64,000 nt of DNA from an uncultured Elusimicrobiales bacterium (GTDB taxonomy: Bacteria > Elusimicrobiota > Elusimicrobia > Elusimicrobiales > Elusimicrobiaceae), in the NCBI GenBank assembly GCA_944324675.1, contig CALUXE010000002.1:1-64000 (forward strand), given 5' to 3'. Each line of letters begins with the position of its first letter. The first letter of the stretch is position 1. The notes below the pieces were generated by a model that was not told the origin of the DNA, did not search any database, and was given only the letters and a program-made list of their open reading frames with translations. Positions 1 to 64,000 of the stretch are shown here, one piece after another. Both the position numbers and the translations under genes were made by a program.

Positions 1-146
1 CCAAGATAGACAAAAAGACGTATTATAAAGCACTTGCCTTGCAGATACGGGAATATATGAGGGTAAATAACCTTTCCCAGCGGGAATGTGCCGTGGCCCT
101 TGGCATGAGCCCCGCCCGCGTGAGCCAGATTCTCGCTTTACTTTGA
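1..146 (+). CDS. C-terminal fragment of an HTH protein, probably mobile-element recombinase or regulator
   Basis: The frame is open from base 3 to the TGA at 144-146 and gives 47 residues; the start lies outside the window. The visible part ends in a helix-turn-helix-like stretch (NLSQRECAVALGMSPARVSQ). Such a tail is seen at the end of some serine recombinases and in small DNA-binding proteins, but 47 residues do not decide which. Its end overlaps the convergent membrane-protein gene by 9 bases. Its place on the 3' side of tRNA-His suggests the edge of an integrated element. Confidence 0.55.
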   Translation, partial: KIDKKTYYKALALQIREYMRVNNLSQRECAVALGMSPARVSQILALL

Positions 147-860
147 ATTAGGTTTGACTTGTGGAGGAATACAGAATATTTGATGCTCAGCCAAGGCTTG
201 TCTTAGTTCTTCTTTTTCAAAACCTTCTAGATTTATATTGATTAGTTTTAAATTTAAATGTTGTTCCAAAAACGCAATATCCTCCAGTACTGTTAACATA
301 CTTTTGATTGCATCATCAATATCCAGTTGTAAATTGCGTAAATTATCTGGAAGAACAGATAATAACCCCTGCAAATTTTTAGGTCCTTCTTTTAAGATTT
401 CATTGAAAAAATTGAGTTTAGCATACACATGGAGTATGTAGGTTTTTGCTTGCAAGACATTAACTATAAAAGCATGACGGCTTTCGCTTAATAGGGCATA
501 ATCTTGCGGTTCAAATTTGGAATAAGTGTCATAAAAGGCAATTCCTGCAAAAAGGTGTTTTTTGTCTTCGCTAGTGATGTTGTTATAATTTTGCATATGC
601 TTTCTTTTGGATATAACATTGTTGCGAAACATTAGGAAATCTTTTATGGCGTAAATAAATAAAGACCGCAGATAAATTAGTTTGCTTTCGTTCTGTTTCT
701 TTTCGGCTATTTTCTCTGCTCGGTATGACCCAAAAAACCAAGTTAACCATAAAATTAATAGTGGAATGATAATGGCACCGCAGGCTGGAATAATAATTTC
801 GCTCCAGCCTTGCCAAGTAGTAAAAAGAGTTTTAATTAAGTTAATCATATTCCTCATCAT
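138..860 (-). CDS. Hypothetical single-pass membrane protein (240 aa)
   Basis: I do not recognise a family. One hydrophobic helix lies near residues 22-44 (IIIPACGAIIIPLLILWLTW). It is followed by a basic stop-transfer stretch and about 190 residues of mainly helical, charged sequence, so the bulk is probably cytoplasmic. The first ATG (an MM pair at 860/857) has no clear ribosome binding site, and Met5 is an alternative start. It is AT-richer than the genes beyond tRNA-His and sits between a mobile-element-type tail and the tRNA, so it is probably accessory cargo. Confidence 0.6.
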   Translation of the reverse strand: MMRNMINLIKTLFTTWQGWSEIIIPACGAIIIPLLILWLTWFFGSYRAEKIAEKKQNESKLIYLRSLFIYAIKDFLMFRNNVISKRKHMQNYNNITSEDKKHLFAGIAFYDTYSKFEPQDYALLSESRHAFIVNVLQAKTYILHVYAKLNFFNEILKEGPKNLQGLLSVLPDNLRNLQLDIDDAIKSMLTVLEDIAFLEQHLNLKLININLEGFEKEELRQALAEHQIFCIPPQVKPNSK

Positions 861-888
861 ACAAAATTAAATTCTGGGCAGTTAAATG

Positions 889-939
889 AAGGGCAAAAGG
901 AGACAAAGATACCTTTTGCCCTTGCTTTTGGGCCCAAAA
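889..939. other. 12-bp hairpin and adjacent 14-bp palindrome
   Basis: Bases 889-900 and 912-923 form a perfect 12-bp stem (AAGGGCAAAAGG and its complement) with an 11-base loop. Directly after it, 926-939 is a perfect palindrome, TTTTGGGCCCAAAA. The stem could end transcription of the flanking gene, but no long T-run follows on either strand. The location between cargo and tRNA-His also allows a recombination-site role. The rest of 861-1067 shows no gene. Confidence 0.5.
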
Positions 940-980
940 TGCGCCGTAGGAAAAAGTATCCGTTTACCCTGGAGCGTCCC

Positions 981-1012
981 AAAGTAAAAAATCCCCGACG
1001 ATAGTCGGGGAT
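981..1012 (-). terminator. Intrinsic terminator of tRNA-His
   Basis: A perfect 9-bp stem (991-999 with 1004-1012, loop GATA) is followed on the minus strand by a T-rich run (revcomp of 981-990). It lies about 55 bases past the 3' end of the tRNA-His gene in the same direction. Confidence 0.75.
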
Positions 1013-1067
1013 AAACAAGCTAAAAAGGCATTAAAAAATCCCACCAAAGGTTCGATGGGAGTAAATA

Positions 1068-1145
<78 letters not shown>

Positions 1146-1341
1146 ATAAATCTTCTTAACGCCTTATGCCCCAATACTACTTGAGATATTTCTCGCTCAA
1201 TGCGCTAAACTGCTAAGGCGTTTATGTCAATGTCTTTCAATTCTATCATTTTGCGTAGCCGCCTGGCAAGATTTCCCCCAAAATAAACGCTAGATAGTCA
1301 TTTGCCGATTACTAATCCCGACACAGGCTATCTTAGGCTTC
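1146..1341 (-). other. tRNA-His leader region with nested inverted repeats
   Basis: No gene is visible. Arms AACGCCTTA (1158-1166) and TAAGGCGTT (1214-1222) enclose a smaller stem TTGAG/CTCAA (1181-1185, 1196-1200). On the minus strand a TTGACA box (1225-1230) is followed 17 bases on only by a poor -10 (TAGCGC), so the tRNA promoter is not settled. No second tRNA-like fold is seen. Confidence 0.35.
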
Positions 1342-1845
1342 TTACCAATTCTCGGCGTGTACTTTCGCGGGGTCAAAACGATCTTCTTTCCCTTTTTCCT
1401 CGTCGCCGTAGCCAAGTACGACTATACCGACAGGCACTATATTTTCAGGGAGAGAAAACTCCTTCGCAATCCCTTCCGCTCTTTCCTTATTGGGATATAC
1501 ACCCAGCCATACGCTGCCAAGCCCCAAGTCTTTCGCCGTCAAAAGCATATTCTGTATGGCCGCGGCGCAATCCTGCTGGAAGAAAGCCGTGCTTTCCTGT
1601 GTATCGGCGCATACTATTACGGCGCACGGCGCCGTTTGGAGCATTATGGAATAGGGGTGCGCGTTCATTATCTTTTGTTTACCTTCTTGCGTTTGTACGG
1701 TGATAAAGCGCCAGCCTTGCATATTTCTGGCGGTGGGGGCGCTCATTGCGGCTTTTAAAATTAAAGTCAGTTTTTCCGCTTCAAGAGGTTTGTTTAAATA
1801 TTTGCGGATACTTCTTCTGCCGAAAATAGTTTCCCGGGTTTCCAT
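1342..1845 (-). CDS. Nitroreductase-family flavoprotein
   Basis: This is a 167-residue member of the FMN-dependent nitroreductase fold. It has the N-terminal RRSIRKY motif that contacts FMN phosphate, the SAPTARNMQGWRF segment, and the DCAAAIQNMLLTAKDLGLGS helix typical of short family members. The physiological substrate cannot be read from sequence; such enzymes reduce nitro or quinone compounds with NAD(P)H. The start lies two bases after the sdaA stop, and its ribosome binding site (AAGGAG) is inside the end of sdaA, so the two genes are translationally coupled in one operon. Confidence 0.9.
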   Translation of the reverse strand: METRETIFGRRSIRKYLNKPLEAEKLTLILKAAMSAPTARNMQGWRFITVQTQEGKQKIMNAHPYSIMLQTAPCAVIVCADTQESTAFFQQDCAAAIQNMLLTAKDLGLGSVWLGVYPNKERAEGIAKEFSLPENIVPVGIVVLGYGDEEKGKEDRFDPAKVHAENW

Positions 1846-1847
1846 GG

Positions 1848-3065
1848 TTATTTTCTCCTTAGAATCTTCTCTTTAAAGAACTTGGCCAAGCCGCCTTTCG
1901 CGGTTTCGCGGTAGTCGCTGTTCATATCCTTGCCTGTTTGCATCATTGTGGCTAAAATATCGTCATAGGATACGCGGTTGTCGTCGTCTGAAGCTATCGC
2001 GTAGGTGGCGCAGTCTATCGCGCGGCTGGCGGCGAGGGCGTTTCTTTCTATACAAGGGATTTGCACCAAGCCGTCTACCGGGTCGCAAGTAAGGCCCAAA
2101 TGATGTTCAAGCCCCATTTCCGCCGCGTATTCTATCTGGCGGTTATTGCCGCCTTCAAGTTGGCAGGCCGCTGCGGCCGCCATAGCGCAGGCCACTCCCA
2201 CTTCCCCTTGGCAGCCCACTTCCGCACCGGATATGGAGGCATTGGCCTTGGCCAAATTGCCCACAAGCCCCGCCGTAGCCATTGCGCGGAGTATGGGGGT
2301 ATCGTCCAATTCGTAAATTTCTTTGGTTATTCTGAGTACTGCCGGCAATACTCCGCAGGATCCGCAAGTAGGCGCGGTAACCACCACTCCGCCGCTTGCG
2401 TTTTCTTCGGAGCAGGCCAACGCGTAGGAAAACAATTTATGCATACGTCTTACGTATCTTGGCGAGGTATCCGATATTTTAAAATATCTTCTGGCTTTTC
2501 TTTCCAGCTGGAGGCTTCCGGGGAGGACTTCCCATTTCTTCACGCCGGTGTCTATCGTTCTCTGCATTTGCTTCCACATATTCAGCAAATAATCCCAAAT
2601 TTCGGGGCCTTCCACTTCCTCGACATATTCCCACAGGCTCATCTTTCGTTTTTTGCAGTATTGGTTTATATCCTGCATGGTTTTGAGAGGATAAATCGTT
2701 TTTGGCGGATTATCAAAGTCTTTATCGTCTTTAATGTCGCCGCCTCCTACGCTGTAAACCAGCCAGGAATCCAGGATATTGTCCTTTTCGTTCAGGGCCT
2801 CGAATTTGAGCGCGTTTGGATGTTTTGGCATAAAAGTATTTTCTTCCCAGACGAGCGATACCGGTTTTGGTTCCAAGCCGGAAGTTACGGCGAAATCGGT
2901 CAAATGGCCTTTCCCGGTAAGCGCGAGCGAGCCGTAAAGATAAACTCTAAAGCTGTGGGCCGACGGGTTTTTCTTGTTGAAAATTTCGGCGGCTTTTCTT
3001 GGCCCCATAGTATGGCTGCTTGAGGGGCCCATACCTACTTTAAACAGTTCTTTTAATGTCTGCAT
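1848..3065 (-). CDS. sdaA: L-serine dehydratase (ammonia-lyase), iron-sulfur type, single chain
   Basis: The enzyme converts L-serine to pyruvate and ammonia with an oxygen-labile 4Fe-4S cluster. The N-terminal beta domain begins with GMGPSSSHTMGP. The alpha domain shows the cluster cysteine regions APTCGSCGVLP, GAEVGCQGEVG and GLTCDPVDGLVQIPC. At 405 residues it is shorter than the roughly 455 of E. coli SdaA but has both domains fused. The oxygen-sensitive form agrees with an anaerobe. It starts about 30 bases from the divergent mntP start and leads the nitroreductase operon. Confidence 0.95.
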   Translation of the reverse strand: MQTLKELFKVGMGPSSSHTMGPRKAAEIFNKKNPSAHSFRVYLYGSLALTGKGHLTDFAVTSGLEPKPVSLVWEENTFMPKHPNALKFEALNEKDNILDSWLVYSVGGGDIKDDKDFDNPPKTIYPLKTMQDINQYCKKRKMSLWEYVEEVEGPEIWDYLLNMWKQMQRTIDTGVKKWEVLPGSLQLERKARRYFKISDTSPRYVRRMHKLFSYALACSEENASGGVVVTAPTCGSCGVLPAVLRITKEIYELDDTPILRAMATAGLVGNLAKANASISGAEVGCQGEVGVACAMAAAAACQLEGGNNRQIEYAAEMGLEHHLGLTCDPVDGLVQIPCIERNALAASRAIDCATYAIASDDDNRVSYDDILATMMQTGKDMNSDYRETAKGGLAKFFKEKILRRK

Positions 3066-3094
3066 ATAAAAATGTTACTATATATTTTAAGATT

Positions 3095-3658
3095 ATGAGC
3101 ATTATTGATATTATACTTATAACGCTGAGCCTTTCAATAGACAATTTTGCCGTAAGCGCGGCCAGCTCCTGCGGCGGGAAGGGGTGTTCGTCGGTGCACA
3201 TTTTTAAAGTTGCCGGCTCTTTTTGCGCGATGGGGCTTTTGTTTCTGTTTTGCGGGTATTTTGGCGGGGTGAAATTATTGGGCTATATCAGCAGTTGGGA
3301 TCATATAGTCGGGCCTTTGATTTTATTTTATATAGGCGGTAAAATGATAAAGGGCGCTCTTGCCGAGCGCGGGGGCGCCGCAGACAGTTGCCAAAGGTTC
3401 GATATGCGCGGTCTAAAGGTATTGTTTGCATTAGCCTTGGCTACGAATATAGACGTTTTGGCGGCGGGTGTATCGATGGCGGCTTTTGAGGTTGACATAG
3501 CTGCTGCGGCATTATTTTTGGCTTTATTTGTATGTTTGGCCGTTATTTTGGGTTTTACGATCGGCTCCAGGCTTGGGCGGCGCTTTGGCGGCAGGGTGGA
3601 GGCAATAGGGGGGCTGGTGCTGATTGGGCTTAGCGTAAAGATTTTTTTGGAAGGATGA
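3095..3658 (+). CDS. mntP: MntP-type manganese efflux pump
   Basis: A six-helix membrane protein of about 188 residues, the family's normal length. It is built from two repeats, each with an Asp-bearing motif (SIDNFAVSAAS near the N-terminus and ATNIDVLAAGVSMA after the middle). MntP proteins export Mn(II). I start it at ATG 3095 (MSIIDII), which fits the family N-terminus; an in-frame upstream start at 3056 would overlap sdaA. It faces away from sdaA. No yybP-ykoY-like Mn riboswitch can fit in the short leader. Confidence 0.88.
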   Translation: MSIIDIILITLSLSIDNFAVSAASSCGGKGCSSVHIFKVAGSFCAMGLLFLFCGYFGGVKLLGYISSWDHIVGPLILFYIGGKMIKGALAERGGAADSCQRFDMRGLKVLFALALATNIDVLAAGVSMAAFEVDIAAAALFLALFVCLAVILGFTIGSRLGRRFGGRVEAIGGLVLIGLSVKIFLEG

Positions 3659-3733
3659 AAAGTTGTTTAAAAACGGCAATTTAATGTAAAATCTTGGTAT
3701 ACATTATGGTAGAATAAAATATAGGATATATAT

Positions 3734-4300
3734 ATGGGAATAATATCGTTAACGTTAATATTGTTGTGTATATCGACCGGCTGTTTCGCCATAGGCGTTA
3801 CGTCCGGGAGCAAGCTGGGAAGCTGCTATAAATCTTCTGTAGCTTTGAAGACGACCTTGGTATTCGTCGTTACCAGTATTTTGGCCATATCTTTAAGTTT
3901 CATTCTCGGCAAGCTGCTTTATGACAGCGTTATTCACGTATCGCAATGGATAGCTTTCGCGATGTTCTTTTTGATAGGAGTGCGGCTTCTTATGGAGTCT
4001 GTCGAGAAATCTCCGAGTCTTAACTATACGGATATAGTTCAAAGTTCATATTTGATAAGAGTAGCGGTGCAAGCCAGCATAGATGCGTTTATGTTTGGTT
4101 TCGTGTTGGCCTTGATAGCGCCCAGGTATCTTTTGGGGGCTTTATTTTTATCGGCTTTATTTACTTTTTTGGCGACAGTTTTGGGTCTTTCGCACGGGCA
4201 TAGCTTTACCAAGACGGTTTTGGGCAACAGATTACAGCTTGTAGCCGGGATAATAATGATAATAATGGCCGTTAAGTTTATCATAGTGGCTAACGGATAA
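3734..4300 (+). CDS. Diverged MntP-like six-helix membrane protein
   Basis: This 188-residue protein has the same size, helix count and two-repeat layout as the MntP protein just upstream. It keeps an Asp in the second repeat (ASIDAFMFGFVLA), but the first-repeat motif is changed to CFAIGVTSGSKLG, without the Asp. It is probably an old tandem duplicate with altered or lost metal selectivity. Its start at 3734 lies 75 bases after mntP with a weak ribosome binding site, and a strong terminator follows, so the pair is likely one short transcription unit. Substrate unknown. Confidence 0.75.
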   Translation: MGIISLTLILLCISTGCFAIGVTSGSKLGSCYKSSVALKTTLVFVVTSILAISLSFILGKLLYDSVIHVSQWIAFAMFFLIGVRLLMESVEKSPSLNYTDIVQSSYLIRVAVQASIDAFMFGFVLALIAPRYLLGALFLSALFTFLATVLGLSHGHSFTKTVLGNRLQLVAGIIMIIMAVKFIIVANG

Positions 4301-4323
4301 AGTAAGGCCGCCGATCATATTTG

Positions 4324-4352
4324 AAAAACGCTGCCCGTTTGCAGCGTTTTTT
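4324..4352 (+). terminator. Intrinsic terminator after the MntP-like pair
   Basis: An 11-bp stem AAAAACGCTGC/GCAGCGTTTTT (4324-4334 with 4341-4351), loop CCGTTT, runs into T residues on the plus strand. Confidence 0.85.
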
Positions 4353-4387
4353 GTAGCAGGGATACTATTTTAGCGAGGAATTTTGTT

Positions 4388-4924
4388 ATGGAATATAATC
4401 CGCCCATAAAAAAGGTGCTTATCAGCGGGGAAGAGATAGATAAAAGGGTAAAGGAACTTGCCGATAAGATTTCCGAAGATTATAAAGGGAAGACGCCGAT
4501 AATAGTCGGGATATTGAGAGGGTCTGTTTTATTCTTCTCCAACTTGGTAAAGAATTTAAGCATAGACTGCAATTTGGATTTTATGTGTTTGGCGTCGTAC
4601 AGCGGTACGGAGAGCAGCGGAAAGGTTCGCTTTATTTTGGATATGCGCGAAGACATAAAAGGGCGCGACGTAATCATAGTGGAAGACATTGTCGATACGG
4701 GTATAACGGGGCAGTATCTCCTTGATTTGCTTAAGACTAGGAATCCCTCCTCGGTGGAGATCTGCTCGCTGTTGGATAAGCCTTCCAACCGCCAGCTTGA
4801 GATAAAGCCGAAGTACGTCGGTTTTGAGATAGAGAACGAATTTGTAATAGGTTACGGTCTGGACTATAACGAACTGTACCGCAACTTACCTTATATAGGA
4901 GTGTTTGATGAAACAAAGAAATAA
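4388..4924 (+). CDS. hpt: Hypoxanthine phosphoribosyltransferase
   Basis: Purine salvage: the enzyme joins hypoxanthine (or guanine) to PRPP to give IMP or GMP. The PRPP loop is clear (DVIIVEDIVDTGIT), as are the N-terminal IVGILRGSVLFFSNL segment and the C-terminal FVIGYGLDYNELYRNLPYIG. Its 178 residues are the normal length. The start is preceded by GAGGA. The 3' end overlaps ftsH by 17 bases, an hpt-ftsH arrangement found in many bacteria, which suggests coupled translation. Confidence 0.95.
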   Translation: MEYNPPIKKVLISGEEIDKRVKELADKISEDYKGKTPIIVGILRGSVLFFSNLVKNLSIDCNLDFMCLASYSGTESSGKVRFILDMREDIKGRDVIIVEDIVDTGITGQYLLDLLKTRNPSSVEICSLLDKPSNRQLEIKPKYVGFEIENEFVIGYGLDYNELYRNLPYIGVFDETKK

Positions 4925-6827
4925 CAAAAAGCTGCCCGGCATACCGTTAAGGCAGATACTGCTGTGGATCTTGACTTTTATAATAGTCGTAAGCATATAT
5001 TCCAAAATGGGGCAGAACCAAGCTGTCAAAGAGATAGATTATTCCGATTTCAAAGCGAAGGTGACAAACGGGGATATATTATCGGTAACGATAACGCCCG
5101 ATATGGTTACCGGTACATTTAAAGACAATGGCAAAGAATCGAAATTTCAGACTATAAAAGTAGAAGATAAAGATTTAGTGCCGGAATTGGTAAACGCAAA
5201 AATTCCGTTTAAAGCTCAAGCCGACAACAGCTGGATATACAGCGTTTTATTCAATATAGGCATGGTGCTTTTATTCGTATTTGCGTGGTGGTTTTTGTTT
5301 ATAAGGCCTCAGCGCAACGACGGCAGAAGCGCTTTAAACTTTGCCAAGAGCAAGGCGAAAATGCAGGACCCTTCCAAGCAGGAGGTTACGTTTAAGGACG
5401 TCGCCGGCTGCGACGAGGCGAAGGAAGAAATGCAGGACATAATAAAATTTTTGAAAAACCCCAAAAAGTTCCAAACTTTAGGTGCGAAACTGCCCAAAGG
5501 CATATTGCTTTACGGCGCGCCGGGTACGGGAAAGACTTTGCTTGCCAAAGCGGTCGCGGGCGAAGCGAAGGTGGCGTTTTTCTCCGCTTCTGCTTCGGAA
5601 TTTGTGGAGATGTTCGTCGGCGTCGGCGCCGCGCGCGTGAGGGATTTATTCAATAATGCCAAGAATAATGCTCCCGCGATCATTTTTATTGACGAGCTTG
5701 ACGCCGTCGGGCGCCGCCGTTTTGCCGGCATAGGAGGCGGACACGACGAAAGGGAGCAAACTTTAAACCAGCTCTTGATAGAACTTGACGGTTTTGAAAG
5801 CAAACAGGGCATAATTTTGATGGGCTCTACGAACCGCCCCGATGTATTAGACCCGGCTTTAACCCGCCCCGGCAGATTTGACAGACACATCAATGTCCCC
5901 GCCCCTGATATGCAAGGGCGCAAGGAGATACTGGAAGTACACGCCAAGAAGGTCAAAATGGGTAAAGACGTAGACTTGGGCGTAATAGCCAAGAGCACGC
6001 CGGGTTTTGTGGGCGCGGATTTGGCCAATGTGATAAACGAGGCGGCGATTTTAGCCGCGCGCGCCGATAAACCGGCGGTGGAAACCGACGATATAGAAGA
6101 AGCTGTTGAGAGAGTAATGGCGGGCCCGCAGAGAAAGAGCCGCGTCATCTCCGAACACGAGAAGCGCGTAATAGCGGCGCACGAGGCGGGCCATACGGTA
6201 GTGGCCAAACACTCCAAGCACAGCGATCCTGTGCATAAAGTTTCCATAATACCCAGGGGCCCGGCATTGGGGTATACGATGCAGCTTCCCTTGGAAGACA
6301 AGTATCTTACCACCAAGAGCGAGATTTTGGACAAACTGACGATATTGCTGGGCGGCCGCGCGGCGGAGGAAATTTTGTTTGACGAAATAACCACCGGCGC
6401 GCATGACGATTTGTCGCGCACTACGGCCTATGCCAGGAAAATGGTGGCGGAGCTCGGTATGAGCGAGAAACTCGGCCCGATATCGGTGCAGACCGATCAA
6501 AACGAAGTCTTCTTGGGAATGGATTTATCCAGACACAAAAACTACTCCGAGGAGCTTGCCAGAGAAATCGATAATGAAGTCAGCCTTTTGGTAAAAGAAT
6601 CTTACCGCAAAGCCAAGCAGATACTTACGGAAAACAAAGCCGCATTGGAAAAACTTATCGAGCGTTTGCTTGAAAAAGAAGTGGTCGACTCCGACGAGAT
6701 CGACGAGATACTCGGCCTTAAGAAGGAAGCCGAGGACAAAACCGTTTCTTCCGAAGGCGGAAAGAAGGCCGAAAGCGAAACTCAATCGACCGAGAGTGCC
6801 GGCAAAACGGAGGAAAAGAATGCCTAA
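4908..6827 (+). CDS. ftsH: ATP-dependent zinc metalloprotease FtsH
   Basis: A membrane-anchored AAA+ protease that degrades misfolded membrane proteins and short-lived regulators. Two N-terminal helices flank a small periplasmic domain (helix 1 near residues 14-32, helix 2 near 108-127). Then come Walker A GAPGTGKT, Walker B IIFIDELDA, the second region of homology DPALTRPGRFDRHI, and the zinc site HEAGH. About 35 charged, low-complexity residues end the 639-residue chain. I use ATG 4908, with AGGAG upstream, rather than TTG 4905. It overlaps glmM by 8 bases. Confidence 0.97.
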   Translation: MKQRNNKKLPGIPLRQILLWILTFIIVVSIYSKMGQNQAVKEIDYSDFKAKVTNGDILSVTITPDMVTGTFKDNGKESKFQTIKVEDKDLVPELVNAKIPFKAQADNSWIYSVLFNIGMVLLFVFAWWFLFIRPQRNDGRSALNFAKSKAKMQDPSKQEVTFKDVAGCDEAKEEMQDIIKFLKNPKKFQTLGAKLPKGILLYGAPGTGKTLLAKAVAGEAKVAFFSASASEFVEMFVGVGAARVRDLFNNAKNNAPAIIFIDELDAVGRRRFAGIGGGHDEREQTLNQLLIELDGFESKQGIILMGSTNRPDVLDPALTRPGRFDRHINVPAPDMQGRKEILEVHAKKVKMGKDVDLGVIAKSTPGFVGADLANVINEAAILAARADKPAVETDDIEEAVERVMAGPQRKSRVISEHEKRVIAAHEAGHTVVAKHSKHSDPVHKVSIIPRGPALGYTMQLPLEDKYLTTKSEILDKLTILLGGRAAEEILFDEITTGAHDDLSRTTAYARKMVAELGMSEKLGPISVQTDQNEVFLGMDLSRHKNYSEELAREIDNEVSLLVKESYRKAKQILTENKAALEKLIERLLEKEVVDSDEIDEILGLKKEAEDKTVSSEGGKKAESETQSTESAGKTEEKNA

Positions 6828-8178
6828 ATATTTCGGCACGGACGGGGTCAGGGCCGTGGCGGGGCGGTTCCCGCTTGTGGAGGATTTTATAACCAAGCTT
6901 GGCTATTGCGCTTTAAAAGAGATGGAAAAGCAAAGCCGCGCTTTGGCAAACAGGGACGTTATTATAGCGGAAGACTCCCGCGCCTCGGGCCGCGAAATAT
7001 CTGGCTATCTTTCCAAAGGGATAAGAGCGGCGGGCTACAATGTGGTGCATATCGGTATAGCGCCTACGCCCGCGGCCTCTTTTCTGACGCGGAAATATAA
7101 AGCGGTGTGCGGGATAGTCATATCGGCCAGCCATAACCCGGCGGAATTTAACGGGATAAAATTTTTCTCGCCGCTGGGCTGTAAAATTAACGAGGATTTG
7201 GAAGCGTCTATAGAAACGGCGATAGAAAACTGTGCAAGCGTTCCCGCGGAACAGGAAGAGACTTCTTACAGTGAGAAGGGCGAACTTGTAGACGATTATA
7301 TAGCTTTCCTTAAAAGTACTTTCCCCAAGGATATCGATTTAACTGGAACGAAGATAGTTTTGGACTGCGCGAACGGCGCTTCGTATAAGATAGCGCCGCG
7401 CGTTTTTAGGGAGCTTGGCGCGGAAGTTGTGTCTTTAAACACGACTCCCAACGGCGTAAACATAAACGCGGGCTGCGGCGCTTTGCATACGCAGGGTATG
7501 CAGGACGCCACGAAAGAGAATAAAGCGTATATGGGATTTTCTTTCGACGGCGATGCGGACAGATTGATAGCTTCCGACGAAAAGGGACGCCAGCTTGACG
7601 GGGATAATATCATCGCGGCGGCGGCGCTTTATTTAAAGGATAAGAAAGCGTTAAAAGGCAATAAAGTAGTGCTTACGATAATGGCCAATTTGGGTTTGAT
7701 CAATTTTCTTAAAGCAAACGCGATAGAGCCCGTTCTGACAAAAGTTGGGGACAAATACGTCTTTGAGGAATTGGAAAAGGACGATTTATCCATAGGCGGC
7801 GAGACTTCGGGGCATATAATATTCAGGGATATATCTCAAGCGGGCGACGGCATATTGTGTGCTTTGCAGCTTTTGGCGATAGTTAAATATTCCGGCAAGC
7901 CCGCCTCTGCTATAAAGGATTTGTGGACTAAATATCCGCTTAAACTTCTGCCCGTAAAAGTGGCGGAAAAAACTCCGCTGGAGCAAGTGGACGGTTTTTT
8001 GGATTATGTCGACGCTATGCAAAAGGCGATGGGCGAAAAGGGCAGAATAGTTGTAAGATACTCGGGTACGGAGCCGCTTTTAAGAATATTGGTGGAAGGC
8101 GAAGACAAAGGCTTGGTGGAAGAAACGGCCGAAAAAGTGGCGCGATACTACAAAAGCAAAGCGGGCGCGGCTGCATAA
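6820..8178 (+). CDS. glmM: Phosphoglucosamine mutase
   Basis: Converts glucosamine-6-phosphate to glucosamine-1-phosphate for UDP-GlcNAc, feeding peptidoglycan and LPS. The four-domain signature is complete: MPKYFGTDGVR start, phosphoserine loop ISASHNPAEFNGIKFF, metal loop DGDADR, sugar loop GGETSGHI and phosphate-binding RYSGTEPLLRI. The frame is open upstream to 6670, but the conserved N-terminus and the AGGA before ATG 6820 set the start, giving 452 residues. It lies in one operon with glmS, the preceding enzyme of the pathway. Confidence 0.97.
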   Translation: MPKYFGTDGVRAVAGRFPLVEDFITKLGYCALKEMEKQSRALANRDVIIAEDSRASGREISGYLSKGIRAAGYNVVHIGIAPTPAASFLTRKYKAVCGIVISASHNPAEFNGIKFFSPLGCKINEDLEASIETAIENCASVPAEQEETSYSEKGELVDDYIAFLKSTFPKDIDLTGTKIVLDCANGASYKIAPRVFRELGAEVVSLNTTPNGVNINAGCGALHTQGMQDATKENKAYMGFSFDGDADRLIASDEKGRQLDGDNIIAAAALYLKDKKALKGNKVVLTIMANLGLINFLKANAIEPVLTKVGDKYVFEELEKDDLSIGGETSGHIIFRDISQAGDGILCALQLLAIVKYSGKPASAIKDLWTKYPLKLLPVKVAEKTPLEQVDGFLDYVDAMQKAMGEKGRIVVRYSGTEPLLRILVEGEDKGLVEETAEKVARYYKSKAGAAA

Positions 8179-8191
8179 AGAGGTGTATGGT

Positions 8192-8911
8192 ATGAAAATG
8201 GAATTAGGCGTAAACATAGATCATATAGCGACATTAAGGCAAGCGCGCGGAATGAACAATCCCGTTCCGTTTGAAGCCGCCCAAGCGTGCATAAGGCTTG
8301 GCGTGGAATATATAGTAATACATTTAAGGCGGGACAGGCGCCACATACAGGAAAATGATTTGCGCCTGCTTACCAAAGAATATCGGGAACATATCCATTT
8401 GGAAATGGCCGCCACGCAGGAAATGACTGATTTGGCCGTAAAATACAAACCGGGTTCGGTGTGCATAGTGCCGGAATATCCCGGCGAATTGACGACGTCC
8501 GGCGGTCTTAAATTGGACGCCAAACACATTCCCACGCTGCAAAAGACGGTAAAAATATTAAAGAAAGCGGGGATAAAGGTAAGTTTGTTCGTAGATCCCA
8601 AAGCCGATGATATCCGCTGCGCCAAAAGGATAGGCGCCGACATAGTGGAATTATGCACCAAAGATTACAGCGAGGCCAAAACGGAAAAACAGCGCCAGTC
8701 TTTGCTAGAGGAACTTTCCGTAGCCGCCATACTGGGGCGCGAGCTTGGTTTAGAGGTCCACAGCGGACACGGCCTGGATTACGATAATGTGGAAGATGTC
8801 GCAAATATAAGCGGAATGCAGTGCCTTAATATAGGGTTTTCGATAATAGCGAGGGCGGTATTTGTCGGATTGCCGCAGGCCGTATTGGAAATGCGCCAGA
8901 AGATAGCTTAG
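8192..8911 (+). CDS. pdxJ: Pyridoxine 5'-phosphate synthase
   Basis: Last step of the DXP-dependent vitamin B6 route: condenses 3-amino-2-oxopropyl phosphate with deoxyxylulose phosphate. The family landmarks are LGVNIDHIATLRQARG, the VIHLRRDRRHI segment, CIVPE and the late EVHSGHGLDYDNV. About 239 residues, normal length. ATG 8192 has AAGAGG eight bases upstream; a GTG at 8183 in the same frame would sit on that ribosome binding site. PLP is needed by dapL elsewhere in the window. Confidence 0.96.
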   Translation: MKMELGVNIDHIATLRQARGMNNPVPFEAAQACIRLGVEYIVIHLRRDRRHIQENDLRLLTKEYREHIHLEMAATQEMTDLAVKYKPGSVCIVPEYPGELTTSGGLKLDAKHIPTLQKTVKILKKAGIKVSLFVDPKADDIRCAKRIGADIVELCTKDYSEAKTEKQRQSLLEELSVAAILGRELGLEVHSGHGLDYDNVEDVANISGMQCLNIGFSIIARAVFVGLPQAVLEMRQKIA

Positions 8912-8920
8912 GAGTTGGAT

Positions 8921-10720
8921 ATGTGCGGAATAGTGGGATATGTCGGCGGTAAAGATTGCGTAAACATTATAATAGACGGGCTTAAGAAACTCGAGTACCG
9001 CGGTTATGATTCGGCCGGTATAGCTTTTGAGGAAGATAAAGGTTTGGATATTCTTAAAGCGGTAGGCCGAGTGGAGAATTTGGAAAAGCTGGTAAGAGCG
9101 GGAAAAGTAAAATCTCACTGCGCGATAGCGCATACCCGCTGGGCTACGCACGGCAAGCCGAGCGTTTTAAACAGCCATCCGCACGGCGACTGCAAAGGCG
9201 AAGTCGCCATAGTACACAACGGCATAATAGAAAATTACGACGAACTTAAAAAGGAACTTTCTTCCAAGGGTCATAAATTCGCCTCGGAAACCGACAGCGA
9301 AGCCGCAGCCCATTTGATAGAAGAAGAGCTGAAAAACCAAAAAGATTTTTTTAAGGCTTTTGCCTCCGCCGTTAAAAAACTTAAAGGCGCTTACGCATTG
9401 GCCGTGGCATATAAAAACGCGCCGGGCGTAATTTGCGTCGCCAAGAAGCAAAGCCCTTTGGTAATAGGGCAGGGTAAAGGCGAATATTATTTGGCTTCCG
9501 ATGTGCCGGCCTTCCTTAACCACACCAATAAGGCTATATTTCTGGAAGACGGCGACTTGGCGAAGATAACAGCCGACTCCTGCGAGATTTATAATCTCGC
9601 CGGCGTGAGACAAAATCGCAAGGTCAATATAATAAAGTGGAATCCCGCCACCGCTCAAAAAGGCGGATACAAGCACTTTATGATAAAAGAGATTTTTGAT
9701 CAGCCCCAAGCCACAAAAGATACTATTTCCACTTTGCCGCCAGACATCAAAAAGGCTTTCGGCATAACGCCCGCGGCGGCAAGGAAAATCAAGGGCCTTT
9801 ATATAGTGGCCTGCGGAACGGCGTATCACGCGGGGCTGTGCGCCAAATATGTGATAGAACACTTTGCGAAATTGCCGGTAGAGGTTGAAACGGCTTCCGA
9901 GTTTAAGTACAGGAGTATAAATTTCCAAAAGGATTGGCTGTTTATAGCGGTGTCGCAGTCGGGCGAAACGGCTGATACCTTGGCCGCTTTAAACAATGCA
10001 AAACAGGCGGGCCTTAAGGCTTTGAGCATTTGCAATGTGGTAGGCTCCACTATAACAAGAGCCAGCGATTATACCGTTTACACCCACTGCGGGCCGGAAA
10101 TAAGCGTGGCTTCGACGAAGGCGTTTACTTCCCAGTTGGCGGTACTATACAGCTTCGCTTTGAATATCGCCAAAGAGCAGGGAACTATTACGAAAACTGC
10201 CTTTGATAAATTATATAAGGAATTTAAGGCGCTGCCTGCACTTATCGAGCAAACGCTTAAAGACGCAGGTCAAATAAAGAAACTTGCTAAAACGGTTTAT
10301 AAGAGCAATTCTTATATATTCTTGGGCAGGAACGCAGCTTTCCCGATAGCGCTTGAAGGCGCTTTGAAACTTAAGGAAATATCTTATCTCCATGCGGAGG
10401 GTTTTGCCGGCGGAGAAATTAAGCACGGCCCGATAGCAATAATAGAAAAGGGTATGCCCGTAGTGGCTTTGGCGCCGAAGGGCGAATTGTATGAGAAGAT
10501 GCTATCTTCCTGCCGGGAAGTCGGCGCGCGCGGCGCGAAGTTGATAGTCGTAACCAATGCGCCTTTAAAAGGTGCGGTAGAGGTGCCTTACACAAATGAG
10601 TATTTGTTCCCTGTTTTGGCGGTGGTGCCGCTGCAGCTTTTGGCTTATTACGTTTCGGACCTGCGCGGGCGCGAAATCGACAGGCCGCGCAATTTGGCAA
10701 AGAGCGTTACCGTGGAGTAA
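8921..10720 (+). CDS. glmS: Glutamine-fructose-6-phosphate aminotransferase (isomerizing)
   Basis: Makes glucosamine-6-phosphate from fructose-6-phosphate and glutamine, the entry step to amino-sugar synthesis. The protein starts MCGIVGYVGG, so Cys2 becomes the N-terminal nucleophile after Met removal; this fixes the start at 8921 (AGGAG at 8910-8914). The glutaminase half is followed by two SIS domains (VSQSGETADTLAAL; the C-terminus ends in RPRNLAKSVTVE). 599 residues. No glmS ribozyme is possible, because pdxJ ends only nine bases upstream. Confidence 0.97.
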   Translation: MCGIVGYVGGKDCVNIIIDGLKKLEYRGYDSAGIAFEEDKGLDILKAVGRVENLEKLVRAGKVKSHCAIAHTRWATHGKPSVLNSHPHGDCKGEVAIVHNGIIENYDELKKELSSKGHKFASETDSEAAAHLIEEELKNQKDFFKAFASAVKKLKGAYALAVAYKNAPGVICVAKKQSPLVIGQGKGEYYLASDVPAFLNHTNKAIFLEDGDLAKITADSCEIYNLAGVRQNRKVNIIKWNPATAQKGGYKHFMIKEIFDQPQATKDTISTLPPDIKKAFGITPAAARKIKGLYIVACGTAYHAGLCAKYVIEHFAKLPVEVETASEFKYRSINFQKDWLFIAVSQSGETADTLAALNNAKQAGLKALSICNVVGSTITRASDYTVYTHCGPEISVASTKAFTSQLAVLYSFALNIAKEQGTITKTAFDKLYKEFKALPALIEQTLKDAGQIKKLAKTVYKSNSYIFLGRNAAFPIALEGALKLKEISYLHAEGFAGGEIKHGPIAIIEKGMPVVALAPKGELYEKMLSSCREVGARGAKLIVVTNAPLKGAVEVPYTNEYLFPVLAVVPLQLLAYYVSDLRGREIDRPRNLAKSVTVE

Positions 10721-10721
10721 T

Positions 10722-11063
10722 ATGGCGATAATCGGCATAGGCGTAGATATGGAAGATGTCTGCCGCTTTAAGAATACGGAAGATAAACTGCTAAAGCGTA
10801 TTTTTACCGAAGAAGAACTGGCCTTTTGCTTTAAATCCGTTAAACCTTGGGAGCATTTGGCGGCTCGTTTTTGTGCCAAGGAGGCCGCTTTCAAGGCTTT
10901 GCCTTTTAAAGAAATATCCTTTAAAAATATAGAAGTTAAAACCTTGAAAGACGGTAAACCCACTTTTATGATACACGACGATAGAGCAAAGGGGCTGGAT
11001 ATAAAACTCTCTTTATCGCACACCGAGTCCGCCGCGATAGCTTTTGTAGTAGTGAGCGAGTAG
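10722..11063 (+). CDS. acpS: Holo-[acyl-carrier-protein] synthase
   Basis: Transfers 4'-phosphopantetheine from CoA to acyl carrier protein. The motifs are GIGVDMEDVCRF (magnesium-binding Asp near residue 9), ARFCAKEAAFKAL and the C-terminal LSLSHTESAAIAFVV. 113 residues from ATG 10722, one base after the glmS stop, so translation is coupled. A longer open frame upstream only reads through glmS in another frame. Confidence 0.95.
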   Translation: MAIIGIGVDMEDVCRFKNTEDKLLKRIFTEEELAFCFKSVKPWEHLAARFCAKEAAFKALPFKEISFKNIEVKTLKDGKPTFMIHDDRAKGLDIKLSLSHTESAAIAFVVVSE

Positions 11064-11066
11064 CTT

Positions 11067-11954
11067 ATGCAAAATACCGAAAGAACGGACAAAAACTTTT
11101 TTAAAAATAATTATCCGCGCAGAAGCAGAAATTCCTATAAGAATTTAAACGGGAAAGTGTTTATCGTCGCCGGCAGTAAGGATATGCCGGGCGCGGCCGT
11201 TTTGGCGGCGCGCGCGGCTTATAGGGCGGGTGCGGGATTCGTTACGGTAGCAAGCGTGCGGCAGAGTCGCGACGCCCTGATTAAAGCCGTTCCCGAGGCT
11301 TTGATATTGGATATAAAATCGCCCCAAGGCTATCTCGGCGGAAGCGCTTTAAAAAAGATACAAAGCTATCTCAAGCAAAATAAGCAGGACGTAATCCTCG
11401 TCGGCTGCGGGCTGGGCAAAGGCGCGGATATAACGTTAGAACTTTTGCGCTGCGCCAGAACGCCCGCGGTGATAGACGCCGATTCCCTTAACTTTATAGC
11501 GAAGCGTGGTATTAATCTTTTAACTGATATTCCCGCGGTGCTTACCCCGCATGAAGGCGAGATAAAAAGACTGCTTGGCGATATTTCTTTTAATGGGGAA
11601 ACGGCGGCTTTGAGCGTCTCGGATATTACGGGCGGGGTGTGTCTGCTTAAAGGGCCAAATACTCAAATTTGTTTTAAAGGGCGCAAACAAATTAATACCA
11701 GCGGCAATGAGGGTTTGGCAAAAGCGGGCAGCGGGGACGTGCTTGCGGGCATTATCGCGGCGATATGGGCGAAATTGCTTAAGGCGAAAGCCGAAGCCGA
11801 CGCGCGGGAAGAAGGTTTTATTGGCGCGTGCATGGGCGTTTATTTGCACGGCTTCGCGGCGGACTTGGCCGTCAAGGATATTTCCAAGGAATCGCTTAGG
11901 GCGAGCGATGTTATAGACTCTTTGCCGAAGGCGCTTAAAAAACTTTTGGAATAA
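11067..11954 (+). CDS. nnrD: ADP-dependent NAD(P)H-hydrate dehydratase
   Basis: Repairs damaged (hydrated) NADH/NADPH. The ribokinase-like fold shows VFIVAGSKDMPGAAVLAA near residue 32, the PHEGE segment and the catalytic, nucleotide-binding AGSGDVLAGIIAA near residue 215. In many bacteria this domain is fused behind an epimerase domain (NnrE/YjeF_N). Here the 295-residue protein carries only the dehydratase, so the epimerase, if present, is elsewhere. acpS-nnrD adjacency is a common bacterial arrangement and supports the call. Confidence 0.92.
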   Translation: MQNTERTDKNFFKNNYPRRSRNSYKNLNGKVFIVAGSKDMPGAAVLAARAAYRAGAGFVTVASVRQSRDALIKAVPEALILDIKSPQGYLGGSALKKIQSYLKQNKQDVILVGCGLGKGADITLELLRCARTPAVIDADSLNFIAKRGINLLTDIPAVLTPHEGEIKRLLGDISFNGETAALSVSDITGGVCLLKGPNTQICFKGRKQINTSGNEGLAKAGSGDVLAGIIAAIWAKLLKAKAEADAREEGFIGACMGVYLHGFAADLAVKDISKESLRASDVIDSLPKALKKLLE

Positions 11955-11973
11955 AAAAATATAGAATATATAT

Positions 11974-12855
11974 ATGACGATACTTATAATAATTCTCTGC
12001 ATAATATTGATAGCGCTTTTAATGGTTTTTATAGCTTATAAAGAAAGCGACAAAATTATATTGCGCAATACCAAGCGTTCGCAAATAACGGTGTTCCCGG
12101 ATCAGCTTAAGTTGGAATTTGAAAGAGTTATTTTTAAAAATTCCGACGGGATTACTTTGAAAGGCTGGTTCATACCGGCGGAACAGGAAAGCGGCAAAAC
12201 CATCGTATTTATGCACGGCTGGGGTATGAACAAAGGCACGATATTGCAAAATACGGTTTTTTTAAGAAAAAAATACAATTTATTTTATTTCGATTTCAGA
12301 GGTTCGGGCGAAAGCGGGGAGGGATTATCCTCCATCGGCTATTTGGAAATACGCGACGCCAAAGCCGCGATAGAAAAGTTGATAGAAACCCGCCCCGACG
12401 CCTGTAAAGAGATCGGCCTTTACGGCCTTTCAATGGGCGCGGCCGTAGCCATTTATGAAGGCGCTCATAACGATTTGGTCAAATGCGTGGTGGCCGAAGG
12501 GTGTTATTATTCTTACGAGAAAGTGGTCGCCCGCTGGGCGCGCGTACATAAGCATACGCCGTATTTCCCGCTGGTCGCCTTGGCTTTGTATTTCGCCAAG
12601 AAGCGTCTGGGAATGGATCCCGAGGAGTTCAGCCCGAAATACAATATCGAAAAATTAAACGGCAAACCCGTATTTATAATAAACGGCGCCGACGACACTC
12701 TTTCTCCTAGACACGACGCCAGGAAATTGTACCACCGCGCGAAGGAACCCAAACAGATTTGGATAGTGCCCAACGCTACTCATACGGAAGTGGCCGACGT
12801 CGCGGGCCAGCAATACAAGAATAGACTAAGCGAATTTTACGACAAGTATTTGTAA
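11974..12855 (+). CDS. Membrane-anchored alpha/beta hydrolase
   Basis: 293 residues starting with one strongly hydrophobic helix (residues 2-22), a signal anchor, then an alpha/beta-hydrolase domain. Visible are the oxyanion segment FMHGWGMNKG, the nucleophile elbow GLSMGAA with Ser, a likely acid in NGADD and a catalytic His in NATHTE. This resembles the YqkD/BAAT-type esterase-peptidase group; substrate unknown. It starts 19 bases after nnrD and ends the long operon begun at hpt. Confidence 0.85.
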   Translation: MTILIIILCIILIALLMVFIAYKESDKIILRNTKRSQITVFPDQLKLEFERVIFKNSDGITLKGWFIPAEQESGKTIVFMHGWGMNKGTILQNTVFLRKKYNLFYFDFRGSGESGEGLSSIGYLEIRDAKAAIEKLIETRPDACKEIGLYGLSMGAAVAIYEGAHNDLVKCVVAEGCYYSYEKVVARWARVHKHTPYFPLVALALYFAKKRLGMDPEEFSPKYNIEKLNGKPVFIINGADDTLSPRHDARKLYHRAKEPKQIWIVPNATHTEVADVAGQQYKNRLSEFYDKYL

Positions 12856-12873
12856 TCCAATTCATCTAAAGAC

Positions 12874-12905
12874 AATAAATCCCGGCCTCAAAACCGGGAT
12901 TTATT
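12874..12905 (+). terminator. Intrinsic terminator at the end of the hpt-to-hydrolase operon
   Basis: 12-bp perfect stem AATAAATCCCGG/CCGGGATTTATT (12874-12885, 12894-12905), loop CCTCAAAA. A/T-rich flanks on both sides may let it work in both directions. Confidence 0.8.
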
Positions 12906-13141
12906 ATTTGTGTATTTTTTTACGGTAGCTTTTGCCGCGGAGAAATTCAGCCTATCCGTTTTGAAAGGTTTTATTGTTCTTGACGGCGCATCTTTGTCAA
13001 AAACAATGTCGCCAACTATACCGCGCATATTGGCAAAAGCACTGTTTGCTGGGATTTATCCTTTTTCCCTGGTTAATCCGCGCGGGTTGTATCCATGGGG
13101 TTTGTCTTTGGGTCGACGGGCGGAGGATATTCTTTTAGCAT
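12888..13141 (-). pseudogene. Possible small decayed gene (two short minus-strand frames)
   Basis: Between the terminator and the next gene the minus strand holds a 22-residue frame (13141-13073, MLKEYPPPVDPKTNPMDTT...). A second, differently phased frame (13028-12888) is protein-like but ends inside the terminator stem-loop. Together they look like one short gene broken by a frameshift, or coincidence. No good ribosome binding site is seen. A plus-strand frame over the same bases (12910-13173) looks like a shadow. Confidence 0.25.
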
Positions 13142-13159
13142 TTCCCGAGCGAAAAGGGG

Positions 13160-13666
13160 TTATTTCTTTTTAGCTTGTTCTTCTTTTTGCCTGAATACGC
13201 TTATGAGCTGTTGGCTGTAAGCGTAGAATTTGTAAAAGTCGTTAGCGGTATTTCTTGCCGACAGTTCATCAATGGTAATATAGAAAGTTTTATTTTTATT
13301 TATGGCGAAAAGCGTTATTTTGGAAGGCTCTTTTGGCTCGGGCAGAATGTCGCAGGGCATCATTTTATCGCAGAGTTTCGCGCCTTCTTCTATAAAAGTC
13401 AGGGCGGCTTTCTTTACGCTTTCCTCGTTTTCCCCGATAAGCCCGCCTATGCCGGCGGGGCTGTTGTTTTCAAAATACAAGCTGGCGTTGCCCAGCACGG
13501 AGGCGGCCAATATGATATTTTTTAGTATGCCGTTATGATCCTTCATACAATATTCCAGCCCGGCCACCAGGATTTCTTCCTTGCCGATGCCTTTAAGTTC
13601 TTTTTTGCTTTCCAAATTGTTTACGTCCAGCCAGAATCCTCTCATATTTTTGTAGGCGTTATTCAT
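13160..13666 (-). CDS. Hypothetical protein (168 aa)
   Basis: I do not recognise the family. The sequence is soluble-looking, without signal peptide or membrane helix, and contains a Gly-rich stretch (PAGIGGLIGENEES) and a Lys-rich C-terminus. The ATG at 13666 has a strong ribosome binding site (GGGGGAG, about 5 bases away), which supports a real gene. It is divergent from deoB, with about 65 bases between the starts. Confidence 0.65.
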   Translation of the reverse strand: MNNAYKNMRGFWLDVNNLESKKELKGIGKEEILVAGLEYCMKDHNGILKNIILAASVLGNASLYFENNSPAGIGGLIGENEESVKKAALTFIEEGAKLCDKMMPCDILPEPKEPSKITLFAINKNKTFYITIDELSARNTANDFYKFYAYSQQLISVFRQKEEQAKKK

Positions 13667-13731
13667 AGCTCCCCCTTGCTAAGAAAATATTTTTAATATA
13701 CATTGAAATTATATCAGTTCTCGGAGGTTTT

Positions 13732-14934
13732 ATGCAGGCTAAAGGCAGGGCAATAATCTTGATGATGGATTCTTTCGGCATCGGCGGAGCAAAGGATGCG
13801 GCTTCCTTCGGAGACGAGGGGGCAAACACTTTTTTGCACATAGCCGAAAACTATAAAAATCTTAAAGTCCCCAACTTAAAAAAACTGGGTCTTGCAGAGG
13901 CGGCAAAGGCCTCTTGCGGTATTTCTGCTCCTACCGATGAAAGCGCGAAAGCGGATTTTAATTTGCCTTCGAAATACGGATATATGAAGGAAGTAAGCAA
14001 AGGGAAAGATACGTCCTCAGGCCATTGGGAGATGGCTGGCGTGCCGGTAACTTTTAATTGGGGCTATTTTAAACCTGAGTATCCGTCTTTCCCGGAGGAT
14101 TTGATAGATGCCATATGCAAGGAGGCCGGGCTTAAGGGGATATTGGGCAACAAAGCGGCCTCTGGTACGGTGATAATAAACGAGCTGGGCGAGGAACATA
14201 TAAAGACTGGCTTGCCGATATGCTATACTTCGGCCGACAGCGTGTTCCAAATAGCGGCGCACGAGAAATACTTCGGTTTGGACAGATTGTATCGCCTTTG
14301 CGAGATAGCTTTCAAACATTTAAAGCCATACAATATAGCGCGCGTGATAGCGAGGCCTTTTGACGGCGAAAAAGCGGGCGAATTTAAACGTACGAAGAAT
14401 CGCCACGACTATTCCGTCAAACCGCCAGCGCCGACGGTTCTTGATATTATGAAAGAAGAAGGCGGACAGGTAATATCGGTCGGGAAAATATCCGATATTT
14501 TCGCCGCGCAGGGCATTACCCGCGCTGTAAAAGCCAACGGCCTTGAGGAGCTTTGGGGCGTAACTTTAAGCGAAGTCAAATCCGCGCCCAAAGGCAGCAT
14601 AATATTTACCAACTTTGTGGATTTCGATATGACCTGGGGCCACCGCCGCGATATAAAAGGTTATGCCGAAGGTTTGGAATATTTTGACTCCAGATTAAAA
14701 GATCTGGCGGCGATACTTGAAGATGAGGACATCGTCTTCATAACCGCCGACCACGGCTGCGATCCCCATTATAAAGGCAGCGACCATACCCGCGAGCAGG
14801 TGCCGGTAATAATGTTCGGCAAGAAGGTAGAGCCGGGTTTTATCGGCGGGCGGGACAGTTTTTCGGATATCGCCGCGACGATAGCGGATTATTTTAAGCT
14901 AAAGGCGCCTTTAAACGGGAAGAGTTTTCTTTGA
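13732..14934 (+). CDS. deoB: Phosphopentomutase
   Basis: Interconverts ribose/deoxyribose 1- and 5-phosphates in nucleoside breakdown. An alkaline-phosphatase-fold metalloenzyme: N-terminal MMDSFGIGGAKDAA carries the metal Asp, SSGHWEMAG follows near residue 100, then ISVGKISDIFA and the second metal site FITADHGCDPHYKGSDHTRE. 400 residues, full length. GGAGG lies 5 bases before the start. Confidence 0.96.
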   Translation: MQAKGRAIILMMDSFGIGGAKDAASFGDEGANTFLHIAENYKNLKVPNLKKLGLAEAAKASCGISAPTDESAKADFNLPSKYGYMKEVSKGKDTSSGHWEMAGVPVTFNWGYFKPEYPSFPEDLIDAICKEAGLKGILGNKAASGTVIINELGEEHIKTGLPICYTSADSVFQIAAHEKYFGLDRLYRLCEIAFKHLKPYNIARVIARPFDGEKAGEFKRTKNRHDYSVKPPAPTVLDIMKEEGGQVISVGKISDIFAAQGITRAVKANGLEELWGVTLSEVKSAPKGSIIFTNFVDFDMTWGHRRDIKGYAEGLEYFDSRLKDLAAILEDEDIVFITADHGCDPHYKGSDHTREQVPVIMFGKKVEPGFIGGRDSFSDIAATIADYFKLKAPLNGKSFL

Positions 14935-14954
14935 GGATATAAAATATTAAAAAT

Positions 14955-14984
14955 AAAACCCCGAATAATAGCGGGGTTTTTGCG
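14955..14984 (+). terminator. Intrinsic terminator after deoB
   Basis: Stem AAAACCCCG/CGGGGTTTT (14955-14963, 14972-14980) followed by T. It lies between convergent genes and may serve both. Confidence 0.8.
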
Positions 14985-15000
14985 TTTAAAAATTTTCGTA

Positions 15001-16023
15001 TTATCCCAGTAGTTTCCTGCCGGCAAGAATCGACGCCAGCGGACGGGTGGGCTTGTATCTTTCAAAAATCATTTTGGCTATAGAGGTAAGCGGTACGGCC
15101 AGCAAGGCGCCTATAACGCCCCAAACCAAAGCCCAAAAGATTAAGCAGGCTATAACTATTACGGGGTCAAGGTCCATGCCTTTGCCCAGCCATTTCGTTT
15201 CAAGTATATTGCCGATAATAAAATGTATCGTAATCAACAAGGAAATCGCCAATATTATATGCCAGTCAAACCCGTATTGCAGGAAGAGTACCGGTATCGG
15301 CAGCATAGTGGCTATAAAAGGCCCTATATTGGGGATAAAGTTAAGCGCGAAGGTGATAAACGCTATCATTAAAGCCAATTCCGCCCCGACCAAAGTAAGC
15401 GTAAGCCAAGTAAACAATCCGGTCAACAGAGAAACCAAAATTTTAATCATCAGGTAATAGGAAATTTGTTTTTCTATATTGCTTACGAAATTTGTTTTTT
15501 CCTTGGTGCTGCTCATAAAAATGAATATTACGAATAAACATATCAAGCCCGCGTTGGTAAATATGGAAACGATATTGCTCCCCATAGTCTTAACCATATT
15601 GAAAATGGGTATATTGTTAAGATAGTTCATCAGCACTTCGGAGTTTAATACTATGCCCATTTTTTGTGCCGTCAAAATAAACCAATCGATGGTGTCGTTA
15701 AGTTTGGAAGCGTAAATATCGGTGCTTTGTATGAAAGATTCTATCGAAGCCGAAATAAAGAATATGGATAATACCGAAAAGCATACAAACAGCAGTACCG
15801 TTGCCAAAAGCCCCAAGGAAGTAGGGATATGCCATTTTTCCTTCATATAAGCGGCGGCGGTGTTTAAAAGCATATATATAAAGTAAGCGATTACGAAAGG
15901 CATCAAAATGACTCTCGTATAAACCAAAAAGGCCGTAAGCGCGCCGGCGGCGAGTATCATCAGGCAGACATTGTTTACCGCGGCGAATTGTTCCAACTTT
16001 TTATTTATGTTATCTGTCTTCAT
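15001..16023 (-). CDS. AI-2E (PerM/TqsA) family membrane transporter
   Basis: A 340-residue polytopic protein of the UPF0118/AI-2E family. Two N-terminal helices (near 18-55) are followed by a third (about 67-90), a periplasmic segment with amphipathic stretches, and a C-terminal block of helices containing FALNFIPNIGPFIATMLPIP and GALLAVPLTSIAKMI, typical of the family. Members export small molecules or Na+/H+; the substrate here is unknown. Its start overlaps the end of nadE by 14 bases, so it is the last gene of the EAL-copA-nadE operon. Confidence 0.88.
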   Translation of the reverse strand: MKTDNINKKLEQFAAVNNVCLMILAAGALTAFLVYTRVILMPFVIAYFIYMLLNTAAAYMKEKWHIPTSLGLLATVLLFVCFSVLSIFFISASIESFIQSTDIYASKLNDTIDWFILTAQKMGIVLNSEVLMNYLNNIPIFNMVKTMGSNIVSIFTNAGLICLFVIFIFMSSTKEKTNFVSNIEKQISYYLMIKILVSLLTGLFTWLTLTLVGAELALMIAFITFALNFIPNIGPFIATMLPIPVLFLQYGFDWHIILAISLLITIHFIIGNILETKWLGKGMDLDPVIVIACLIFWALVWGVIGALLAVPLTSIAKMIFERYKPTRPLASILAGRKLLG

Positions 16024-17932
16024 CTATATCCTTAAGCCATAAATCTCCGCCGATGTCGCTTGGCAGGCGCAGGTCCGCGCGCGGGCTTAGGGCGGCGGAG
16101 CCTATTTTTGGGCCGTCGGGCAGGCAGGAGCGTTTAAACTGCTGGGTGAAAAATCTTCTAAAAAACACTCTAAGCCATTTGCTTATTTGCCCTTTGGAAC
16201 ATTTCCCTTGAAAAGCGTTTTGCGCCAGGAAGAGTATCTTTTTCGGCTCGAAATTATATCTCAAAAAATAATACAGGAAGAAATCGTGCAGCTCATACGG
16301 GCCGACCAAATCTTCCGTCTTTTGCGCAATTTTTCCGCTTTTGTCCGCGGGCAGAAGCTCGGGGCTTATCGGCGTGTCGACAATATCGAGCAATATATTC
16401 TTTATTGCTGAGTTATCGCTCTTTTGCGCCAGATATTTGACCAAATGTTTTACCAGCGTTTTCGGCACTCCGCAGTTGACGCCGTACATCGACATATGGT
16501 CCCCGTTGAACGTTGCCCAGCCCAAAGCCAATTCCGACATATCGCCCGTACCTATTACCAGCCCGCCGTATTTGTTGGCGAGGTCCATCAGTATTTGCGT
16601 GCGTTCGCGGGCTTGGGCATTTTCGTAGACGGAATCTTTTACGTTTTTGTTATGCCCTATATCTTTAAAGTGGGTGAGGCAGGCTTGTTTAATGTCTATT
16701 TCCTTAAACTCGGCGCCCAACAGTTTGATTAGTTTTACGGCGTTGCGGTAAGTCCTGTCCGTGGTGCCGAATCCGGGCATTGTAACGGCCAGGATATCGC
16801 TTGCGGGCAAATTGAGTTTATCCAGAGTTTTCTTGCAGATTAAAAGCGCCAGGGTGGAATCCAGTCCGCCCGAAACCCCTATAACAAGTTTGCGTGCTTT
16901 GGTGTGCATAATGCGTTTTGCCAAAGCGGCGGCTTGGATTTCCGTTATTTCGGAAAATCTTTCTTCCGCGGCGAAGCCCTGAGGCACGAAAGGAGAGGAA
17001 TTTATTTTTCTGCTTAGTTTTATTTCTTTCGCGCTTGAATTTATCTCAACCGTTCTGTATTCTTTTTTGCGGTTTGCCGCGCAGTCTTTAAAAGTGGTGT
17101 TTGTCAGCCTTTCGTTTCTTAAGGCTTGGACGTCAATTTCGCTCATCATTATTTGCGGTTTTAGACTGAAGCGTTCGGATTGTTCAAGCGGAGTTCCGTT
17201 CTCAAAAATAAAGGCGTTGCCCGCGAAAACGGCGTCGCTTGTAGATTCTCCGAATCCGCAAGAGGTATAGACGTATCCCGCCAGGCACCTTGCCGATTGT
17301 TGTTTCACCAAATCTTTAAGGTATAGATATTTGCCTGTAAGTTCGTCTGAGGCTGAAAGATTGAAAATGATTTCCGCGCCCGCCTGCGCCGCGAAGGAAG
17401 AAGGCGGTATAGGGGCCCAAAGGTCTTCGCATATTTCTACGGTGAAAGCGGCGTCTTTTGTTTTAAAGAGCAAATCCGCGCCGAGAGGTATTTCTTTCCC
17501 GCCGATAGTTATCATTTTGTTTTGTATATCGGCCGCGGAAGAGAAATAGCGTTTCTCGTAAAATTCTTTGTAGTTTGGCAGGAAGGTTTTGGGTACTATC
17601 CCCATTATTTCGCCTTTATGCAATACGACCGCGGCGTTTAGCAGTTTGCCTTCAAACAATAAAGGCAGGCCCAGTATTATTACGATATCCAAGGCTTTTG
17701 TTTGTTTTGCCGTGATTAAAAGTTGTTCAAGGGCGGAGTTTATCAATAGCGGATTAAGAAACAAATCCCCGCAGGTGTAACCCGTTAAAGAAAGCTCTGG
17801 CAGCAGGGCGAAATTCGCTCCGCGCGAAGATGCTTCCTTAACCGCTTTGACTATTTCCTCTCGGTTAAATTCCGTATTTGCCGGCAGCACTTGCGGTATT
17901 ATCGCGGCCGCCTTTATAAAACCGTAGTTCAT
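16010..17932 (-). CDS. nadE: Glutamine-dependent NAD+ synthetase
   Basis: Amidates nicotinic acid adenine dinucleotide to NAD+. The N-terminal nitrilase-type glutaminase has the triad Glu in LLPELSLTGYTCGDL, Lys in NYKEFYEKRYF and Cys in VEICEDLWAP. The C-terminal synthetase has the ATP P-loop GVSGGLDSTLALL. 640 residues from ATG 17932 (MNYGFIKAA); twelve extra in-frame residues upstream do not match the family. There is no clear ribosome binding site; it starts about 47 bases after the copA stop. Confidence 0.95.
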   Translation of the reverse strand: MNYGFIKAAAIIPQVLPANTEFNREEIVKAVKEASSRGANFALLPELSLTGYTCGDLFLNPLLINSALEQLLITAKQTKALDIVIILGLPLLFEGKLLNAAVVLHKGEIMGIVPKTFLPNYKEFYEKRYFSSAADIQNKMITIGGKEIPLGADLLFKTKDAAFTVEICEDLWAPIPPSSFAAQAGAEIIFNLSASDELTGKYLYLKDLVKQQSARCLAGYVYTSCGFGESTSDAVFAGNAFIFENGTPLEQSERFSLKPQIMMSEIDVQALRNERLTNTTFKDCAANRKKEYRTVEINSSAKEIKLSRKINSSPFVPQGFAAEERFSEITEIQAAALAKRIMHTKARKLVIGVSGGLDSTLALLICKKTLDKLNLPASDILAVTMPGFGTTDRTYRNAVKLIKLLGAEFKEIDIKQACLTHFKDIGHNKNVKDSVYENAQARERTQILMDLANKYGGLVIGTGDMSELALGWATFNGDHMSMYGVNCGVPKTLVKHLVKYLAQKSDNSAIKNILLDIVDTPISPELLPADKSGKIAQKTEDLVGPYELHDFFLYYFLRYNFEPKKILFLAQNAFQGKCSKGQISKWLRVFFRRFFTQQFKRSCLPDGPKIGSAALSPRADLRLPSDIGGDLWLKDIDEDR

Positions 17933-17979
17933 AATATATAAATTAGCAAAAAAGGGGGAAAACGGCAATTTCCCGAATC

Positions 17980-18183
17980 TTATTTTATCCCCGTTACTTT
18001 ATAACCCGCGTTTTCTACCGCGCGGATAATATCTTGGTCCGATATATTTTGCGGTATTTGGGCCGCGGCGGTTTTTGCGTTTAAGTCTATTTCGGCCTCT
18101 ATTCCCAATGCCGCCAGCGCGGTTTTGACTCTGCCCGCGCAATGCCGGCAGGCCATACCTTCGATATGGATAGTCTTTTTCAT
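17980..18183 (-). CDS. Probable internal translation product: CopZ-like copper chaperone
   Basis: Inside copA, in the same frame, an ATG at 18183 is preceded seven bases upstream by a full AAGGAG (18190-18195). From there 67 residues encode one complete heavy-metal-associated domain starting MKKTIHIEGMACRHC, exactly the size and start of free CopZ chaperones. Either copZ was fused to copA by loss of the copA stop codon, or both the fused and free forms are made from one message. Independent translation is inferred from the ribosome binding site only. Confidence 0.6.
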   Translation of the reverse strand: MKKTIHIEGMACRHCAGRVKTALAALGIEAEIDLNAKTAAAQIPQNISDQDIIRAVENAGYKVTGIK

Positions 18184-20418
18184 ATAATTCTCCTTATTTT
18201 TTACGGGATTGAAATCGGCTAGTCTTAAAGAGTTTAAAACTACGCAAACGGAGCTTAAAGCCATCGCGCTGGCTGCGAACATCGGGTTCAGCTGCCAGCC
18301 CAGCGCTTTATAAAAAACACCCGCGGCCAGCGGTATGCCCGCGGCATTATAAAACAGCGCCCAAAACAGATTTTGCTTGATATTGCGTATAGCCGCGCGG
18401 CTTAGCTTTAAGGCGTAGGCCGCGTCGGAAAGTTTATCGTGCATTAAAACTATGTCGGCCGATTCCACGGCTATATCGCTGCCCGCGCCGATGGCTATGG
18501 CGAGGTCTGCTCTGGCAAGTGCGGGCGCGTCGTTTATACCGTCGCCTATCATCGCGGCGCTCTTGCCTTGCTTTTGAAGCGCGCGGACAAAATTTTCTTT
18601 ATCCGCGGGCAATACTTCCGCTTTAAAATTTTCTATTCCCAGTTCTTTTGCCAAAGCCGAAGCGGTAAGTTGATTGTCGCCCGTAAGCATATAGACTTCA
18701 AGGCCCATTTCACGAAAGGCTTTTAAGGCTTCTTTGGCGTCGGGTTTGATTTGGTCGGCCAAAGCGATTAGCCCCAAGGCGGATTTCTCTTGAGCGAAGA
18801 ACAAAACGGTTTTGCCTTGCTCAGAGAGCTGACGCGCTTTTTGTTTAAATTCCGATACGTCTACGCCTTCTTTGTCCATCAATTTTAAATTGCCGGCTAA
18901 AGTTTCTTTGCCTTGGCACAATGCTTTTACGCCGAAGCCTTCGCCGTAGCTGAAGTTTTCGGCCTTAGATGGGGTTATGTCGTTTTGCTTTGCGTAATCG
19001 GTTATGGCTTTGGCCAAGGGGTGGGAAGATAAGGCCTCTATGCCGGCGGCGGCCGAGATAAGTATATTTTCATCCTTTGCGACTATATCGGTTACTGCGG
19101 GCTTGCCTTGCGTCAGTGTGCCGGTTTTATCCAAGACTATACAGTCAATTTTTATGCCCGTTTGAATGCTTTTTGCGTTTTTTATCAAGACGCCGTTTCT
19201 TGCGCCGCTGCCCGTGGCGCACATAATCGCGGTAGGCGTTGCCAAGCCCAAAGCGCACGGGCAGGATATTACCAATACCGCCACGGCGCAGTTAAGCGCG
19301 AAGGGGAAAGAGTATCCCGCCAAAAGCCAAAGGGCTGCGCTTATTAAAGCTATGGCGATTACCACGGGTACGAAAACGGAGCTTATTTTATCGGCCAGTT
19401 CGGCTATCGGCGGCTTTGAGGCATTTACGTCCCTCATCAGTTTTATTATTTGGGCCAGGGTGGTATTATCGCCGACTTTTTCTGCCTTAAAAATAAAATA
19501 TCCGTCGGTGTTTATCGTCGCGCAAATTACTTTGTCGCCCGCTTTTTTGTGGACGGGAACGCTTTCGCCGGTGACGAACGATTCGTCCATAAAACCTTCG
19601 CCCTTATCAATAATGCCGTCCGCGGGGAGGCGCTGCCCGCTTCTTATGACTATCAAATCGCCTTGCTTGAGTTGAGATACGGGTATGGTTTGAGTCTTCC
19701 CTTCGCGGATAACTTCCGCCGTTTGGGGCGCCAGATTGATAAGTTTTTCTATGGCTTTGGAGGTATGTCGTTTGGCGCGTTCCTCCAAGAATTTCCCCAG
19801 GCTTACCACGCTTAGTATCACTGCCGCGGATTCAAAATACAGGCTGTGCGACAGATGTTCAGCAAGTACACCGTTGTCTGCCTTTGCCGCCAGCAATATC
19901 CCCGCTAAGGCGTATAAACTGTAAAGCAAAGCCGCGCCCGAACCTATCGCCACCAGGCTGTCCATATTGGGCGAGCCTTTAAAAAGGCTCTTAAAGCCGG
20001 ATATAAAATATCTGAAATTCAGGCCGACTATAGCCATTGTAAACAAAGTCTGCAGGCAACCGTTCAAGACGGGCGAAAGGCTTTTTGCCAAGGGAAGCCC
20101 GAACATGGCGCCCATGGATATATACATCAGCGGAATTAGAAGAATAAAGGAAAGAATAAGCCTTTTCTTCGTGGGGGATAAATCTCTTTTTTCGGGCGCG
20201 GCGTTATTTTGCAGGACGCTTGCCCCGTAGCCGGCCCGCTTTACGGCGGAGATGATATCACGCTCCGATACGGTGTTTTCCCCAAATTCCACGCTTAGCG
20301 TGTTAAGCAATAAGTTGACGCGCGCTTCCTGTACGCCTTTAAGGGAGCGTACGCTTCTCTCCACCGCCGCAGAGCAGGCGGCGCAGGACATTCCCGTAAT
20401 CAAAAAAGTTTGTTTCAT
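17980..20418 (-). CDS. copA: Copper-exporting P1B-type ATPase with N- and C-terminal metal-binding domains
   Basis: Exports Cu(I). The order is: an N-terminal heavy-metal domain (GMSCAACS, residues 10-16), transmembrane helices, actuator domain (DESFVTGESVP), CPC metal-site motif in ISCPCALGLATPT, phosphorylation site DKTGTLTQG, SSHPLA nucleotide site, GDGINDAPAL hinge, and two last helices. An in-frame second heavy-metal domain (GMACRHCAG) follows at the very C-terminus, which is unusual. 812 residues. It lies 38 bases after the EAL gene and has no visible CsoR-like operator in front. Confidence 0.95.
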   Translation of the reverse strand: MKQTFLITGMSCAACSAAVERSVRSLKGVQEARVNLLLNTLSVEFGENTVSERDIISAVKRAGYGASVLQNNAAPEKRDLSPTKKRLILSFILLIPLMYISMGAMFGLPLAKSLSPVLNGCLQTLFTMAIVGLNFRYFISGFKSLFKGSPNMDSLVAIGSGAALLYSLYALAGILLAAKADNGVLAEHLSHSLYFESAAVILSVVSLGKFLEERAKRHTSKAIEKLINLAPQTAEVIREGKTQTIPVSQLKQGDLIVIRSGQRLPADGIIDKGEGFMDESFVTGESVPVHKKAGDKVICATINTDGYFIFKAEKVGDNTTLAQIIKLMRDVNASKPPIAELADKISSVFVPVVIAIALISAALWLLAGYSFPFALNCAVAVLVISCPCALGLATPTAIMCATGSGARNGVLIKNAKSIQTGIKIDCIVLDKTGTLTQGKPAVTDIVAKDENILISAAAGIEALSSHPLAKAITDYAKQNDITPSKAENFSYGEGFGVKALCQGKETLAGNLKLMDKEGVDVSEFKQKARQLSEQGKTVLFFAQEKSALGLIALADQIKPDAKEALKAFREMGLEVYMLTGDNQLTASALAKELGIENFKAEVLPADKENFVRALQKQGKSAAMIGDGINDAPALARADLAIAIGAGSDIAVESADIVLMHDKLSDAAYALKLSRAAIRNIKQNLFWALFYNAAGIPLAAGVFYKALGWQLNPMFAASAMALSSVCVVLNSLRLADFNPVKNKENYMKKTIHIEGMACRHCAGRVKTALAALGIEAEIDLNAKTAAAQIPQNISDQDIIRAVENAGYKVTGIK

Positions 20419-20456
20419 AACGCTTTAAAGCAGGCTTTGTTTTTTGGAAACCGCTT

Positions 20457-22733
20457 TTATTTGGGTTCGGAACGAAGCTTCATTCTGTCGGAAAAGTCAT
20501 TGTTCCTTAACATTTTGCGGAATTCTTCTATCGGTACGGGCCTGGAGAACAGATAACCCTGCCCCATATCGCAGCCTATTTCCTTTAAAAATTGTGCCTG
20601 TTCGCAAGTTTCAACACCTTCGGCCACTATGGTAATGCCTAAAGATTTCATCATCTTTACCGTTCCCGCGATAATATCTTTCGCTCTTTGGGGGTCGCCT
20701 TGCGTTTTTAGGAATTCTTTATCAAGTTTTAAAGTATCAAAATGCAAGCTCTTCATAACGTTGAGCGAGGAATACCCCGCCCCAAAATCGTCTATAGCAA
20801 TTAGGTATCCTTCATTGTGGAATTGTTTGATTACTTCTTCCATCTTGTCCAAATTGTCCAGCAAGGTGCTTTCGGTAATCTCGGCCTCAAGCAGGTTTGG
20901 CGGAATTTTGTAAAAATCCGCCGTTTGTTTAAATTCTTCGCAGAATTTTGGATTGTTTATATGCAGCCTGGAAAAATTTATGGCCAAATGGACCGGCTCC
21001 AACCCTTCGTCAATACAGGCGCGCAATTCTTTGGCTGCGCTTTCCAGCATAAACATATCAAGATCCAAAATAAAACCGTTGCTTTCGAATATCGGGATAA
21101 ATATGTCGGGCATTATCATTCCTTTTGCGGGATGCTGCCAGCGCACCAATATTTCCGCACCTTCCATCTTTAAAGTGTTCAAATTGACTTTAGGCTGAAA
21201 GTATATTTTGAACTGCTCGTTTGCTAGCGCTTCGCGCATGCCGTTTTCTATGGATTTTTCCGTAAGAATTTGCTTTATGGAAAAATCCCGGTAAAATGCG
21301 AAATTGACCGATTTGTTCTTCTTCACTTCCGAACACGCCAAATTGACCCTGTCGAGCATGAGATAAAATGGCAGGCCGCGCTCTATCGGGAATATGCCGC
21401 AGTTGGTGATTATTTCGTAATTCAAATCGGTGGAGGCGTAACAATTCTTTATTTCCTTGGTTATTTCGCGGACGCGTTTTTCTATTTCCTCTTTCTCTTT
21501 GTATTCTATCACCAATAGGAATTTGTCGCCCGAAAATCTGGCGTAAATTTCCCGTTCTCTTAAATGGCTTTTTAACACGTTGGCTATGTGTATTAGCACC
21601 ATATCGCCCTGCCTAAAGCCGTAAAGCTCGTTGATTACCTTAAATTTATCTATATCAAGCAGTACCATGGCGTAATTTGCCTCTTTGTTTTCCGCCAGCA
21701 GTTTGGAAAGGTCCATTTTAAGCTTATTAAGGTTTCCGCTTTCGGTAAGGGGATCTATGAACGCGCTTTGGTAGAAAGCTTCTTTGTTTTTAGTTTCGGT
21801 CTTTTTGATATGCAGCATCAGCAGGGTGAATATCAATATAATCTCCAAACACAGCGCGACCGACATCAGCATTACCTGGTTTACCTTGCCCATAAAGGGT
21901 TCGGTCGGCAGAACGAAAAGTAAATACCAATCGTTTACGCCAAGGGGCATATAGGCCATAAACTTATGTTCGCCTTTTACTTTTAAACTGGCTATGCCGC
22001 TTTTGCCTTGAAGCAGTTCCTTGACGAAGACCTCTATATTTTTCGGTTTTTCGAATTTGACGCCCTTCATATATTCCAGCAGGTTTTTGGCTGTTTTTAC
22101 CGCTTGGTGGTGGGTTGATTTGATTATTAGGGTTCCGTCGTTATTGACGATATAGGAATATCCGTGCCCTCCGAATTTGGACACTTCCAAAATCCTTTCG
22201 TAATAGAAAGTGGGGTGCGTCGCGAATATCGCCGCCTGAGGCTTGCCGTATACGAATATCGGGGCGGCTATAACGACTAACTGTTTGTCGCTGTAAGGGT
22301 CGGGGATAGGGGCGACTATTACCGTTTCGCCATCCAATATTTTTTCCATTTCTTCCTGAGGCAGGAAATCTTTTACCAGGGAATGATCGTGGAAATAGGC
22401 TTCCCCTTCGTTTAATATTATGCCCATTTGGGTAAAGTCGTTATTGCGGTTTTCCTCGTCTAGAATATCCACAAAAGTTTCAAGGTCGGTTATATTGTAA
22501 TACTGAGCCATAATGCCGGCGACGGCGTTTACGGTTTGGGTTTCCTCTTTTAGTTTTGAGCTTAAGGCGTTTGCTTCCATTTCCGCTATTTCGGTAATAT
22601 TGCCGCGCATATCTTTTTTGAGGTTCTTTTGCAGAATATCAAGATAGGCGAAAAGGCTCGCCACCAGCAGGATTACCGTAATTGAGATAAAAAACCAAAA
22701 ATTCTTATAAATAGCTTTCGTTTTTTCGTGCAT
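20457..22733 (-). CDS. Membrane-bound c-di-GMP phosphodiesterase: Cache-like sensor, degenerate GGDEF, EAL
   Basis: 758 residues. An N-terminal helix (about 14-32) and a second one near 278-300 enclose a roughly 245-residue extracytoplasmic sensor that looks like a double Cache domain. The GGDEF domain follows (DPLTESGNLNKL start), but its signature is RFSGDKF, so cyclase activity is probably lost. The EAL domain keeps the catalytic set: EILVRW, INFSRLHI, EITES, IDDFGAGYSSL, KLDKEF and AEGVET. It likely hydrolyses c-di-GMP in response to an external ligand. It heads the copA-nadE operon. Confidence 0.9.
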   Translation of the reverse strand: MHEKTKAIYKNFWFFISITVILLVASLFAYLDILQKNLKKDMRGNITEIAEMEANALSSKLKEETQTVNAVAGIMAQYYNITDLETFVDILDEENRNNDFTQMGIILNEGEAYFHDHSLVKDFLPQEEMEKILDGETVIVAPIPDPYSDKQLVVIAAPIFVYGKPQAAIFATHPTFYYERILEVSKFGGHGYSYIVNNDGTLIIKSTHHQAVKTAKNLLEYMKGVKFEKPKNIEVFVKELLQGKSGIASLKVKGEHKFMAYMPLGVNDWYLLFVLPTEPFMGKVNQVMLMSVALCLEIILIFTLLMLHIKKTETKNKEAFYQSAFIDPLTESGNLNKLKMDLSKLLAENKEANYAMVLLDIDKFKVINELYGFRQGDMVLIHIANVLKSHLREREIYARFSGDKFLLVIEYKEKEEIEKRVREITKEIKNCYASTDLNYEIITNCGIFPIERGLPFYLMLDRVNLACSEVKKNKSVNFAFYRDFSIKQILTEKSIENGMREALANEQFKIYFQPKVNLNTLKMEGAEILVRWQHPAKGMIMPDIFIPIFESNGFILDLDMFMLESAAKELRACIDEGLEPVHLAINFSRLHINNPKFCEEFKQTADFYKIPPNLLEAEITESTLLDNLDKMEEVIKQFHNEGYLIAIDDFGAGYSSLNVMKSLHFDTLKLDKEFLKTQGDPQRAKDIIAGTVKMMKSLGITIVAEGVETCEQAQFLKEIGCDMGQGYLFSRPVPIEEFRKMLRNNDFSDRMKLRSEPK

Positions 22734-22855
22734 AATAATATCCTTGCGCCTCTTTAATTTATATTAGCAAAAATAAGGGCATTATTAAAAAGGGAAATAT
22801 ATTTTGTACAATAATTTTGCCTGAGATTTATTTAAGATAAACGGAGGTCGTTAGA

Positions 22856-23557
22856 ATGAAAAGAATATTTGTGTTAACCGCAAGTTTTGTTTTGCTGACG
22901 GTTTTTGCCTATGCCGCAGAGGATGCTTGCAGTTGCCATAAGACGGACTTGACCTGCAGGAATATGTGCATTGAGAAACTTTCAAAGAAGTGCAAGAAAA
23001 AAGATTGCGCCAAAATGGTGGAAACCAAGAAGGCCGAAATAAAAGCCGAGGTCAAAAATAAGGGCAATAAGGTAAAAAAACTTAAGGCGGACTTAAAGAA
23101 TTCCGCTCAAGGCGGAGCCGCGGCCGTTACGGCTAAATATGACGAGGCCAAAGCCGACGCAAGTGCGAAAAAGGCGCAGTCTAAGGCTAAGGCAAAACAA
23201 GCCAAGGCCGACGCTAAAGCTAAATATAAAGAGGCTAAAAGCAATATAAAAGAGTCCGCGGCCGAAAATAAGGATGCGGTAAAAGCGCGTTATGAGCAGG
23301 CTAAAGCCGACGCCGAAGCCGCTAAAGCCAAGGCCGAGGAAAAAGCCGAGCAGAAAATAGCCGACGCCAAAGCCAAATATAAAGAGGCTAAAGCCAAGGC
23401 CGAAAATAAAGAGCAGGAAGCGAAAGCTAAGGCTAAATATGAGGAAGCTTTGGCAAAAGCCAAGGCCGATAAAGAAGCCGCTAAAACTAAAGCCAAACAA
23501 GCTAAAGCCGACGCCAAAGCCGAACTTGAAGCTTGGGAAAACGCTTTTAAAAAATAA
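22856..23557 (+). CDS. Secreted Lys/Ala/Glu-rich helical repeat protein with N-terminal Cys cluster
   Basis: A signal peptide (residues 1-20, ending AYA-A) leads to a short segment with six Cys (25, 27, 34, 38, 46, 51). About 175 residues made almost only of K, A, E, D and Q follow, in irregular repeats of KAKYKEAKA / AKADAKAK type. This predicts one long, highly charged helix or coiled coil in the periplasm. It resembles the middle of TolA or LEA-type proteins but is not assignable. A good ribosome binding site (CGGAGG) precedes the start, and a terminator follows. Confidence 0.8.
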   Translation: MKRIFVLTASFVLLTVFAYAAEDACSCHKTDLTCRNMCIEKLSKKCKKKDCAKMVETKKAEIKAEVKNKGNKVKKLKADLKNSAQGGAAAVTAKYDEAKADASAKKAQSKAKAKQAKADAKAKYKEAKSNIKESAAENKDAVKARYEQAKADAEAAKAKAEEKAEQKIADAKAKYKEAKAKAENKEQEAKAKAKYEEALAKAKADKEAAKTKAKQAKADAKAELEAWENAFKK

Positions 23558-23579
23558 GGCCTAAATAAGGATAAAATAC

Positions 23580-23610
23580 AAATCCGCCTGTAAAGACAGG
23601 CGGATTTTTG
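23580..23610 (+). terminator. Intrinsic terminator after the repeat protein
   Basis: Stem AAATCCGCCTGT/ACAGGCGGATTT (23580-23591, 23596-23607), loop AAAG, followed by T residues. Confidence 0.85.
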
Positions 23611-23671
23611 TTTGAGGAACTTTTAAAACTCGTTTTAAAGCGTTCCGCGCCGATAATACGCAAAAATGGTT

Positions 23672-24259
23672 TTACTGGATGTAGGGTTTTATGCTCTTAT
23701 ATATCCGTTTTGCCACAATTTCGTATCCTTTGGCGTTGGGGTGTATCATATCGGATTTAAGAGAGCGGTCGGTAAAAATGCCCGCCATTATGCCCGGAAC
23801 AAACACGGCTTTCTTTTCTTTTGCCAAATCTTTCATTAAATCGGTATATTTGCCCATGCCCGGCCCGCCGGTATCCACTATTACCGCTATCGCGCCTCTT
23901 TGTTGGACATAATCCACAATATCGCTCAGCGCCTGCTTTGTTTGATCAAAAGGCCTTTTGCGCATATAATCGTTGGCGCCGAATTCTATTAGGACCATAT
24001 AAGGGTTATAATCGTCCAGTTCTGAAAGCCGCTCAAGGCCGTCTTGGGCGGTGTCGCCGCTGACGCCCAAATTGACAACTTCCCGGCCGATTATTGTGCC
24101 CAGTACCGCTGGGTAGCTTTCCGCCTTTTGCGCGCCGTAGCCATAGGTCAGGCTGTCGCCGAAGGCGATAATGTCGCTGCCGCTGTTTCCCACATTGGCG
24201 GGCTTGCCCGAACAGGCGCTTATCAAGAGTAATATAAAGGCCAAATAATAAAATCGCAT
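23672..24259 (-). CDS. SGNH/GDSL-type esterase lipoprotein (TesA-like)
   Basis: 195 residues. The signal ends in a lipobox (LLISAC, Cys16), so the protein is probably lipid-anchored. The SGNH catalytic blocks are all present: GDSLTYGYG (nucleophile Ser), SGDT (Gly block), GANDY (Asn) and DMIHPNAKGYE (Asp and His). This is the acyl-hydrolase/lysophospholipase I group; the natural ester is not known. It is divergent from dapL, with about 50 bases between the starts. Confidence 0.9.
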   Translation of the reverse strand: MRFYYLAFILLLISACSGKPANVGNSGSDIIAFGDSLTYGYGAQKAESYPAVLGTIIGREVVNLGVSGDTAQDGLERLSELDDYNPYMVLIEFGANDYMRKRPFDQTKQALSDIVDYVQQRGAIAVIVDTGGPGMGKYTDLMKDLAKEKKAVFVPGIMAGIFTDRSLKSDMIHPNAKGYEIVAKRIYKSIKPYIQ

Positions 24260-24311
24260 ACAAGCAATATTATCATTTTTTATATACTATTAGTAAATGA
24301 GGAGTATCCCC

Positions 24312-25508
24312 ATGGTTAAAATAAACGAAAATTATTTAAATTTGGAACAAAATTATCTCTTTCCGGCTATTGCCAAAAAAGTGAAGGAATATAAGGAAAA
24401 ACACCCTTCGGCCGATATTATAAGTTTGGGCATAGGCGATGTCACCCGTCCTTTGCCTTTTGCCTGCGTGCAGGCGCTTCATAAAGCCTCCGACGAGATG
24501 GCCGAGGCAAAGACTTTCCGCGGCTATGGCCCGGAACAGGGTTATTCCTTTCTTATAGACGATATTATCAAGAATGATTATGAGCCTTACGGGATAAAGC
24601 TTGACCGGGAGGAGGTTTTTGTAAGCGACGGCGCCAAATGCGACGTCGGCAATATACAGGAGATTTTTTCCGCCGATATTACGGTCGCCGTAGCCGATCC
24701 GGTATACCCCGTTTATTTGGATACGAATATAATGGCGGGGCGCAAAGTGTTAAAACTGCCCTGCCTGGCGGAAAATAATTTCGCGCCCCAAATACCCGAT
24801 TTTAAAGCCGATTTAATTTATTTATGTTCGCCCAACAATCCCACCGGCGCGGTATTGACTAAAGACCAGCTTAAAGAGTGGGTGTCTTATGCCAAAAAGA
24901 ATGGTTCGGTAATAATATTTGACTCCGCCTATAAAGAATATATACGCCAGCCCGATTTGCCCCGCTCCATTTACGAGATTGAAGGCGCCAAGGAAGTGGC
25001 GATAGAGGTTCGTTCTTTCAGCAAGACCGCGGGCTTTACGGGCCTTAGATGCGCCTATATGGTTGTTCCGCGGGCTTTAAAGGGCGCGGGCAAAGGCCAA
25101 GAAGTCCTTTTAAACGATTTATGGCGCAGACGGCACTGTACGAAGTTCAACGGCGTTCCTTACATAGTACAGCGCGCGGCTCAGGCCGTATACAGCGAGC
25201 AGGGCAAAAAGGAAGTTAAAGAGCTTATAGAATACTATATGGCCAATGCCGATATAATAAAGAAGGGTTTGGCCTCTTTGGGCCTTACGGCATACGGCGG
25301 GGAAAACGCGCCTTATATTTGGCTCAAGCTGCCCGATGGAATAAAATCTTTTGATTTTTTTGATATCTTGCTGAGCCGGGCAAATGTAGTGGGAACGCCT
25401 GGAAGCGGATTCGGCGAATGCGGGGAGGGGTATTTCAGGCTTACTTCTTTCGGGTCGCGCGAAAATACGATAAACGCCGTAGAGAGGATAGAAAAACTTA
25501 AATTATGA
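24312..25508 (+). CDS. dapL: LL-diaminopimelate aminotransferase
   Basis: A PLP enzyme that turns tetrahydrodipicolinate directly into LL-diaminopimelate, bypassing the succinylase/acetylase branches. The start [17 protein letters not shown] is typical, the PLP lysine lies in [13 protein letters not shown], and LCSPNNPTG and the C-terminal [15 protein letters not shown] are also family signatures. The second ATG (24312) is preferred because GAGGAG lies 8 bases before it and the first ATG (24297) overlaps that ribosome binding site. 398 residues. The stop overlaps dapF by four bases (ATGA). Confidence 0.96.
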
Positions 25509-26317
25509 AAGAAATTCCCTTTATAAAAATGGACGGGCTGGGCAACGATTTTTTTATCATCGAGCCCGCGAACGGCGGCATTAAACTGAGCGCCAAGGAT
25601 ATACGCCGTTTGGGCGACAGAAAGACGGGCGTCGGGTTTGACCAGCTTTTTGTCTTAAAGCCTTCAAAGAAAGCCGATATTAAAATGGTGATTTACAATT
25701 CCGACGGGAGCGAAGCGGGCGCCTGCGGCAACGGCGCGCGCTGCGTAGCCGAGTTGGTGTTTAAATATAAAGGGACAAAAGAATGCACCATAGAGGCGCC
25801 CGGCGGTAAAATTCTTAAAGCTTATAAAGGGAAAATGATAACGGTTAATATGGGCCCGGCCAAAACCAATTGGGATGAAATACCCTTAAGCCGCAAAACG
25901 GATACGCTCAATCTCCCGCAGATTTTGCCTGGTTTTGACTCGCCTTGCGCGGTGTCTATGGGCAATCCGCACTGCGTGTTTTTCGTTAAAGACATTAAGA
26001 AAATAAATTTAGCGCAAAACGGCCCTGAGGTGGAATGGCATCCGCTTTTTCCGCAGCGCACCAATGTGGAATTCGCGCAAATAATAAGCCCCTCCGTTAT
26101 CCGTATGCGTGTTTGGGAACGAGGCGCGGGCATAACTTCCGCCTGCGGCAGCGGCGCTTGCGCGGTGCTTGTCAGCGCGGCAAGAAGGGGCCTGACTAAA
26201 AATAAAGCCGAAATAGTGGCCGACGGCGGCAGCTTGATAATAGAAATAAATAAAGCGGGTGATGTGCTTATGAGCGGGCCCGTCCATACCGCTTTTACTG
26301 GTGCGGCCTATCTGTAA
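25505..26317 (+). CDS. dapF: Diaminopimelate epimerase
   Basis: Converts LL- to meso-diaminopimelate for lysine and peptidoglycan, directly after the DapL step. The two catalytic cysteines lie in symmetrical motifs, [12 protein letters not shown] near residue 77 and ACGSGACAV near residue 218. The N-terminus [12 protein letters not shown] is diagnostic. 270 residues, full length, translationally coupled to dapL. Confidence 0.97.
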
Positions 26318-26344
26318 AACCCGAACAATCTGCTTTTAGGCAAT

Positions 26345-26376
26345 AAAAAACCGCGCGTATTTTACGCGCGGTTTCT
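26345..26376 (+). terminator. Terminator between dapF and the convergent outer-membrane protein gene
   Basis: Stem AAACCGCGCGTA/TACGCGCGGTTT (26348-26359, 26363-26374), loop TTT. A-run on one side and T-run on the other, so it may be bidirectional. Confidence 0.85.
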
Positions 26377-26391
26377 GTTTATGGCTTTAGT

Positions 26392-27150
26392 TTAAAATAA
26401 ATATCTGGCGTTTAAGCCCCATACCGCCGAGGTGGTAACATCCTTGGTGTGTTTTTCTATGTTGTAGTAGGGCGTAAGGGCGAATCTGTCCTGTATGATT
26501 TCGCGAGAATAGTCTATACCGAAAGCAAATCCGAAGAAATCTTCCTCAAAGCCGAAATATCCTTTTAGCCCCAAGGAAAACCCGAAAGAATTATAATCGT
26601 CCCAATAGTATTTCGCCAAACCGGTTAAATCCCATACCGACCCGGCAGACATGGCGTCGGTGGAGCTCATATATTTAAAGCCGAAGCGAGAGCCCAAAGT
26701 AAAATTGTCAAGCAGGCTCGTTGAGCCTATTGTGCCGTGCATCGCGAAATCGGTGGAGCCTTTGGCCGCGCCTTCGTCGCCGTTAAAAGGGGAATCAAAC
26801 ATCTTAGGGCTGAAGTAGACATCCAAGTCCAAAAATCTGCCGTGGCTGATTTCGTTCATAAATCTATATTTGCCGTATATGGCGATGTCTTGCAGGCCGC
26901 TGTCTTCGTGTTTTATATCCGCCCAGCCGAAAGATAAGCCTATCATCAAATTGTCGCGAAATCCGGCGCTAAGGCTTTCGTAAAGGCCCCAGCTTTTGTC
27001 AAGTTTAAACTCATTGTTCGTAAAACCCAAAGAGGTATCCGATATTATTTGGCCTTGCGCGGGCATAAAAAACGGATCAGTAATATTTAGCGCTTTGGCG
27101 TTTGCCGGCAAAATTAAAGCCGCGGCAAGAAGCAGAATATACTTTTTCAT
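26392..27150 (-). CDS. Predicted outer-membrane beta-barrel protein (252 aa)
   Basis: Signal peptide (MKKYILLLAAALILPANAKA), then alternating polar/hydrophobic strands rich in aromatics and Gly, ending in the terminal Phe (NARYLF) used by the BAM machinery. I see no named family. Strand pairs such as FGFSLGLKGYFGF and FFGFAFGIDYSREI suggest roughly 10-12 strands. No neighbour gives a function. The ribosome binding site is AGGAG before ATG 27150. Confidence 0.75.
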   Translation of the reverse strand: MKKYILLLAAALILPANAKALNITDPFFMPAQGQIISDTSLGFTNNEFKLDKSWGLYESLSAGFRDNLMIGLSFGWADIKHEDSGLQDIAIYGKYRFMNEISHGRFLDLDVYFSPKMFDSPFNGDEGAAKGSTDFAMHGTIGSTSLLDNFTLGSRFGFKYMSSTDAMSAGSVWDLTGLAKYYWDDYNSFGFSLGLKGYFGFEEDFFGFAFGIDYSREIIQDRFALTPYYNIEKHTKDVTTSAVWGLNARYLF

Positions 27151-27216
27151 GGCAACTCCTATTTTTTAGATTAAAATTATATACTTATAATATCATTTTA
27201 AGGAGGTTATGCAAGA

Positions 27217-28416
27217 ATGATTTTTATAGAAACCTTATTTCCCACCCTGCCGCCTCAGCTCAAATATCTTATAGGCGTGGCTCTGCTGATTGTATGTATA
27301 GCGCTGTCCAAATATATAGCCAAGGGCCTGCAGATAGCTGTGGAAAAACTGCTGGAAAAAAGAGCGGTTATATCCAAAGGGTGGCTGCCCCTAATGTCGA
27401 AGAACAAATTGTTCAGCAATATCTTCTTCGCGTTTGCGGTTTCTTTCCTGGCTTCTTCTTTGCCGTTTTTTATAGGGGAATATTATCCTAATATCAGTTC
27501 AATGATATCACGCGTATTAAGCTGCTTGGGGATTATTATGTTCACCTTGGTTTTCTGTTCGGCTTTGAGCGTAGTTTCCGATAAATTTTCGCGCAGCATA
27601 AAACTGCCGGTAAAAGGCATTGTGCAGGCGGTGAAAGTAATCTTGTGGATAGTGGCCATTATTCTGATGATGTCGGCGCTGCTTAACAAAGAACCTCTTT
27701 ACTTCCTGGGCGGCTTGACCGCTTTATCGGCCGTAATATTGTTGATTTTTAAAGATTCCATATTGGGTTTAACCTCGGGCTTTCAGCTGCTTCTGAACGA
27801 TTTGGTAAGGGTCGGCGACTGGATAGAAATACCCAGCCAAGGCGCGGACGGCGAGGTCGTAGACATTTTGCTTACGACTATCAGGGTGCGCAACTGGGAT
27901 AATACGATAGTCAATGTGCCCGCTTATGATTTGATAGCCCATTCTTTTACCAACTGGCGCGGCATGACGGAATCCGGCGGGCGGCGCATAAAGCGATCCA
28001 TTAATATAGATATGAAGAGCATTCGCTTCCTTAAGGACGAAGATATAGAAAAGCTTAAACATATGAATTTGTTGAAAGATTATCTTTCCGCCAAGGAAAA
28101 GGAAATAGAAGAAATCAACAAAAAACGCGGCGTTAAGGAAGATAATTATAATGCGCGGCGCCTTAGCAATATAGGCACTTTTAGGGCGTATTGTTATAAT
28201 TATCTGAAACAAAACCCCAATATATCTGACAAATTTACCTGTATGGTAAGGCAGCTGGCCCCCACTACCGAGGGTCTGCCTTTGGAAATTTACGCTTTTT
28301 CCTCCAACACCAATTGGGCCGATTACGAGGGGATACAGGCCGATATTTTTGACCATTTCCTTTCCATAATAGATGTTTTTGACCTAAGGGTTTACCAACG
28401 CTACGGAACGGATTAA
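27217..28416 (+). CDS. MscS-family mechanosensitive channel (YbdG/MscM-like)
   Basis: 399 residues. Five N-terminal helices are followed by the pore-lining helix and MscS beta domain: LIFKDSILGLTSGFQLLLND, VRVGDWIEIP, and VNVPAYDLIAHSFTNWRGM. The size, the W after the NVP motif, and a roughly 50-residue insert in the C-terminal domain match the YbdG/miniconductance subgroup rather than small MscS. It probably relieves turgor at osmotic down-shock. AAGGAGG lies 10 bases before the start. Confidence 0.9.
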   Translation: MIFIETLFPTLPPQLKYLIGVALLIVCIALSKYIAKGLQIAVEKLLEKRAVISKGWLPLMSKNKLFSNIFFAFAVSFLASSLPFFIGEYYPNISSMISRVLSCLGIIMFTLVFCSALSVVSDKFSRSIKLPVKGIVQAVKVILWIVAIILMMSALLNKEPLYFLGGLTALSAVILLIFKDSILGLTSGFQLLLNDLVRVGDWIEIPSQGADGEVVDILLTTIRVRNWDNTIVNVPAYDLIAHSFTNWRGMTESGGRRIKRSINIDMKSIRFLKDEDIEKLKHMNLLKDYLSAKEKEIEEINKKRGVKEDNYNARRLSNIGTFRAYCYNYLKQNPNISDKFTCMVRQLAPTTEGLPLEIYAFSSNTNWADYEGIQADIFDHFLSIIDVFDLRVYQRYGTD

Positions 28417-28474
28417 GAATACAGCAGGGCTGTGGTAAATTGGCCAAGGCGATATTAAAATGGTAAAATTATAT

Positions 28475-28512
28475 ATAAGGCGCCAGCAATAAAGCCGGTG
28501 CCTTATTATTTT
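28475..28512 (+). terminator. Stem-loop between mscS-like gene and fadL-like gene
   Basis: ATAAGGCGCC pairs with GGTGCCTTAT (28475-28484 with 28497-28506, one G-T pair), followed by TATTTT. It fits a terminator for the channel gene. Because a possible promoter (TTGGCC, 18 bases, TAAAAT at 28464) lies before it, it could instead be a 5' leader hairpin of the fadL-like message. Confidence 0.5.
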
Positions 28513-28542
28513 AAGCGCGTTTTCGCGTGCTTAGGAGGAATA

Positions 28543-29775
28543 ATGAATAAAATGTTTCGACTTGCCGCGTTTGTTGTATTTTCCTGTTTGTGTACGACAT
28601 CCACTCTTGGCGCGGGTTTTGGGCTGTATGAATTTAGTGCCAGAGGCAATGCCATGGGCGGCGCCGTGCTGGCCGGAGAAGCGGAGCCTGCCTCATTGGC
28701 TTTAAATCCCGCTTTGATAACCGATCTGAAAGGTACGCAGCTTCAGCTGGGCGTTACCGAAATAACGGCTTCCGCCAAGGTAACTTATGATGGCGAGAGC
28801 CAATCGCCCGATAGGGTTTGGTGGACTTTACCCACGTTTTATTATACCCAACAGCTTTTTGAGGATTGGTACTTCGGCCTGGGCGCGTTTCCGCGTTTTG
28901 GACTTAGCGGAACTTATCCCAACAGGAATTGGGCCGGCGCGACCGACGTTTATGACGTTGATGTTCAGTCCTACTCGGTGCAGCCCACGATAGCATTCCA
29001 GGCTACGGACAGATTTTCCGTCGCCGCGGGAGCGGAAATTATGTATTTCAAATTCAGCGAGGGTAAAAGAATACCTTTAGGGGCCGCCCACAATGACCTT
29101 GAAGTAGAAGGCGACAGCTGGGGTCTTGGCGCGATTATGGCCATGGCCTATAAAGCCAATGATAAGGTCAATTTGGGCGCCAGCTTTAGGACCAGAGTCA
29201 AACAAGGCTTAGACGGAACCAGCAAATTTTCCAACCCGATGACGATTCCCGGCGTAGGGGCTTTTATCAACGGTTCGGCGCACGGCGACATTATGCTGCC
29301 GGCTCAGCTCGCTTTGGGCATATCCTACAGGCCCATTGACGATTTGTTGATTGAGTTTAACTGGACCAATATTTTCTGGAGCAGCTTTGACGATTTGACT
29401 ATCTCTTTTGAGCATATGCCCGGCGCCGGCGTTTCCGGCTCCAGCAGACAGAAGAAAGAGTGGAAAGACACTTACAGAATGGGTTTGGGCGCGGAATATA
29501 CTTTATCCAATGTGGTCAAACTCAGAGGCAGCTATATCTTTGACAAGACCCCGACCAACGACGATTATATGGATGTGCTCGTCCCCGTCAGCAACAGACA
29601 TTTATTCGGCACCGGCATAGGGCTTAACTTGGGCAAAGGTTTCATATTGGACGCTTCCTATACTTTCCTTATAGGCGAAGGTATGAGCGGCAGCAATATA
29701 GAAAACGGCGCCTCGGTCAGATACGGACAGGCATTCAGCCATATGGCCGGTTTGAGCTTAAGATACATCTTATAA
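28543..29775 (+). CDS. FadL/OmpP1-family outer-membrane transport protein
   Basis: 410 residues. Signal peptide, then the FadL N-terminal plug signature GFGLYEFSARGNAMGGAVLAG...NPAL, followed by barrel strands (LGLSGTYP, GASFRTRV, LALGISYRP) and a C-terminus LSLRYIL. FadL proteins take up long-chain fatty acids or other hydrophobic compounds through a lateral opening. ATG 28543 has AGGAGG upstream; the frame is open further but without a signal peptide. Confidence 0.88.
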   Translation: MNKMFRLAAFVVFSCLCTTSTLGAGFGLYEFSARGNAMGGAVLAGEAEPASLALNPALITDLKGTQLQLGVTEITASAKVTYDGESQSPDRVWWTLPTFYYTQQLFEDWYFGLGAFPRFGLSGTYPNRNWAGATDVYDVDVQSYSVQPTIAFQATDRFSVAAGAEIMYFKFSEGKRIPLGAAHNDLEVEGDSWGLGAIMAMAYKANDKVNLGASFRTRVKQGLDGTSKFSNPMTIPGVGAFINGSAHGDIMLPAQLALGISYRPIDDLLIEFNWTNIFWSSFDDLTISFEHMPGAGVSGSSRQKKEWKDTYRMGLGAEYTLSNVVKLRGSYIFDKTPTNDDYMDVLVPVSNRHLFGTGIGLNLGKGFILDASYTFLIGEGMSGSNIENGASVRYGQAFSHMAGLSLRYIL

Positions 29776-29799
29776 AAGTTAAAATTATAAAAGAATAAG

Positions 29800-29829
29800 A
29801 AGCCCCGCCGAAAAGGCGGGGCTTCTTTA
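29800..29829 (+). terminator. Terminator after the fadL-like gene
   Basis: Stem AAGCCCCGCC/GGCGGGGCTT (29800-29809, 29815-29824) followed by CTTTATT; A-rich on the other side, so possibly shared with the convergent gene. Confidence 0.82.
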
Positions 29830-29853
29830 TTGCCGCATTTATATTAAAGTGTT

Positions 29854-30606
29854 TTATATACTTAATAGTTTTACGCCGAAGTTTACGGACCAGTCCATAG
29901 TCCTTCCGCTTCCGCCAGCGTGCCAGCCGGGTTTAAGATACATTGATATTTCGTCAAAAAGCATTATACCCGTTTCAATTTCTATAATAAACTCGTCTGA
30001 GTCGTTTTCATAGTCCATATAGTATTTCGGGTCAAAAAGTATCCACCAGTTATGGTCTGAAATATAAGCGGCCATGGTTCTTATTCTGCCCATATTTATA
30101 TCGTTTCTGGAAGATGGCCCCGCCACACTTACATAGTGTTTGTAACCTAAGGCCAAAAACACTTGCGGCACAATTTCATATTCCGCGAACACCGCCGGGC
30201 TAAATTGCCATTTCCCCGCGCCCAGTTCGTCATATTTGGCTGAGGGGAGATAAAATTCCCATGTCGTGCCGAAAGAGAGCTTTTCCTCTTTGAGCAGAGC
30301 CGAAGCGGAAACAAGAATATCGCCGATGCCGTTTTTGGAGTCGTTCGGGCTTTCAAATCTTTTTAAAGGGACTTCGGTCCCAATGGAAAATATTTTGTTG
30401 AAAGAATAATAATACTTGAGCGTCATTGAAGTGGCTGATATTCCGGCGTCATCGTCAATAACCGTCAATGACGGATTAAATTCAAAGGTGGATATTTTAT
30501 CCGTAGGCTTTACGCCGCGAACTACGCATTCAGGTATTTCAACGGCGTATATATTGCTTGCCAACAAAACTAAAGATAAAACTGCAGATAAGAGTTTCTT
30601 TTTCAT
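29854..30606 (-). CDS. Predicted outer-membrane barrel protein, transporter-like (250 aa)
   Basis: Signal peptide (ending IYA-VE), then strands with the layout TLKYYYSFNKIFSIGTEVPL, GIGDILVSASALL, and FAEYEIVPQVFLALGYKHY. This is like the MetA/phenol-degradation or 'transporter' group of outer-membrane proteins. The last strand ends in SVNFGVKLLSI. The substrate is unknown. It stands alone between two terminator regions; the start has GGGGG about 5 bases upstream. Confidence 0.7.
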   Translation of the reverse strand: MKKKLLSAVLSLVLLASNIYAVEIPECVVRGVKPTDKISTFEFNPSLTVIDDDAGISATSMTLKYYYSFNKIFSIGTEVPLKRFESPNDSKNGIGDILVSASALLKEEKLSFGTTWEFYLPSAKYDELGAGKWQFSPAVFAEYEIVPQVFLALGYKHYVSVAGPSSRNDINMGRIRTMAAYISDHNWWILFDPKYYMDYENDSDEFIIEIETGIMLFDEISMYLKPGWHAGGSGRTMDWSVNFGVKLLSI

Positions 30607-30661
30607 TTTACCCCCCTGCTATATTAAAGTATAGTATTTTATGATTAAAAAGCAATCCGCT

Positions 30662-31225
30662 TTAAAAACGGACAAATATTCCCAGCAGGGCGCTGAGCCC
30701 TATATAAGCTATCGGGTGGAGCTTCACTTTCCTTATCAGCGCGAAAAGCAATGCCAAATAGATTATATTTTTAAAGAGGAAAAGATCTTTTATATTTAGG
30801 GTTTGTTCATAGAGTTGAATGTCAAAGACTGATACTTTGACTATTTCCCAAACGGCTATGGTGATAAGGGCGCAAACGGCGGGCCTAAGGCCTGTAAAAG
30901 CGTCCGCTACATATTTGTTTTTAATAAATTTATTTAATATCCCGGCCACTATTATTATAACTATTACCGAAGGCGTGACTATACCCAAAGTAGCCACAAT
31001 CCCGCCCAAAATCCCGCCCGCGTTGAAGCCGGAAAAAGTCGCCATATTGATACCCAAAGGGCCGGGCGTAATTTCCGATACGGCAACCATATCGGCCAGC
31101 TGATGGGTGGTGAACCAACCCGTTTTTAAAGACAGCTGATACAAAAAAGGCAATGTCGCCAAGCCGCCGCCGACGGCAAAAAGGCCTATTTTAAAAAATT
31201 CAATGTATAAAAGCAGATATATCAT
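30662..31225 (-). CDS. chrA: Chromate transporter half-protein (CHR domain, second of pair)
   Basis: 187 residues with one CHR domain: FFKIGLFAVGGGLATLPFL at the N-terminus and SEITPGPLGINMATFSGF after helix 2. ChrA proteins export chromate by exchange or uptake of anions. Short CHR proteins work in pairs with opposite topology. It overlaps the start of its partner's stop by four bases (ATGA), so the two halves are made together. Confidence 0.88.
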   Translation of the reverse strand: MIYLLLYIEFFKIGLFAVGGGLATLPFLYQLSLKTGWFTTHQLADMVAVSEITPGPLGINMATFSGFNAGGILGGIVATLGIVTPSVIVIIIVAGILNKFIKNKYVADAFTGLRPAVCALITIAVWEIVKVSVFDIQLYEQTLNIKDLFLFKNIIYLALLFALIRKVKLHPIAYIGLSALLGIFVRF

Positions 31226-31779
31226 TTTGCCGTTTTCCTCTTTATGGCATTGTATATTATGGCCGCCAGCGCGCAGAAGACCACGAGTAAAGCGGGCGAT
31301 ATCTTAAAGTAAAAATATACTGCCAGACTAAATGCGAACAAAAATCCGGTAAATACGCTTACTATCCCTTTTTTGAAGAAAGGCAGCAAAGCGTTTACTA
31401 TTAGAGCGGCGACGCATATTCTTATTGAGGAAAAGAGCCGTTCGGTAAGTTCGGCGCTCATATATTGTTTCAGAAACAAAGCGATAACGGTGATGATTAT
31501 AATGCTTGGCGTTATGATGCCCAGCGTCGCCGCCAGAGCGCCTAAAACGCGGCGTTTTTGATAGCCCAGTAAAGAAGCCGTATTAACCGCGATTACGCCC
31601 GGCGTTACCTGAGACAGGGCGAAAAAGTCCATTAAATCTTGGCGGGTCATCCATTGTTTTTTGTCTATCAGTTCCTTTTCTATTACCGGTAGCATGGCGT
31701 ATCCTCCGCCGAAAGTCATCACTCCGACTTTGGCGAAAGTCAAAAACAAATCAAGCAGGGCTATATTTTTCTCTCGCAT
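31222..31779 (-). CDS. chrA: Chromate transporter half-protein (CHR domain, first of pair)
   Basis: 185 residues with the CHR signature FAKVGVMTFGGGYAMLPVIEKELI and LSQVTPGVIAVNTASLLGY. It precedes the second half-gene with a 4-base overlap and follows the HAD phosphatase gene with almost no gap, so the three may share a message. The physiological anion may be sulfate-like rather than chromate. Confidence 0.88.
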   Translation of the reverse strand: MREKNIALLDLFLTFAKVGVMTFGGGYAMLPVIEKELIDKKQWMTRQDLMDFFALSQVTPGVIAVNTASLLGYQKRRVLGALAATLGIITPSIIIITVIALFLKQYMSAELTERLFSSIRICVAALIVNALLPFFKKGIVSVFTGFLFAFSLAVYFYFKISPALLVVFCALAAIIYNAIKRKTAK

Positions 31780-31780
31780 A

Positions 31781-32470
31781 TTAAAGTATTTTTAAGAGGT
31801 CCTCTATTTTATCCACCTTGATAAAGCCGTGCGGCAATTTCCCCGTATTTATATTTTCGTGCTGCCAAGTAAGGGCGTAAGGTATCCAGACGGCTTTCGC
31901 GCCCAACTTTACCACCGGCATTATGTCCGACCTTAAGGAATTGCCCACCATAACAAATTCCTGCGGCATTACGCCCAAGCGGTTCATAAGCGTTTTATAG
32001 CCGCGGATGTTTTTTTCGCTCATAATTTCTATATGGTGCAGATATTTCGTCAGGCCGGATTTATGGAGTTTCCTTTCCTGGTCCAGCAAATCGCCTTTAG
32101 TGGCGACGACCAATTTGTATTTTTGGCTTAGAGTTTTAAAAGCGGTTAAAGCGCCTGGCAGCAGTTTTACGGGTTGTTTTAACATTGTCATACCGATATT
32201 TATCATTTCCGCTATGAGGGAAGAAGATATTTTGTTGCCGCTTATTTTTAAAGAGGTTTCTATCATTGAAAGAACGAAAGCTTTTATGCCGTAGCCGTAA
32301 AGCGGCAAATTTTTTATTTCCGTTGAGTAAAGCTTTTCTTTAAGGAAGGCTTTTTCGGCGTAAGGGGCCAAGATTTTGAAGAATTTATCTTCCGCTTCGC
32401 GGAAAAGATCCTCATTGACCCAAAGGGTATCGTCCGCGTCAAAGGCTACTATTTTTATATTACGCATCAT
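31781..32470 (-). CDS. HAD-superfamily hydrolase
   Basis: 229 residues. Motif I is DADDTLW (nucleophile Asp and acid Asp), motif II is ATKGD, the motif III Lys is in RGYK, and motif IV is VGNSLRSD. The helical cap sits between motifs I and II. This is the phosphoglycolate phosphatase-like type; the substrate is not predictable. Two adjacent ATG codons (32470, 32467) are possible starts and neither has a clear ribosome binding site. Confidence 0.87.
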   Translation of the reverse strand: MMRNIKIVAFDADDTLWVNEDLFREAEDKFFKILAPYAEKAFLKEKLYSTEIKNLPLYGYGIKAFVLSMIETSLKISGNKISSSLIAEMINIGMTMLKQPVKLLPGALTAFKTLSQKYKLVVATKGDLLDQERKLHKSGLTKYLHHIEIMSEKNIRGYKTLMNRLGVMPQEFVMVGNSLRSDIMPVVKLGAKAVWIPYALTWQHENINTGKLPHGFIKVDKIEDLLKIL

Positions 32471-32493
32471 AAATAAATTCTACAAATTTTTAA

Positions 32494-32525
32494 TTATAAA
32501 AAAGGCGCCGCTTTTTCGCGGCGCC
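32494..32525 (-). terminator. Terminator of the perR-rbr operon
   Basis: 8-bp perfect GC stem (32504-32511 with 32518-32525); on the minus strand it is followed by TTTTTTATAA. Confidence 0.85.
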
Positions 32526-32542
32526 GATATGGTCGGAGAAGT

Positions 32543-33073
32543 TTATTTTTTTACCTCAAAATAGGCTTTTTTGTATTTGCATACGGGGCACATTTCGGGC
32601 GCTTTTTCTCCGGTGAAAGTGAAACCGCAGTTCATACATTTCCAAGTTACTTTATCCGTCTTTACGAATACTTCGCCTTTCTCAAGTTCGGAGAAAAGTT
32701 TCAAGTAGCGTTCTTCGTGTTCCTTTTCTATTTGGGCTACTTTTTCAAAGAGGAAAGCTATATCGTTGAAGCCTTCTTCTTTAGCTTCTTTGGCGAAATT
32801 GGCGTACATATCGGTCCACTCGTAATTTTCGCCTGCGGCGGCGTCTTTAAGGTTCCGCAAGGTTGAGGGAATATCGCCGTCGTGTAAGAGTTTGAACCAT
32901 ATTTTGGCGTGTTCTCTTTCATTCTTCGCTGTTTCTTTAAAGATGGACGCTATATGGTTATAGCCTTCTTCTTTCGCTTTTTTCGCGTAATAGGTGTATT
33001 TATTTCTCGCTTGGGACTCGCCGGCAAAGGCGGCCATAAGATTTTTTTCGGTTTTTGATCCTTTGAGTTCCAT
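32543..33073 (-). CDS. rbr: Rubrerythrin
   Basis: A non-heme di-iron peroxidase that reduces hydrogen peroxide in anaerobes. The four-helix domain supplies the ligands [31 protein letters not shown] and [13 protein letters not shown]. The C-terminal rubredoxin-like domain has the CxxC pairs CMNCG and CPVCK. 176 residues. It lies one base after the perR stop, so it is cotranscribed with its likely regulator. Confidence 0.96.
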
Positions 33074-33074
33074 T

Positions 33075-33464
33075 TTATTTCTCCTGTTTTTTTATGCATT
33101 CTTTACATATACCGTTAAAAATTATTTCACGGCGATTTATTTTAAAAGCTGTTTTTTCGGCGGATTTATTTAACTGGCGCGAAAGCTCCTCGCTTAAAAA
33201 GACATCTTCCACTTTTCCGCAAATCTCGCATATTATATGCGCATGCACCTGGACAATATGGTCAAATCGGTCGGCTTGGTTAAGCCCGCTTATCTTTTTT
33301 ATTCTGCCCCGCTCGACCATTTGGTTCAAATTTCTGTAAAGCGTTCCCAAGCTTAAGGGCGGATATAAGGGCTTTATTAAAGAATAGAGATAATCCGCCG
33401 TAGGGTGGCACGGATTGCTTTTCAGGGTATTATAAATTAATTCTCTTTGTTTGGAATATCTCAT
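33075..33464 (-). CDS. perR: Fur-family peroxide regulator, PerR type
   Basis: 129 residues from ATG 33464 (six more residues are possible from a TTG). A winged-helix domain ([13 protein letters not shown] is the recognition part) and a metal domain. The regulatory-site residues expected for PerR are present: His in PCHPT, Asp in RFDH, two His in VHAHI and Asp in VED. The structural zinc site is CEIC...CKEC. It probably represses itself and rubrerythrin until oxidised by peroxide. See the promoter entry for a matching palindrome. Confidence 0.88.
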
Positions 33465-33482
33465 AAAGTGTTTAAATATCAA

Positions 33483-33531
33483 TAACAGTAACTATTACTG
33501 ATATTATAACAAAGAAACAGAAATTTTGCAA
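33483..33531 (-). promoter_or_regulatory. perR-rbr promoter with PerR-type palindrome
   Basis: Minus strand: -35 TTGCAA (33526-33531), 17-base spacer, -10 TATAAT (33503-33508). A palindrome begins on the last base of the -10, TATCAGTAA-N3-TTACTGTTA (33483-33503), and covers the expected transcription start. Its A/T-rich 9-3-9 form resembles Fur/PerR boxes, so autoregulation is likely. Confidence 0.8.
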
Positions 33532-33540
33532 CACTGTTTT

Positions 33541-33898
33541 AAATTAAGGCGCGATTTCGGTTCCGATAAATTGTGGGACGGATTTCGCGAAAGGATTTTT
33601 ATTTGAGAATATTAAAGCGGAATTTCAAATAACGGCGGTTTATGGGGATAATAGGGGGATATCTTTGAGGGTAATACTAGGGGAGTATTTTTTGTCTGTC
33701 CGAATTTATTCGGAATTTTGCGTAGCGGAGTACATTTGTTTAGTGAAAGTTTCAGATCTTTCTTAGGGTTTTAGTATTTTTGACTTAAAAGGAAAACAAA
33801 AACCTAGGGCGAGGCCCTAGGCTCTAAACCAACCGCCCCGCAGCTAAATGTGAGGCGTAAATATTTTAGCATTATGGGGCAAGCGATACAATCGGGTT
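33541..33898. other. Non-coding stretch with several hairpins
   Basis: About 360 bases without a convincing gene on either strand. Hairpins: AATACT/AGTATT (33673-33689) followed by a T6 run on the plus strand; TCCGAA/TTCGGA near 33700; and CCTAGGGC/GCCCTAGG (33803-33821), which on the minus strand is followed by TTTTTGTTTT and probably ends the Omp85-like gene. A small RNA ending at 33695 is possible but unproven. Confidence 0.4.
33793..33821 (-). terminator. Terminator downstream of the Omp85-like gene
   Basis: 8-bp stem CCTAGGGC/GCCCTAGG with loop GAG; the minus strand continues with TTTTTGTTTTC. Confidence 0.7.
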
Positions 33899-35227
33899 CT
33901 AAAACTTCGCGCCGAACACAAAGGATACTTGGCTTGAAGAGTCGCTTAAATTGTAAGTATAGTTAAGGCCGAAGGGGAAGGGGAACCTCCAAAACTTATA
34001 GGATATGGAAGCGCCCGTCCCGCTTTGGTGGCGGTATCCTGCGTCGTAGACATAGGCGAGTTCGTAAAAGGGCTGCAGGGAGAGCAGACCGGTATTGTTC
34101 CTTAGCAGATAATATGTGAAAGAGGCGCTCGCGCCCGCGCCGTATCGTCCGAAAAGGGTGCGGCTGTATCTGCCCTGTCCGCCCAGCAAATCTTGGGCGC
34201 GAACTTGTGCGGCGAAGGGGGAATTAAAGGCGCTTTCTCCCCGAATTTGCAAAGCGAGCAAATGCCTGTTTCTAAGTTCCGTCAGGCTTTGCGCAGAAGC
34301 GGAAAGTTTTGATATGTCAAAATCCGCACCTGTCCAGGGGCCTCCGTTTTCGTAAGAGAGTTGCGCGGAAAACCCGTAAATTGGTTTTGGCAAATCTTTC
34401 AGGCTTTCTTCTTTGTCGGTAAGGCCGTATCCGAACAAGGCTCCCATATTGGCGCCGGAGCGGATATTTTTTTTGTAGTTTAGGCCGAAGGCGACGGTAT
34501 TATAATTGCCGGAAGCGAAATCCTTATCATATCTTATATATCTGTATTGCGGGGATATAAAGGCTTTAAAGGGGCCGTATTCGCGGGAGTATTGCAGATA
34601 GAAGGAATCTTCTTTTGTATATACTTGAGCGAGCGGATCGGAAAAATCTTCCTTATCGTCAGAGGTGCTGAAAATGCCGTCATTGTTAATCCAGTTGCCT
34701 TGATAAAAACGCTGTTCGAAATTCATATTTTTGGCGGCTCCTAAAAAGGTATTTCTTCCGTCTTTAAGCATAAAGCTGAGCATAGATCCGTCTTTGCCTG
34801 TCCCGCCAAATATCATAATAGTTTCGCCTCTTTTAAAAAGATTGCCCGCGGCCAAGGCGATGCCCGCCGCGCTTTTTTCCCCTCCGGTGGCGAAAGCCAG
34901 CGGGAAGATATAATATCCGTCGTCGGCGTTTATGGAGATATCGAGAGCATTGTCTTCCAGGGGCTGAAGGGAAAAAGAAAGTTTCTTTGATATTCTCAAA
35001 TCGTGCAGTTCGTTTTTCGCGGTTTCATAGAGTGCGGAGTTAAAAGTGCCGCCTTCTTTCAATGCGAAATATTTTTTAAGCAGCTCCGGTTTGGTTCTCT
35101 TGGATAATACGGTTACTTTATTTATTGTATATCCGTCATAGAGTGCGGGGTTTTCTGCGGCGTAAGGGCAAATTCGTAAAAAGGCGCAAAAAAGAAGCGC
35201 CGAAAGTATTTTGTTTGTAATTTTCAT
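33899..35227 (-). CDS. Small Omp85/BamA-like outer-membrane protein
   Basis: 442 residues. Signal peptide; one POTRA-like module near residues 30-105 (YTINKVTVLSKRTKPELLKK, LHDLRISKKLSFSLQP); then a surface-antigen barrel of about 300 residues. The barrel includes GARGRY-like NLLGGQGRYSRTLF-type turns (seen as DLLGGQGRYSRT) and a terminal Phe (VFGAKF). BamA itself has five POTRA modules, so this is a short paralogue, perhaps of the TamA/patatin-porin type. Its role (assembly or secretion) is not decided by context. Confidence 0.72.
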   Translation of the reverse strand: MKITNKILSALLFCAFLRICPYAAENPALYDGYTINKVTVLSKRTKPELLKKYFALKEGGTFNSALYETAKNELHDLRISKKLSFSLQPLEDNALDISINADDGYYIFPLAFATGGEKSAAGIALAAGNLFKRGETIMIFGGTGKDGSMLSFMLKDGRNTFLGAAKNMNFEQRFYQGNWINNDGIFSTSDDKEDFSDPLAQVYTKEDSFYLQYSREYGPFKAFISPQYRYIRYDKDFASGNYNTVAFGLNYKKNIRSGANMGALFGYGLTDKEESLKDLPKPIYGFSAQLSYENGGPWTGADFDISKLSASAQSLTELRNRHLLALQIRGESAFNSPFAAQVRAQDLLGGQGRYSRTLFGRYGAGASASFTYYLLRNNTGLLSLQPFYELAYVYDAGYRHQSGTGASISYKFWRFPFPFGLNYTYNLSDSSSQVSFVFGAKF

Positions 35228-35322
35228 TATTACCCCCGTAAGCCGCGGCTAAAGGCGGCGTTTATATTGTACAAAAAAGAGGGGGCATCGACCCCCGAAC
35301 CGCAAATGGTATAATAAAATAA

Positions 35323-36800
<1,478 letters not shown>

Positions 36801-36801
<1 letters not shown>

Positions 36802-38330
36802 TGGAAAGAGAAATTGTCTTGATAGCCGATTTCGGCGGGCAGTACAATCAGTTGATAGCAAGGAGGGTAAGGGAAGAACACGTATATTGCGAGGTTGTCC
36901 CCTTCCAAAAACTGCTTGCCAAAGCGAAAGTAACCAAGCCCAAAGGGATAATATTTACCGGCGGGCCCGCCAGCGTGTACGAGGAAGGCGCTCCGAAAGT
37001 GGAAAAGGAAGTTTTTTCGCTGGGAATACCCGTCTTGGGGATATGTTACGGCCATCAGCTTACCGCGCATTTATTGGGCGGTGAGGTAGTCAGCCCCGAT
37101 TTCAAGGAATACGGTAAAGTAAAGATAAACATAGACGGCGGTTTATTGTTTAAAGGAATAAAAAACGAAGATATTTGCTGGATGAGCCACCGTGATTACG
37201 TTAGGCAGCTCCCGCCGGGTTTTAGAACTTTGGCCTTTACCGACAAATGCCCCGTCGCGGCCATGGCCGATGAGAAACGTAAAATTTATGGAGTACAGTT
37301 CCACCCCGAAGTGGAACATACCCCTTTCGGCAGGGCCTTGCTGAGGAATTTCCTTTTTGATATTTGCGGCTGTAAAGGCGATTGGACTATGGATAATATA
37401 GCCGCCTCGCTTATTAAAGAATTAAAACAAAAGGCATCTGGCAAGCGGGTGCTTTGCGCGCTTTCCGGCGGGGTGGATTCTTCGGTAGCGGCGGTGTTGG
37501 CCAATAAAGCCATAGGCGATAATTTGATATGCGTATTCGTTGACCACGGCCTGATGAGGAAGAATGAGGGCGACGAAATAGAAAAAATGTTCAAGCTCGA
37601 TTACCACATCAATATGATTAGGGTAAACGCGGGCGAAAGATTTTTAAACGCCTTAAAAGGCGTAAGGGACCCCGAAGAAAAAAGAAAAATAATCGGCAGG
37701 GAATTTATTTCGGTTTTTGAACAGGAATCTTTAAAGCTCGGCCAAATAGATTATCTTTTGCAAGGGACGATTTATCCCGACGTCATAGAATCGGGCGCGG
37801 GCCAGGCCAGCGTTATAAAGAGCCACCACAATGTCGGCGGTTTGCCCAAGAATATGAAGTTCGGCCTTTTGGAGCCTTTGCGCCTTCTGTTTAAAGACGA
37901 AGTGCGCGCGCTGGGTTTGGAAATCGGCCTGCCCAAAAGTTTGGTGTGGCGCCAGCCTTTCCCCGGGCCCGGCTTGGCGGTAAGGTGCCTGGGCGAGGTG
38001 CGGGAAGATAAACTTAAAATAATCCGCGACTCCGACGCCATTTTGCGCGAGGAAATATCCAAAAACGGGCTTGAAGACAAAATTTGGCAGTACTTCACCT
38101 TCCTGCCCAATATCAAAAGCGTCGGAGTTATGGGTGACGAGAGGACTTACTTCCACACCGTCGGCATAAGGGCCGTAACATCGGTCGACGCGATGACTTG
38201 CGACTGGGCCAAAATACCTTATGACGTTTTGGACAAAATATCGTCTAGGATAGTCGGCGAGGTGGAAGGCGTCAATAGAGTTATATACGACGTAACCTCC
38301 AAGCCGCCCGCCACGATAGAATGGGAATAG
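36801..38330 (+). CDS. guaA: GMP synthase (glutamine-hydrolysing)
   Basis: Amidates XMP to GMP. Class I glutaminase domain (nucleophile Cys in GICYGHQ, His-Glu in [10 protein letters not shown]), then the ATP-pyrophosphatase P-loop [10 protein letters not shown] and the C-terminal dimerisation domain ending KPPATIEWE. 509 residues. The TAATG junction with guaB means coupled translation of two successive pathway steps. Confidence 0.97.
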
Positions 38331-38334
38331 CCAA

Positions 38335-38365
38335 ATACCCGCACGGGGTATGCGTATGCTATAAT
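38335..38365 (+). promoter_or_regulatory. csoR-type promoter with operator
   Basis: A CsoR-family operator shape, ATACCC-N5-GGGTAT (38335-38340 and 38346-38351), lies directly before an extended -10 (TGCTATAAT, TATAAT at 38360-38365). No -35 is visible; the operator occupies that place. The first gene downstream is the CsoR-family repressor itself, so negative autoregulation is likely. Confidence 0.75.
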
Positions 38366-38382
38366 AAACTAACGGAGGGCCT

Positions 38383-38673
38383 ATGGCTTTGCATACCGAT
38401 TGCAAGAACAATACTCAAAAGACTATCCGCCTGCTTAAAACGGCGCGCGGCCAAATAGATGGAATAATAAATATGATAGAAAGCGACAGGGCTTGCGTCG
38501 ATATAAGTTCGCAGCTGTTGGCGACTCAGTCTATATTGAAAAAGGTGAATGTTGAGATACTTTCAAATCATCTTTCCCGCTGCGTAAAAGACTCCATAGA
38601 ACATGACAGCGAAAAAGTTAAAAGAGCGAAACTGGAAGAAGTCGTCGCCCTTTTAAACAAAATGCTTAAATAG
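38383..38673 (+). CDS. CsoR/RcnR-family metal-sensing repressor
   Basis: 96 residues, all-helical, with the family start TQKTIRLLKTARGQIDGIINMIE. The metal ligands Cys-x(25)-His-x3-Cys (ACVDIS ... NHLSRC) have exactly the spacing of the Cu(I) sensor CsoR; RcnR would have His at the last position. N-terminal His4 and Cys7 could extend the site, as in the nickel sensor InrS, and the neighbouring DmeF-like exporter favours Co/Ni, so the metal is open. The gene is convergent with that exporter, overlapping by 8 bases. Confidence 0.88.
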   Translation: MALHTDCKNNTQKTIRLLKTARGQIDGIINMIESDRACVDISSQLLATQSILKKVNVEILSNHLSRCVKDSIEHDSEKVKRAKLEEVVALLNKMLK

Positions 38674-39523
38674 TCTTTTCCACGTTTATCAAATCAAACT
38701 CGGCTTGAGCGGAGATCAGCGCTTTTATCTCTTCCGCGCTTTGCTTGGCGGAGCATTTAATCACGGCGGCGTATTTGCCTTGGCCCGTATTCCAAATATG
38801 CAGATATTCTATCTTCGCGCCCGCTTCTTTAAGGGTTGTGATGAGCTCTTCTTTAAGGGCGGGATCTTCATAGTCGGCCAATATTTTGCCCGTAGCTTTG
38901 ATGAGCCCTAACGCCCAAGAGCAAATCAGCGCGCCGCCCAGGAAGCCCACCAGAGAATCCAGGAAATTTAACCCGGCGTATTTGCCAAGTATCAGGGCAG
39001 CTATCGCTAAAAGCGAGGTTAAGGCGTCGGCCAAAATATGCAAGTACGCCGATTTGAAGTTGAAATCCTCGTGTTTGTGTGCGCCTTTTCTCACGTGCTG
39101 ATGTCCGTGCCTGTGGCTGTGGGCGTGGCCGCCCATTATAAAAGCGCATAAAGCGTTTACCGAAAGGCCGACTAGCGCGACCGAAATGGCTTCGTTAAAA
39201 TTGATTTGCAGGGGATTAAAAAGGCGCTCGGCGGATTCGTATAAAATCCAAACGCCGGATAAAGCCAAAAGTATCGCGCTGGCAAAGCCGGCCAAGGGGC
39301 TGAATTTGCCGCTGCCAAAGGCCAGCTTCTCGGAATATTCGTACTTGCGTATCATCATATAGGCAAAGAAAGTTATCGACAGCGCGAAAGCGTGCGTCCC
39401 CATATGCCAGCCGTCGGCCAAAAGCGCCATGGAATTGCTGAAATAGCCGAAAGTTATTTCCGCGCCCATGGTTATTAAAGTCAGTATTATTACTATTAAA
39501 GTTTTTCTTTCGTTCTTTGCCAT
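38666..39523 (-). CDS. dmeF: Cation diffusion facilitator, DmeF-like
   Basis: 285 residues, six helices. Helix 2 has the DmeF-type metal site LADGWHMGTHAFAL (Asp and His). Helix 5 has HILADALTS. The cytoplasmic loop between helices 4 and 5 is His-rich (HAHSHRHGHQH). A C-terminal cytoplasmic domain follows. DmeF proteins export Co(II)/Ni(II) by proton exchange and are often paired with a CsoR/RcnR-family repressor, as here. I start at ATG 39523 (AAGGGAGA upstream); the longer frame to 39574 runs into the operator. Confidence 0.88.
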   Translation of the reverse strand: MAKNERKTLIVIILTLITMGAEITFGYFSNSMALLADGWHMGTHAFALSITFFAYMMIRKYEYSEKLAFGSGKFSPLAGFASAILLALSGVWILYESAERLFNPLQINFNEAISVALVGLSVNALCAFIMGGHAHSHRHGHQHVRKGAHKHEDFNFKSAYLHILADALTSLLAIAALILGKYAGLNFLDSLVGFLGGALICSWALGLIKATGKILADYEDPALKEELITTLKEAGAKIEYLHIWNTGQGKYAAVIKCSAKQSAEEIKALISAQAEFDLINVEKTI

Positions 39524-39570
39524 ACTTTCTCCCTTACCGGATAAAGATCGGTGATATTCTTTATAGCCAT

Positions 39571-39622
39571 ACACCCCCCTGGGGTATAGTATTAGTATAG
39601 TTTATATGCCTTCTTTTGTCAA
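39571..39622 (-). promoter_or_regulatory. dmeF promoter with CsoR-type operator
   Basis: Minus strand: -35 TTGACA (39617-39622), 17-base spacer, -10 TATACT (39594-39599), then ATACCCC-N3-GGGGTGT (39572-39588) over the transcription start. The ATACCC...GGG core matches the operator in front of the csoR-type gene, so both promoters are likely under one repressor. Confidence 0.82.
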
Positions 39623-39648
39623 AGAGTTTTATTTGCTAAAATTTAGCA

Positions 39649-40134
39649 ATGTTTATAAGAAAAACCGAAGAAAAAGATTTGCCGGCTATAGAACTTATCT
39701 ACGCCTGCGCCCGCGCTTTTATGAGGCAAAGCGGCAACGGCGGGCAGTGGGGGGATAAATATCCCAAGCGCGAAAAACTGCTTGAGGATATCTCGCGCGG
39801 CAATTCTTATCTCTGCCAAGAAGGGAATGATATTTTGGCGGTATTTAGTTTCTGTCCTTCGCCCGATCCGACTTACGCCAAAATAGATAACGGCGCTTGG
39901 CTTAACGAGGAGCCTTACCGCGTTATTCATCGCCTGGCTTGCGGCAGAAGGCGAAGCGGCGCGGCCTCTTTTTGTTTGGAGTGGTGTTTTAAACAATGCC
40001 CCAATATCCGCATAGATACGCATAAAGACAACGCCCCGATGCTGGGTTTGATAAACAAATTCGGTTTTAAATATTGCGGGATTATTTACACCGACGACGG
40101 CAGCCCCAGGCTCGCCTTCCAAAAGAAAATATAA
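39649..40134 (+). CDS. GNAT-family N-acetyltransferase
   Basis: 161 residues. An N-terminal IRKTEEKDLPAIELIYACAR helix pair, a central strand GNDILAVFSF, and a C-terminal IRIDTHKDNAPMLGLINKFGFKYCGII match the GNAT fold. The acetyl-CoA loop (RLACGRRRSGAAS) is a modified Q/RxxGxG/A. The substrate is unknown. It is divergent from dmeF, whose -35 lies 27 bases from this start. Confidence 0.82.
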   Translation: MFIRKTEEKDLPAIELIYACARAFMRQSGNGGQWGDKYPKREKLLEDISRGNSYLCQEGNDILAVFSFCPSPDPTYAKIDNGAWLNEEPYRVIHRLACGRRRSGAASFCLEWCFKQCPNIRIDTHKDNAPMLGLINKFGFKYCGIIYTDDGSPRLAFQKKI

Positions 40135-40166
40135 TTTCGCGCTTATATATTCTTTGTATTTAAATA

Positions 40167-40196
40167 AAACCCCCGCTTTTGGCGGGGGCTTTTTGG
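40167..40196 (+). terminator. Terminator after the acetyltransferase
   Basis: Stem CCCCCGC/GCGGGGG (40170-40176, 40182-40188) followed by CTTTTT; A-rich on the other side, so possibly bidirectional. Confidence 0.85.
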
Positions 40197-40217
40197 AAGA
40201 TTTGTCTTAAAAAATAG

Positions 40218-40823
40218 TTATTTTATTTCTATGGTTTTAAGCGCGGTATCTATTTTCGCGGCCAAATTGTCGTTAATTTCTTTTGCGGCCTTTAATATGG
40301 CGTCCTTCTCTTCTTGTGAGAGATCTTCCGTGAGTTCCTGTTCGGCAAAGAAAGTTTGGAATATGATTTCCCAAGATTGGCGATTGTCGTGGCAGGACAA
40401 CATTACGACTTTCTTTTGGTTTTCTCTTTCGGTAAATACGCTCTTTCTGCAGGACTTGCCGCTTATGGCCAGGTCTTCAATATCGTCATAAAGGACGTCC
40501 TGTAAACCGAAGGGCGGGCGATTCTCAAAGAAATTGGTGTCCATTTTGGTATAGGCGTAAGAGAAACTTATCGGCGGATAATTCTCAAAGTTGTCGTACA
40601 TATAGGTTTGTACTTCGGTTATGGAAGGGTCTTCGTTTTGGTAAAAAAGCAGATTTTCTTCGGAATCCACCTTTATTTCCCTTAAAGAGCCAAAATCCTC
40701 TTGCGAGAGTGTGATTTTTAATCCTCCCTTAAGGGAGTAGGTTTTGTCTGCGGCTTTATCCGAACAAGCCTGAATTAAAAAAACGAATGAAAGAAGCAAC
40801 ATCGTTTTTAACATTATTTTCAT
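40218..40823 (-). CDS. Hypothetical lipoprotein (201 aa)
   Basis: Signal peptide with lipobox LIQAC, so lipid-anchored at Cys20. The mature part is acidic, contains two Cys (KSCRKS, LSCHDN) and ends in a helical, Lys/Ala-rich segment. No family recognised. Composition and terminator style match the chromosome, so I take it as the last core gene before the island. Confidence 0.7.
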   Translation of the reverse strand: MKIMLKTMLLLSFVFLIQACSDKAADKTYSLKGGLKITLSQEDFGSLREIKVDSEENLLFYQNEDPSITEVQTYMYDNFENYPPISFSYAYTKMDTNFFENRPPFGLQDVLYDDIEDLAISGKSCRKSVFTERENQKKVVMLSCHDNRQSWEIIFQTFFAEQELTEDLSQEEKDAILKAAKEINDNLAAKIDTALKTIEIK

Positions 40824-40927
40824 ATATTATCCTTACCCTAACGGGGTTTTTTGATATATCAATTTTTATATTATCAAAAGCGAATTGCTAAGGCAATAGA
40901 AGCGGTATAATGTCACCGCTAAAAACA

Positions 40928-40950
40928 AAACCCCGCTTAAAGCGGGGTTT
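40928..40950 (-). terminator. Minus-strand terminator at the left edge of the island
   Basis: Stem AAACCCCGCT/AGCGGGGTTT (40928-40937, 40941-40950), loop TAA; on the minus strand it continues TGTTTTT. It could end transcription coming from the AbiE operon. Confidence 0.75.
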
Positions 40951-40999
40951 AAATGGCGGAGTGTGTAGTTTTGCTAGCACTATGCTGATATTTTTTATC

Positions 41000-41230
41000 A
41001 AACAGGCAGAAATTAATAGCTTTTTCTTTCCAAAGCGGCAATAAAGCGGCTAAAAGTGTCACTCTTTTTGTTTTTCCAAAGCGGTAATGAAACGGTAAAA
41101 ACTGACGCTTTTTCAAAGCGGTGACAAAGCGGCGAGAATTGATACTTTGCAAAGCGACGATAAAGCGAGGAAAAATGTTTTCAAACAGGCGAGAATTTAC
41201 GTTTTTATTCCCTGTCAAACAGGGAAAATA
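41000..41230. repeat. Degenerate short tandem repeats (CAAAGCGG-type)
   Basis: Six or seven imperfect units of about 32-46 bases begin with YCAAAGCGG or TCAAACAGG, often with a second AAAGCGG 8-9 bases on, and end in a T-rich run (units start near 40998, 41030, 41076, 41113, 41149, 41181 and 41214). Unit lengths vary, so this is not a CRISPR. A minus-strand open frame (41218-40949) with a TTG start runs over it but has no ribosome binding site and looks like a by-product. The rest of 40951-41350 shows no gene. Confidence 0.6.
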
Positions 41231-41350
41231 CAGGGAAATTATAGAAATACACTTATAATTTAAGTGTTTTTTATAAATCTGCCCAATACAAATACCCCAA
41301 ATTCCCTAAAAATCAAAACAGGGAAAACCTTTATTTTTTAAGGGAATTTA

Positions 41351-42241
41351 TTACAAAATGTCCTTTAAAATTCCCAAAGCACTCTCAAAAGACAACGCAT
41401 TAGTATCGTAGCACATATTTTGAACAAACGACTGATAGGCCTTCTTATACTTTGGCTCCGATGCTAATGTTTGGTGTATTTGTTGTATTGCATGAGGTAA
41501 AGGTTCAAAATGGTACTGGTGTTCCCTCTTTAACCGGTCAGATTGATAGCTTTTCTGTAATAAATCTTTGAACTGGAGCTGATTGGCAATTAGTAGTTCC
41601 TTCAAAGCGGCCAAGTCGTATAAGTGGCGCAGTAATGTAGGGTCAAAATCCTGTTTGCTGTATAGGGTACGCCATAACAGAGCACTTAGCTTTTCAGCCG
41701 CTGTTTCAATAGGACTAATACAAACTATATTAAAAACCCCATTAGCATTGTGTAAAAAAAGGTCTGCTAAACTCTGTACGGGCTTAATCTGAGTTTCTAG
41801 GGTTACAGGGCGAAAAATCAATTCTACTTTGATATGAGGTCTTAAAGACTGGTCTTGTTCAAATATGTGTGGATAGGTTAATGTTAAAATAGCACGGTGA
41901 CTCTGGTCTTCTTTCTTGACGGTAACATCTTTAAACAGTTGTCTTTTGGTAAGCGTGTCTATAATTTGAGCCACATATTTACGTCTTGCATGACGGGATT
42001 CAATTTCAGTACCTTGAACCCTAAAATCTAAATCTTCCGAAAACCGTTTAATCAGTCCATACGCTTTTGATAAACACGTACCTCCCGAAAATACGCATGT
42101 AAAAGCCGAGGTATTTAACTCTTGTAATATCCGTAATGCTTGCGTGGCATACCAATCTTTTTCCAAAAAAGCAGGACTGATGGATACTTCCTCAGCTAAT
42201 TCTTGTAATACTTCGGCGGATAAGGGGTTAAATTCTTTCAT
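41351..42241 (-). CDS. abiEii: AbiEii-family nucleotidyltransferase toxin
   Basis: 296 residues. The nucleotidyltransferase signature is FSGGTCLSKAYGLIKRFSEDLDFRV (GG-T and the SEDLD metal pair); further family segments are HIKVELIF and SPIETAAEKLSALLWR. AbiEii toxins (type IV toxin-antitoxin, related to MenT) transfer nucleotides to RNA and stop growth, often on phage infection. The start overlaps the antitoxin gene by 14 bases, so production is coupled. Confidence 0.9.
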   Translation of the reverse strand: MKEFNPLSAEVLQELAEEVSISPAFLEKDWYATQALRILQELNTSAFTCVFSGGTCLSKAYGLIKRFSEDLDFRVQGTEIESRHARRKYVAQIIDTLTKRQLFKDVTVKKEDQSHRAILTLTYPHIFEQDQSLRPHIKVELIFRPVTLETQIKPVQSLADLFLHNANGVFNIVCISPIETAAEKLSALLWRTLYSKQDFDPTLLRHLYDLAALKELLIANQLQFKDLLQKSYQSDRLKREHQYHFEPLPHAIQQIHQTLASEPKYKKAYQSFVQNMCYDTNALSFESALGILKDIL

Positions 42242-42641
42242 AAGTGAGTTTTGTGCCTCTAAAACTGATAGTACGGCTCATGCGCTTATTTACGCCTACA
42301 ACGCGTCCTGTGGGTACTTGCGTACTAATACCGTTATTATAATCTTTTTCGGCCTGTGTAAGGAAGATTTTAATGCCTAATTTCTGTAATGCCTGTCTTC
42401 CTGCTTGGATGATACCGCCACTAACTACATAATCATTCGTAAGCGCGGATAATTTGGCCTTAGCATACGCCCCTTTCCCAATACGGATAAGCACTTTATC
42501 GGCTACTAATTTACGTAAGGCGCGTAAAATCTGGTCATTATCTGTACAGTAAGTATAAAAGTCGGCCAGTACGAACGCGGTATCTTTAGAGCGTTGTACT
42601 TTCTTATAGATTTTTAAGATTAAACTCTTTCTTCTGTACAT
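42228..42641 (-). CDS. abiEi: AbiEi-type antitoxin and repressor (DUF6088-like)
   Basis: 137 residues. An N-terminal winged-helix part (TAFVLADFYTYCTDNDQILRA, LVADKVLIRIGKGAYAKAK) is followed by a small C-terminal domain with the conserved STQVPTGRVVGVNKR and ISFRGTKLTYER. AbiEi proteins bind inverted repeats in their own promoter and, by an indirect route, counter AbiEii. A matching palindrome lies on the promoter just upstream. Confidence 0.88.
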   Translation of the reverse strand: MYRRKSLILKIYKKVQRSKDTAFVLADFYTYCTDNDQILRALRKLVADKVLIRIGKGAYAKAKLSALTNDYVVSGGIIQAGRQALQKLGIKIFLTQAEKDYNNGISTQVPTGRVVGVNKRMSRTISFRGTKLTYERI

Positions 42642-42672
42642 ATATTTATCCTAAAATGCAAAAACACGACAC

Positions 42673-42716
42673 TTATACTATACAGATAGTATAAATATTA
42701 GAGGCAAAAAAGTCAA
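42673..42716 (-). promoter_or_regulatory. abiE promoter and operator
   Basis: Minus strand: -35 TTGACT (42711-42716), 17-base spacer, -10 TATACT (42688-42693). A perfect 9-4-9 inverted repeat, TTATACTAT-ACAG-ATAGTATAA (42673-42694), covers the -10 and start site. This is the position expected for AbiEi autorepression. Confidence 0.85.
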
Positions 42717-42747
42717 GTGTAAAAAGAAGCAAAGGTGGTTTTTATAT

Positions 42748-42787
42748 CGTGACGGGATGCTGTCGCGCGGATTTATTATTCTATATG
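42748..42787 (+). promoter_or_regulatory. Island inverted repeat, copy 1, with promoter
   Basis: CGTGACG-GGATGC-TGTCGCG (42748-42767). Its right half supplies CTGTCG (42760-42765) as a -35-like box, 16 bases before TATATG (42782-42787). It stands before the decayed zinc-ribbon gene at 42818 and is nearly identical to the copy at 44745. Confidence 0.65.
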
Positions 42788-42817
42788 TGCAGTACAAATT
42801 ATATATAGGAGAAATAT

Positions 42818-43129
42818 ATGCCGGAAACCAAATATGAATGCAATACATGTTGGCAGTTGTTTATTAACGCCACTCCTTTTCACCAAATAAGTTGTCCAGC
42901 TTGAGGTGGCTGATATTTCGCAAGTGGTAGCTATGATTATGTCCAGTATTCATGGTGTCTGAATTCTCAAAGGCCGCTATCGTAAGGTGTTTTTAAAATA
43001 TACTCGTCTATTTTAAATTTTTATGATTCCTATCAAAAAGCCAACGTGTCGCAACTTGCTCAAAAAGTCTCCGCGCAAAGTGATTTTAAGGTCCGACAAG
43101 ATATTCGCCAACATCAAAATTTGATATAG
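42818..43129 (+). pseudogene. Zinc-ribbon protein gene with three in-frame stop codons
   Basis: With a good ribosome binding site (TAGGAG) the frame starts MPETKYECNTCWQLF, clearly a paralogue of the intact zinc ribbon at 44815. The fourth Cys codon of the ribbon is TGA (42902-42904). The same frame stays protein-like for 103 codons to a TAG at 43127, interrupted only by TGA at 42911 and TAA at 42983 (later segments: SGSYDYVQYSWC, YQKANVSQLAQKVSAQSDF). So it is a recently disabled longer gene, or one with stop-codon read-through. Only 28 residues are made without read-through. Confidence 0.7.
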
Positions 43130-43177
43130 TTAAATTATAAATTTTCCTAATGTTGCATATGAATTTTAACTATCAAA
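43120..43177 (+). repeat. Inverted repeat before the 406-aa coiled-coil gene
   Basis: TTTGATATAGTTAAATT (43120-43136) and AATTTTAACTATCAAA (43162-43177) pair over about 15 positions with one two-base bulge, enclosing about 25 A/T-rich bases. It sits in the leader or promoter of the gene at 43211 and could be an operator or leader hairpin. Confidence 0.45.
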
Positions 43178-43210
43178 ACTTCCACTTAACTAAAAAGGAA
43201 TAAGAAAAAT

Positions 43211-44431
43211 ATGAATGAATTTGGATTACCCAAAGAACAAATAGAAGAAATCCTAAATTTAATTATTGAAAGGGGCCGATTTTCGTATGATTTACTAAAA
43301 GCTCATTTCGGCTCTTCGGTATATGCAGTGACAATATTAAGTTTTCTAGAAACCAACCGTTTTATTACCAAACCTTATGGTGCTGAACGTTGGGAAATCA
43401 ATTTTCCTAAAATAAAAAGATATTTAGCCACTATTAATTCATATAGCAATAGTAAAACAGAAAAAATAGAATTACCAACAACAATAAAAAAGGGTGGCCT
43501 AAAAAACATCCTTAATAAATTATATTTGGCCGATGCTAACTTTAATATTTTAAGTATACTGACCGCAGACTTGACAATTAGTGAAATTGATGAAAGTTTG
43601 GAACTTATTCAAATTGCAAAAACAAATTATAAAAATTTTATAAACCAGAGACAAAACTTATTAGAAAGGTTTTCAAGTTTAAACAAGAAAATAACCAAAG
43701 TAGAAAACAAAATAAATATTCAAAACCAAGCTATTGATTCCAAAGGCTCACCGCTAACCAGCACTCTAACATTTTTTGTTATTCTTATCTTTTGTGGGAT
43801 AGGAGCCTTTTTGTATGGAATACCAACGCCAGTAGTTTTAGGGGTAATGCTGTGCATTATCGTAATAGGGCTCTTTTTTCTACTACCACTAGGTAAACAA
43901 AAAAAATTAGAACTCAAAAGATTACAAGAGGAAAATTTATGTCTAAAAAACGATTTGCAAACATTAGAAGATGAGCAAGAAAATCTCAATGAGGAAGAGA
44001 ACAAAATTGCTATCGCGTGTGGATTAGATGAAGGGGCCACCCCTGAATTAGTAAACGTTAGCAATGCAAGACTACTTGAACTGGAAAATATCCTTCAAAA
44101 AATGAAAAATATTTTAATAACAACCCCTAGAAATTCTAGTGAACAAATTCTAGCATTAGAACAATTATTATATTTAGTCAATAAGAAATATATTGAAGAA
44201 AAAATGCTATCTGAGCAACAAAAAGCAACTACTTATGCTAAAGAACAAGCCGATTATGCTAGACAACAGGCGGACAGCGCACAAGAACAAGTGCAAGCTA
44301 TAAAAGATTTAGAAACGGCCATCAATATCCAAACAGATATGCAATATTGGCAAGGACAAGAACACGGACAAAGCGCGGCTGATTTAGCGCATATTGCTAG
44401 TTTAAAACATTGGTATAATAAACACAAATAA
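43211..44431 (+). CDS. Hypothetical membrane protein: FtsK-gamma-like winged helix plus coiled coils
   Basis: 406 residues, Lys/Asn-rich and AT-rich unlike the core genes. Residues 5-65 (LPKEQIEEILNLIIERGRFS, YDLLKAHFG) look like the winged-helix gamma domain of FtsK/SpoIIIE. A coiled coil follows (about 130-180), then two adjacent membrane helices near residues 188-232, a second coiled coil (about 235-280) and a C-terminal heptad stretch rich in AEQAD-type units. It could be a membrane-tethered DNA-binding or sensor protein. No known family is assigned. Confidence 0.65.
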   Translation: MNEFGLPKEQIEEILNLIIERGRFSYDLLKAHFGSSVYAVTILSFLETNRFITKPYGAERWEINFPKIKRYLATINSYSNSKTEKIELPTTIKKGGLKNILNKLYLADANFNILSILTADLTISEIDESLELIQIAKTNYKNFINQRQNLLERFSSLNKKITKVENKINIQNQAIDSKGSPLTSTLTFFVILIFCGIGAFLYGIPTPVVLGVMLCIIVIGLFFLLPLGKQKKLELKRLQEENLCLKNDLQTLEDEQENLNEEENKIAIACGLDEGATPELVNVSNARLLELENILQKMKNILITTPRNSSEQILALEQLLYLVNKKYIEEKMLSEQQKATTYAKEQADYARQQADSAQEQVQAIKDLETAINIQTDMQYWQGQEHGQSAADLAHIASLKHWYNKHK

Positions 44432-44501
44432 ACAATACTTGAATAATTAACCGCATATTTATGTCCCATTTTGATTGCTACGGTGACGAAATACACCACT
44501 T

Positions 44502-44521
44502 GGCGACACAATGTTTTATTG
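44502..44521 (+). promoter_or_regulatory. Possible decayed copy of the island inverted repeat
   Basis: GGCGACA-CAATGT matches the left arm and spacer of the island repeat, but the right arm (TTTATTG) is lost. The next 100 bases hold no gene. It may mark a former transcription unit. Confidence 0.3.
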
Positions 44522-44618
44522 ACAAATTAAGCGAGGGCATCTAGTCTTTTATAAAACCCAACAAAAAACTGCCGTTTCTAGTAAAACCGTTACATTATCT
44601 GAAATTCTGCCACATTCA

Positions 44619-44645
44619 ATAAAAACCCGCCGTTAGGCGGGTAAT
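44619..44645. terminator. Stem-loop between the coiled-coil gene and the zinc-ribbon operon
   Basis: 7-bp stem ACCCGCC/GGCGGGT with loop GTTA (44625-44642). The minus strand continues TTTTTATTG; the plus strand is only moderately T-rich. The rest of 44432-44744 has no gene. Confidence 0.6.
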
Positions 44646-44744
44646 TGTTATTGTTTTACCTTGTTATTAGGGGAAGTTGGCTTATATATACTTTGCAGGG
44701 GTAGTTATTACTGTGTATATTCTATTCCCCTTGTTTTTTTGCAC

Positions 44745-44784
44745 TGCGACGGGATGCTGTCGCGCGGGTTTGTTATCCTATATC
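44745..44784 (+). promoter_or_regulatory. Island inverted repeat, copy 2, with promoter
   Basis: TGCGACG-GGATGC-TGTCGCG (44745-44764). The right arm gives CTGTCG at 44757-44762; 16 bases later is TATATC (44779-44784). It controls the operon 44815-47841 (zinc ribbon, 102-aa protein, DUF2779 protein, HTH-TPR protein). Confidence 0.72.
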
Positions 44785-44814
44785 TGCAGTACAAATTATG
44801 TATAGGAGAACTAT

Positions 44815-44928
44815 ATGGCTGAACAAAAATATGAATGCAGCAAATGCCGTCAGATGTTTACCTTCACTTTCCCGCCTGCTGGGATGAAATGCCCGTCTTG
44901 CGGTGGACCGCTCTACCGCAGAGGGTAA
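44815..44928 (+). CDS. Small zinc-ribbon protein (37 aa)
   Basis: A complete 37-residue gene with TAGGAG eight bases upstream. Two CxxC pairs (YECSKC near residues 6-11 and MKCPSC near 24-29) form one zinc ribbon, and the protein ends LYRRG. It is like the small regulatory FmdB-type ribbons but shorter. It is the first gene of its operon and the intact paralogue of the pseudogene at 42818. An overlapping, differently phased frame begins inside it and is not the real start of the next gene. Confidence 0.75.
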   Translation: MAEQKYECSKCRQMFTFTFPPAGMKCPSCGGPLYRRG

Positions 44929-44936
44929 TGAAATAT

Positions 44937-44962
44937 GCCCCGGTCATCACGGTGGCCGGGGC
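44937..44962 (+). other. Strong RNA hairpin directly before a ribosome binding site
   Basis: GCCCCGGTCA pairs with TGGCCGGGGC (44937-44946, 44953-44962; ten pairs, one G-T), loop TCACGG. The next gene's AGGAGG starts two bases later. No T-run follows, so it is not a terminator. It may set the ratio between the zinc-ribbon protein and the downstream genes or mark an RNA-processing site. Confidence 0.6.
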
Positions 44963-44975
44963 TAGGAGGAATAAT

Positions 44976-45284
44976 ATGGAATTTGAATCAATTAAAGGCA
45001 ATATGCAGCGTTTTTTGGACCTTATGCATGCGCATGGAGGGCCGGATGGTATGATTAAACACGGCATCACTTGGGAAAAAGTGGCGTGGGGTAGCACCTA
45101 TGACAGTAATTTTGTCTACGTTTATTTTGAAATTAAACAACAAATAGATGAAAAGGGCGAGTTGCATTTGTTTGCAAAAAAAGGCGACGAATTACTAGAA
45201 CGCACGAAGCGGGATTTGGCCTACTCGTGCGATCTATACGACAAAGACGGCAAACTCCTTAACATTATGTTTTGGGGGTTTTGA
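44976..45284 (+). CDS. Hypothetical protein (102 aa)
   Basis: No family recognised. Acidic, soluble-looking, mixed alpha/beta, with SNFVYVYFEIKQQIDEKGELHLF and a hydrophobic C-terminus MFWGF. ATG 44976 has a perfect AGGAGG; the frame is open upstream but only across the zinc-ribbon gene in another phase. It lies between the zinc ribbon and the DUF2779 gene in one operon. Confidence 0.65.
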   Translation: MEFESIKGNMQRFLDLMHAHGGPDGMIKHGITWEKVAWGSTYDSNFVYVYFEIKQQIDEKGELHLFAKKGDELLERTKRDLAYSCDLYDKDGKLLNIMFWGF

Positions 45285-45312
45285 TGTGCTATCATACAAG
45301 TAAGAGGTGCGT

Positions 45313-46779
45313 ATGCATTTATCCAAATCACAATACACAAAATACCGCAGTTGCCCCAAACGTTTGTGGCTGTACCGCAACAAAAAAGAAGTGCTTACAC
45401 CGCCAAGTCCTGCTTTGCAAAAAATATTTGACCGTGGCCATTTTGTCGGCGAACTGGCTTGGAAACGCTTTTCGGGCGGGGTGCTAGTTAAAGATGGCTA
45501 CCAAAACCCGCAAGAAGCCATTAAACGCACGCAGGAACTCATGGCACAAGGCGTGCCGGCTATCTATGAGGCCGCATTTTGCTATAACGGTATTTTGGTA
45601 TTTGTGGATATTTTGGAAAAAACACTTACCGGCTGGAATCTGGTGGAAGTAAAAAGTAGCGGGCGCGAAATTGATCCCATTTATGTGGACGACATCTCTA
45701 TCCAACGCTATGTGCTTACGCATTGTGGGGTTACGCCAGAGCATTGTTATTTAATGCACATAAATAGCGACTATTTTATGGAAACGGATGAGCCGGATTT
45801 ACAACAACTTTTCCTTTTAACTCTGATGGATAGCGAACTATTTTCGGATGAGGATATTGAGGAAAATTTAGAGGATATTAAGAAATTACTAGTTGTTCCC
45901 GAACCGACGGTCGAACTGGATAAAAGCGGGTGTGCTGATTGTGAGTGCCACGACTATTGCTGGAAAGATATTCCGCAAGATTCCGTGTTTGCGTTGTTAC
46001 GCGGTAACCGTGCACGCAAGTTTATGCCACAGGGAATTGTACGCGTAGCGGATTTGCCGCCGAATAGTTTTGATAATGAAAAATATAACCGTTGGGTAGA
46101 GGTGTTACGCACAGGCACGCCTTATATTGACCATGCGGCGGTGACCGCGTGGCTTAATAAACTGGAGTACCCGCTTTATTATTTGGATTTTGAGACGACG
46201 CAACCCGTTGTCCCTTTGTGGAAATACTCGCGGCCTTATCAGCAAATTCCGTTTCAATTCTCGCTCCACGTGCAACGCGAGCCAAACGGCAAGTTTGAAC
46301 ATTACGAATATCTTTCCACAGGCAAGGAAGATCCGCGCTATGGTTGCGTGGAGGCATTGCTTAAATATATCGGTAATAGTGGTACTATATTGGCTCATAA
46401 TGCGGCTTTTGAAAAGACACGCATGAAAGAGATGGCACACGATTTGCCCATTCCCGGAAAGGATGCTAAACGCCTTTTGGACATGACGGAACGCTTTATG
46501 GATACGGGCGATCCTTTTAAACAGGATTATTTACACCCCAAAATGCACTGTAGTTGGTCTATTAAAAAGGTTTTACCCGCACTCGTACCCGAAATGAGCT
46601 ACGAAGGCATGGCCGTTGCCAACGGTGGGGATGACATGGATGCCTTTGATGTGTTATACTCACAAAGTTTACCGCCTGCCGAGTTAGAACAATTACGCAA
46701 AGACTTACTTAAATATTGCGAGCAAGACACTTGGACCATGGTCAAAATCGTGGATGCACTACGGGATAGCGTGCAATAG
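45313..46779 (+). CDS. DUF2779 protein: predicted Cas4-like plus DEDD nuclease
   Basis: 488 residues. The N-terminal half is PD-(D/E)XK-like: LSKSQYTKYRSCPKRLWLY start and the metal/catalytic NLVEVKSSG. It has a Cys cluster, SGCADCECHDYC, that could hold an Fe-S cluster as in Cas4/AddB. The C-terminal half is an RNase H-fold exonuclease type: LDFETT, LAHNAAFEKTRM and a late CEQDTWTMV. DUF2779 proteins often sit in mobile or defence regions, but their role is unknown. ATG 45313 follows AAGAGG. Confidence 0.82.
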   Translation: MHLSKSQYTKYRSCPKRLWLYRNKKEVLTPPSPALQKIFDRGHFVGELAWKRFSGGVLVKDGYQNPQEAIKRTQELMAQGVPAIYEAAFCYNGILVFVDILEKTLTGWNLVEVKSSGREIDPIYVDDISIQRYVLTHCGVTPEHCYLMHINSDYFMETDEPDLQQLFLLTLMDSELFSDEDIEENLEDIKKLLVVPEPTVELDKSGCADCECHDYCWKDIPQDSVFALLRGNRARKFMPQGIVRVADLPPNSFDNEKYNRWVEVLRTGTPYIDHAAVTAWLNKLEYPLYYLDFETTQPVVPLWKYSRPYQQIPFQFSLHVQREPNGKFEHYEYLSTGKEDPRYGCVEALLKYIGNSGTILAHNAAFEKTRMKEMAHDLPIPGKDAKRLLDMTERFMDTGDPFKQDYLHPKMHCSWSIKKVLPALVPEMSYEGMAVANGGDDMDAFDVLYSQSLPPAELEQLRKDLLKYCEQDTWTMVKIVDALRDSVQ

Positions 46780-46788
46780 GAGAAAATT

Positions 46789-47841
46789 ATGAAAACAAAT
46801 AAAGACTTCAAAAAATTGCCGAAGAAATCAACTAAAACAAAAAATGAGGACGTGAAAAAGGGGCTCTCGCGCCTGATTAAACTGATGATTGATTTAAATC
46901 AGGGTGTGCTGAATCTGGACCACGCCGCTGAGGAGTGTGGGGTAAGCCGCCGCACCATTCAGCGCGATATAGAAACGTTGGAACAAGCCGGATTGCCGCT
47001 TTATAAACCGAATAAACAAAATGTAAATTACCGTGTGCGGAGCGATTTTGATTGGGCAAACTTTAACATCACTAAAGAAAACGCATTGGATTTTGTGGAT
47101 GCACTAGATGCGCTTACTGAGGGGCTCGGCAAGCCCAGTAAATGGGTGCTGCCTATTCAAAAAGAGGTTGAAAAAGCTGGGCGCAAGGAGCAGAAAAAAC
47201 GTAAAGAAGCCGCGGGGAAGTGGGAGCCGATGAATGCCACCAAGGAAAACGTCTTATCTATCTTTTTAGATGACGGGAGTTTAAATCGTGCTCCTTTGCA
47301 AATTTTACTGGCACTTGCAGAATTTAATAAAGTTGCTGATGATAAAGATTTTAGGAATAGTGCCTATCGCAAGTGGCAAGAGCGTGAACTTCAAAAAATT
47401 ATGATTCGTTTCCATTGGTTAGGGCAACAACACCGCGATGCCTTAAAAGAGTGTGCCAAACTTATTAAGGATGACCCGAAGGATGTATGGCCTTATAAAC
47501 AAGCGGCCCTAATTTGCTATACCCAAAAAGATTATAAAGGTGCTTTGAAATATGCCTTGGACGGGTTTGAGCAAGGCAAGCAGGATGATACGTTTATTAC
47601 GTATGCTATTTATTTCTTGATATTAAACAAGTATTATGAAAAAGCCATAGACCTGTTTAACGCGGGTATTACCAATAAGGCCATGCAAACCCATTTTGCG
47701 GCTTTGATATATGCGTATGAGGGGCAATTTGATAAGGCGTTGGATGTGGTTGCCCAGGCCCAAAAAGTCGACCCCAAGAATCCCAAAGCCTACGAGTATA
47801 TCAAAGGGCAAGTATTAGACCTTAAGACTAAGAAACAGTAG
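46789..47841 (+). CDS. HTH regulator with a TPR-like C-terminal domain
   Basis: 350 residues. Residues 25-90 form a DeoR/WYL-type helix-turn-helix (LIKLMIDLNQGVLNLDHAAE, GVSRRTIQRDIETLEQAGLP), very similar in plan to the WYL regulator at 49244. Instead of a WYL domain, it has a helical middle and C-terminal helix pairs that read as TPR units (ALKECAKLIKDDPKDVWPYK, FDKALDVVAQAQKVDPKNPK). It probably senses a protein partner rather than a small ligand. It is the last gene of its operon; AGGAG precedes the start. Confidence 0.75.
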   Translation: MKTNKDFKKLPKKSTKTKNEDVKKGLSRLIKLMIDLNQGVLNLDHAAEECGVSRRTIQRDIETLEQAGLPLYKPNKQNVNYRVRSDFDWANFNITKENALDFVDALDALTEGLGKPSKWVLPIQKEVEKAGRKEQKKRKEAAGKWEPMNATKENVLSIFLDDGSLNRAPLQILLALAEFNKVADDKDFRNSAYRKWQERELQKIMIRFHWLGQQHRDALKECAKLIKDDPKDVWPYKQAALICYTQKDYKGALKYALDGFEQGKQDDTFITYAIYFLILNKYYEKAIDLFNAGITNKAMQTHFAALIYAYEGQFDKALDVVAQAQKVDPKNPKAYEYIKGQVLDLKTKKQ

Positions 47842-47866
47842 AAACCGCTATGACGGACAAACAAAA

Positions 47867-47908
47867 CGGGTGACAATATGTTGTCGCCCGCTTTTGTTAT
47901 CCTAAATA
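47867..47908 (+). promoter_or_regulatory. Island inverted repeat, copy 3, with promoter
   Basis: CGGGTGACA-ATATGT-TGTCGCCCG (47867-47890), nine paired bases per arm with one G-T. The right arm supplies TTGTCG (47881-47886), 16 bases before TAAATA (47903-47908). It drives the two tiny membrane-protein genes. Confidence 0.75.
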
Positions 47909-47940
47909 CAAGAAGTTGCTACGTACTAGGAGGCGGAAAT

Positions 47941-48015
47941 ATGGAAATACTTTTAATGATTATTGTAGGCATTATCGGCTTTGCGTTAGACGGAGCCACC
48001 GAGCGCAAAAATTAG
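47941..48015 (+). CDS. Tiny membrane protein 1 (24 aa)
   Basis: A 24-residue frame with AGGAGG 7 bases upstream. MEILLMIIVGIIGFALDG is one short hydrophobic helix, followed by a charged tail TERKN. It has the size and charge pattern of type I toxin or KdpF-like membrane peptides, but it is not assignable. The strong ribosome binding site and dedicated promoter argue for a real product. Confidence 0.6.
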   Translation: MEILLMIIVGIIGFALDGATERKN

Positions 48016-48050
48016 CGCATGATTACTATACCGCACATAGGGGGAAAAAT

Positions 48051-48128
48051 ATGAGCATACTAGGTTTTATCGTATTAGGGGTTTTGATGTTTATTGTTTT
48101 TATAGCCCTAGCCCAAATTGATTTTTAG
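48051..48128 (+). CDS. Tiny membrane protein 2 (25 aa)
   Basis: A 25-residue frame starting with MSILGFIVLGVLMFIVFIAL and ending AQIDF, almost wholly one membrane helix. GGGGGA lies 5 bases before the ATG. It follows the first tiny gene by 35 bases on the same message. A longer frame through 47916 is open but would run across the first tiny gene in another phase. Confidence 0.6.
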   Translation: MSILGFIVLGVLMFIVFIALAQIDF

Positions 48129-48130
48129 GG

Positions 48131-48158
48131 ATAGTCCCCCTAACTTTAGGGGGCTATT
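48131..48158. terminator. Terminator between the tiny genes and a convergent gene
   Basis: GC-rich stem-loop around CCCCCTA/TAGGGGG with outer ATAG/CTAT pairs and one bulge (48131-48157), in the 40-base gap between convergent genes. Confidence 0.65.
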
Positions 48159-48168
48159 CAAAAATCAA

Positions 48169-49029
48169 TTATTTAATTTGTTGGATGCTGTTTATAAATT
48201 CCTCTATAAAATCCTCGCGATTTTTGTCAGCTCTTTTTTTATTTCCTGGTTGTTTTTGTAAGGATTGATCTTCTTTTCTATAGAAATTTTCTGTACAAAT
48301 AAGCCAAAAGATCTTGTCTAGTTCATAAGCAGTGCGTCCGATTCTATTAGCCATTTCTATAACAATGCGATAGGCATAATATTGTTCTTTTTTTTGTTTT
48401 GTTACTTCATCAAAATTGTCTAAAATATGTTTTCCCATTTTTTTAATTATTTCAATAATATGTACATCGGGTTTTGGACAGTCAATTAATCCGGATTCTT
48501 TTAAACAATCACAGGCCAGTGCGAAACCAAATCCTTCAATTTCTTCAGCAAGTAGCAAAGGTAATGCAATTTTAGTATATGTATTGGCTGAAAACGATTC
48601 AATAAAATCTTTGAATGCATTTAGGTCATCAAATTGGTGTAGGAATATAGCAGCAGAATAAATGTAATCTGCATACTTTTTCCATGTGTTTTGAGAATTA
48701 TTAAAAGTATCTCCAAAAGCGAGTTCGAATTTTTGAAATATTTCGTTGCCACTAGAATATTCTTTACAAATATTGTGTGGATCAAAGTTATGTAAAATTA
48801 TTTTTAATACAGTTTCTTTTTTATCGAATTTGATAGAGTTGGTAACTCTTTGACGATTTTGTAAAGAAATTGTACATTGGCGCATCATATCATTTAAAGT
48901 TTCTATTTTGGGTGTTGCTAAATAATTTTTATAGAGATTATTAATTTTATACTTATCCGCTAGATTTTCTAAACGTTTTTTTGAAAATTGATACATTATA
49001 TTCAAATTTTCATTAAATTGATAATTCAT
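48169..49029 (-). CDS. Hypothetical protein with HhH-GPD-like segment (286 aa)
   Basis: A mostly helical protein. Residues about 160-205 (AEEIEGFGFALACDCLKESG, followed by PKPDVHIIEIIKKMG) resemble the helix-hairpin-helix and catalytic-Asp loop of HhH-GPD DNA glycosylases. The rest does not allow a firm family. It is third in the minus-strand operon behind the WYL regulator. A DNA-base-recognition role is therefore an inference. AGGAGG precedes the ATG at 49029. Confidence 0.55.
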   Translation of the reverse strand: MNYQFNENLNIMYQFSKKRLENLADKYKINNLYKNYLATPKIETLNDMMRQCTISLQNRQRVTNSIKFDKKETVLKIILHNFDPHNICKEYSSGNEIFQKFELAFGDTFNNSQNTWKKYADYIYSAAIFLHQFDDLNAFKDFIESFSANTYTKIALPLLLAEEIEGFGFALACDCLKESGLIDCPKPDVHIIEIIKKMGKHILDNFDEVTKQKKEQYYAYRIVIEMANRIGRTAYELDKIFWLICTENFYRKEDQSLQKQPGNKKRADKNREDFIEEFINSIQQIK

Positions 49030-49040
49030 ATTTCCTCCTT

Positions 49041-49247
49041 TTAATTCCTAGATTTTTTTATACAGAACATACTGTGGCTCGTTGATTCTACAAAGCATTC
49101 CGTGTCGCCTAAATCGTAGCGGGCAATGGGGGCTCCGGCATATTGGGTAATCGTTTTAACTTGTTCCATTTTGATTTGTATTTGTGCCGCACCATACCCC
49201 ACTCCAGCGGCCACGAGTAGGGCCAAAATTAAGTAAATTTTCTTCAT
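49041..49247 (-). CDS. Small exported or membrane-anchored protein (68 aa)
   Basis: An N-terminal hydrophobic segment (YLILALLVAAGVGYGAA) acts as signal or anchor. The rest is a short extracytoplasmic domain with two Cys (TECFVE, MFCIKK) that could form a disulfide. No family recognised. It overlaps the WYL regulator stop by four bases (ATGA), so it is coupled to it. Confidence 0.6.
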   Translation of the reverse strand: MKKIYLILALLVAAGVGYGAAQIQIKMEQVKTITQYAGAPIARYDLGDTECFVESTSHSMFCIKKSRN

Positions 49248-50164
49248 TTTGCGCTCCTTAAATAATCGTTTAATACGTCTTTTACGCGGTTGTGTAAAGA
49301 CGTGGGAGTTAGCACTTTAATATGCGGTAACCAATGCAAAATGGTGGGCAAGATTTCTTCTTCTTTGGCGGCCTTGCACGAGATAACAATCCTCCCGTCT
49401 TTTAGCTCCTTTTCCAGTTTTTGCAGTGGAAAATAGTTCTTTTGCTTAAAGAAATGCGCGCACTCGGCCGATACTTCCAACTGCACGGCCAAGGGTCGTT
49501 CTTTTTCAAACCATACATTCGTGCTTTCTTTGAGAGTTTTGTCTATATTTTTGTCGTACTTAAAAAACTTGCCCATCTCTTTGGCGGAGGAAATCTTTTC
49601 CAGGCGGAATTTTAACAGTTTGTCGTCATCTGTAAGCGAAAGCAAATACCAAAAACCCTCACTCCACAACAGTTTCAAAGGACGTACCGGGTAGCAGGCT
49701 TGACTGCCGCCTTTGTAGCATACGGTTACCCACTCGCGTGCACGGATAGCATCTTCCAACGTGCGTGTAATGGGGGTATCTTTATACATTTCTCCGCTAT
49801 TCATTTTGATAAAGAATGGGTTATCCTGCGGAGTGGCCAGTAAGCGGTTTTTAAGCATGGCAAATGAATGACCGAAATTGCCGCCTAATGAGGAGGCCAT
49901 ATCGCTCATCAGCACCAAAATAGAGGCCTCTGCGCTGGATAACTGCATACGCTCCAGCGAAAACCCCTCCGTAAATGCGTATACACCGGGATCGGGGTTC
50001 CAAAGCGGGAAATCAGCTTCTTGTATATCATTCATATCCCGTTGAATGGTTCGTACCGCTACACCGGTTTCCACCGCCATATCTTTCAGACGGATTTGGC
50101 CCTTATCCAGGGCGTTAAGTTCATACAAAAGACGTGTTAGTTTGTTGTGCATTTCTTTTTGCAT
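49244..50164 (-). CDS. WYL-domain transcriptional regulator
   Basis: 306 residues. A winged helix at residues 5-60 (DMAVETGVAVRTIQRDMNDI), a linker with a helical bundle, then a WYL domain near 150-225 (VTVCYKGGSQACYPVRPLKL, GFWYLLSLTDDDKLLKFRLE) and a C-terminal extension. This is the plan of PafB/BrxR/CapW-type regulators, which bind palindromes in defence islands and can sense nucleic acid. An inverted repeat (TGCGACA-N6-TGTCGCA) lies 33 bases before its start. Confidence 0.88.
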   Translation of the reverse strand: MQKEMHNKLTRLLYELNALDKGQIRLKDMAVETGVAVRTIQRDMNDIQEADFPLWNPDPGVYAFTEGFSLERMQLSSAEASILVLMSDMASSLGGNFGHSFAMLKNRLLATPQDNPFFIKMNSGEMYKDTPITRTLEDAIRAREWVTVCYKGGSQACYPVRPLKLLWSEGFWYLLSLTDDDKLLKFRLEKISSAKEMGKFFKYDKNIDKTLKESTNVWFEKERPLAVQLEVSAECAHFFKQKNYFPLQKLEKELKDGRIVISCKAAKEEEILPTILHWLPHIKVLTPTSLHNRVKDVLNDYLRSAK

Positions 50165-50196
50165 AGTTACCTCTTACAAACAGTATAGCACATCAG

Positions 50197-50216
50197 TGCG
50201 ACAAGGTGTTGTCGCA
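50197..50216. promoter_or_regulatory. Island inverted repeat, copy 4 (between WYL gene and divergent gene)
   Basis: A perfect TGCGACA-AGGTGT-TGTCGCA in the 101-base divergent gap. On the minus strand it overlaps the -35 region of a TATACT box (50182-50187) before the WYL gene. On the plus strand two TATAAT boxes (50222, 50227) follow. This fits control of the regulator's own operon and of the gene at 50266. Confidence 0.78.
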
Positions 50217-50265
50217 AGAAATATAATATAATAACATTGTTTTTTTAAAGGGATGAGGTGAATGT

Positions 50266-50991
50266 ATGCTACGTATGCCAAATAGGGAATTATTAGATAA
50301 AGTAGAAGAGTATTTTTACACAAATGAGAATTGGATTAAAAAAGACGGCATTGTAGATGAAGTGGCTTTTGCACAGGCACGCGTTAAAATACTGTGGATT
50401 TTAAGAGAGATGAATGAAAAAGAAGGATATAGACAATCCGGAGGCGATATGCGCAAGGATTGGCGTGCGTGTACTGAAAAAAATAATCTCAACCCCTATC
50501 ATGCCCCTCAAGGGGGGTACTCCAAAACTTATGCCTTAATCATTAAAACATCTGGGGCTATTTTAAAGAATGAGTGGTCTGTGGGGGGGTATCAATCATG
50601 GTGCCGGGAAGTACTGCCGCAAATAGCTATCATCAATGCTAAAAAAATGGCAGGCGGAGCGCATATAGACCCGTTTGCAATGCAACAATATTATAAAAAT
50701 GATGCCGATTTGCTGAAAGACCAAATAGCTGGTATTAATCCGGATATCATTATTAATACGAATCATTCTCCTGAATTATTGAAGCATTTAAATGTACAAG
50801 ATCCCCGCCAAGAAGTGTCTTGTGCGCTCATAAATCCTGCCAGGAAAGGATCCTTTTATTCTTACAGACAAAAAGATACCGGGCGAATTATATTAGAAGT
50901 ACAGCATACAAATACGCGCTGTCTTACACACGGGGAGTATATAAAGTTAGTACAGCTATGTTTGGCTAAACAAGGATTTCAATTTACTTAA
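50266..50991 (+). CDS. Hypothetical protein, possibly uracil-DNA-glycosylase-like fold (241 aa)
   Basis: The order of segments ARVKILWILREMNE, LPQIAIINAKKMAGG, and INPDIIINTNHS is like the strand-loop pattern of UDG-superfamily members (an early 'iGinP'-type loop, a mid-chain iaivNlkK, and a late PdiIi strand). I cannot see a certain catalytic motif, so this is a fold-level guess. It is divergent from the WYL regulator and shares its operator; a terminator follows. Confidence 0.5.
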   Translation: MLRMPNRELLDKVEEYFYTNENWIKKDGIVDEVAFAQARVKILWILREMNEKEGYRQSGGDMRKDWRACTEKNNLNPYHAPQGGYSKTYALIIKTSGAILKNEWSVGGYQSWCREVLPQIAIINAKKMAGGAHIDPFAMQQYYKNDADLLKDQIAGINPDIIINTNHSPELLKHLNVQDPRQEVSCALINPARKGSFYSYRQKDTGRIILEVQHTNTRCLTHGEYIKLVQLCLAKQGFQFT

Positions 50992-51014
50992 TCCTGCGGT
51001 ATTTCTCTATTTTT

Positions 51015-51048
51015 AAAAAAGACCTAGCATTTTGCCTAGGTCTTTTTT
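51015..51048 (+). terminator. Terminator after the gene at 50266
   Basis: Stem AAAAAAGACCTAG/CTAGGTCTTTTTT (51015-51027, 51036-51048), a textbook intrinsic terminator. Confidence 0.9.
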
Positions 51049-51058
51049 GTTGCTATGG

Positions 51059-51098
51059 TGCGACATAGTGTTGTCGCAGGGGTTTTTTACACTATACG
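51059..51098 (+). promoter_or_regulatory. Island inverted repeat, copy 5, with promoter of the AAA+ operon
   Basis: A perfect TGCGACA-TAGTGT-TGTCGCA (51059-51078). The right arm gives TTGTCG (51071-51076) as -35, 16 bases before TATACG (51093-51098). The next gene begins at 51127. Confidence 0.8.
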
Positions 51099-51126
51099 TA
51101 ACGGAACACAAAAGGAGATTAAAACT

Positions 51127-53139
51127 ATGAAATATACCTATGAACAATACGAAACATTTTACTATATCAACAGACTGTTACCTTATCTGAGAAATCTACA
51201 AACTATTAGAGATTCCAGACGGAATTTGATTTTGACAGTAAAAAAAATAGATGAAAACGTACTACCGGGTTTAAAAAAAATTAATCCATATGATTATAAT
51301 ACCGTAAAGGCATCAGATAAGATTATCAGTAAGCTAGAGAAGGCCCTGGCTAACTATAGCAGTGTTTACTTGAGTTTGCCGCTTTGCCCCCAGCAAGATA
51401 ATATTTCTTATTTGGTACGTATTTTCAATTTGAATATACAAGAGGAAGCTGTGATACGGTTTTTAGGTGCGGCGCAATACAATGAATTATTAAGAAGCTG
51501 TTTGCATGAGTTCCATAGCGACCTGGAGGGACAAGAATATGCGCTGACGGAAGTGTCCGGATGTCTGCATGGGATGGGGTTTGCTATTCTCAATGCAAAC
51601 GCTCCGTTACGGCGGCTAGGAATTTTGCGCGAATCTCGTTTTAGAGAACTTTTTAAACTGACCAGTTGGGCACAAGGGTTTATTAATACCGTGCATAAAA
51701 ATGATGAGGCCCGTTATCAAGCTTTATTGGGAACAGAGGTGATAGAAGAGAATCCGCTGAATAAGTCTGATTTTGCGTATGTGGAAGCGGCTGATTTGGC
51801 ATTAAAGCTAATCAAGCAAGCGAAACATCACAAAGGTTTTAATATTCTTTTGTATGGAGTACCGGGTACAGGGAAAACAAGTTTTGCTAAATACTTGGCC
51901 CACGCGGCTAAATTAAAATTATACCCGGTAGGGGTATGTAGCGAAGGAGAGATAGAACAAAACTACCGGCTACAACAATTTTACCGCAAACAATTTTTGC
52001 TTAAAAATGTCAAAAACGCGTGTATCCTCTTTGACGAAGGAGAGGATATATTTTCCAGCCTAGAAACACGTACAAGCAAAATGGAAATTAATAATTTATT
52101 GGAAAATAACGAAGTGCCTGTCATTTGGACGACGAACAAAATCCACCGCATGGATCCGGCGTTTATTCGGCGTTTTACGTTGCCGGTATGCTTTAATAAG
52201 CCGCCCGTGGAAGTGCGCCAAAAGATTTGGCATAAATATCTAACGGAAAATAAAATTGCGTGCGGCAAGGAGGACAGCTTAAAACTTGCCAAAAAGTATG
52301 AAGTGCCACCATCCATGATTGCAGGCGCCACGCATGCGACCCATATGGCTAAAGGAGATTTAAATACGGTTAAAGACCACCTCTCTTTTATGACCCAAGC
52401 CCTCAACGGCGGTTATAAAAAACCGGAAGAAAATACGGAAAATCCCGAATTTGAAACCGCCCTTGTTAATGCGGATATAAATTTAGATATTTTAACGGAG
52501 CAAATTACACATTCGGGCCGGCTAAATTTCTCGCTTTGCTTATACGGGGCTAGTGGTACGGGCAAATCGGCCTATGCGCAGTATTTAGCGCAAGAATTAG
52601 GATTGGATGTGCTACACCGTAGGGCATCAGATTTGCTGTCCAAATGGGTTGGTGGAACAGAACAAAATATCGCCGAGGCCTTTGCACAGGCCAAAGAGAA
52701 TAAATCACTCTTAATTTTTGATGAGGCTGATAGTTTCTTGCGGGACCGTGCTACGGCTTCTCACTCGTGGGAAATATCCGGTGTAAATGAAATGTTGACC
52801 TGGATGGAATCGCACCCGTATCCGTTTATTTGCACCACCAACCTCATGGACACGCTGGACCCGGCCAGTTTGCGGCGGTTTAGTTTTAAGATTAAGTATG
52901 ATTTTTTAACTCTCCAGCAAGTGGTATGTGCCTTTATGTTCTTTTTCCATGTAATGATTGAGCCACAAGATGTGGTAGGGTTAGATAAACTAACCCCCGG
53001 CGATTTTGCCCTTGTGAAAAATAAGGCAGAAATATTGGGGCATGCGCACGATTTTTACGCGCTAAAAGAAATGCTGGAAACCGAGCAAAAGCTTAAACAC
53101 AATGCTTATGGTAGTGGCATTGGTTTCCGAGTCAATTAA
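51127..53139 (+). CDS. Tandem AAA+ ATPase (two ATPase domains)
   Basis: 670 residues. About 230 helical N-terminal residues precede the first AAA domain, Walker A GVPGTGKTS near 245 and Walker B CILFDEGED near 300. The second AAA domain has Walker A GASGTGKSA near 475, Walker B LLIFDEADS near 530, and a conserved Arg pair in DPASLRRFSF. Both domains look active. This is remodeller-like, but no named family is certain. ATG 51127 has AAGGAG upstream; the open frame further up crosses the operator. It is the first gene of a four-gene operon. Confidence 0.82.
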   Translation: MKYTYEQYETFYYINRLLPYLRNLQTIRDSRRNLILTVKKIDENVLPGLKKINPYDYNTVKASDKIISKLEKALANYSSVYLSLPLCPQQDNISYLVRIFNLNIQEEAVIRFLGAAQYNELLRSCLHEFHSDLEGQEYALTEVSGCLHGMGFAILNANAPLRRLGILRESRFRELFKLTSWAQGFINTVHKNDEARYQALLGTEVIEENPLNKSDFAYVEAADLALKLIKQAKHHKGFNILLYGVPGTGKTSFAKYLAHAAKLKLYPVGVCSEGEIEQNYRLQQFYRKQFLLKNVKNACILFDEGEDIFSSLETRTSKMEINNLLENNEVPVIWTTNKIHRMDPAFIRRFTLPVCFNKPPVEVRQKIWHKYLTENKIACGKEDSLKLAKKYEVPPSMIAGATHATHMAKGDLNTVKDHLSFMTQALNGGYKKPEENTENPEFETALVNADINLDILTEQITHSGRLNFSLCLYGASGTGKSAYAQYLAQELGLDVLHRRASDLLSKWVGGTEQNIAEAFAQAKENKSLLIFDEADSFLRDRATASHSWEISGVNEMLTWMESHPYPFICTTNLMDTLDPASLRRFSFKIKYDFLTLQQVVCAFMFFFHVMIEPQDVVGLDKLTPGDFALVKNKAEILGHAHDFYALKEMLETEQKLKHNAYGSGIGFRVN

Positions 53140-53151
53140 AGGAGATAGAAT

Positions 53152-53667
53152 ATGAAAAAAACAGCCATACAACAAAACATACTAGCAGATGCTTCTGCGA
53201 AATCGATTGATGTAGGAGCAATTACATGTCTTAAGAAGGAAGACTTGCCCCGTATGCTTCTACAGAACTTTTCCAGTAATTTGGCGGTTGCATTATTTGT
53301 ATGTGGAAAAGATAGGCATGATTTCTATGAATATTTACTTTCAGAGTTAACCCAAATTAAATTGGAACGGATTCAAAGTGGATATTTAAATAAAGAAGAA
53401 TATTCTCGCTGTGAAGAGGTATTGACATATTTATCCAAGAGTCCACTTTATATAGATGACGCTGTTTCCCTAGATATTAGTGAAATAAAAAAGCGTGTAG
53501 ACAGATTATCGCGAGAACTAACCTTGCAAGGAATTAAATTGGGGTTAATAGTGTTTTGGAGAGCGTACGAAGGAGAAGTGGATAGTAGTGAGAAAAGAAA
53601 ATGGCAAGTTGAATTACAAGAAATATCCCTAAAATTGTGTGTACCTGTAATAATGGTTAAAGAATAG
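53152..53667 (+). CDS. DnaB-like protein without Walker motifs (171 aa)
   Basis: Residues 75-150 follow replicative helicase DnaB closely: ERIQSGYLNKEEYSR, SPLYIDDAVSLDISEIKKRV, and GIKLGLIVFW line up with DnaB's RIRTGQL..., YIDD...E...R and GLIMID segments. The P-loop part is absent, and the Walker B Asp position reads FW. So it keeps the fold but cannot bind or hydrolyse ATP in the usual way. It lies 12 bases after the AAA+ gene with AGGAG before the start. Confidence 0.7.
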   Translation: MKKTAIQQNILADASAKSIDVGAITCLKKEDLPRMLLQNFSSNLAVALFVCGKDRHDFYEYLLSELTQIKLERIQSGYLNKEEYSRCEEVLTYLSKSPLYIDDAVSLDISEIKKRVDRLSRELTLQGIKLGLIVFWRAYEGEVDSSEKRKWQVELQEISLKLCVPVIMVKE

Positions 53668-53683
53668 ATGAGAGGAATAAAAC

Positions 53684-54469
53684 ATGATAACTATGAAAGA
53701 ACAAGCAGATCAGTTCCGGAAACTTTTACATCACATGAATGCGCCTAAACAAACAACCAATACGGGTATTGCAGTCCCTTATGAAAATTTGGCTAATTCA
53801 TGCAGAGAATTCGCACCCGGCGAGTGTTATACTTTCTTCGGTAGACAAGATACAAATACATTGTCTTGTTGGAAAACAAACTTACTGCTGAAATTATTGA
53901 AAAATGGGGTATCTGTCTGCGTCTTGGAAGGCGGCGATACTTTCCGGCACGATTTTGTAGAACTGGCTTGTTTGCAAGCCAAAATTGATCCGGATATGAT
54001 GATGAGCGGACAGGGAGATGTGGAAGATTTTCAAGCGTTTATGCTTGGCCTTAAAGAAATCGCCCTATTCCCTATGATATGGACGACGGATGAGGGAATT
54101 TCGTCAAACTTGACAGGGCCAATGATTTGTGTAAAAAATATGACATTAGACGAGTGGCGCGAGGATGCGGAGACTTTGTGGACACAAGCCCGTCAGCGTA
54201 ATGTGGTGTTATTTTTATTTGTAACTATGCCACATTATGTGCCGCTTAAATTTGATAGTTTATATCATCCGCATAAGATTATTTTGCCGGAGAATTTATC
54301 TTCCTATGTGGGGATGGTAAAAATGGAGCAAAGCACCGGTTCTCCGTTAGAAAAGCAGCGGATGCAATTGGAAATTACTATTAAACGAACAGAATCTTTT
54401 ACGGTAGCGCATTTAGATTTTGATATTGACCCGCATTCCCGAGAAATTAGTGTGGCTTCACACATATAG
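53684..54469 (+). CDS. DnaB/RecA-fold protein with degenerate P-loop (261 aa)
   Basis: The N-terminal part (TGIAVPYENLANSC, EFAPGECYTFFGRQDTNTLS) matches the DnaB TG-x-x-GF...L...GL-PGEL...GRPSMGKT stretch, but the GKT is replaced by NTLS. GVSVCVLEGGD takes the place of the SLEM strand. The later MSGQGDVEDFQAFMLGL fits DnaB's linker. It is a second pseudo-ATPase of this type next to the first, so the two may form a hetero-oligomer, perhaps worked on by the AAA+ protein. Confidence 0.65.
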   Translation: MITMKEQADQFRKLLHHMNAPKQTTNTGIAVPYENLANSCREFAPGECYTFFGRQDTNTLSCWKTNLLLKLLKNGVSVCVLEGGDTFRHDFVELACLQAKIDPDMMMSGQGDVEDFQAFMLGLKEIALFPMIWTTDEGISSNLTGPMICVKNMTLDEWREDAETLWTQARQRNVVLFLFVTMPHYVPLKFDSLYHPHKIILPENLSSYVGMVKMEQSTGSPLEKQRMQLEITIKRTESFTVAHLDFDIDPHSREISVASHI

Positions 54470-54485
54470 CCATGGGGAGACTATT

Positions 54486-55157
54486 ATGACCAAATATCAA
54501 ATGATCCGCAAATGGAAACGCAGTACAGAAGACGAAGATGTGCAATTAGAGGCCCTTTTTGATGCGTTGTATGCGCTTAAAAAGGTGACAGAGGATGATT
54601 TATTTTTTGAGTTGCACCTTAATTGGCGTAGGGATAGAGGATATATTTATCCCAAGAGGGAAGCCGTGCAGCTCTTTATGCGTTACAAACTTACCTACAA
54701 AGGAGAGTCGTTTTTGGATAAAATGAACTGTTATCATCATAGCCCGATTGATTTGGCTAATCAAATTTATGAACGTATTTCCAAAGCCATTGAACACGAA
54801 GATGAGGGCGTAGCATTTTATACATGTACGGGGGCTCCTGCTGTGATGGGCACGATCGTGTGTATGGGCAAAATGCAGGACGGAGAGTATATAACTAATC
54901 CAACCGACGGCGCGCCGCGCCAATTCGTGGACAAATTGACACCTAATGATATTCTGATGTTTTTAACTAAATACAGCAAATGGCTCAAGGATCCGCTTTT
55001 GATGTTTGGCATATGGCGAACGTATGCCAAAAACGATTATGGGCCTTGGATTATGTGTTTGTGCCACCATTTAGGCACGGGCCGGCGGGAAGATTATTAC
55101 GAATATGCTTTTGATGCCGGGCTAGATGCTATTGACTATATTGGCACTGAATTTTAA
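54486..55157 (+). CDS. Hypothetical protein (223 aa), last gene of the AAA+ operon
   Basis: I do not recognise it. Soluble, aromatic-rich, helical near the C-terminus (LTPNDILMFLTKYSKWLKD, YYEYAFDAGLDAIDYIG), with several Cys and His (NCYHH, MCLCHH) that could bind metal. ATG 54486 has GGGGAG upstream; the longer frame overlaps the previous gene. Context suggests a role together with the AAA+ and DnaB-like proteins. Confidence 0.6.
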   Translation: MTKYQMIRKWKRSTEDEDVQLEALFDALYALKKVTEDDLFFELHLNWRRDRGYIYPKREAVQLFMRYKLTYKGESFLDKMNCYHHSPIDLANQIYERISKAIEHEDEGVAFYTCTGAPAVMGTIVCMGKMQDGEYITNPTDGAPRQFVDKLTPNDILMFLTKYSKWLKDPLLMFGIWRTYAKNDYGPWIMCLCHHLGTGRREDYYEYAFDAGLDAIDYIGTEF

Positions 55158-55162
55158 CTTGA

Positions 55163-55178
55163 CTTCTAGGCCTAGAAG
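55163..55178. promoter_or_regulatory. 16-bp perfect palindrome before the recombinase operon
   Basis: CTTCTAGGCCTAGAAG, directly overlapping a TTGACT box (55159-55164). It could be an operator controlling recombinase synthesis or a recombinase binding site. Confidence 0.6.
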
Positions 55179-55204
55179 AAGCGTGAATGTGTATAGGAGA
55201 GAAT

Positions 55205-55588
55205 ATGCAAAACTATACACATTTATCAGCCCGGGAATTGGAGTTAAAATGGCTAGAAGTAATAGGCCGACCTATTCCACCAATTGGGCGAAGTTTAATT
55301 ATTAAATACCTGTTATGGTATGAACAAGCCAAGCGTGAGAAGATTTCTCCACTTGGCTTTTTTCATGAAGTGGCTCAAGCTGCTAAAAGTATTGATAAAC
55401 GCCCAAAAGCCACCCTTGAGATAGGTTCCAAACTAATCCGTTCCTACCAAGGGCTAAAATATGAAGTAGAAATTGTTGCCAATGGGTATCTATATGAGAA
55501 TACACTCTATAAAAGCCTATCCGGTGTAGCGAGAGCCATAACCGGGAAAAGCTGGAACGGGAATATATTTTTTGGAGTGAAAAAATGA
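55205..55588 (+). CDS. DUF2924-family protein
   Basis: 127 residues from ATG 55205 (AGGAG upstream). N-terminal helical part with LKWLEVIGRPIPPIGRSLIIKYLLWY; C-terminal RSYQGLKYEVEIVANGYLYENTLYKSLSGVARAITG, in which the last helix-turn-helix-like part marks DUF2924. These proteins are nearly always encoded just before a large serine recombinase in integrated elements and may assist or control it. The stop overlaps the recombinase start by four bases. Confidence 0.88.
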   Translation: MQNYTHLSARELELKWLEVIGRPIPPIGRSLIIKYLLWYEQAKREKISPLGFFHEVAQAAKSIDKRPKATLEIGSKLIRSYQGLKYEVEIVANGYLYENTLYKSLSGVARAITGKSWNGNIFFGVKK

Positions 55589-57213
55589 GTGATAAGAAAA
55601 TACGCTGTGCTATCTATACCCGCAAATCAACTGAAGAAGGATTAGAACAAGAGTTTAACAGTTTACAAGCCCAACGGGAAGCGTGCGAGGCCTACATTAA
55701 GAGCCAAAAGCATGAGCATTGGCAATTACTGCCCACCGAATATGATGACGGCGGATATTCTGGTGGGAATATGGAACGTCCGGCCTTAAAACGCCTACTC
55801 ACAGATGTTCAAAACGGACTTATAGATATTATCGTAGTATACAAGATAGACCGCTTAACACGCAGTTTAATGGATTTTAGCAAGATTGTAGAAGTGCTAG
55901 ATAAGCATAATGCCTCGTTCGTATCTATAACACAGCACTTTAATACCACTACCAGTATGGGGAGATTAACGCTTAATATGCTACTCTCATTTGCCCAATT
56001 TGAGCGGGAAGTAACCGGAGAACGTATAAGAGATAAAATCAGTGCAAGTAAAAAGAAAGGAATGTGGATGGGTGGTAAACCGCCATTAGGATATTACCGT
56101 AAAGATAAAAAGATATACCCGGATGAAGAAAAAGCAAAACTTGTTACTAGCATATTCCAAAAGTATGTAGACCTTAAAAGTACCACACTCCTAAAAGAGT
56201 GGTTAAATAAACAGGGGCACAATATATCCGTAGGGAACCTGAACTGTATTTTGCGTAATAAAGCATATATTGGTCTAGTTGGACATAAGGGCACTTGGTA
56301 TCAGGGGGAACACCAAGGAATAATCCCAACAGAACTATTTGAACAGGTAGAAACCGTAATGGCGGATAACCGTATCAACCGTCAACATTATGACCCTAGC
56401 AAAAGCCTTTTATCGGGTAAATTATATGACGATAAAGACAATGCTATGAGCCCGAGCTGGAGTACAGGTTGTAGCGGTAAAACATATCGCTATTATGTAA
56501 GCCAAGCCATTATCCGCAAAGAGCCGGGCAAAGTGGGAAGAGTTGGTAAAGTATCGCTCCCTAAATTAGAGCAATTTATAGATAATTGGTTTAGTGAGTT
56601 TTTGAAAGACAAAACAAAAATATATCCGTATATCCAACAGTTTGGAGTGAGCAAGCAAAAGGAAATTATCAAACGGCGACCATCATATCCAATAACGCGA
56701 GATATAGAAAAAACTTTAATCAAACGCATTAAATTAAATCCCAACAAGATAGAAATTACACTATATCAAGAACAAGTAACTGAACTATTAAATGCCATTT
56801 ATGAAAATCGGGAAATGCACCAACTCAAACCTGAAGAATTAAAAAATGAAAATACTTATACGGAACTGTACCATATCGGTACAATAGCCAACGGAGAAAA
56901 GATAATTGTAGGTCACTTTGTAGAACCAAGAAAAAGACCCAATACTGAACTTATCAAAATCTTAAATCAGGCTTATACATGGCACCAAGACGTAATCAGT
57001 GGTACAGGCACACAGGATATAGCCAAGTGGGATAAAGTATGCGTACAATATGTCCGCAGGATCCTCAATTTGAGCTTTTTGTCTCCTAACATTGTACGTG
57101 CTATCCTAAATGGTACCAAACCCACAGATTGCACACTCAAAAAATTACTCTCCATTCGCACGCCAGATTGGCGGGAACAGGAAGATATAATTAGAAATCA
57201 AATTGGTAAGTAA
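55585..57213 (+). CDS. Large serine recombinase (site-specific integrase)
   Basis: 542 residues. Catalytic resolvase domain 1-150: CAIYTRKST with the nucleophile Ser15, the YDDGGYSGGNMERPALKRLL segment, and YKIDRLTRSLMDF. The recombinase domain follows (GKPPLGYY, LNCILRNKAYIGLVGHKG). A C-terminal helix-turn-helix (LNLSFLSPNIVRAILNG) completes it. It is intact and should be able to integrate or excise the element with DUF2924. It lies about 1.65 kb from tRNA-Asp. Confidence 0.93.
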   Translation: MSDKKIRCAIYTRKSTEEGLEQEFNSLQAQREACEAYIKSQKHEHWQLLPTEYDDGGYSGGNMERPALKRLLTDVQNGLIDIIVVYKIDRLTRSLMDFSKIVEVLDKHNASFVSITQHFNTTTSMGRLTLNMLLSFAQFEREVTGERIRDKISASKKKGMWMGGKPPLGYYRKDKKIYPDEEKAKLVTSIFQKYVDLKSTTLLKEWLNKQGHNISVGNLNCILRNKAYIGLVGHKGTWYQGEHQGIIPTELFEQVETVMADNRINRQHYDPSKSLLSGKLYDDKDNAMSPSWSTGCSGKTYRYYVSQAIIRKEPGKVGRVGKVSLPKLEQFIDNWFSEFLKDKTKIYPYIQQFGVSKQKEIIKRRPSYPITRDIEKTLIKRIKLNPNKIEITLYQEQVTELLNAIYENREMHQLKPEELKNENTYTELYHIGTIANGEKIIVGHFVEPRKRPNTELIKILNQAYTWHQDVISGTGTQDIAKWDKVCVQYVRRILNLSFLSPNIVRAILNGTKPTDCTLKKLLSIRTPDWREQEDIIRNQIGK

Positions 57214-57231
57214 ATACTGATTTGATATACT
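57203..57231 (+). promoter_or_regulatory. Promoter of the TIR-domain gene
   Basis: -35 TTGGTA (57203-57208), 17 bases, -10 TATACT (57226-57231). It overlaps the last codons of the recombinase, so the TIR gene need not depend on recombinase transcription. No island inverted repeat is present here. Confidence 0.65.
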
Positions 57232-57259
57232 AAATGTACGGTTAATAAAGGAGTTCTAT

Positions 57260-57646
57260 ATGGATAAAAAAAGAGTATTTATCAGTTTTGACTATGATAA
57301 CGATGTAGCTATAAAAGAATTATTAGTGGGACAGGCTAAAAATGAAGATTCGCCCTTTTTAATTTCTGATTGGTCAATAAAGGAAGAGTCCGTTACATGG
57401 AAAGCGGAAGCTGCCGAAAGGATTAAACGTTCAGATGTGGTTATTGTATTGTGTGGTGAGAATACAGATTGTGCTAGAGGGGTGGGTATCGAGTTGGAAT
57501 TAACACAACAATTGGATAGACCCTATTTTTTGTTAGCGGGATATTCAGACAAAACTTGTCGTAGACCAATTACTGCCAAATCCACCGATAAAATGTATCG
57601 GTGGACTTGGAATAACTTAAAGTTGTTACTTGAGGGCAAGCGTTGA
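57260..57646 (+). CDS. ThsB-like TIR-domain protein (DUF1863 type)
   Basis: 128 residues, one domain. KRVFISFDYDNDVAIKELLV is the TIR-like start, SPFLISDWSI and RSDVVIVLCGENT follow, and VGIELELTQQL carries candidate catalytic Glu (78 or 80). This is the DUF1863 group that includes ThsB of Thoeris anti-phage systems, enzymes that turn NAD+ into cyclic ADP-ribose-type signals when phage is sensed. A caspase-like gene faces it 33 bases downstream, as expected for a TIR-caspase immune pair. AAGGAG precedes the start. Confidence 0.85.
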   Translation: MDKKRVFISFDYDNDVAIKELLVGQAKNEDSPFLISDWSIKEESVTWKAEAAERIKRSDVVIVLCGENTDCARGVGIELELTQQLDRPYFLLAGYSDKTCRRPITAKSTDKMYRWTWNNLKLLLEGKR

Positions 57647-57678
57647 TAACTTTTGTGGGCAAATAATCAAAGAAGGGA

Positions 57679-58623
57679 CTATATTCGATGGTCTTTAACT
57701 AAGTACCAATAATGTTGTCCTAACGGAGTCAGGCGGCATCCTGTTGAGTTTATAGCTGCATAATACATGTGTTCTTCTTTTACTGGCACCACCAACCCGA
57801 CTTTGACTAGCTTTTGCAATTCTGCAAATATATCTGTATGTTCTTTTTGACATACATTTTTTTCGGTTGGTTCATAAGAAGGATCAAGAGGATAAATGTC
57901 TTTTGGTTGTTTAAAATACGCAATTAGCTTATGTAGTGATTCAATCGCTATGGGGGGAGTTACTTTCCGGATAGTAATAAATTGACTAACATTTGTTTTG
58001 AATACTGGACGTTGTTCCCAAGGGCCTAATGCCTGGTCGACATAGGAATATAAGGACCCAGGGGTAACTCTTCCCAATAAATCTGCCGCACCTCCTCCCA
58101 GTGCTGCGCATAATAAATTAGTGAACACTCCGTGGCCGTTAACTTCCTTAGAAGTTTCGTTAGATCTGCTTGCGGTTAGGATAGTTGTACCAGGACATAT
58201 TGAACTGGCTTCACTGCCGCAGTTATGCATAGTTCCTACATCCCCAGAAAAGCAACAATCAAAAATAATAATTTTATTGGTAACAGGAGAGGTGTTGATG
58301 ATATTTAAAATATCAGACATAGATATCCCTTCATTACCTTGTTCGTAATCTATAGTAACAATATAATTCCCTGAATTGTACATGCTTCCGTGCCCGGCAA
58401 AATATAATAAAGCGACATCCGCTTGATTGGAAAAAAGCTCGCGAATTCCAGTCATTATATTTTTTTTAGTTGCTTGTTCGTTAAACAAACATTTGACAGA
58501 AAAATTAGGGGTTCTGTCTTGGTTAAAAGACAATAACTCGTGAATGGATTGTGCATCGTTTACACAACAATGCAAGGGAGCATTTGGGTATCGGTCAATT
58601 CCTACACATAGAGCTTTTTTCAT
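57679..58623 (-). CDS. Caspase-like (C14) protease with C-terminal winged-helix-like domain
   Basis: 314 residues. Caspase domain 1-225: ALCVGIDRYPNAPLHCCVND start, catalytic His78 in YFAGHGS, catalytic Cys in FDCCFSG (Cys124 by the usual alignment), and TASRSNETSKEV downstream. A linker leads to a C-terminal part (ELQKLVKVGLVVPVKE, CRLTPLGQHYWYL) that looks like a winged-helix sensor. Bacterial caspases act as death effectors in phage defence. With the adjoining TIR gene this fits Thoeris type IV-like immunity, where the TIR signal switches on a caspase. Confidence 0.85.
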   Translation of the reverse strand: MKKALCVGIDRYPNAPLHCCVNDAQSIHELLSFNQDRTPNFSVKCLFNEQATKKNIMTGIRELFSNQADVALLYFAGHGSMYNSGNYIVTIDYEQGNEGISMSDILNIINTSPVTNKIIIFDCCFSGDVGTMHNCGSEASSICPGTTILTASRSNETSKEVNGHGVFTNLLCAALGGGAADLLGRVTPGSLYSYVDQALGPWEQRPVFKTNVSQFITIRKVTPPIAIESLHKLIAYFKQPKDIYPLDPSYEPTEKNVCQKEHTDIFAELQKLVKVGLVVPVKEEHMYYAAINSTGCRLTPLGQHYWYLVKDHRI

Positions 58624-58637
58624 ATCGCTATATCCTC

Positions 58638-58669
58638 TTATTATCTTACAATATTATTATCTTACAATA
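58638..58669. repeat. Perfect 16-bp tandem duplication before the caspase gene
   Basis: TTATTATCTTACAATA occurs twice head to tail, just upstream of the caspase start (58623) and next to its ribosome binding site. It may be an operator pair or slippage product. The rest of 58670-58800 shows no gene. Confidence 0.7.
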
Positions 58670-58801
58670 TCTTGAGGATAAAAGTAGAGATGCGTATGAT
58701 TGCGCCAGGACGACTTCCTACCCAGTTCGGTCAGCATAAAATCCAATAAATTTTTATAAAACCCAAAATAGGCCCAATAATACCATGCTATCGGTTGTTT
58801 A

Positions 58802-58839
58802 TAAAAAAATCCCCGTCGGAGCTAAACTCTAACGGGGAT
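58802..58839 (-). terminator. Terminator of tRNA-Asp
   Basis: Stem ATCCCCGT/ACGGGGAT (58809-58816, 58832-58839); on the minus strand followed by TTTTTTTAT. Confidence 0.8.
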
Positions 58840-58866
58840 ATATGCTGAAAATCAAAAACTAAAATA

Positions 58867-58941
58867 CGGAGTCAACGGGATTCGAACCCGCGGTCTCTGC
58901 CTTGACAGGGCAGCGTGTTAACCAGGCTACACCATGACTCC
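58867..58941 (-). tRNA. tRNA-Asp (anticodon GTC)
   Basis: Full cloverleaf on the minus strand: acceptor GGAGTCA/TGACTCC with discriminator G73, anticodon stem CTGCC/GGCAG, loop with GTC, T-loop TTCGAAT. CCA is not encoded (in contrast to tRNA-His in this window). The accessory island lies on its 3' side. Confidence 0.95.
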
Positions 58942-58985
58942 AAGTGCTTCCGTTACATATATTCTATATTTTTGCACCCCGTGAG

Positions 58986-59918
58986 TCAAGAAAGAGTTGC
59001 CCGCGGGCAGTCTTCCCCTTTCGGGAACTCGCCCCAAAGTATTTGCTCCGGCTCAAGCCGGACTCCCGTTTTGGAGTATACCTCTTTTTGCACTTTTCTT
59101 ATAAGATTGTAAATATCGCTCGCGCTGGCTTTATCGTAATTGATTATAAAGCCGGCGTGTTTTGTCGATACTTGCGCCCCGCCTACGCTGAGGCCTCTAA
59201 GCCCGCAGGAATCTATCAGGCGGCTGGCATAATCGTTTGGCGGTCTTTTGAAGACGCTTCCCGCGGAGGGGTATTCCAAAGGCTGTTTTCGCGCGCGTCT
59301 TTCGAGTATGGATAATCTGCTTTGCTTTAATTCTTCGGCGTTTTTGGCTGTCAGTTCCCAAGCAGCGCTTAGTATTATGCAGCCTTCAATACCCGTTACT
59401 TTGCGGTATGCGTACTTCACTTCGTTTTTGGAAATTTCTTTTATTTCGCCGTCTGGAGTGATTACTCTAAAGGATTTAAGGCAGTCGAAAGTTTCCTGCC
59501 CGAAGGCGCCCGCGTTCATAAAAACCGCTCCCCCGCAGCTGCCGGGTATCCCGCTTAAACACTCTATCCCGCCAAGGCCCTTTTCGGCCGAAAAGCGGGC
59601 AGCCTCGTCAAGCGCGGTGCCTGCCTTTGCGGTAAGCTTGTTGCCGTTTAACGAAAGGCCTGCGTAATTTTTAAGGCAGCAGACAATGCCATCTAATCCC
59701 GAATCGCTTACCAATATGTTTGAGCCGAACCCGACTATGCGGAAGGCAAGGCCGTGTTTTTTTGAGAAGTGTTTCAGATATAAGATTTGATCTTCGTTTT
59801 CCGGCAAAGCCAAAACCTGCGCCGCGCCGCCCGTTTTATAGGTGGTATAATCACGCATAGGAGCGTCGAAAAGCAAAATACTTTTTATTTTTTCGTCTAA
59901 ATTCTCTTTCCAATCCAT
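58986..59918 (-). CDS. murB: UDP-N-acetylenolpyruvoylglucosamine reductase
   Basis: Second step of UDP-MurNAc synthesis; FAD enzyme. YTTYKTGGAAQVL and FGSNILVSDSGLDG bind FAD; GSCGGAVFMNAGAFG follows. The proton-donor Ser is in SAGSVFKRP, and the final active-site Glu is in VRLEPEQILWG. 310 residues, complete. Divergent from the phosphoglucomutase gene. It is the first chromosomal gene after the island. Confidence 0.95.
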   Translation of the reverse strand: MDWKENLDEKIKSILLFDAPMRDYTTYKTGGAAQVLALPENEDQILYLKHFSKKHGLAFRIVGFGSNILVSDSGLDGIVCCLKNYAGLSLNGNKLTAKAGTALDEAARFSAEKGLGGIECLSGIPGSCGGAVFMNAGAFGQETFDCLKSFRVITPDGEIKEISKNEVKYAYRKVTGIEGCIILSAAWELTAKNAEELKQSRLSILERRARKQPLEYPSAGSVFKRPPNDYASRLIDSCGLRGLSVGGAQVSTKHAGFIINYDKASASDIYNLIRKVQKEVYSKTGVRLEPEQILWGEFPKGEDCPRATLS

Positions 59919-59955
59919 TTAATATATTATATAAAAAGATTATGGAGGAGAATTT

Positions 59956-61506
59956 ATGACAGATAAGAACGCCGGCAAACTGCCTACGCAAAGTATAGAT
60001 TTGAAAATATTGGAAACGGAATTTTATAATCCTTCTTCGCGGCCCGCGAAGGTCAAATTCGGCACTTCCGGCCATAGGGGGGTATTGGGGGCGGGTTTTT
60101 GCGCTCTGCACGCTAAAGCGATAGCCCAGGCCGTAGCCAAAATGCATTTGGAGGAAAACATAAAGGGCAAGGTGCTTGTGGGCGGCGATACGAGGCTGAT
60201 GTCAAAGGTTACGGCCGAATTGTGCGCCTGCGTTTTGGCGGGCAACGGGATAGAGGTTTCTTTGCCGTCGATACCGGTGCCGACGCCGGTCTTCTCCTTT
60301 GAGATTTTATCCAAACGAGCCGCGGCTTGCCTTAACGGTACGGCCAGCCATAATCCTCCGCAGGATATGGGGCTTAAATACAATCCTTCCACCGGGGGGC
60401 CGGCGGATTCTTCAATAACGTCAAAAATAGAAAAGTACGCCAATTACTTTATGCAAAACGAAAACGAGATAAAATTTATCTCGCTTGACGAGGCAAAAAA
60501 ACGCGGCCTTGTGTACGAGCCCGATATAATCGGCAATTATGTCAAAGCGTTAGGCGGAAAGATAAATTTCCAAGTGATAAGAAGCGCCGCGCTTAAAGCC
60601 GCTTTGCACCCGATGGGCGGGACGAGCCTCCCGTTTTTTAAAGGTATAAAAGAATATTATAAATTGGACAATGTGGAAATAGTAAGCGAGCTGCAAAACC
60701 CTTCTTTTAACTTCATTCCGCTTGACCACGACGGCAAGACGAGAATGGATCCTTCTTCCAAGTATCCGATGTCGCCGCTGATAGATTTGGCTTTAAGCGG
60801 CAAGTACGATTTTGCGGGAGCGTGCGATCCCGATGCGGACCGCTTCGGCGCGGCGACTTCAAAGGGAGGTTTGCTTTCGCCCAATCACGCGCTTTGCGTT
60901 ATGCTTAATTATTTGGCGGACAATAAAAAGACGTCTAAAACGGTAGCCGTCGGCCGTACCATCGGCACTACTCACCTAATAGATAAAATAGCCGCAGCGA
61001 AAGGTTTGCGCGTTGATGAGGTAAACGTCGGTTTCAAATACTTCGTGCAAGGCCTTTTGAGCGGGGAACTTTTAATGGCCGGCGAGGAAAGCGCAGGTAT
61101 GTCCGCGGCCGATTGGGTGACGGAAAAGGACGGTATGCTGGCAGTGTTCTTGCTTCTTGAAATTATGAGCAATACCGGGCAAGACATAGCGGGCTTGTAT
61201 AAACAGCTTACTGAGCTTTACGGCAATCCCGTATATACGCGCGTCGATATGCCCGTTACGGAGGAAGTCAAAGCGAAACTTAAAGGGTTTAACAAAGAAA
61301 GTTTGGCGGGCCTCAAAGAAGTCGCCGGCGAAAAGGTTTTAAACGTGCGGGATACCGACGGCGTTAAAGTGTATTTGGAAGGCAGTTGGTTTCTTGTCAG
61401 GCCTTCCGGCACCGAAGCGATAGTAAAATTCTATGCCGAAACTTTCAAAGGCGAGGAGCATTTGCGCAAGATACTTGAAGAGGGGCGAAAGGTGTTTGGC
61501 TTATAA
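59956..61506 (+). CDS. pgm: Phosphoglucomutase (alpha-D-phosphohexomutase)
   Basis: 516 residues. Signature loops: KFGTSGHRGVLG start, phosphoserine loop GTASHNPPQDMGLKYNPSTG, metal loop CDPDADRFG, sugar loop GEESAGMS, and phosphate loop RPSGTEAIVKFYAE. The size and the TASHNPP form match the bacterial PgmA (glucose) branch rather than the GlmM found earlier in the window. It interconverts glucose 1- and 6-phosphate for glycogen and nucleotide sugars. GGAGGAG precedes the start. Confidence 0.93.
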   Translation: MTDKNAGKLPTQSIDLKILETEFYNPSSRPAKVKFGTSGHRGVLGAGFCALHAKAIAQAVAKMHLEENIKGKVLVGGDTRLMSKVTAELCACVLAGNGIEVSLPSIPVPTPVFSFEILSKRAAACLNGTASHNPPQDMGLKYNPSTGGPADSSITSKIEKYANYFMQNENEIKFISLDEAKKRGLVYEPDIIGNYVKALGGKINFQVIRSAALKAALHPMGGTSLPFFKGIKEYYKLDNVEIVSELQNPSFNFIPLDHDGKTRMDPSSKYPMSPLIDLALSGKYDFAGACDPDADRFGAATSKGGLLSPNHALCVMLNYLADNKKTSKTVAVGRTIGTTHLIDKIAAAKGLRVDEVNVGFKYFVQGLLSGELLMAGEESAGMSAADWVTEKDGMLAVFLLLEIMSNTGQDIAGLYKQLTELYGNPVYTRVDMPVTEEVKAKLKGFNKESLAGLKEVAGEKVLNVRDTDGVKVYLEGSWFLVRPSGTEAIVKFYAETFKGEEHLRKILEEGRKVFGL

Positions 61507-61527
61507 GCTCGTTTTGATAACGCGAAA

Positions 61528-61560
61528 ATAAAAGCCCGACTAAAAAGCCGGGCTTTTTCA
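61528..61560 (+). terminator. Terminator after pgm
   Basis: Stem AAAGCCCG/CGGGCTTT (61531-61538, 61549-61556) followed by TT; A-rich on the other side, convergent genes. Confidence 0.8.
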
Positions 61561-61578
61561 TATTTGCAAGCGTTTGGC

Positions 61579-63105
61579 TTAGGCCATAATTTTTATGTCT
61601 TCACAACGTTGATATCGGGGGTTTATGTCTTCAAAAAGATAATCTTTATCGTCATATTGCGGGCCGTATACCGGTTCTATTTTCATATAGTAATTGGACT
61701 GAGATTCCATATCCGCGCCAATGGATATGCCGCAGTCGATAAGCCGCCCCTTTTCATCGCGGATTATAAATTGCGGATTAAGTTTCTGAAAAATAGTTTC
61801 GCCTTCTTTTGTTTTCATACCGTAATAATAGGTCTTTTTATATTTTAAGAACGGAGGCAAACGTTCTAAACTATTTATTAGATATTTCGTTCTTTGCGGC
61901 AATGAGGATGAGGGCGTTATCTTAATATGGCTCGGTTTCTCCTCATCGGAATATTTTCCTTCCGCTAAAGCGTCAAAGAAAACATCGGATTGCTTGGAAA
62001 ACAAGCTTAACATATCCAGCAGGGCCAGATCGTATTTATAAGGCACATCAGAATAAGCAAGATATAGATTAATGAATTTTAATCCGTATAGGTATCTTAT
62101 AGCTGTCATTTGGTCGATCTCGTCGCCCCAAGAATCGGGGATTGCATCTTCTTTTTTAGAATTGCCGAAAATGGATTTTTCTCCGTATGATATAATTTTG
62201 TTTAACGCTTTAATATTATCCTGAAGGAAAGACAATCTGGAAACCATTTCCATAAAAGAAGTTTGCGTGGCCTTTAAATTAGCCTCATCTATACCCGCGT
62301 ATATACTGGTAACCGCCACGAAATTAAAAATCTTTTTTCCGTAAAAAGCTATTTTCTCTTTTGAAAAGAACGACAAGGAAGCCGCGGGTTTCGCTAAATT
62401 GATTCCCCTAAGATTGCGCAAGGCCCAAAAAGTAAATAGGGAGACGGCTATCCCGTCAAACGCTTTATCCGTGTTTATGCGCTTCATCTCTTTTTCCAAA
62501 GCCAAAAAACTTTTATAGGCCGGGCCTTGCTGTATTTTTTTGTCAAAAGCGTAAAATTCCGCGGACAGTTCCTTTTGAATTTCCGCAGGCGTCTTTTTGT
62601 ATTGCGGCAAATTTTTCCAACGAGACATATTTGCCGCCTGTTTGTATAAATCAAAGGCATCGTTTATTTGCCCCTGTTTGATTGTTATGGGTATTTGGGG
62701 GTTTTGATTGATTATGGAGGCATATTCGCTTTTAAGGGCGTTATACTCTTGCCGGAGTTTTTGTTCTTCTTCGTTTTCGGTTTGTCTTTTGCGTTCTTCA
62801 AGTTTTTTGGAAAGAGAAGTCGATTCTTCGTAAATATGTTTTGGCGTTATCGCGGGGCGCTGTATTTTCGTATTTCTCGGCGATCTATCTTCAAGAGATT
62901 TGCCCCAAGTATGCAGAGTCAGTTTTTTCTCCATTTCGGATATTTTTTCGCTCAGCTCTTTGGCTTTCATATATTCTTTGGAATTTGCTTGCTCAGCGTT
63001 TTGAGGAACTTTCCAAGGAAATATCGTAGCGTTTTGTGCAAACGCGGAGAAAACGGGTGTAAATACAAAGGAAAAGGCAATTGTTAAAGCGAAGAGTTTT
63101 TTCAT
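61579..63105 (-). CDS. Hypothetical secreted protein (508 aa)
   Basis: Signal peptide (MKKLFALTIAFSFVFTPVFS, cleavage about FAQ-N). A long charged, coiled-coil-rich region follows (residues about 40-130, EKISEMEKKL, KLEERKRQTENEEEQKLRQE), then a mostly helical domain with one hydrophobic stretch, and a C-terminal segment with FIIRDEKGRLIDCGISIG. No family recognised. I start at ATG 63105, where the signal peptide begins; twenty upstream in-frame residues do not look real. Confidence 0.7.
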   Translation of the reverse strand: MKKLFALTIAFSFVFTPVFSAFAQNATIFPWKVPQNAEQANSKEYMKAKELSEKISEMEKKLTLHTWGKSLEDRSPRNTKIQRPAITPKHIYEESTSLSKKLEERKRQTENEEEQKLRQEYNALKSEYASIINQNPQIPITIKQGQINDAFDLYKQAANMSRWKNLPQYKKTPAEIQKELSAEFYAFDKKIQQGPAYKSFLALEKEMKRINTDKAFDGIAVSLFTFWALRNLRGINLAKPAASLSFFSKEKIAFYGKKIFNFVAVTSIYAGIDEANLKATQTSFMEMVSRLSFLQDNIKALNKIISYGEKSIFGNSKKEDAIPDSWGDEIDQMTAIRYLYGLKFINLYLAYSDVPYKYDLALLDMLSLFSKQSDVFFDALAEGKYSDEEKPSHIKITPSSSLPQRTKYLINSLERLPPFLKYKKTYYYGMKTKEGETIFQKLNPQFIIRDEKGRLIDCGISIGADMESQSNYYMKIEPVYGPQYDDKDYLFEDINPRYQRCEDIKIMA

Positions 63106-63137
63106 ACATGTCCCCATAATATACCACTTAGCAATAT

Positions 63138-63232
63138 GATAACAACAGATAACAACAGAAGGCAAGAGCCGTAAGTCCTAAACTTGCCTGGGAAATAAGA
63201 CCTGCTACAAGTAAATAAGACCTAGTACAACT
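63138..63232. repeat. Two small tandem duplications before purB
   Basis: GATAACAACA twice (63138-63157), and a 20-base unit AAATAAGACCTGCTACAAGT repeated with three changes (63193-63212, 63213-63232). They occupy the gap between the secreted-protein gene and purB, in which a TATAAT lies at 63247-63252. Confidence 0.65.
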
Positions 63233-63260
63233 TTGAAATAATTAAATATAATAGGAATGT

Positions 63261-64000
63261 ATGGCTTTAAGTCCTTTAGACGGAAGATATGGCAAGGCTC
63301 TTAAAGAGTTGGCCGCTTTGGCCGGTGAGGACCGCCTGATTGTTATGAGAATCAAGGCGGAGTGTATGTATTTGCTTGCTTTGGCGGAAAGCGGAATATT
63401 CAAAATATCCGCCGCGGATAAAAAGAAAATACTTTCCTTGGCGCAGGCGTCAAAAGATGCCGTCGAAACGGTAAAACTTATAGAAAACGAAGGCTTTAAA
63501 GGCATAGCAGCCACAAGACACGATGTCAAAGCCGTGGAATATTATCTGCGTCTGTCTTTTGAGGAAAAAGGCTTGGGCAAATATATCCAATGGCTGCATT
63601 TCGCCTTAACTTCCGAAGATGTAAACAGCCTCTGTTACGCCGTAATGATGAGAGACGCCTTGCAATATCTTTTGATCCCCGCCCTGGAAGATATACTCTC
63701 TGCCTTGCGCGGCTTCGCGAAAACTTACGCGAGCGACGTGCTTTTGGCTCGCACGCACGGGCAGGCGGCGGTGCCGACCACTTTCGGCAAAGAGTTTAAA
63801 GTTTTTGAGTATCGCCTCTCAAGGCAGATAAAACAGCTTAAGAAACAGCAAATTTCCTGTAAATTCGGCGGCGCCGTAGGTTGTTATAACGCGCACGCCG
63901 CGGCGTTTGGAAATATTGATTGGCCAAAATTTTCAAAAAATTTTATAGAAACATTCAATAAAGGCCGAAAAAGCAAAATATTTTTGTGGGAAGTCGCTAC
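63261..64000 (+). CDS. purB: Adenylosuccinate lyase, 5' part
   Basis: Splits adenylosuccinate and SAICAR in purine synthesis. The frame is open from ATG 63261 (AGGA four bases upstream) to the window end, about 246 residues. It starts MALSPLDGRYGKALKEL, then has TRHDVKAVEYYL, IQWLHFALTSEDVNSLCYAV (SED-N block) and LLARTHGQAAVPTTFGKE. The longer E. coli-type PurB branch fits best. Residues after DWPKFSKNF diverge from what I expect, but the gene is cut before its signature SS-MP loop. Confidence 0.92.
   Translation, partial: MALSPLDGRYGKALKELAALAGEDRLIVMRIKAECMYLLALAESGIFKISAADKKKILSLAQASKDAVETVKLIENEGFKGIAATRHDVKAVEYYLRLSFEEKGLGKYIQWLHFALTSEDVNSLCYAVMMRDALQYLLIPALEDILSALRGFAKTYASDVLLARTHGQAAVPTTFGKEFKVFEYRLSRQIKQLKKQQISCKFGGAVGCYNAHAAAFGNIDWPKFSKNFIETFNKGRKSKIFLWEVA

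Follow-up and report, generated by a model that had tools for sequence, protein, structure and literature searches.

The 64-kb window, i.e. the whole stretch of DNA analysed here, harbours a defence island in which five copies of an inverted repeat are distributed among small zinc-ribbon genes, a nuclease, short hydrophobic peptides, a WYL regulator and a double-AAA+ ATPase (Table 1). All five copies claimed in the initial annotation are present, with the first bases of GYGAC-N8-GTCGC at 42749, 44746, 47870, 50198 and 51060, and one of them, operator 4, indeed lies between the WYL gene and its divergent neighbour. The GYGAC and GTCGC arms likewise stand as described, but the spacer, previously given as 7-8 bases, is constant at 8 in all five copies. 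Across the genome of origin (1,399,677 bases, 1.40 Mb) the exact pattern occurs at these five places only, all within the island. With up to one mismatch allowed, 10 oriented matches were found in the window vs 2.8 expected, a number reached in none of the shuffles (0/100). A degenerate copy suspected at 44502 retains the left half only (GGCGACACAATGTTTTATTG) and was not counted. AbiE, TIR and caspase genes neighbour the WYL locus, and a serine recombinase is located nearby in the mosaic island; the genome pattern scan detected no copy ahead of abiE, recombinase, TIR or caspase genes, as the initial annotation had correctly stated.

Table 1 Putative operators, associated -10 elements and genes around the WYL locus (positions in the window).
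Feature	Position	Strand	Remarks
Operator 1 (TGACGGGATGCTGTCG)	42750..42765	+	-10 TATTCT 42777-42782, 11 nt downstream; ahead of truncated zinc-ribbon ORF
Truncated small zinc-ribbon gene copy (MPETKYECNTC...)	42818..42904	+	In-frame TGA 42902
Operator 2 (CGACGGGATGCTGTCG)	44747..44762	+	-10 TATCCT 44774-44779
37-aa zinc-ribbon protein (MAEQKYECSKC...CPSCGG)	44815..44928	+	First gene after operator 2
DUF2779 / RecB-like (Cas4-like) nuclease	45307..46779	+	Pfam PF11074 3e-39; PADLOC Cas4
HTH-TPR protein	46789..47841	+	HTH_11 and TPR matches
Operator 3 (TGACAATATGTTGTCG)	47871..47886	+	-10 TATCCT 47898-47903
24-aa hydrophobic peptide (MEILLMIIVGIIGFALDGATERKN)	47941..48015	+	Conserved, with ribosome-binding sites, in L079, L083
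25-aa hydrophobic peptide (MSILGFIVLGVLMFIVFIALAQIDF)	48051..48128	+	Conserved in L079, L083
WYL regulator, 306 aa	49244..50164	-	HTH, helical linker, WYL, WCX; Pfam WYL + WCX
Operator 4 (CGACAAGGTGTTGTCG)	50199..50214	.	Common to WYL gene and divergent gene
Operator 4, WYL-gene side	50182-50187	-	-10 TATACT; 11 nt
Operator 4, divergent-gene side	50227-50232	+	-10 TATAAT; 12 nt
241-aa protein, divergent from WYL gene	50266..50991	+	
Operator 5 (CGACATAGTGTTGTCG)	51061..51076	+	-10 TACACT 51088-51093
Double-AAA+ ATPase, 670 aa	51127..53139	+	AAA domain similar to IetA
DnaB-C-like ATPase	53152..53667	+	Next gene in AAA+ unit; PF03796 1e-11

The copies at 42748 and 44745 are parts of a duplicated promoter-plus-small-ORF segment, and the ORF at 42818 stops early (TGA at 42902) relative to that at 44815. 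Hence, the five sites proposed earlier are retained, but they correspond to about four independent functional transcription units and not to five. Intact 37-aa relatives of the truncated ORF occur at two other loci (L081 and L082), and the 37-aa zinc-ribbon gene is kept behind the operator in relatives; the DUF2779 nuclease gene probably belongs to the operator 2/zinc-ribbon unit. Family searches returned no match for the 241-aa protein. The start of the double-AAA+ ATPase was moved from 51055 to the ATG at 51127, since operator 5 is located upstream of this ATG.

The promoter geometry was surveyed at 61 WYL loci of Elusimicrobiales, comprising 224 oriented sites. TANNNT is positioned exactly 11 nt past TGTCG in 128 of these (23 at the next offset, with a background of about 3%), often preceded by TGn in the manner of an extended -10 element, and TGNTANNNT was counted 61 times vs 0-1 elsewhere. 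The unit accordingly reads CGACA-N6-TGTCG-N11-(TGn)TANNNT, and the WYL gene's own promoter adopts the same 11-nt geometry. Near a WYL gene, 13 of 14 sites carry a -10 at 11 nt vs 4 of 15 far sites. The sites are predicted to be fused operator-promoters that cover about -39 to -24 and lack a -35 element. The initial annotation had instead placed TTGTCG/CTGTCG 16 bases before a TATAnn/TAAATA box, with the site over the -35. This arrangement is not upheld, as the -10 is TANNNT at 11 nt and the right arm is thus not a -35 hexamer. The TATAnn at 16 nt represents the sequence directly behind the true -10; being far rarer than TANNNT at 11 nt, it was rejected as a -10, and TANNNT at 11 nt is retained where TATA at 16 nt is lost (e.g. 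L077 and L078). Given this geometry, a structural in place of a regulatory role for the repeats (recombination or element ends) is hardly credible: palindromes are indeed scattered across a mosaic island near a serine recombinase, and two copies are in a duplicated segment, but the spacing to the -10 is fixed and, across dozens of unrelated operons, the repeats stand ahead of start codons.

The island WYL protein matches Pfam WYL and WCX above cut-off and HTH_11 weakly, in the domain order HTH-WYL-WCX. A phmmer search of PDB with the single protein returned nothing, whereas a family profile detected DriD (4e-11 and 5e-11), PafBC (3e-9) and BrxR (0.3; E=0.31). Foldseek, using a model of moderate confidence (pLDDT 68), scored DriD at 2.6e-14, PafBC at 2.7e-13, CapW at 1e-7 and BrxR at 4e-7. 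By profile and modelled fold, the closest solved structures thus appear to be those of the activators DriD and PafBC, so that BrxR and CapW, the likeness originally favoured, are not the best comparison. In the profile alignment, the basic pair of the WYL loop is kept as R186 and K189, opposite the R-x-x-R of DriD. R38 and R42 are invariant; in the HTH of the related activator SiwR, R38A-R42A abolishes promoter binding (PMC10693628), in a numbering not aligned to the island protein.

With DriD of Caulobacter crescentus, the nearest structure in both searches, the island protein shares the HTH-linker-WYL-WCX architecture, the CGAC and GTCG half-sites of a palindrome, a site at its own gene, a constant site-to--10 distance with the site over a poor -35, and DNA-damage genes as targets, here in the sister family. 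DriD sites follow the consensus ATACGAC-N7-GTCGTAT, have the -35 in their middle and keep a constant distance to the -10 (PMC12340889). The two differ in the N7 between CGAC and GTCG vs N8 in every copy here, in identity (only about 20%), and in the targets, which here form a mobile multi-cassette defence island for which we infer activation and ssDNA binding. PafBC, a DNA-damage activator that operates in mycobacteria by sigma adaptation, likewise belongs to the WYL family; it acts where promoters lack a usable -35 and contacts an element at -26, but is a heterodimer or fusion with a non-palindromic motif, in contrast to the one homodimer-type protein and the palindrome here. The RecA-NDp motif of PafBC (Gamulin 2004) reportedly reads tTGTCRgtg-N8-TAnnnT, with the TTGTC half-site and the 11 nt to TANNNT as here. 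SiwR, a WYL activator in M. smegmatis, is similar as a homodimer that acts under genotoxic stress, at a site between -35 and -10 that forms an imperfect palindrome; however, it controls one adjacent operon, and no shared operator sequence is apparent.

The characterised WYL regulators of defence loci, BrxR (BREX) and CapW (CBASS), are palindrome-binding, self-regulating repressors (PMC9122601, PMC9122588, PMC9122589). They resemble the present system as WYL regulators in a defence island with an inverted repeat at their own promoter, a trait represented here by operator 4, and pEFER BrxR has two boxes in one island. By analogy, the WYL protein might keep sigma/RNA polymerase off the extended -10 promoters until its ligand releases it from the DNA, in agreement with the Acinetobacter BrxR site, which spans -51 to -27, and with decent extended -10 elements here that might function without help. 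We nevertheless consider repression unlikely, if a serious contender: it needs no -10 spacing fixed to one base, as seen in >100 promoters, these promoters are without a -35, the protein is nearer to DriD and PafBC, and recA and repair genes of the sister family are found behind the same unit. BrxR and CapW are, moreover, more distant in sequence and fold, the Acinetobacter BrxR operator is unrelated in sequence, CapW sites overlap the -10, and neither has a five-site fixed-spacing regulon. We note that CapW also binds ssDNA (PDB 9c5g), so that activator and repressor are not told apart by the type of ligand.

The link between sites and WYL genes was assessed in 89 other genomes of the family, using 85 listed operator-promoter units and 12-kb zones around WYL homologues. 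These zones represent 1.7% of the DNA and contain 59 of the 85 listed units (<=12 kb from a homologue), or 47/80 for the stricter GYGAC-N8-GTCGC core. A WYL homologue is encoded in 28 of 33 genomes with the unit vs 17 of 56 without it (p=7e-7), and the WYL gene itself commonly has one operator 34-100 bp upstream. Counting against WYL control, 26 of the 85 units are away from any detected WYL gene, and the inverted repeat adjoining the WYL gene of clade F is another one, AAGGG-N8-CCCTT; five unit-bearing genomes are without a detected WYL gene, these being incomplete MAGs searched at a strict WYL threshold. In another genus (G066), zinc ribbon, membrane peptides, WYL and AAA+ are kept in order together with operators, at 89% identity for WYL and 92% for HTH-TPR, whereas the best WYL protein of the island's own genus reaches only 48%. 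Operator variants also track WYL lineages: an outer operator base is altered in 8/9 promoters of the lineage in which the recognition helix RSVQRYI replaces RTxQRD, vs 11/124 elsewhere (p=3e-7), and other WYL lineages have their own fixed operator variants. Co-occurrence, synteny and operator covariation in relatives thus strongly support, as a prediction, the single WYL-controlled regulon postulated in the initial annotation. A reader other than the WYL protein within the island, such as the HTH-TPR protein, is extremely improbable. The HTH of the HTH-TPR protein is weakly similar to that of PafC and its gene adjoins operator 3, but only 11 of 149 genomes encode this protein, a distribution on which it was rejected as reader, and operator-bearing islands that have WYL but lack HTH-TPR are common (e.g. 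G005 and G017).

Four genera of the sister family have the same unit before recA, and in this family it is also located before ssb, radC, rmuC and a ComM-type gene, so that DNA-damage genes count among its targets there. Wide occurrence of the motif without a WYL neighbour had been named beforehand as an argument against the regulon. In part this applies, as the unit is found genome-wide before recA and other repair genes in the sister family, but the unit-bearing genomes there mostly encode WYL proteins. Several sister-family WYL genes have no upstream site, so that WYL proteins are candidate readers of the recA promoters there. The position before recA, ssb and radC, along with LexA-like proteins in many genomes of the order, could alternatively indicate SOS boxes read by host LexA. 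This is very improbable, and was rejected because lexA promoters carry another box: ten from Elusimicrobiaceae, that of the island's own genome included, share TAGAAC-N6-TAGAAC, while CGAC-N8-GTCG is found in 0/10. Sister-family genomes without detectable LexA, e.g. G091, moreover keep the unit before recA, and the island's own genome has no CGACA-N6-TGTCG box outside the island, with one exception.

We propose, with a probability of roughly 0.6 based on sequence and analogy, that the island WYL protein is a DriD-like, DNA-damage-responsive activator of the operators. Damage-triggered activation is probable because the sister family has the same switch before recA and other repair genes. A homodimer would occupy the palindrome, which covers about -39 to -24 and stands in place of the -35, and its WYL domain would sense a DNA-damage signal, probably ssDNA. 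In this signal-bound form the protein would recruit RNA polymerase to the -35-less, often extended -10 promoters, following DriD in Caulobacter and PafBC in mycobacteria. The zinc-ribbon/nuclease unit, the tiny membrane peptide pair, the divergent 241-aa gene and the double-AAA+ operon would be co-activated, presumably for anti-phage use, with the WYL protein autoregulating from operator 4. More tentatively, at somewhat less than even odds, Elusimicrobiales may possess a DNA-damage regulon of a kind not yet described, WYL-based and comprising recA, ssb, radC, rmuC and other genes, which acts via CGACA-N6-TGTCG-N11-TANNNT promoters and is LexA-free in some genera. In Elusimicrobiaceae it would persist chiefly in the form of self-contained mobile regulons, each carrying a WYL activator along with defence cassettes and tiny membrane peptides, so that DNA damage or phage attack would switch on the island as a whole. 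A literature search yielded no described SOS or WYL regulation for this phylum.

The reach of the WYL defence regulators known so far is a single operon, or two boxes within the same system. In the present island, several unrelated cassettes appear to be under the command of one linked WYL gene, and near-identical promoter units appear to move with this gene between genera. The geometry points to damage-triggered activation, not derepression, which would tie anti-phage islands to the DNA-damage response in this phylum. The sharp promoter signature also offers a route to uncharacterised defence genes through co-regulation. One-mismatch sites of the genome were rejected as additional targets, the inspected ones being mostly within long coding frames. 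The looser core CGACA-N6-TGTCG adds one exact copy in the island's own genome, at position 200705 of contig 3, the only inspected extra site that resembles a real unit.

Based on the distribution of the palindrome in the window and in related genomes, the system is probably a mobile, multi-cassette WYL regulon, and it thereby differs from the described WYL defence regulators, which in the open-licence literature control single operons, or two boxes within one system. Among open-licence papers, no SOS or WYL regulation was found described for Elusimicrobiota. All five palindromes claimed in the initial annotation are present as described (GYGAC-N8-GTCGC), and exact matches occur at those five places only across the entire 1.40-Mb, 17-contig genome, with one additional copy of the broader core CGACA-N6-TGTCG on contig 3. 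As the 42.7- and 44.7-kb copies are parts of one duplicated segment, the first preceding a truncated ORF, the window contributes about four independent sites, which is modest on its own; the argument is carried by the relatives.

We looked for the WYL protein, the palindrome and the HTH-TPR protein, an alternative candidate binder encoded in the island, across 149 Elusimicrobiales genomes. The family Elusimicrobiaceae is represented by 89 genomes besides the window's own, and ~1.7% of their DNA is at most 12 kb away from a WYL homologue. This small fraction holds 47 of 80 exact GYGAC-N8-GTCGC sites and 59 of the 85 listed full operator-promoter units (CGACA-N6-TGTCG-N11-TANNNT). A homologue is present in 28/33 genomes with a unit compared to 17/56 without (Fisher p=7e-7, only indicative since the compared genomes are related), and one palindrome is frequently found 34-100 bp upstream of the WYL gene in relatives. 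The earlier proposal of one regulon under WYL control is well supported. Among 20 genomes chosen from the order, the majority of them with sites, the WYL Pfam domain was detected in 5, which implies either incomplete MAGs or orphan sites. The HTH-TPR protein occurs in 11/149 genomes of the order, and many site-bearing islands are without it.

TANNNT begins exactly 11 nt past TGTCG in 128 of the 224 oriented palindromes collected at 61 WYL loci (next-best offset 23; background ~3%), and at this distance TGNTANNNT was counted 61 times, compared with 0-1 times at other positions. As a control, the hexamer is at 11 nt in 13/14 WYL-near sites versus 4/15 far sites. The initial annotation had instead set a box at 16 bases with the site covering the -35; that element overlaps the end of the hexamer at 11 nt, and several orthologous promoters do not retain it. 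If TANNNT occupies -12 to -7, the palindrome reaches from about -39 to about -24, and no -35 hexamer is present. Spacing is identical at the promoter of the WYL gene itself, so two divergent promoters can share a single palindrome; in the window, the TATAAT of the divergent 241-aa gene is at 12 nt. Such single-base-pair precision of position across many unrelated operons would reflect the need of an activator touching RNA polymerase, not of a repressor.

We consider DriD/PafBC-like activation by a DNA-damage signal the most likely mechanism (probability about 60%). The main rival, BrxR/CapW-like repression, is distinctly less probable, as repressors can do without such a fixed site. BrxR/CapW had been named as a likeness, but the family profile matches DriD (9pfq, 8tp8; 4e-11) and PafBC (3e-9) ahead of BrxR (only 0.31), and Foldseek likewise places DriD and PafBC above CapW and BrxR, using a predicted model of pLDDT 68 that is reliable mainly in WYL-WCX. 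The PafBC motif has TTGTC 11 nt before TAnnnT, and DriD promoters, in our own reading when aligned on the conserved G-14, place the half-site 11 nt before -12, as in the present units. For DriD, a consensus ATACGAC-N7-GTCGTAT is described that is centred on the -35 and keeps a constant distance from the -10 (PMC12340889). In place of -35 recognition, PafBC works through a -26 element (PMC11804915). R38 and R42 are invariant in the family of the island's WYL protein, and arginines of the same numbers are required for promoter binding in SiwR (PMC10693628), a lead based on shared numbering.

The operators vary by WYL lineage, the pattern that a co-evolving protein-DNA pair would give. TGACA replaces one side in 8/9 promoters of the RSVQRYI recognition-helix lineage versus 11/124 for RTxQRD (p=3e-7, the counts not being independent events), and other lineages have a fixed left-hand CGACC or a fixed spacer AACGTT. 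In clade F (L121, L123, L124, L125, L127), a differing inverted repeat, ~AAGGG-N8-CCCTT, lies 60-75 bp upstream of WYL genes, with a CGACA unit nearby.

The nearest island relatives come from rumen and gut MAGs labelled Elusimicrobium, Elusimicrobiaceae or Elusimicrobiales. The best WYL homologue within the own genus is 48% identical, whereas species of another genus reach 88-89%; in G066, a genome of that genus, the HTH-TPR gene is 92% identical and the order zinc ribbon, membrane peptides, WYL, AAA+ is that of the window, with operators at matching places. The island has thus probably moved between genera together with its operators.

Operators in relatives precede DUF2130, agmatine-deiminase-like, DUF7788/DUF2828, PDDEXK and DnaB-C genes and, on sequence alone, GIY-YIG, Fic and dynamin-like genes. 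The window's 24-/25-aa ORFs each encode one hydrophobic stretch and have good ribosome-binding sites; they are conserved in genomes G066 and G015 (loci L079, L083), where there is also a third peptide of 28 aa. Their products are possibly damage-induced membrane peptides, recalling by analogy only TisB of E. coli, a small damage-induced membrane peptide.

Features of the proposed regulon and of sister-family units
Feature	Location	Context
Exact GYGAC-N8-GTCGC	window 42749, 44746, 47870, 50198, 51060	
Cut-off duplicate of small zinc-ribbon gene	window 42818-42904	operator-promoter still intact-looking
37-aa zinc-ribbon protein, then DUF2779 RecB-like nuclease	window	behind operator
Two tandem hydrophobic peptides, 24 + 25 aa	window 47941-48128	behind operator
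WYL gene's own promoter	window 50182-50214	
241-aa protein without family	window	behind operator
Double-AAA+ ATPase + DnaB-C-like partner	window	behind operator
Sole unit outside island in own genome	contig 3:200705 (L152)	before short predicted lipoprotein, 69-75 aa; PHP-type protein (CDLHIHTPFS) nearby
58-59-aa membrane peptide (MEYILTLLVAVLIGLIGMRKWPKWG...)	L121 (-, site 10677), L127 (site 9346)	behind operator; convergent with WYL gene of separate lineage
recA	L201, L207, L212, L217	directly behind unit; four sister-family genera
ssb	L216	directly behind unit; named from sequence
radC	L219	directly behind unit; named from sequence
rmuC	L197	directly behind unit
SbcD-like metallophosphoesterase	L211	directly behind unit
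ComM-type ATPases	L206, L214	directly behind unit

Across the phylum, the unit has matches in 109/341 genomes, with reversed controls near zero, and most genomes of a sister family in the same order carry several to about 50. The genes behind these units look like a DNA-damage regulon. LexA is not detectable in some of the unit-bearing sister-family genomes, and the recA units mark a candidate WYL-run SOS substitute. Dense unit clusters also surround sister-family WYL genes, e.g. on G107 contig 47 and G112 contig 7. A WYL protein is no more than a candidate reader of these recA promoters, since several sister-family WYL genes have no site upstream. LexA is excluded as reader of the palindrome, which was found in 0/10 Elusimicrobiaceae lexA promoters (L249-L256, L259, L260); these share instead a direct repeat, TAGAAC-N6-TAGAAC, probably the LexA box. 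The G107 and G112 islands (L242, L243) are larger than the window's regulon: in them a distant WYL gene (26%) is flanked by as many as about a dozen units.
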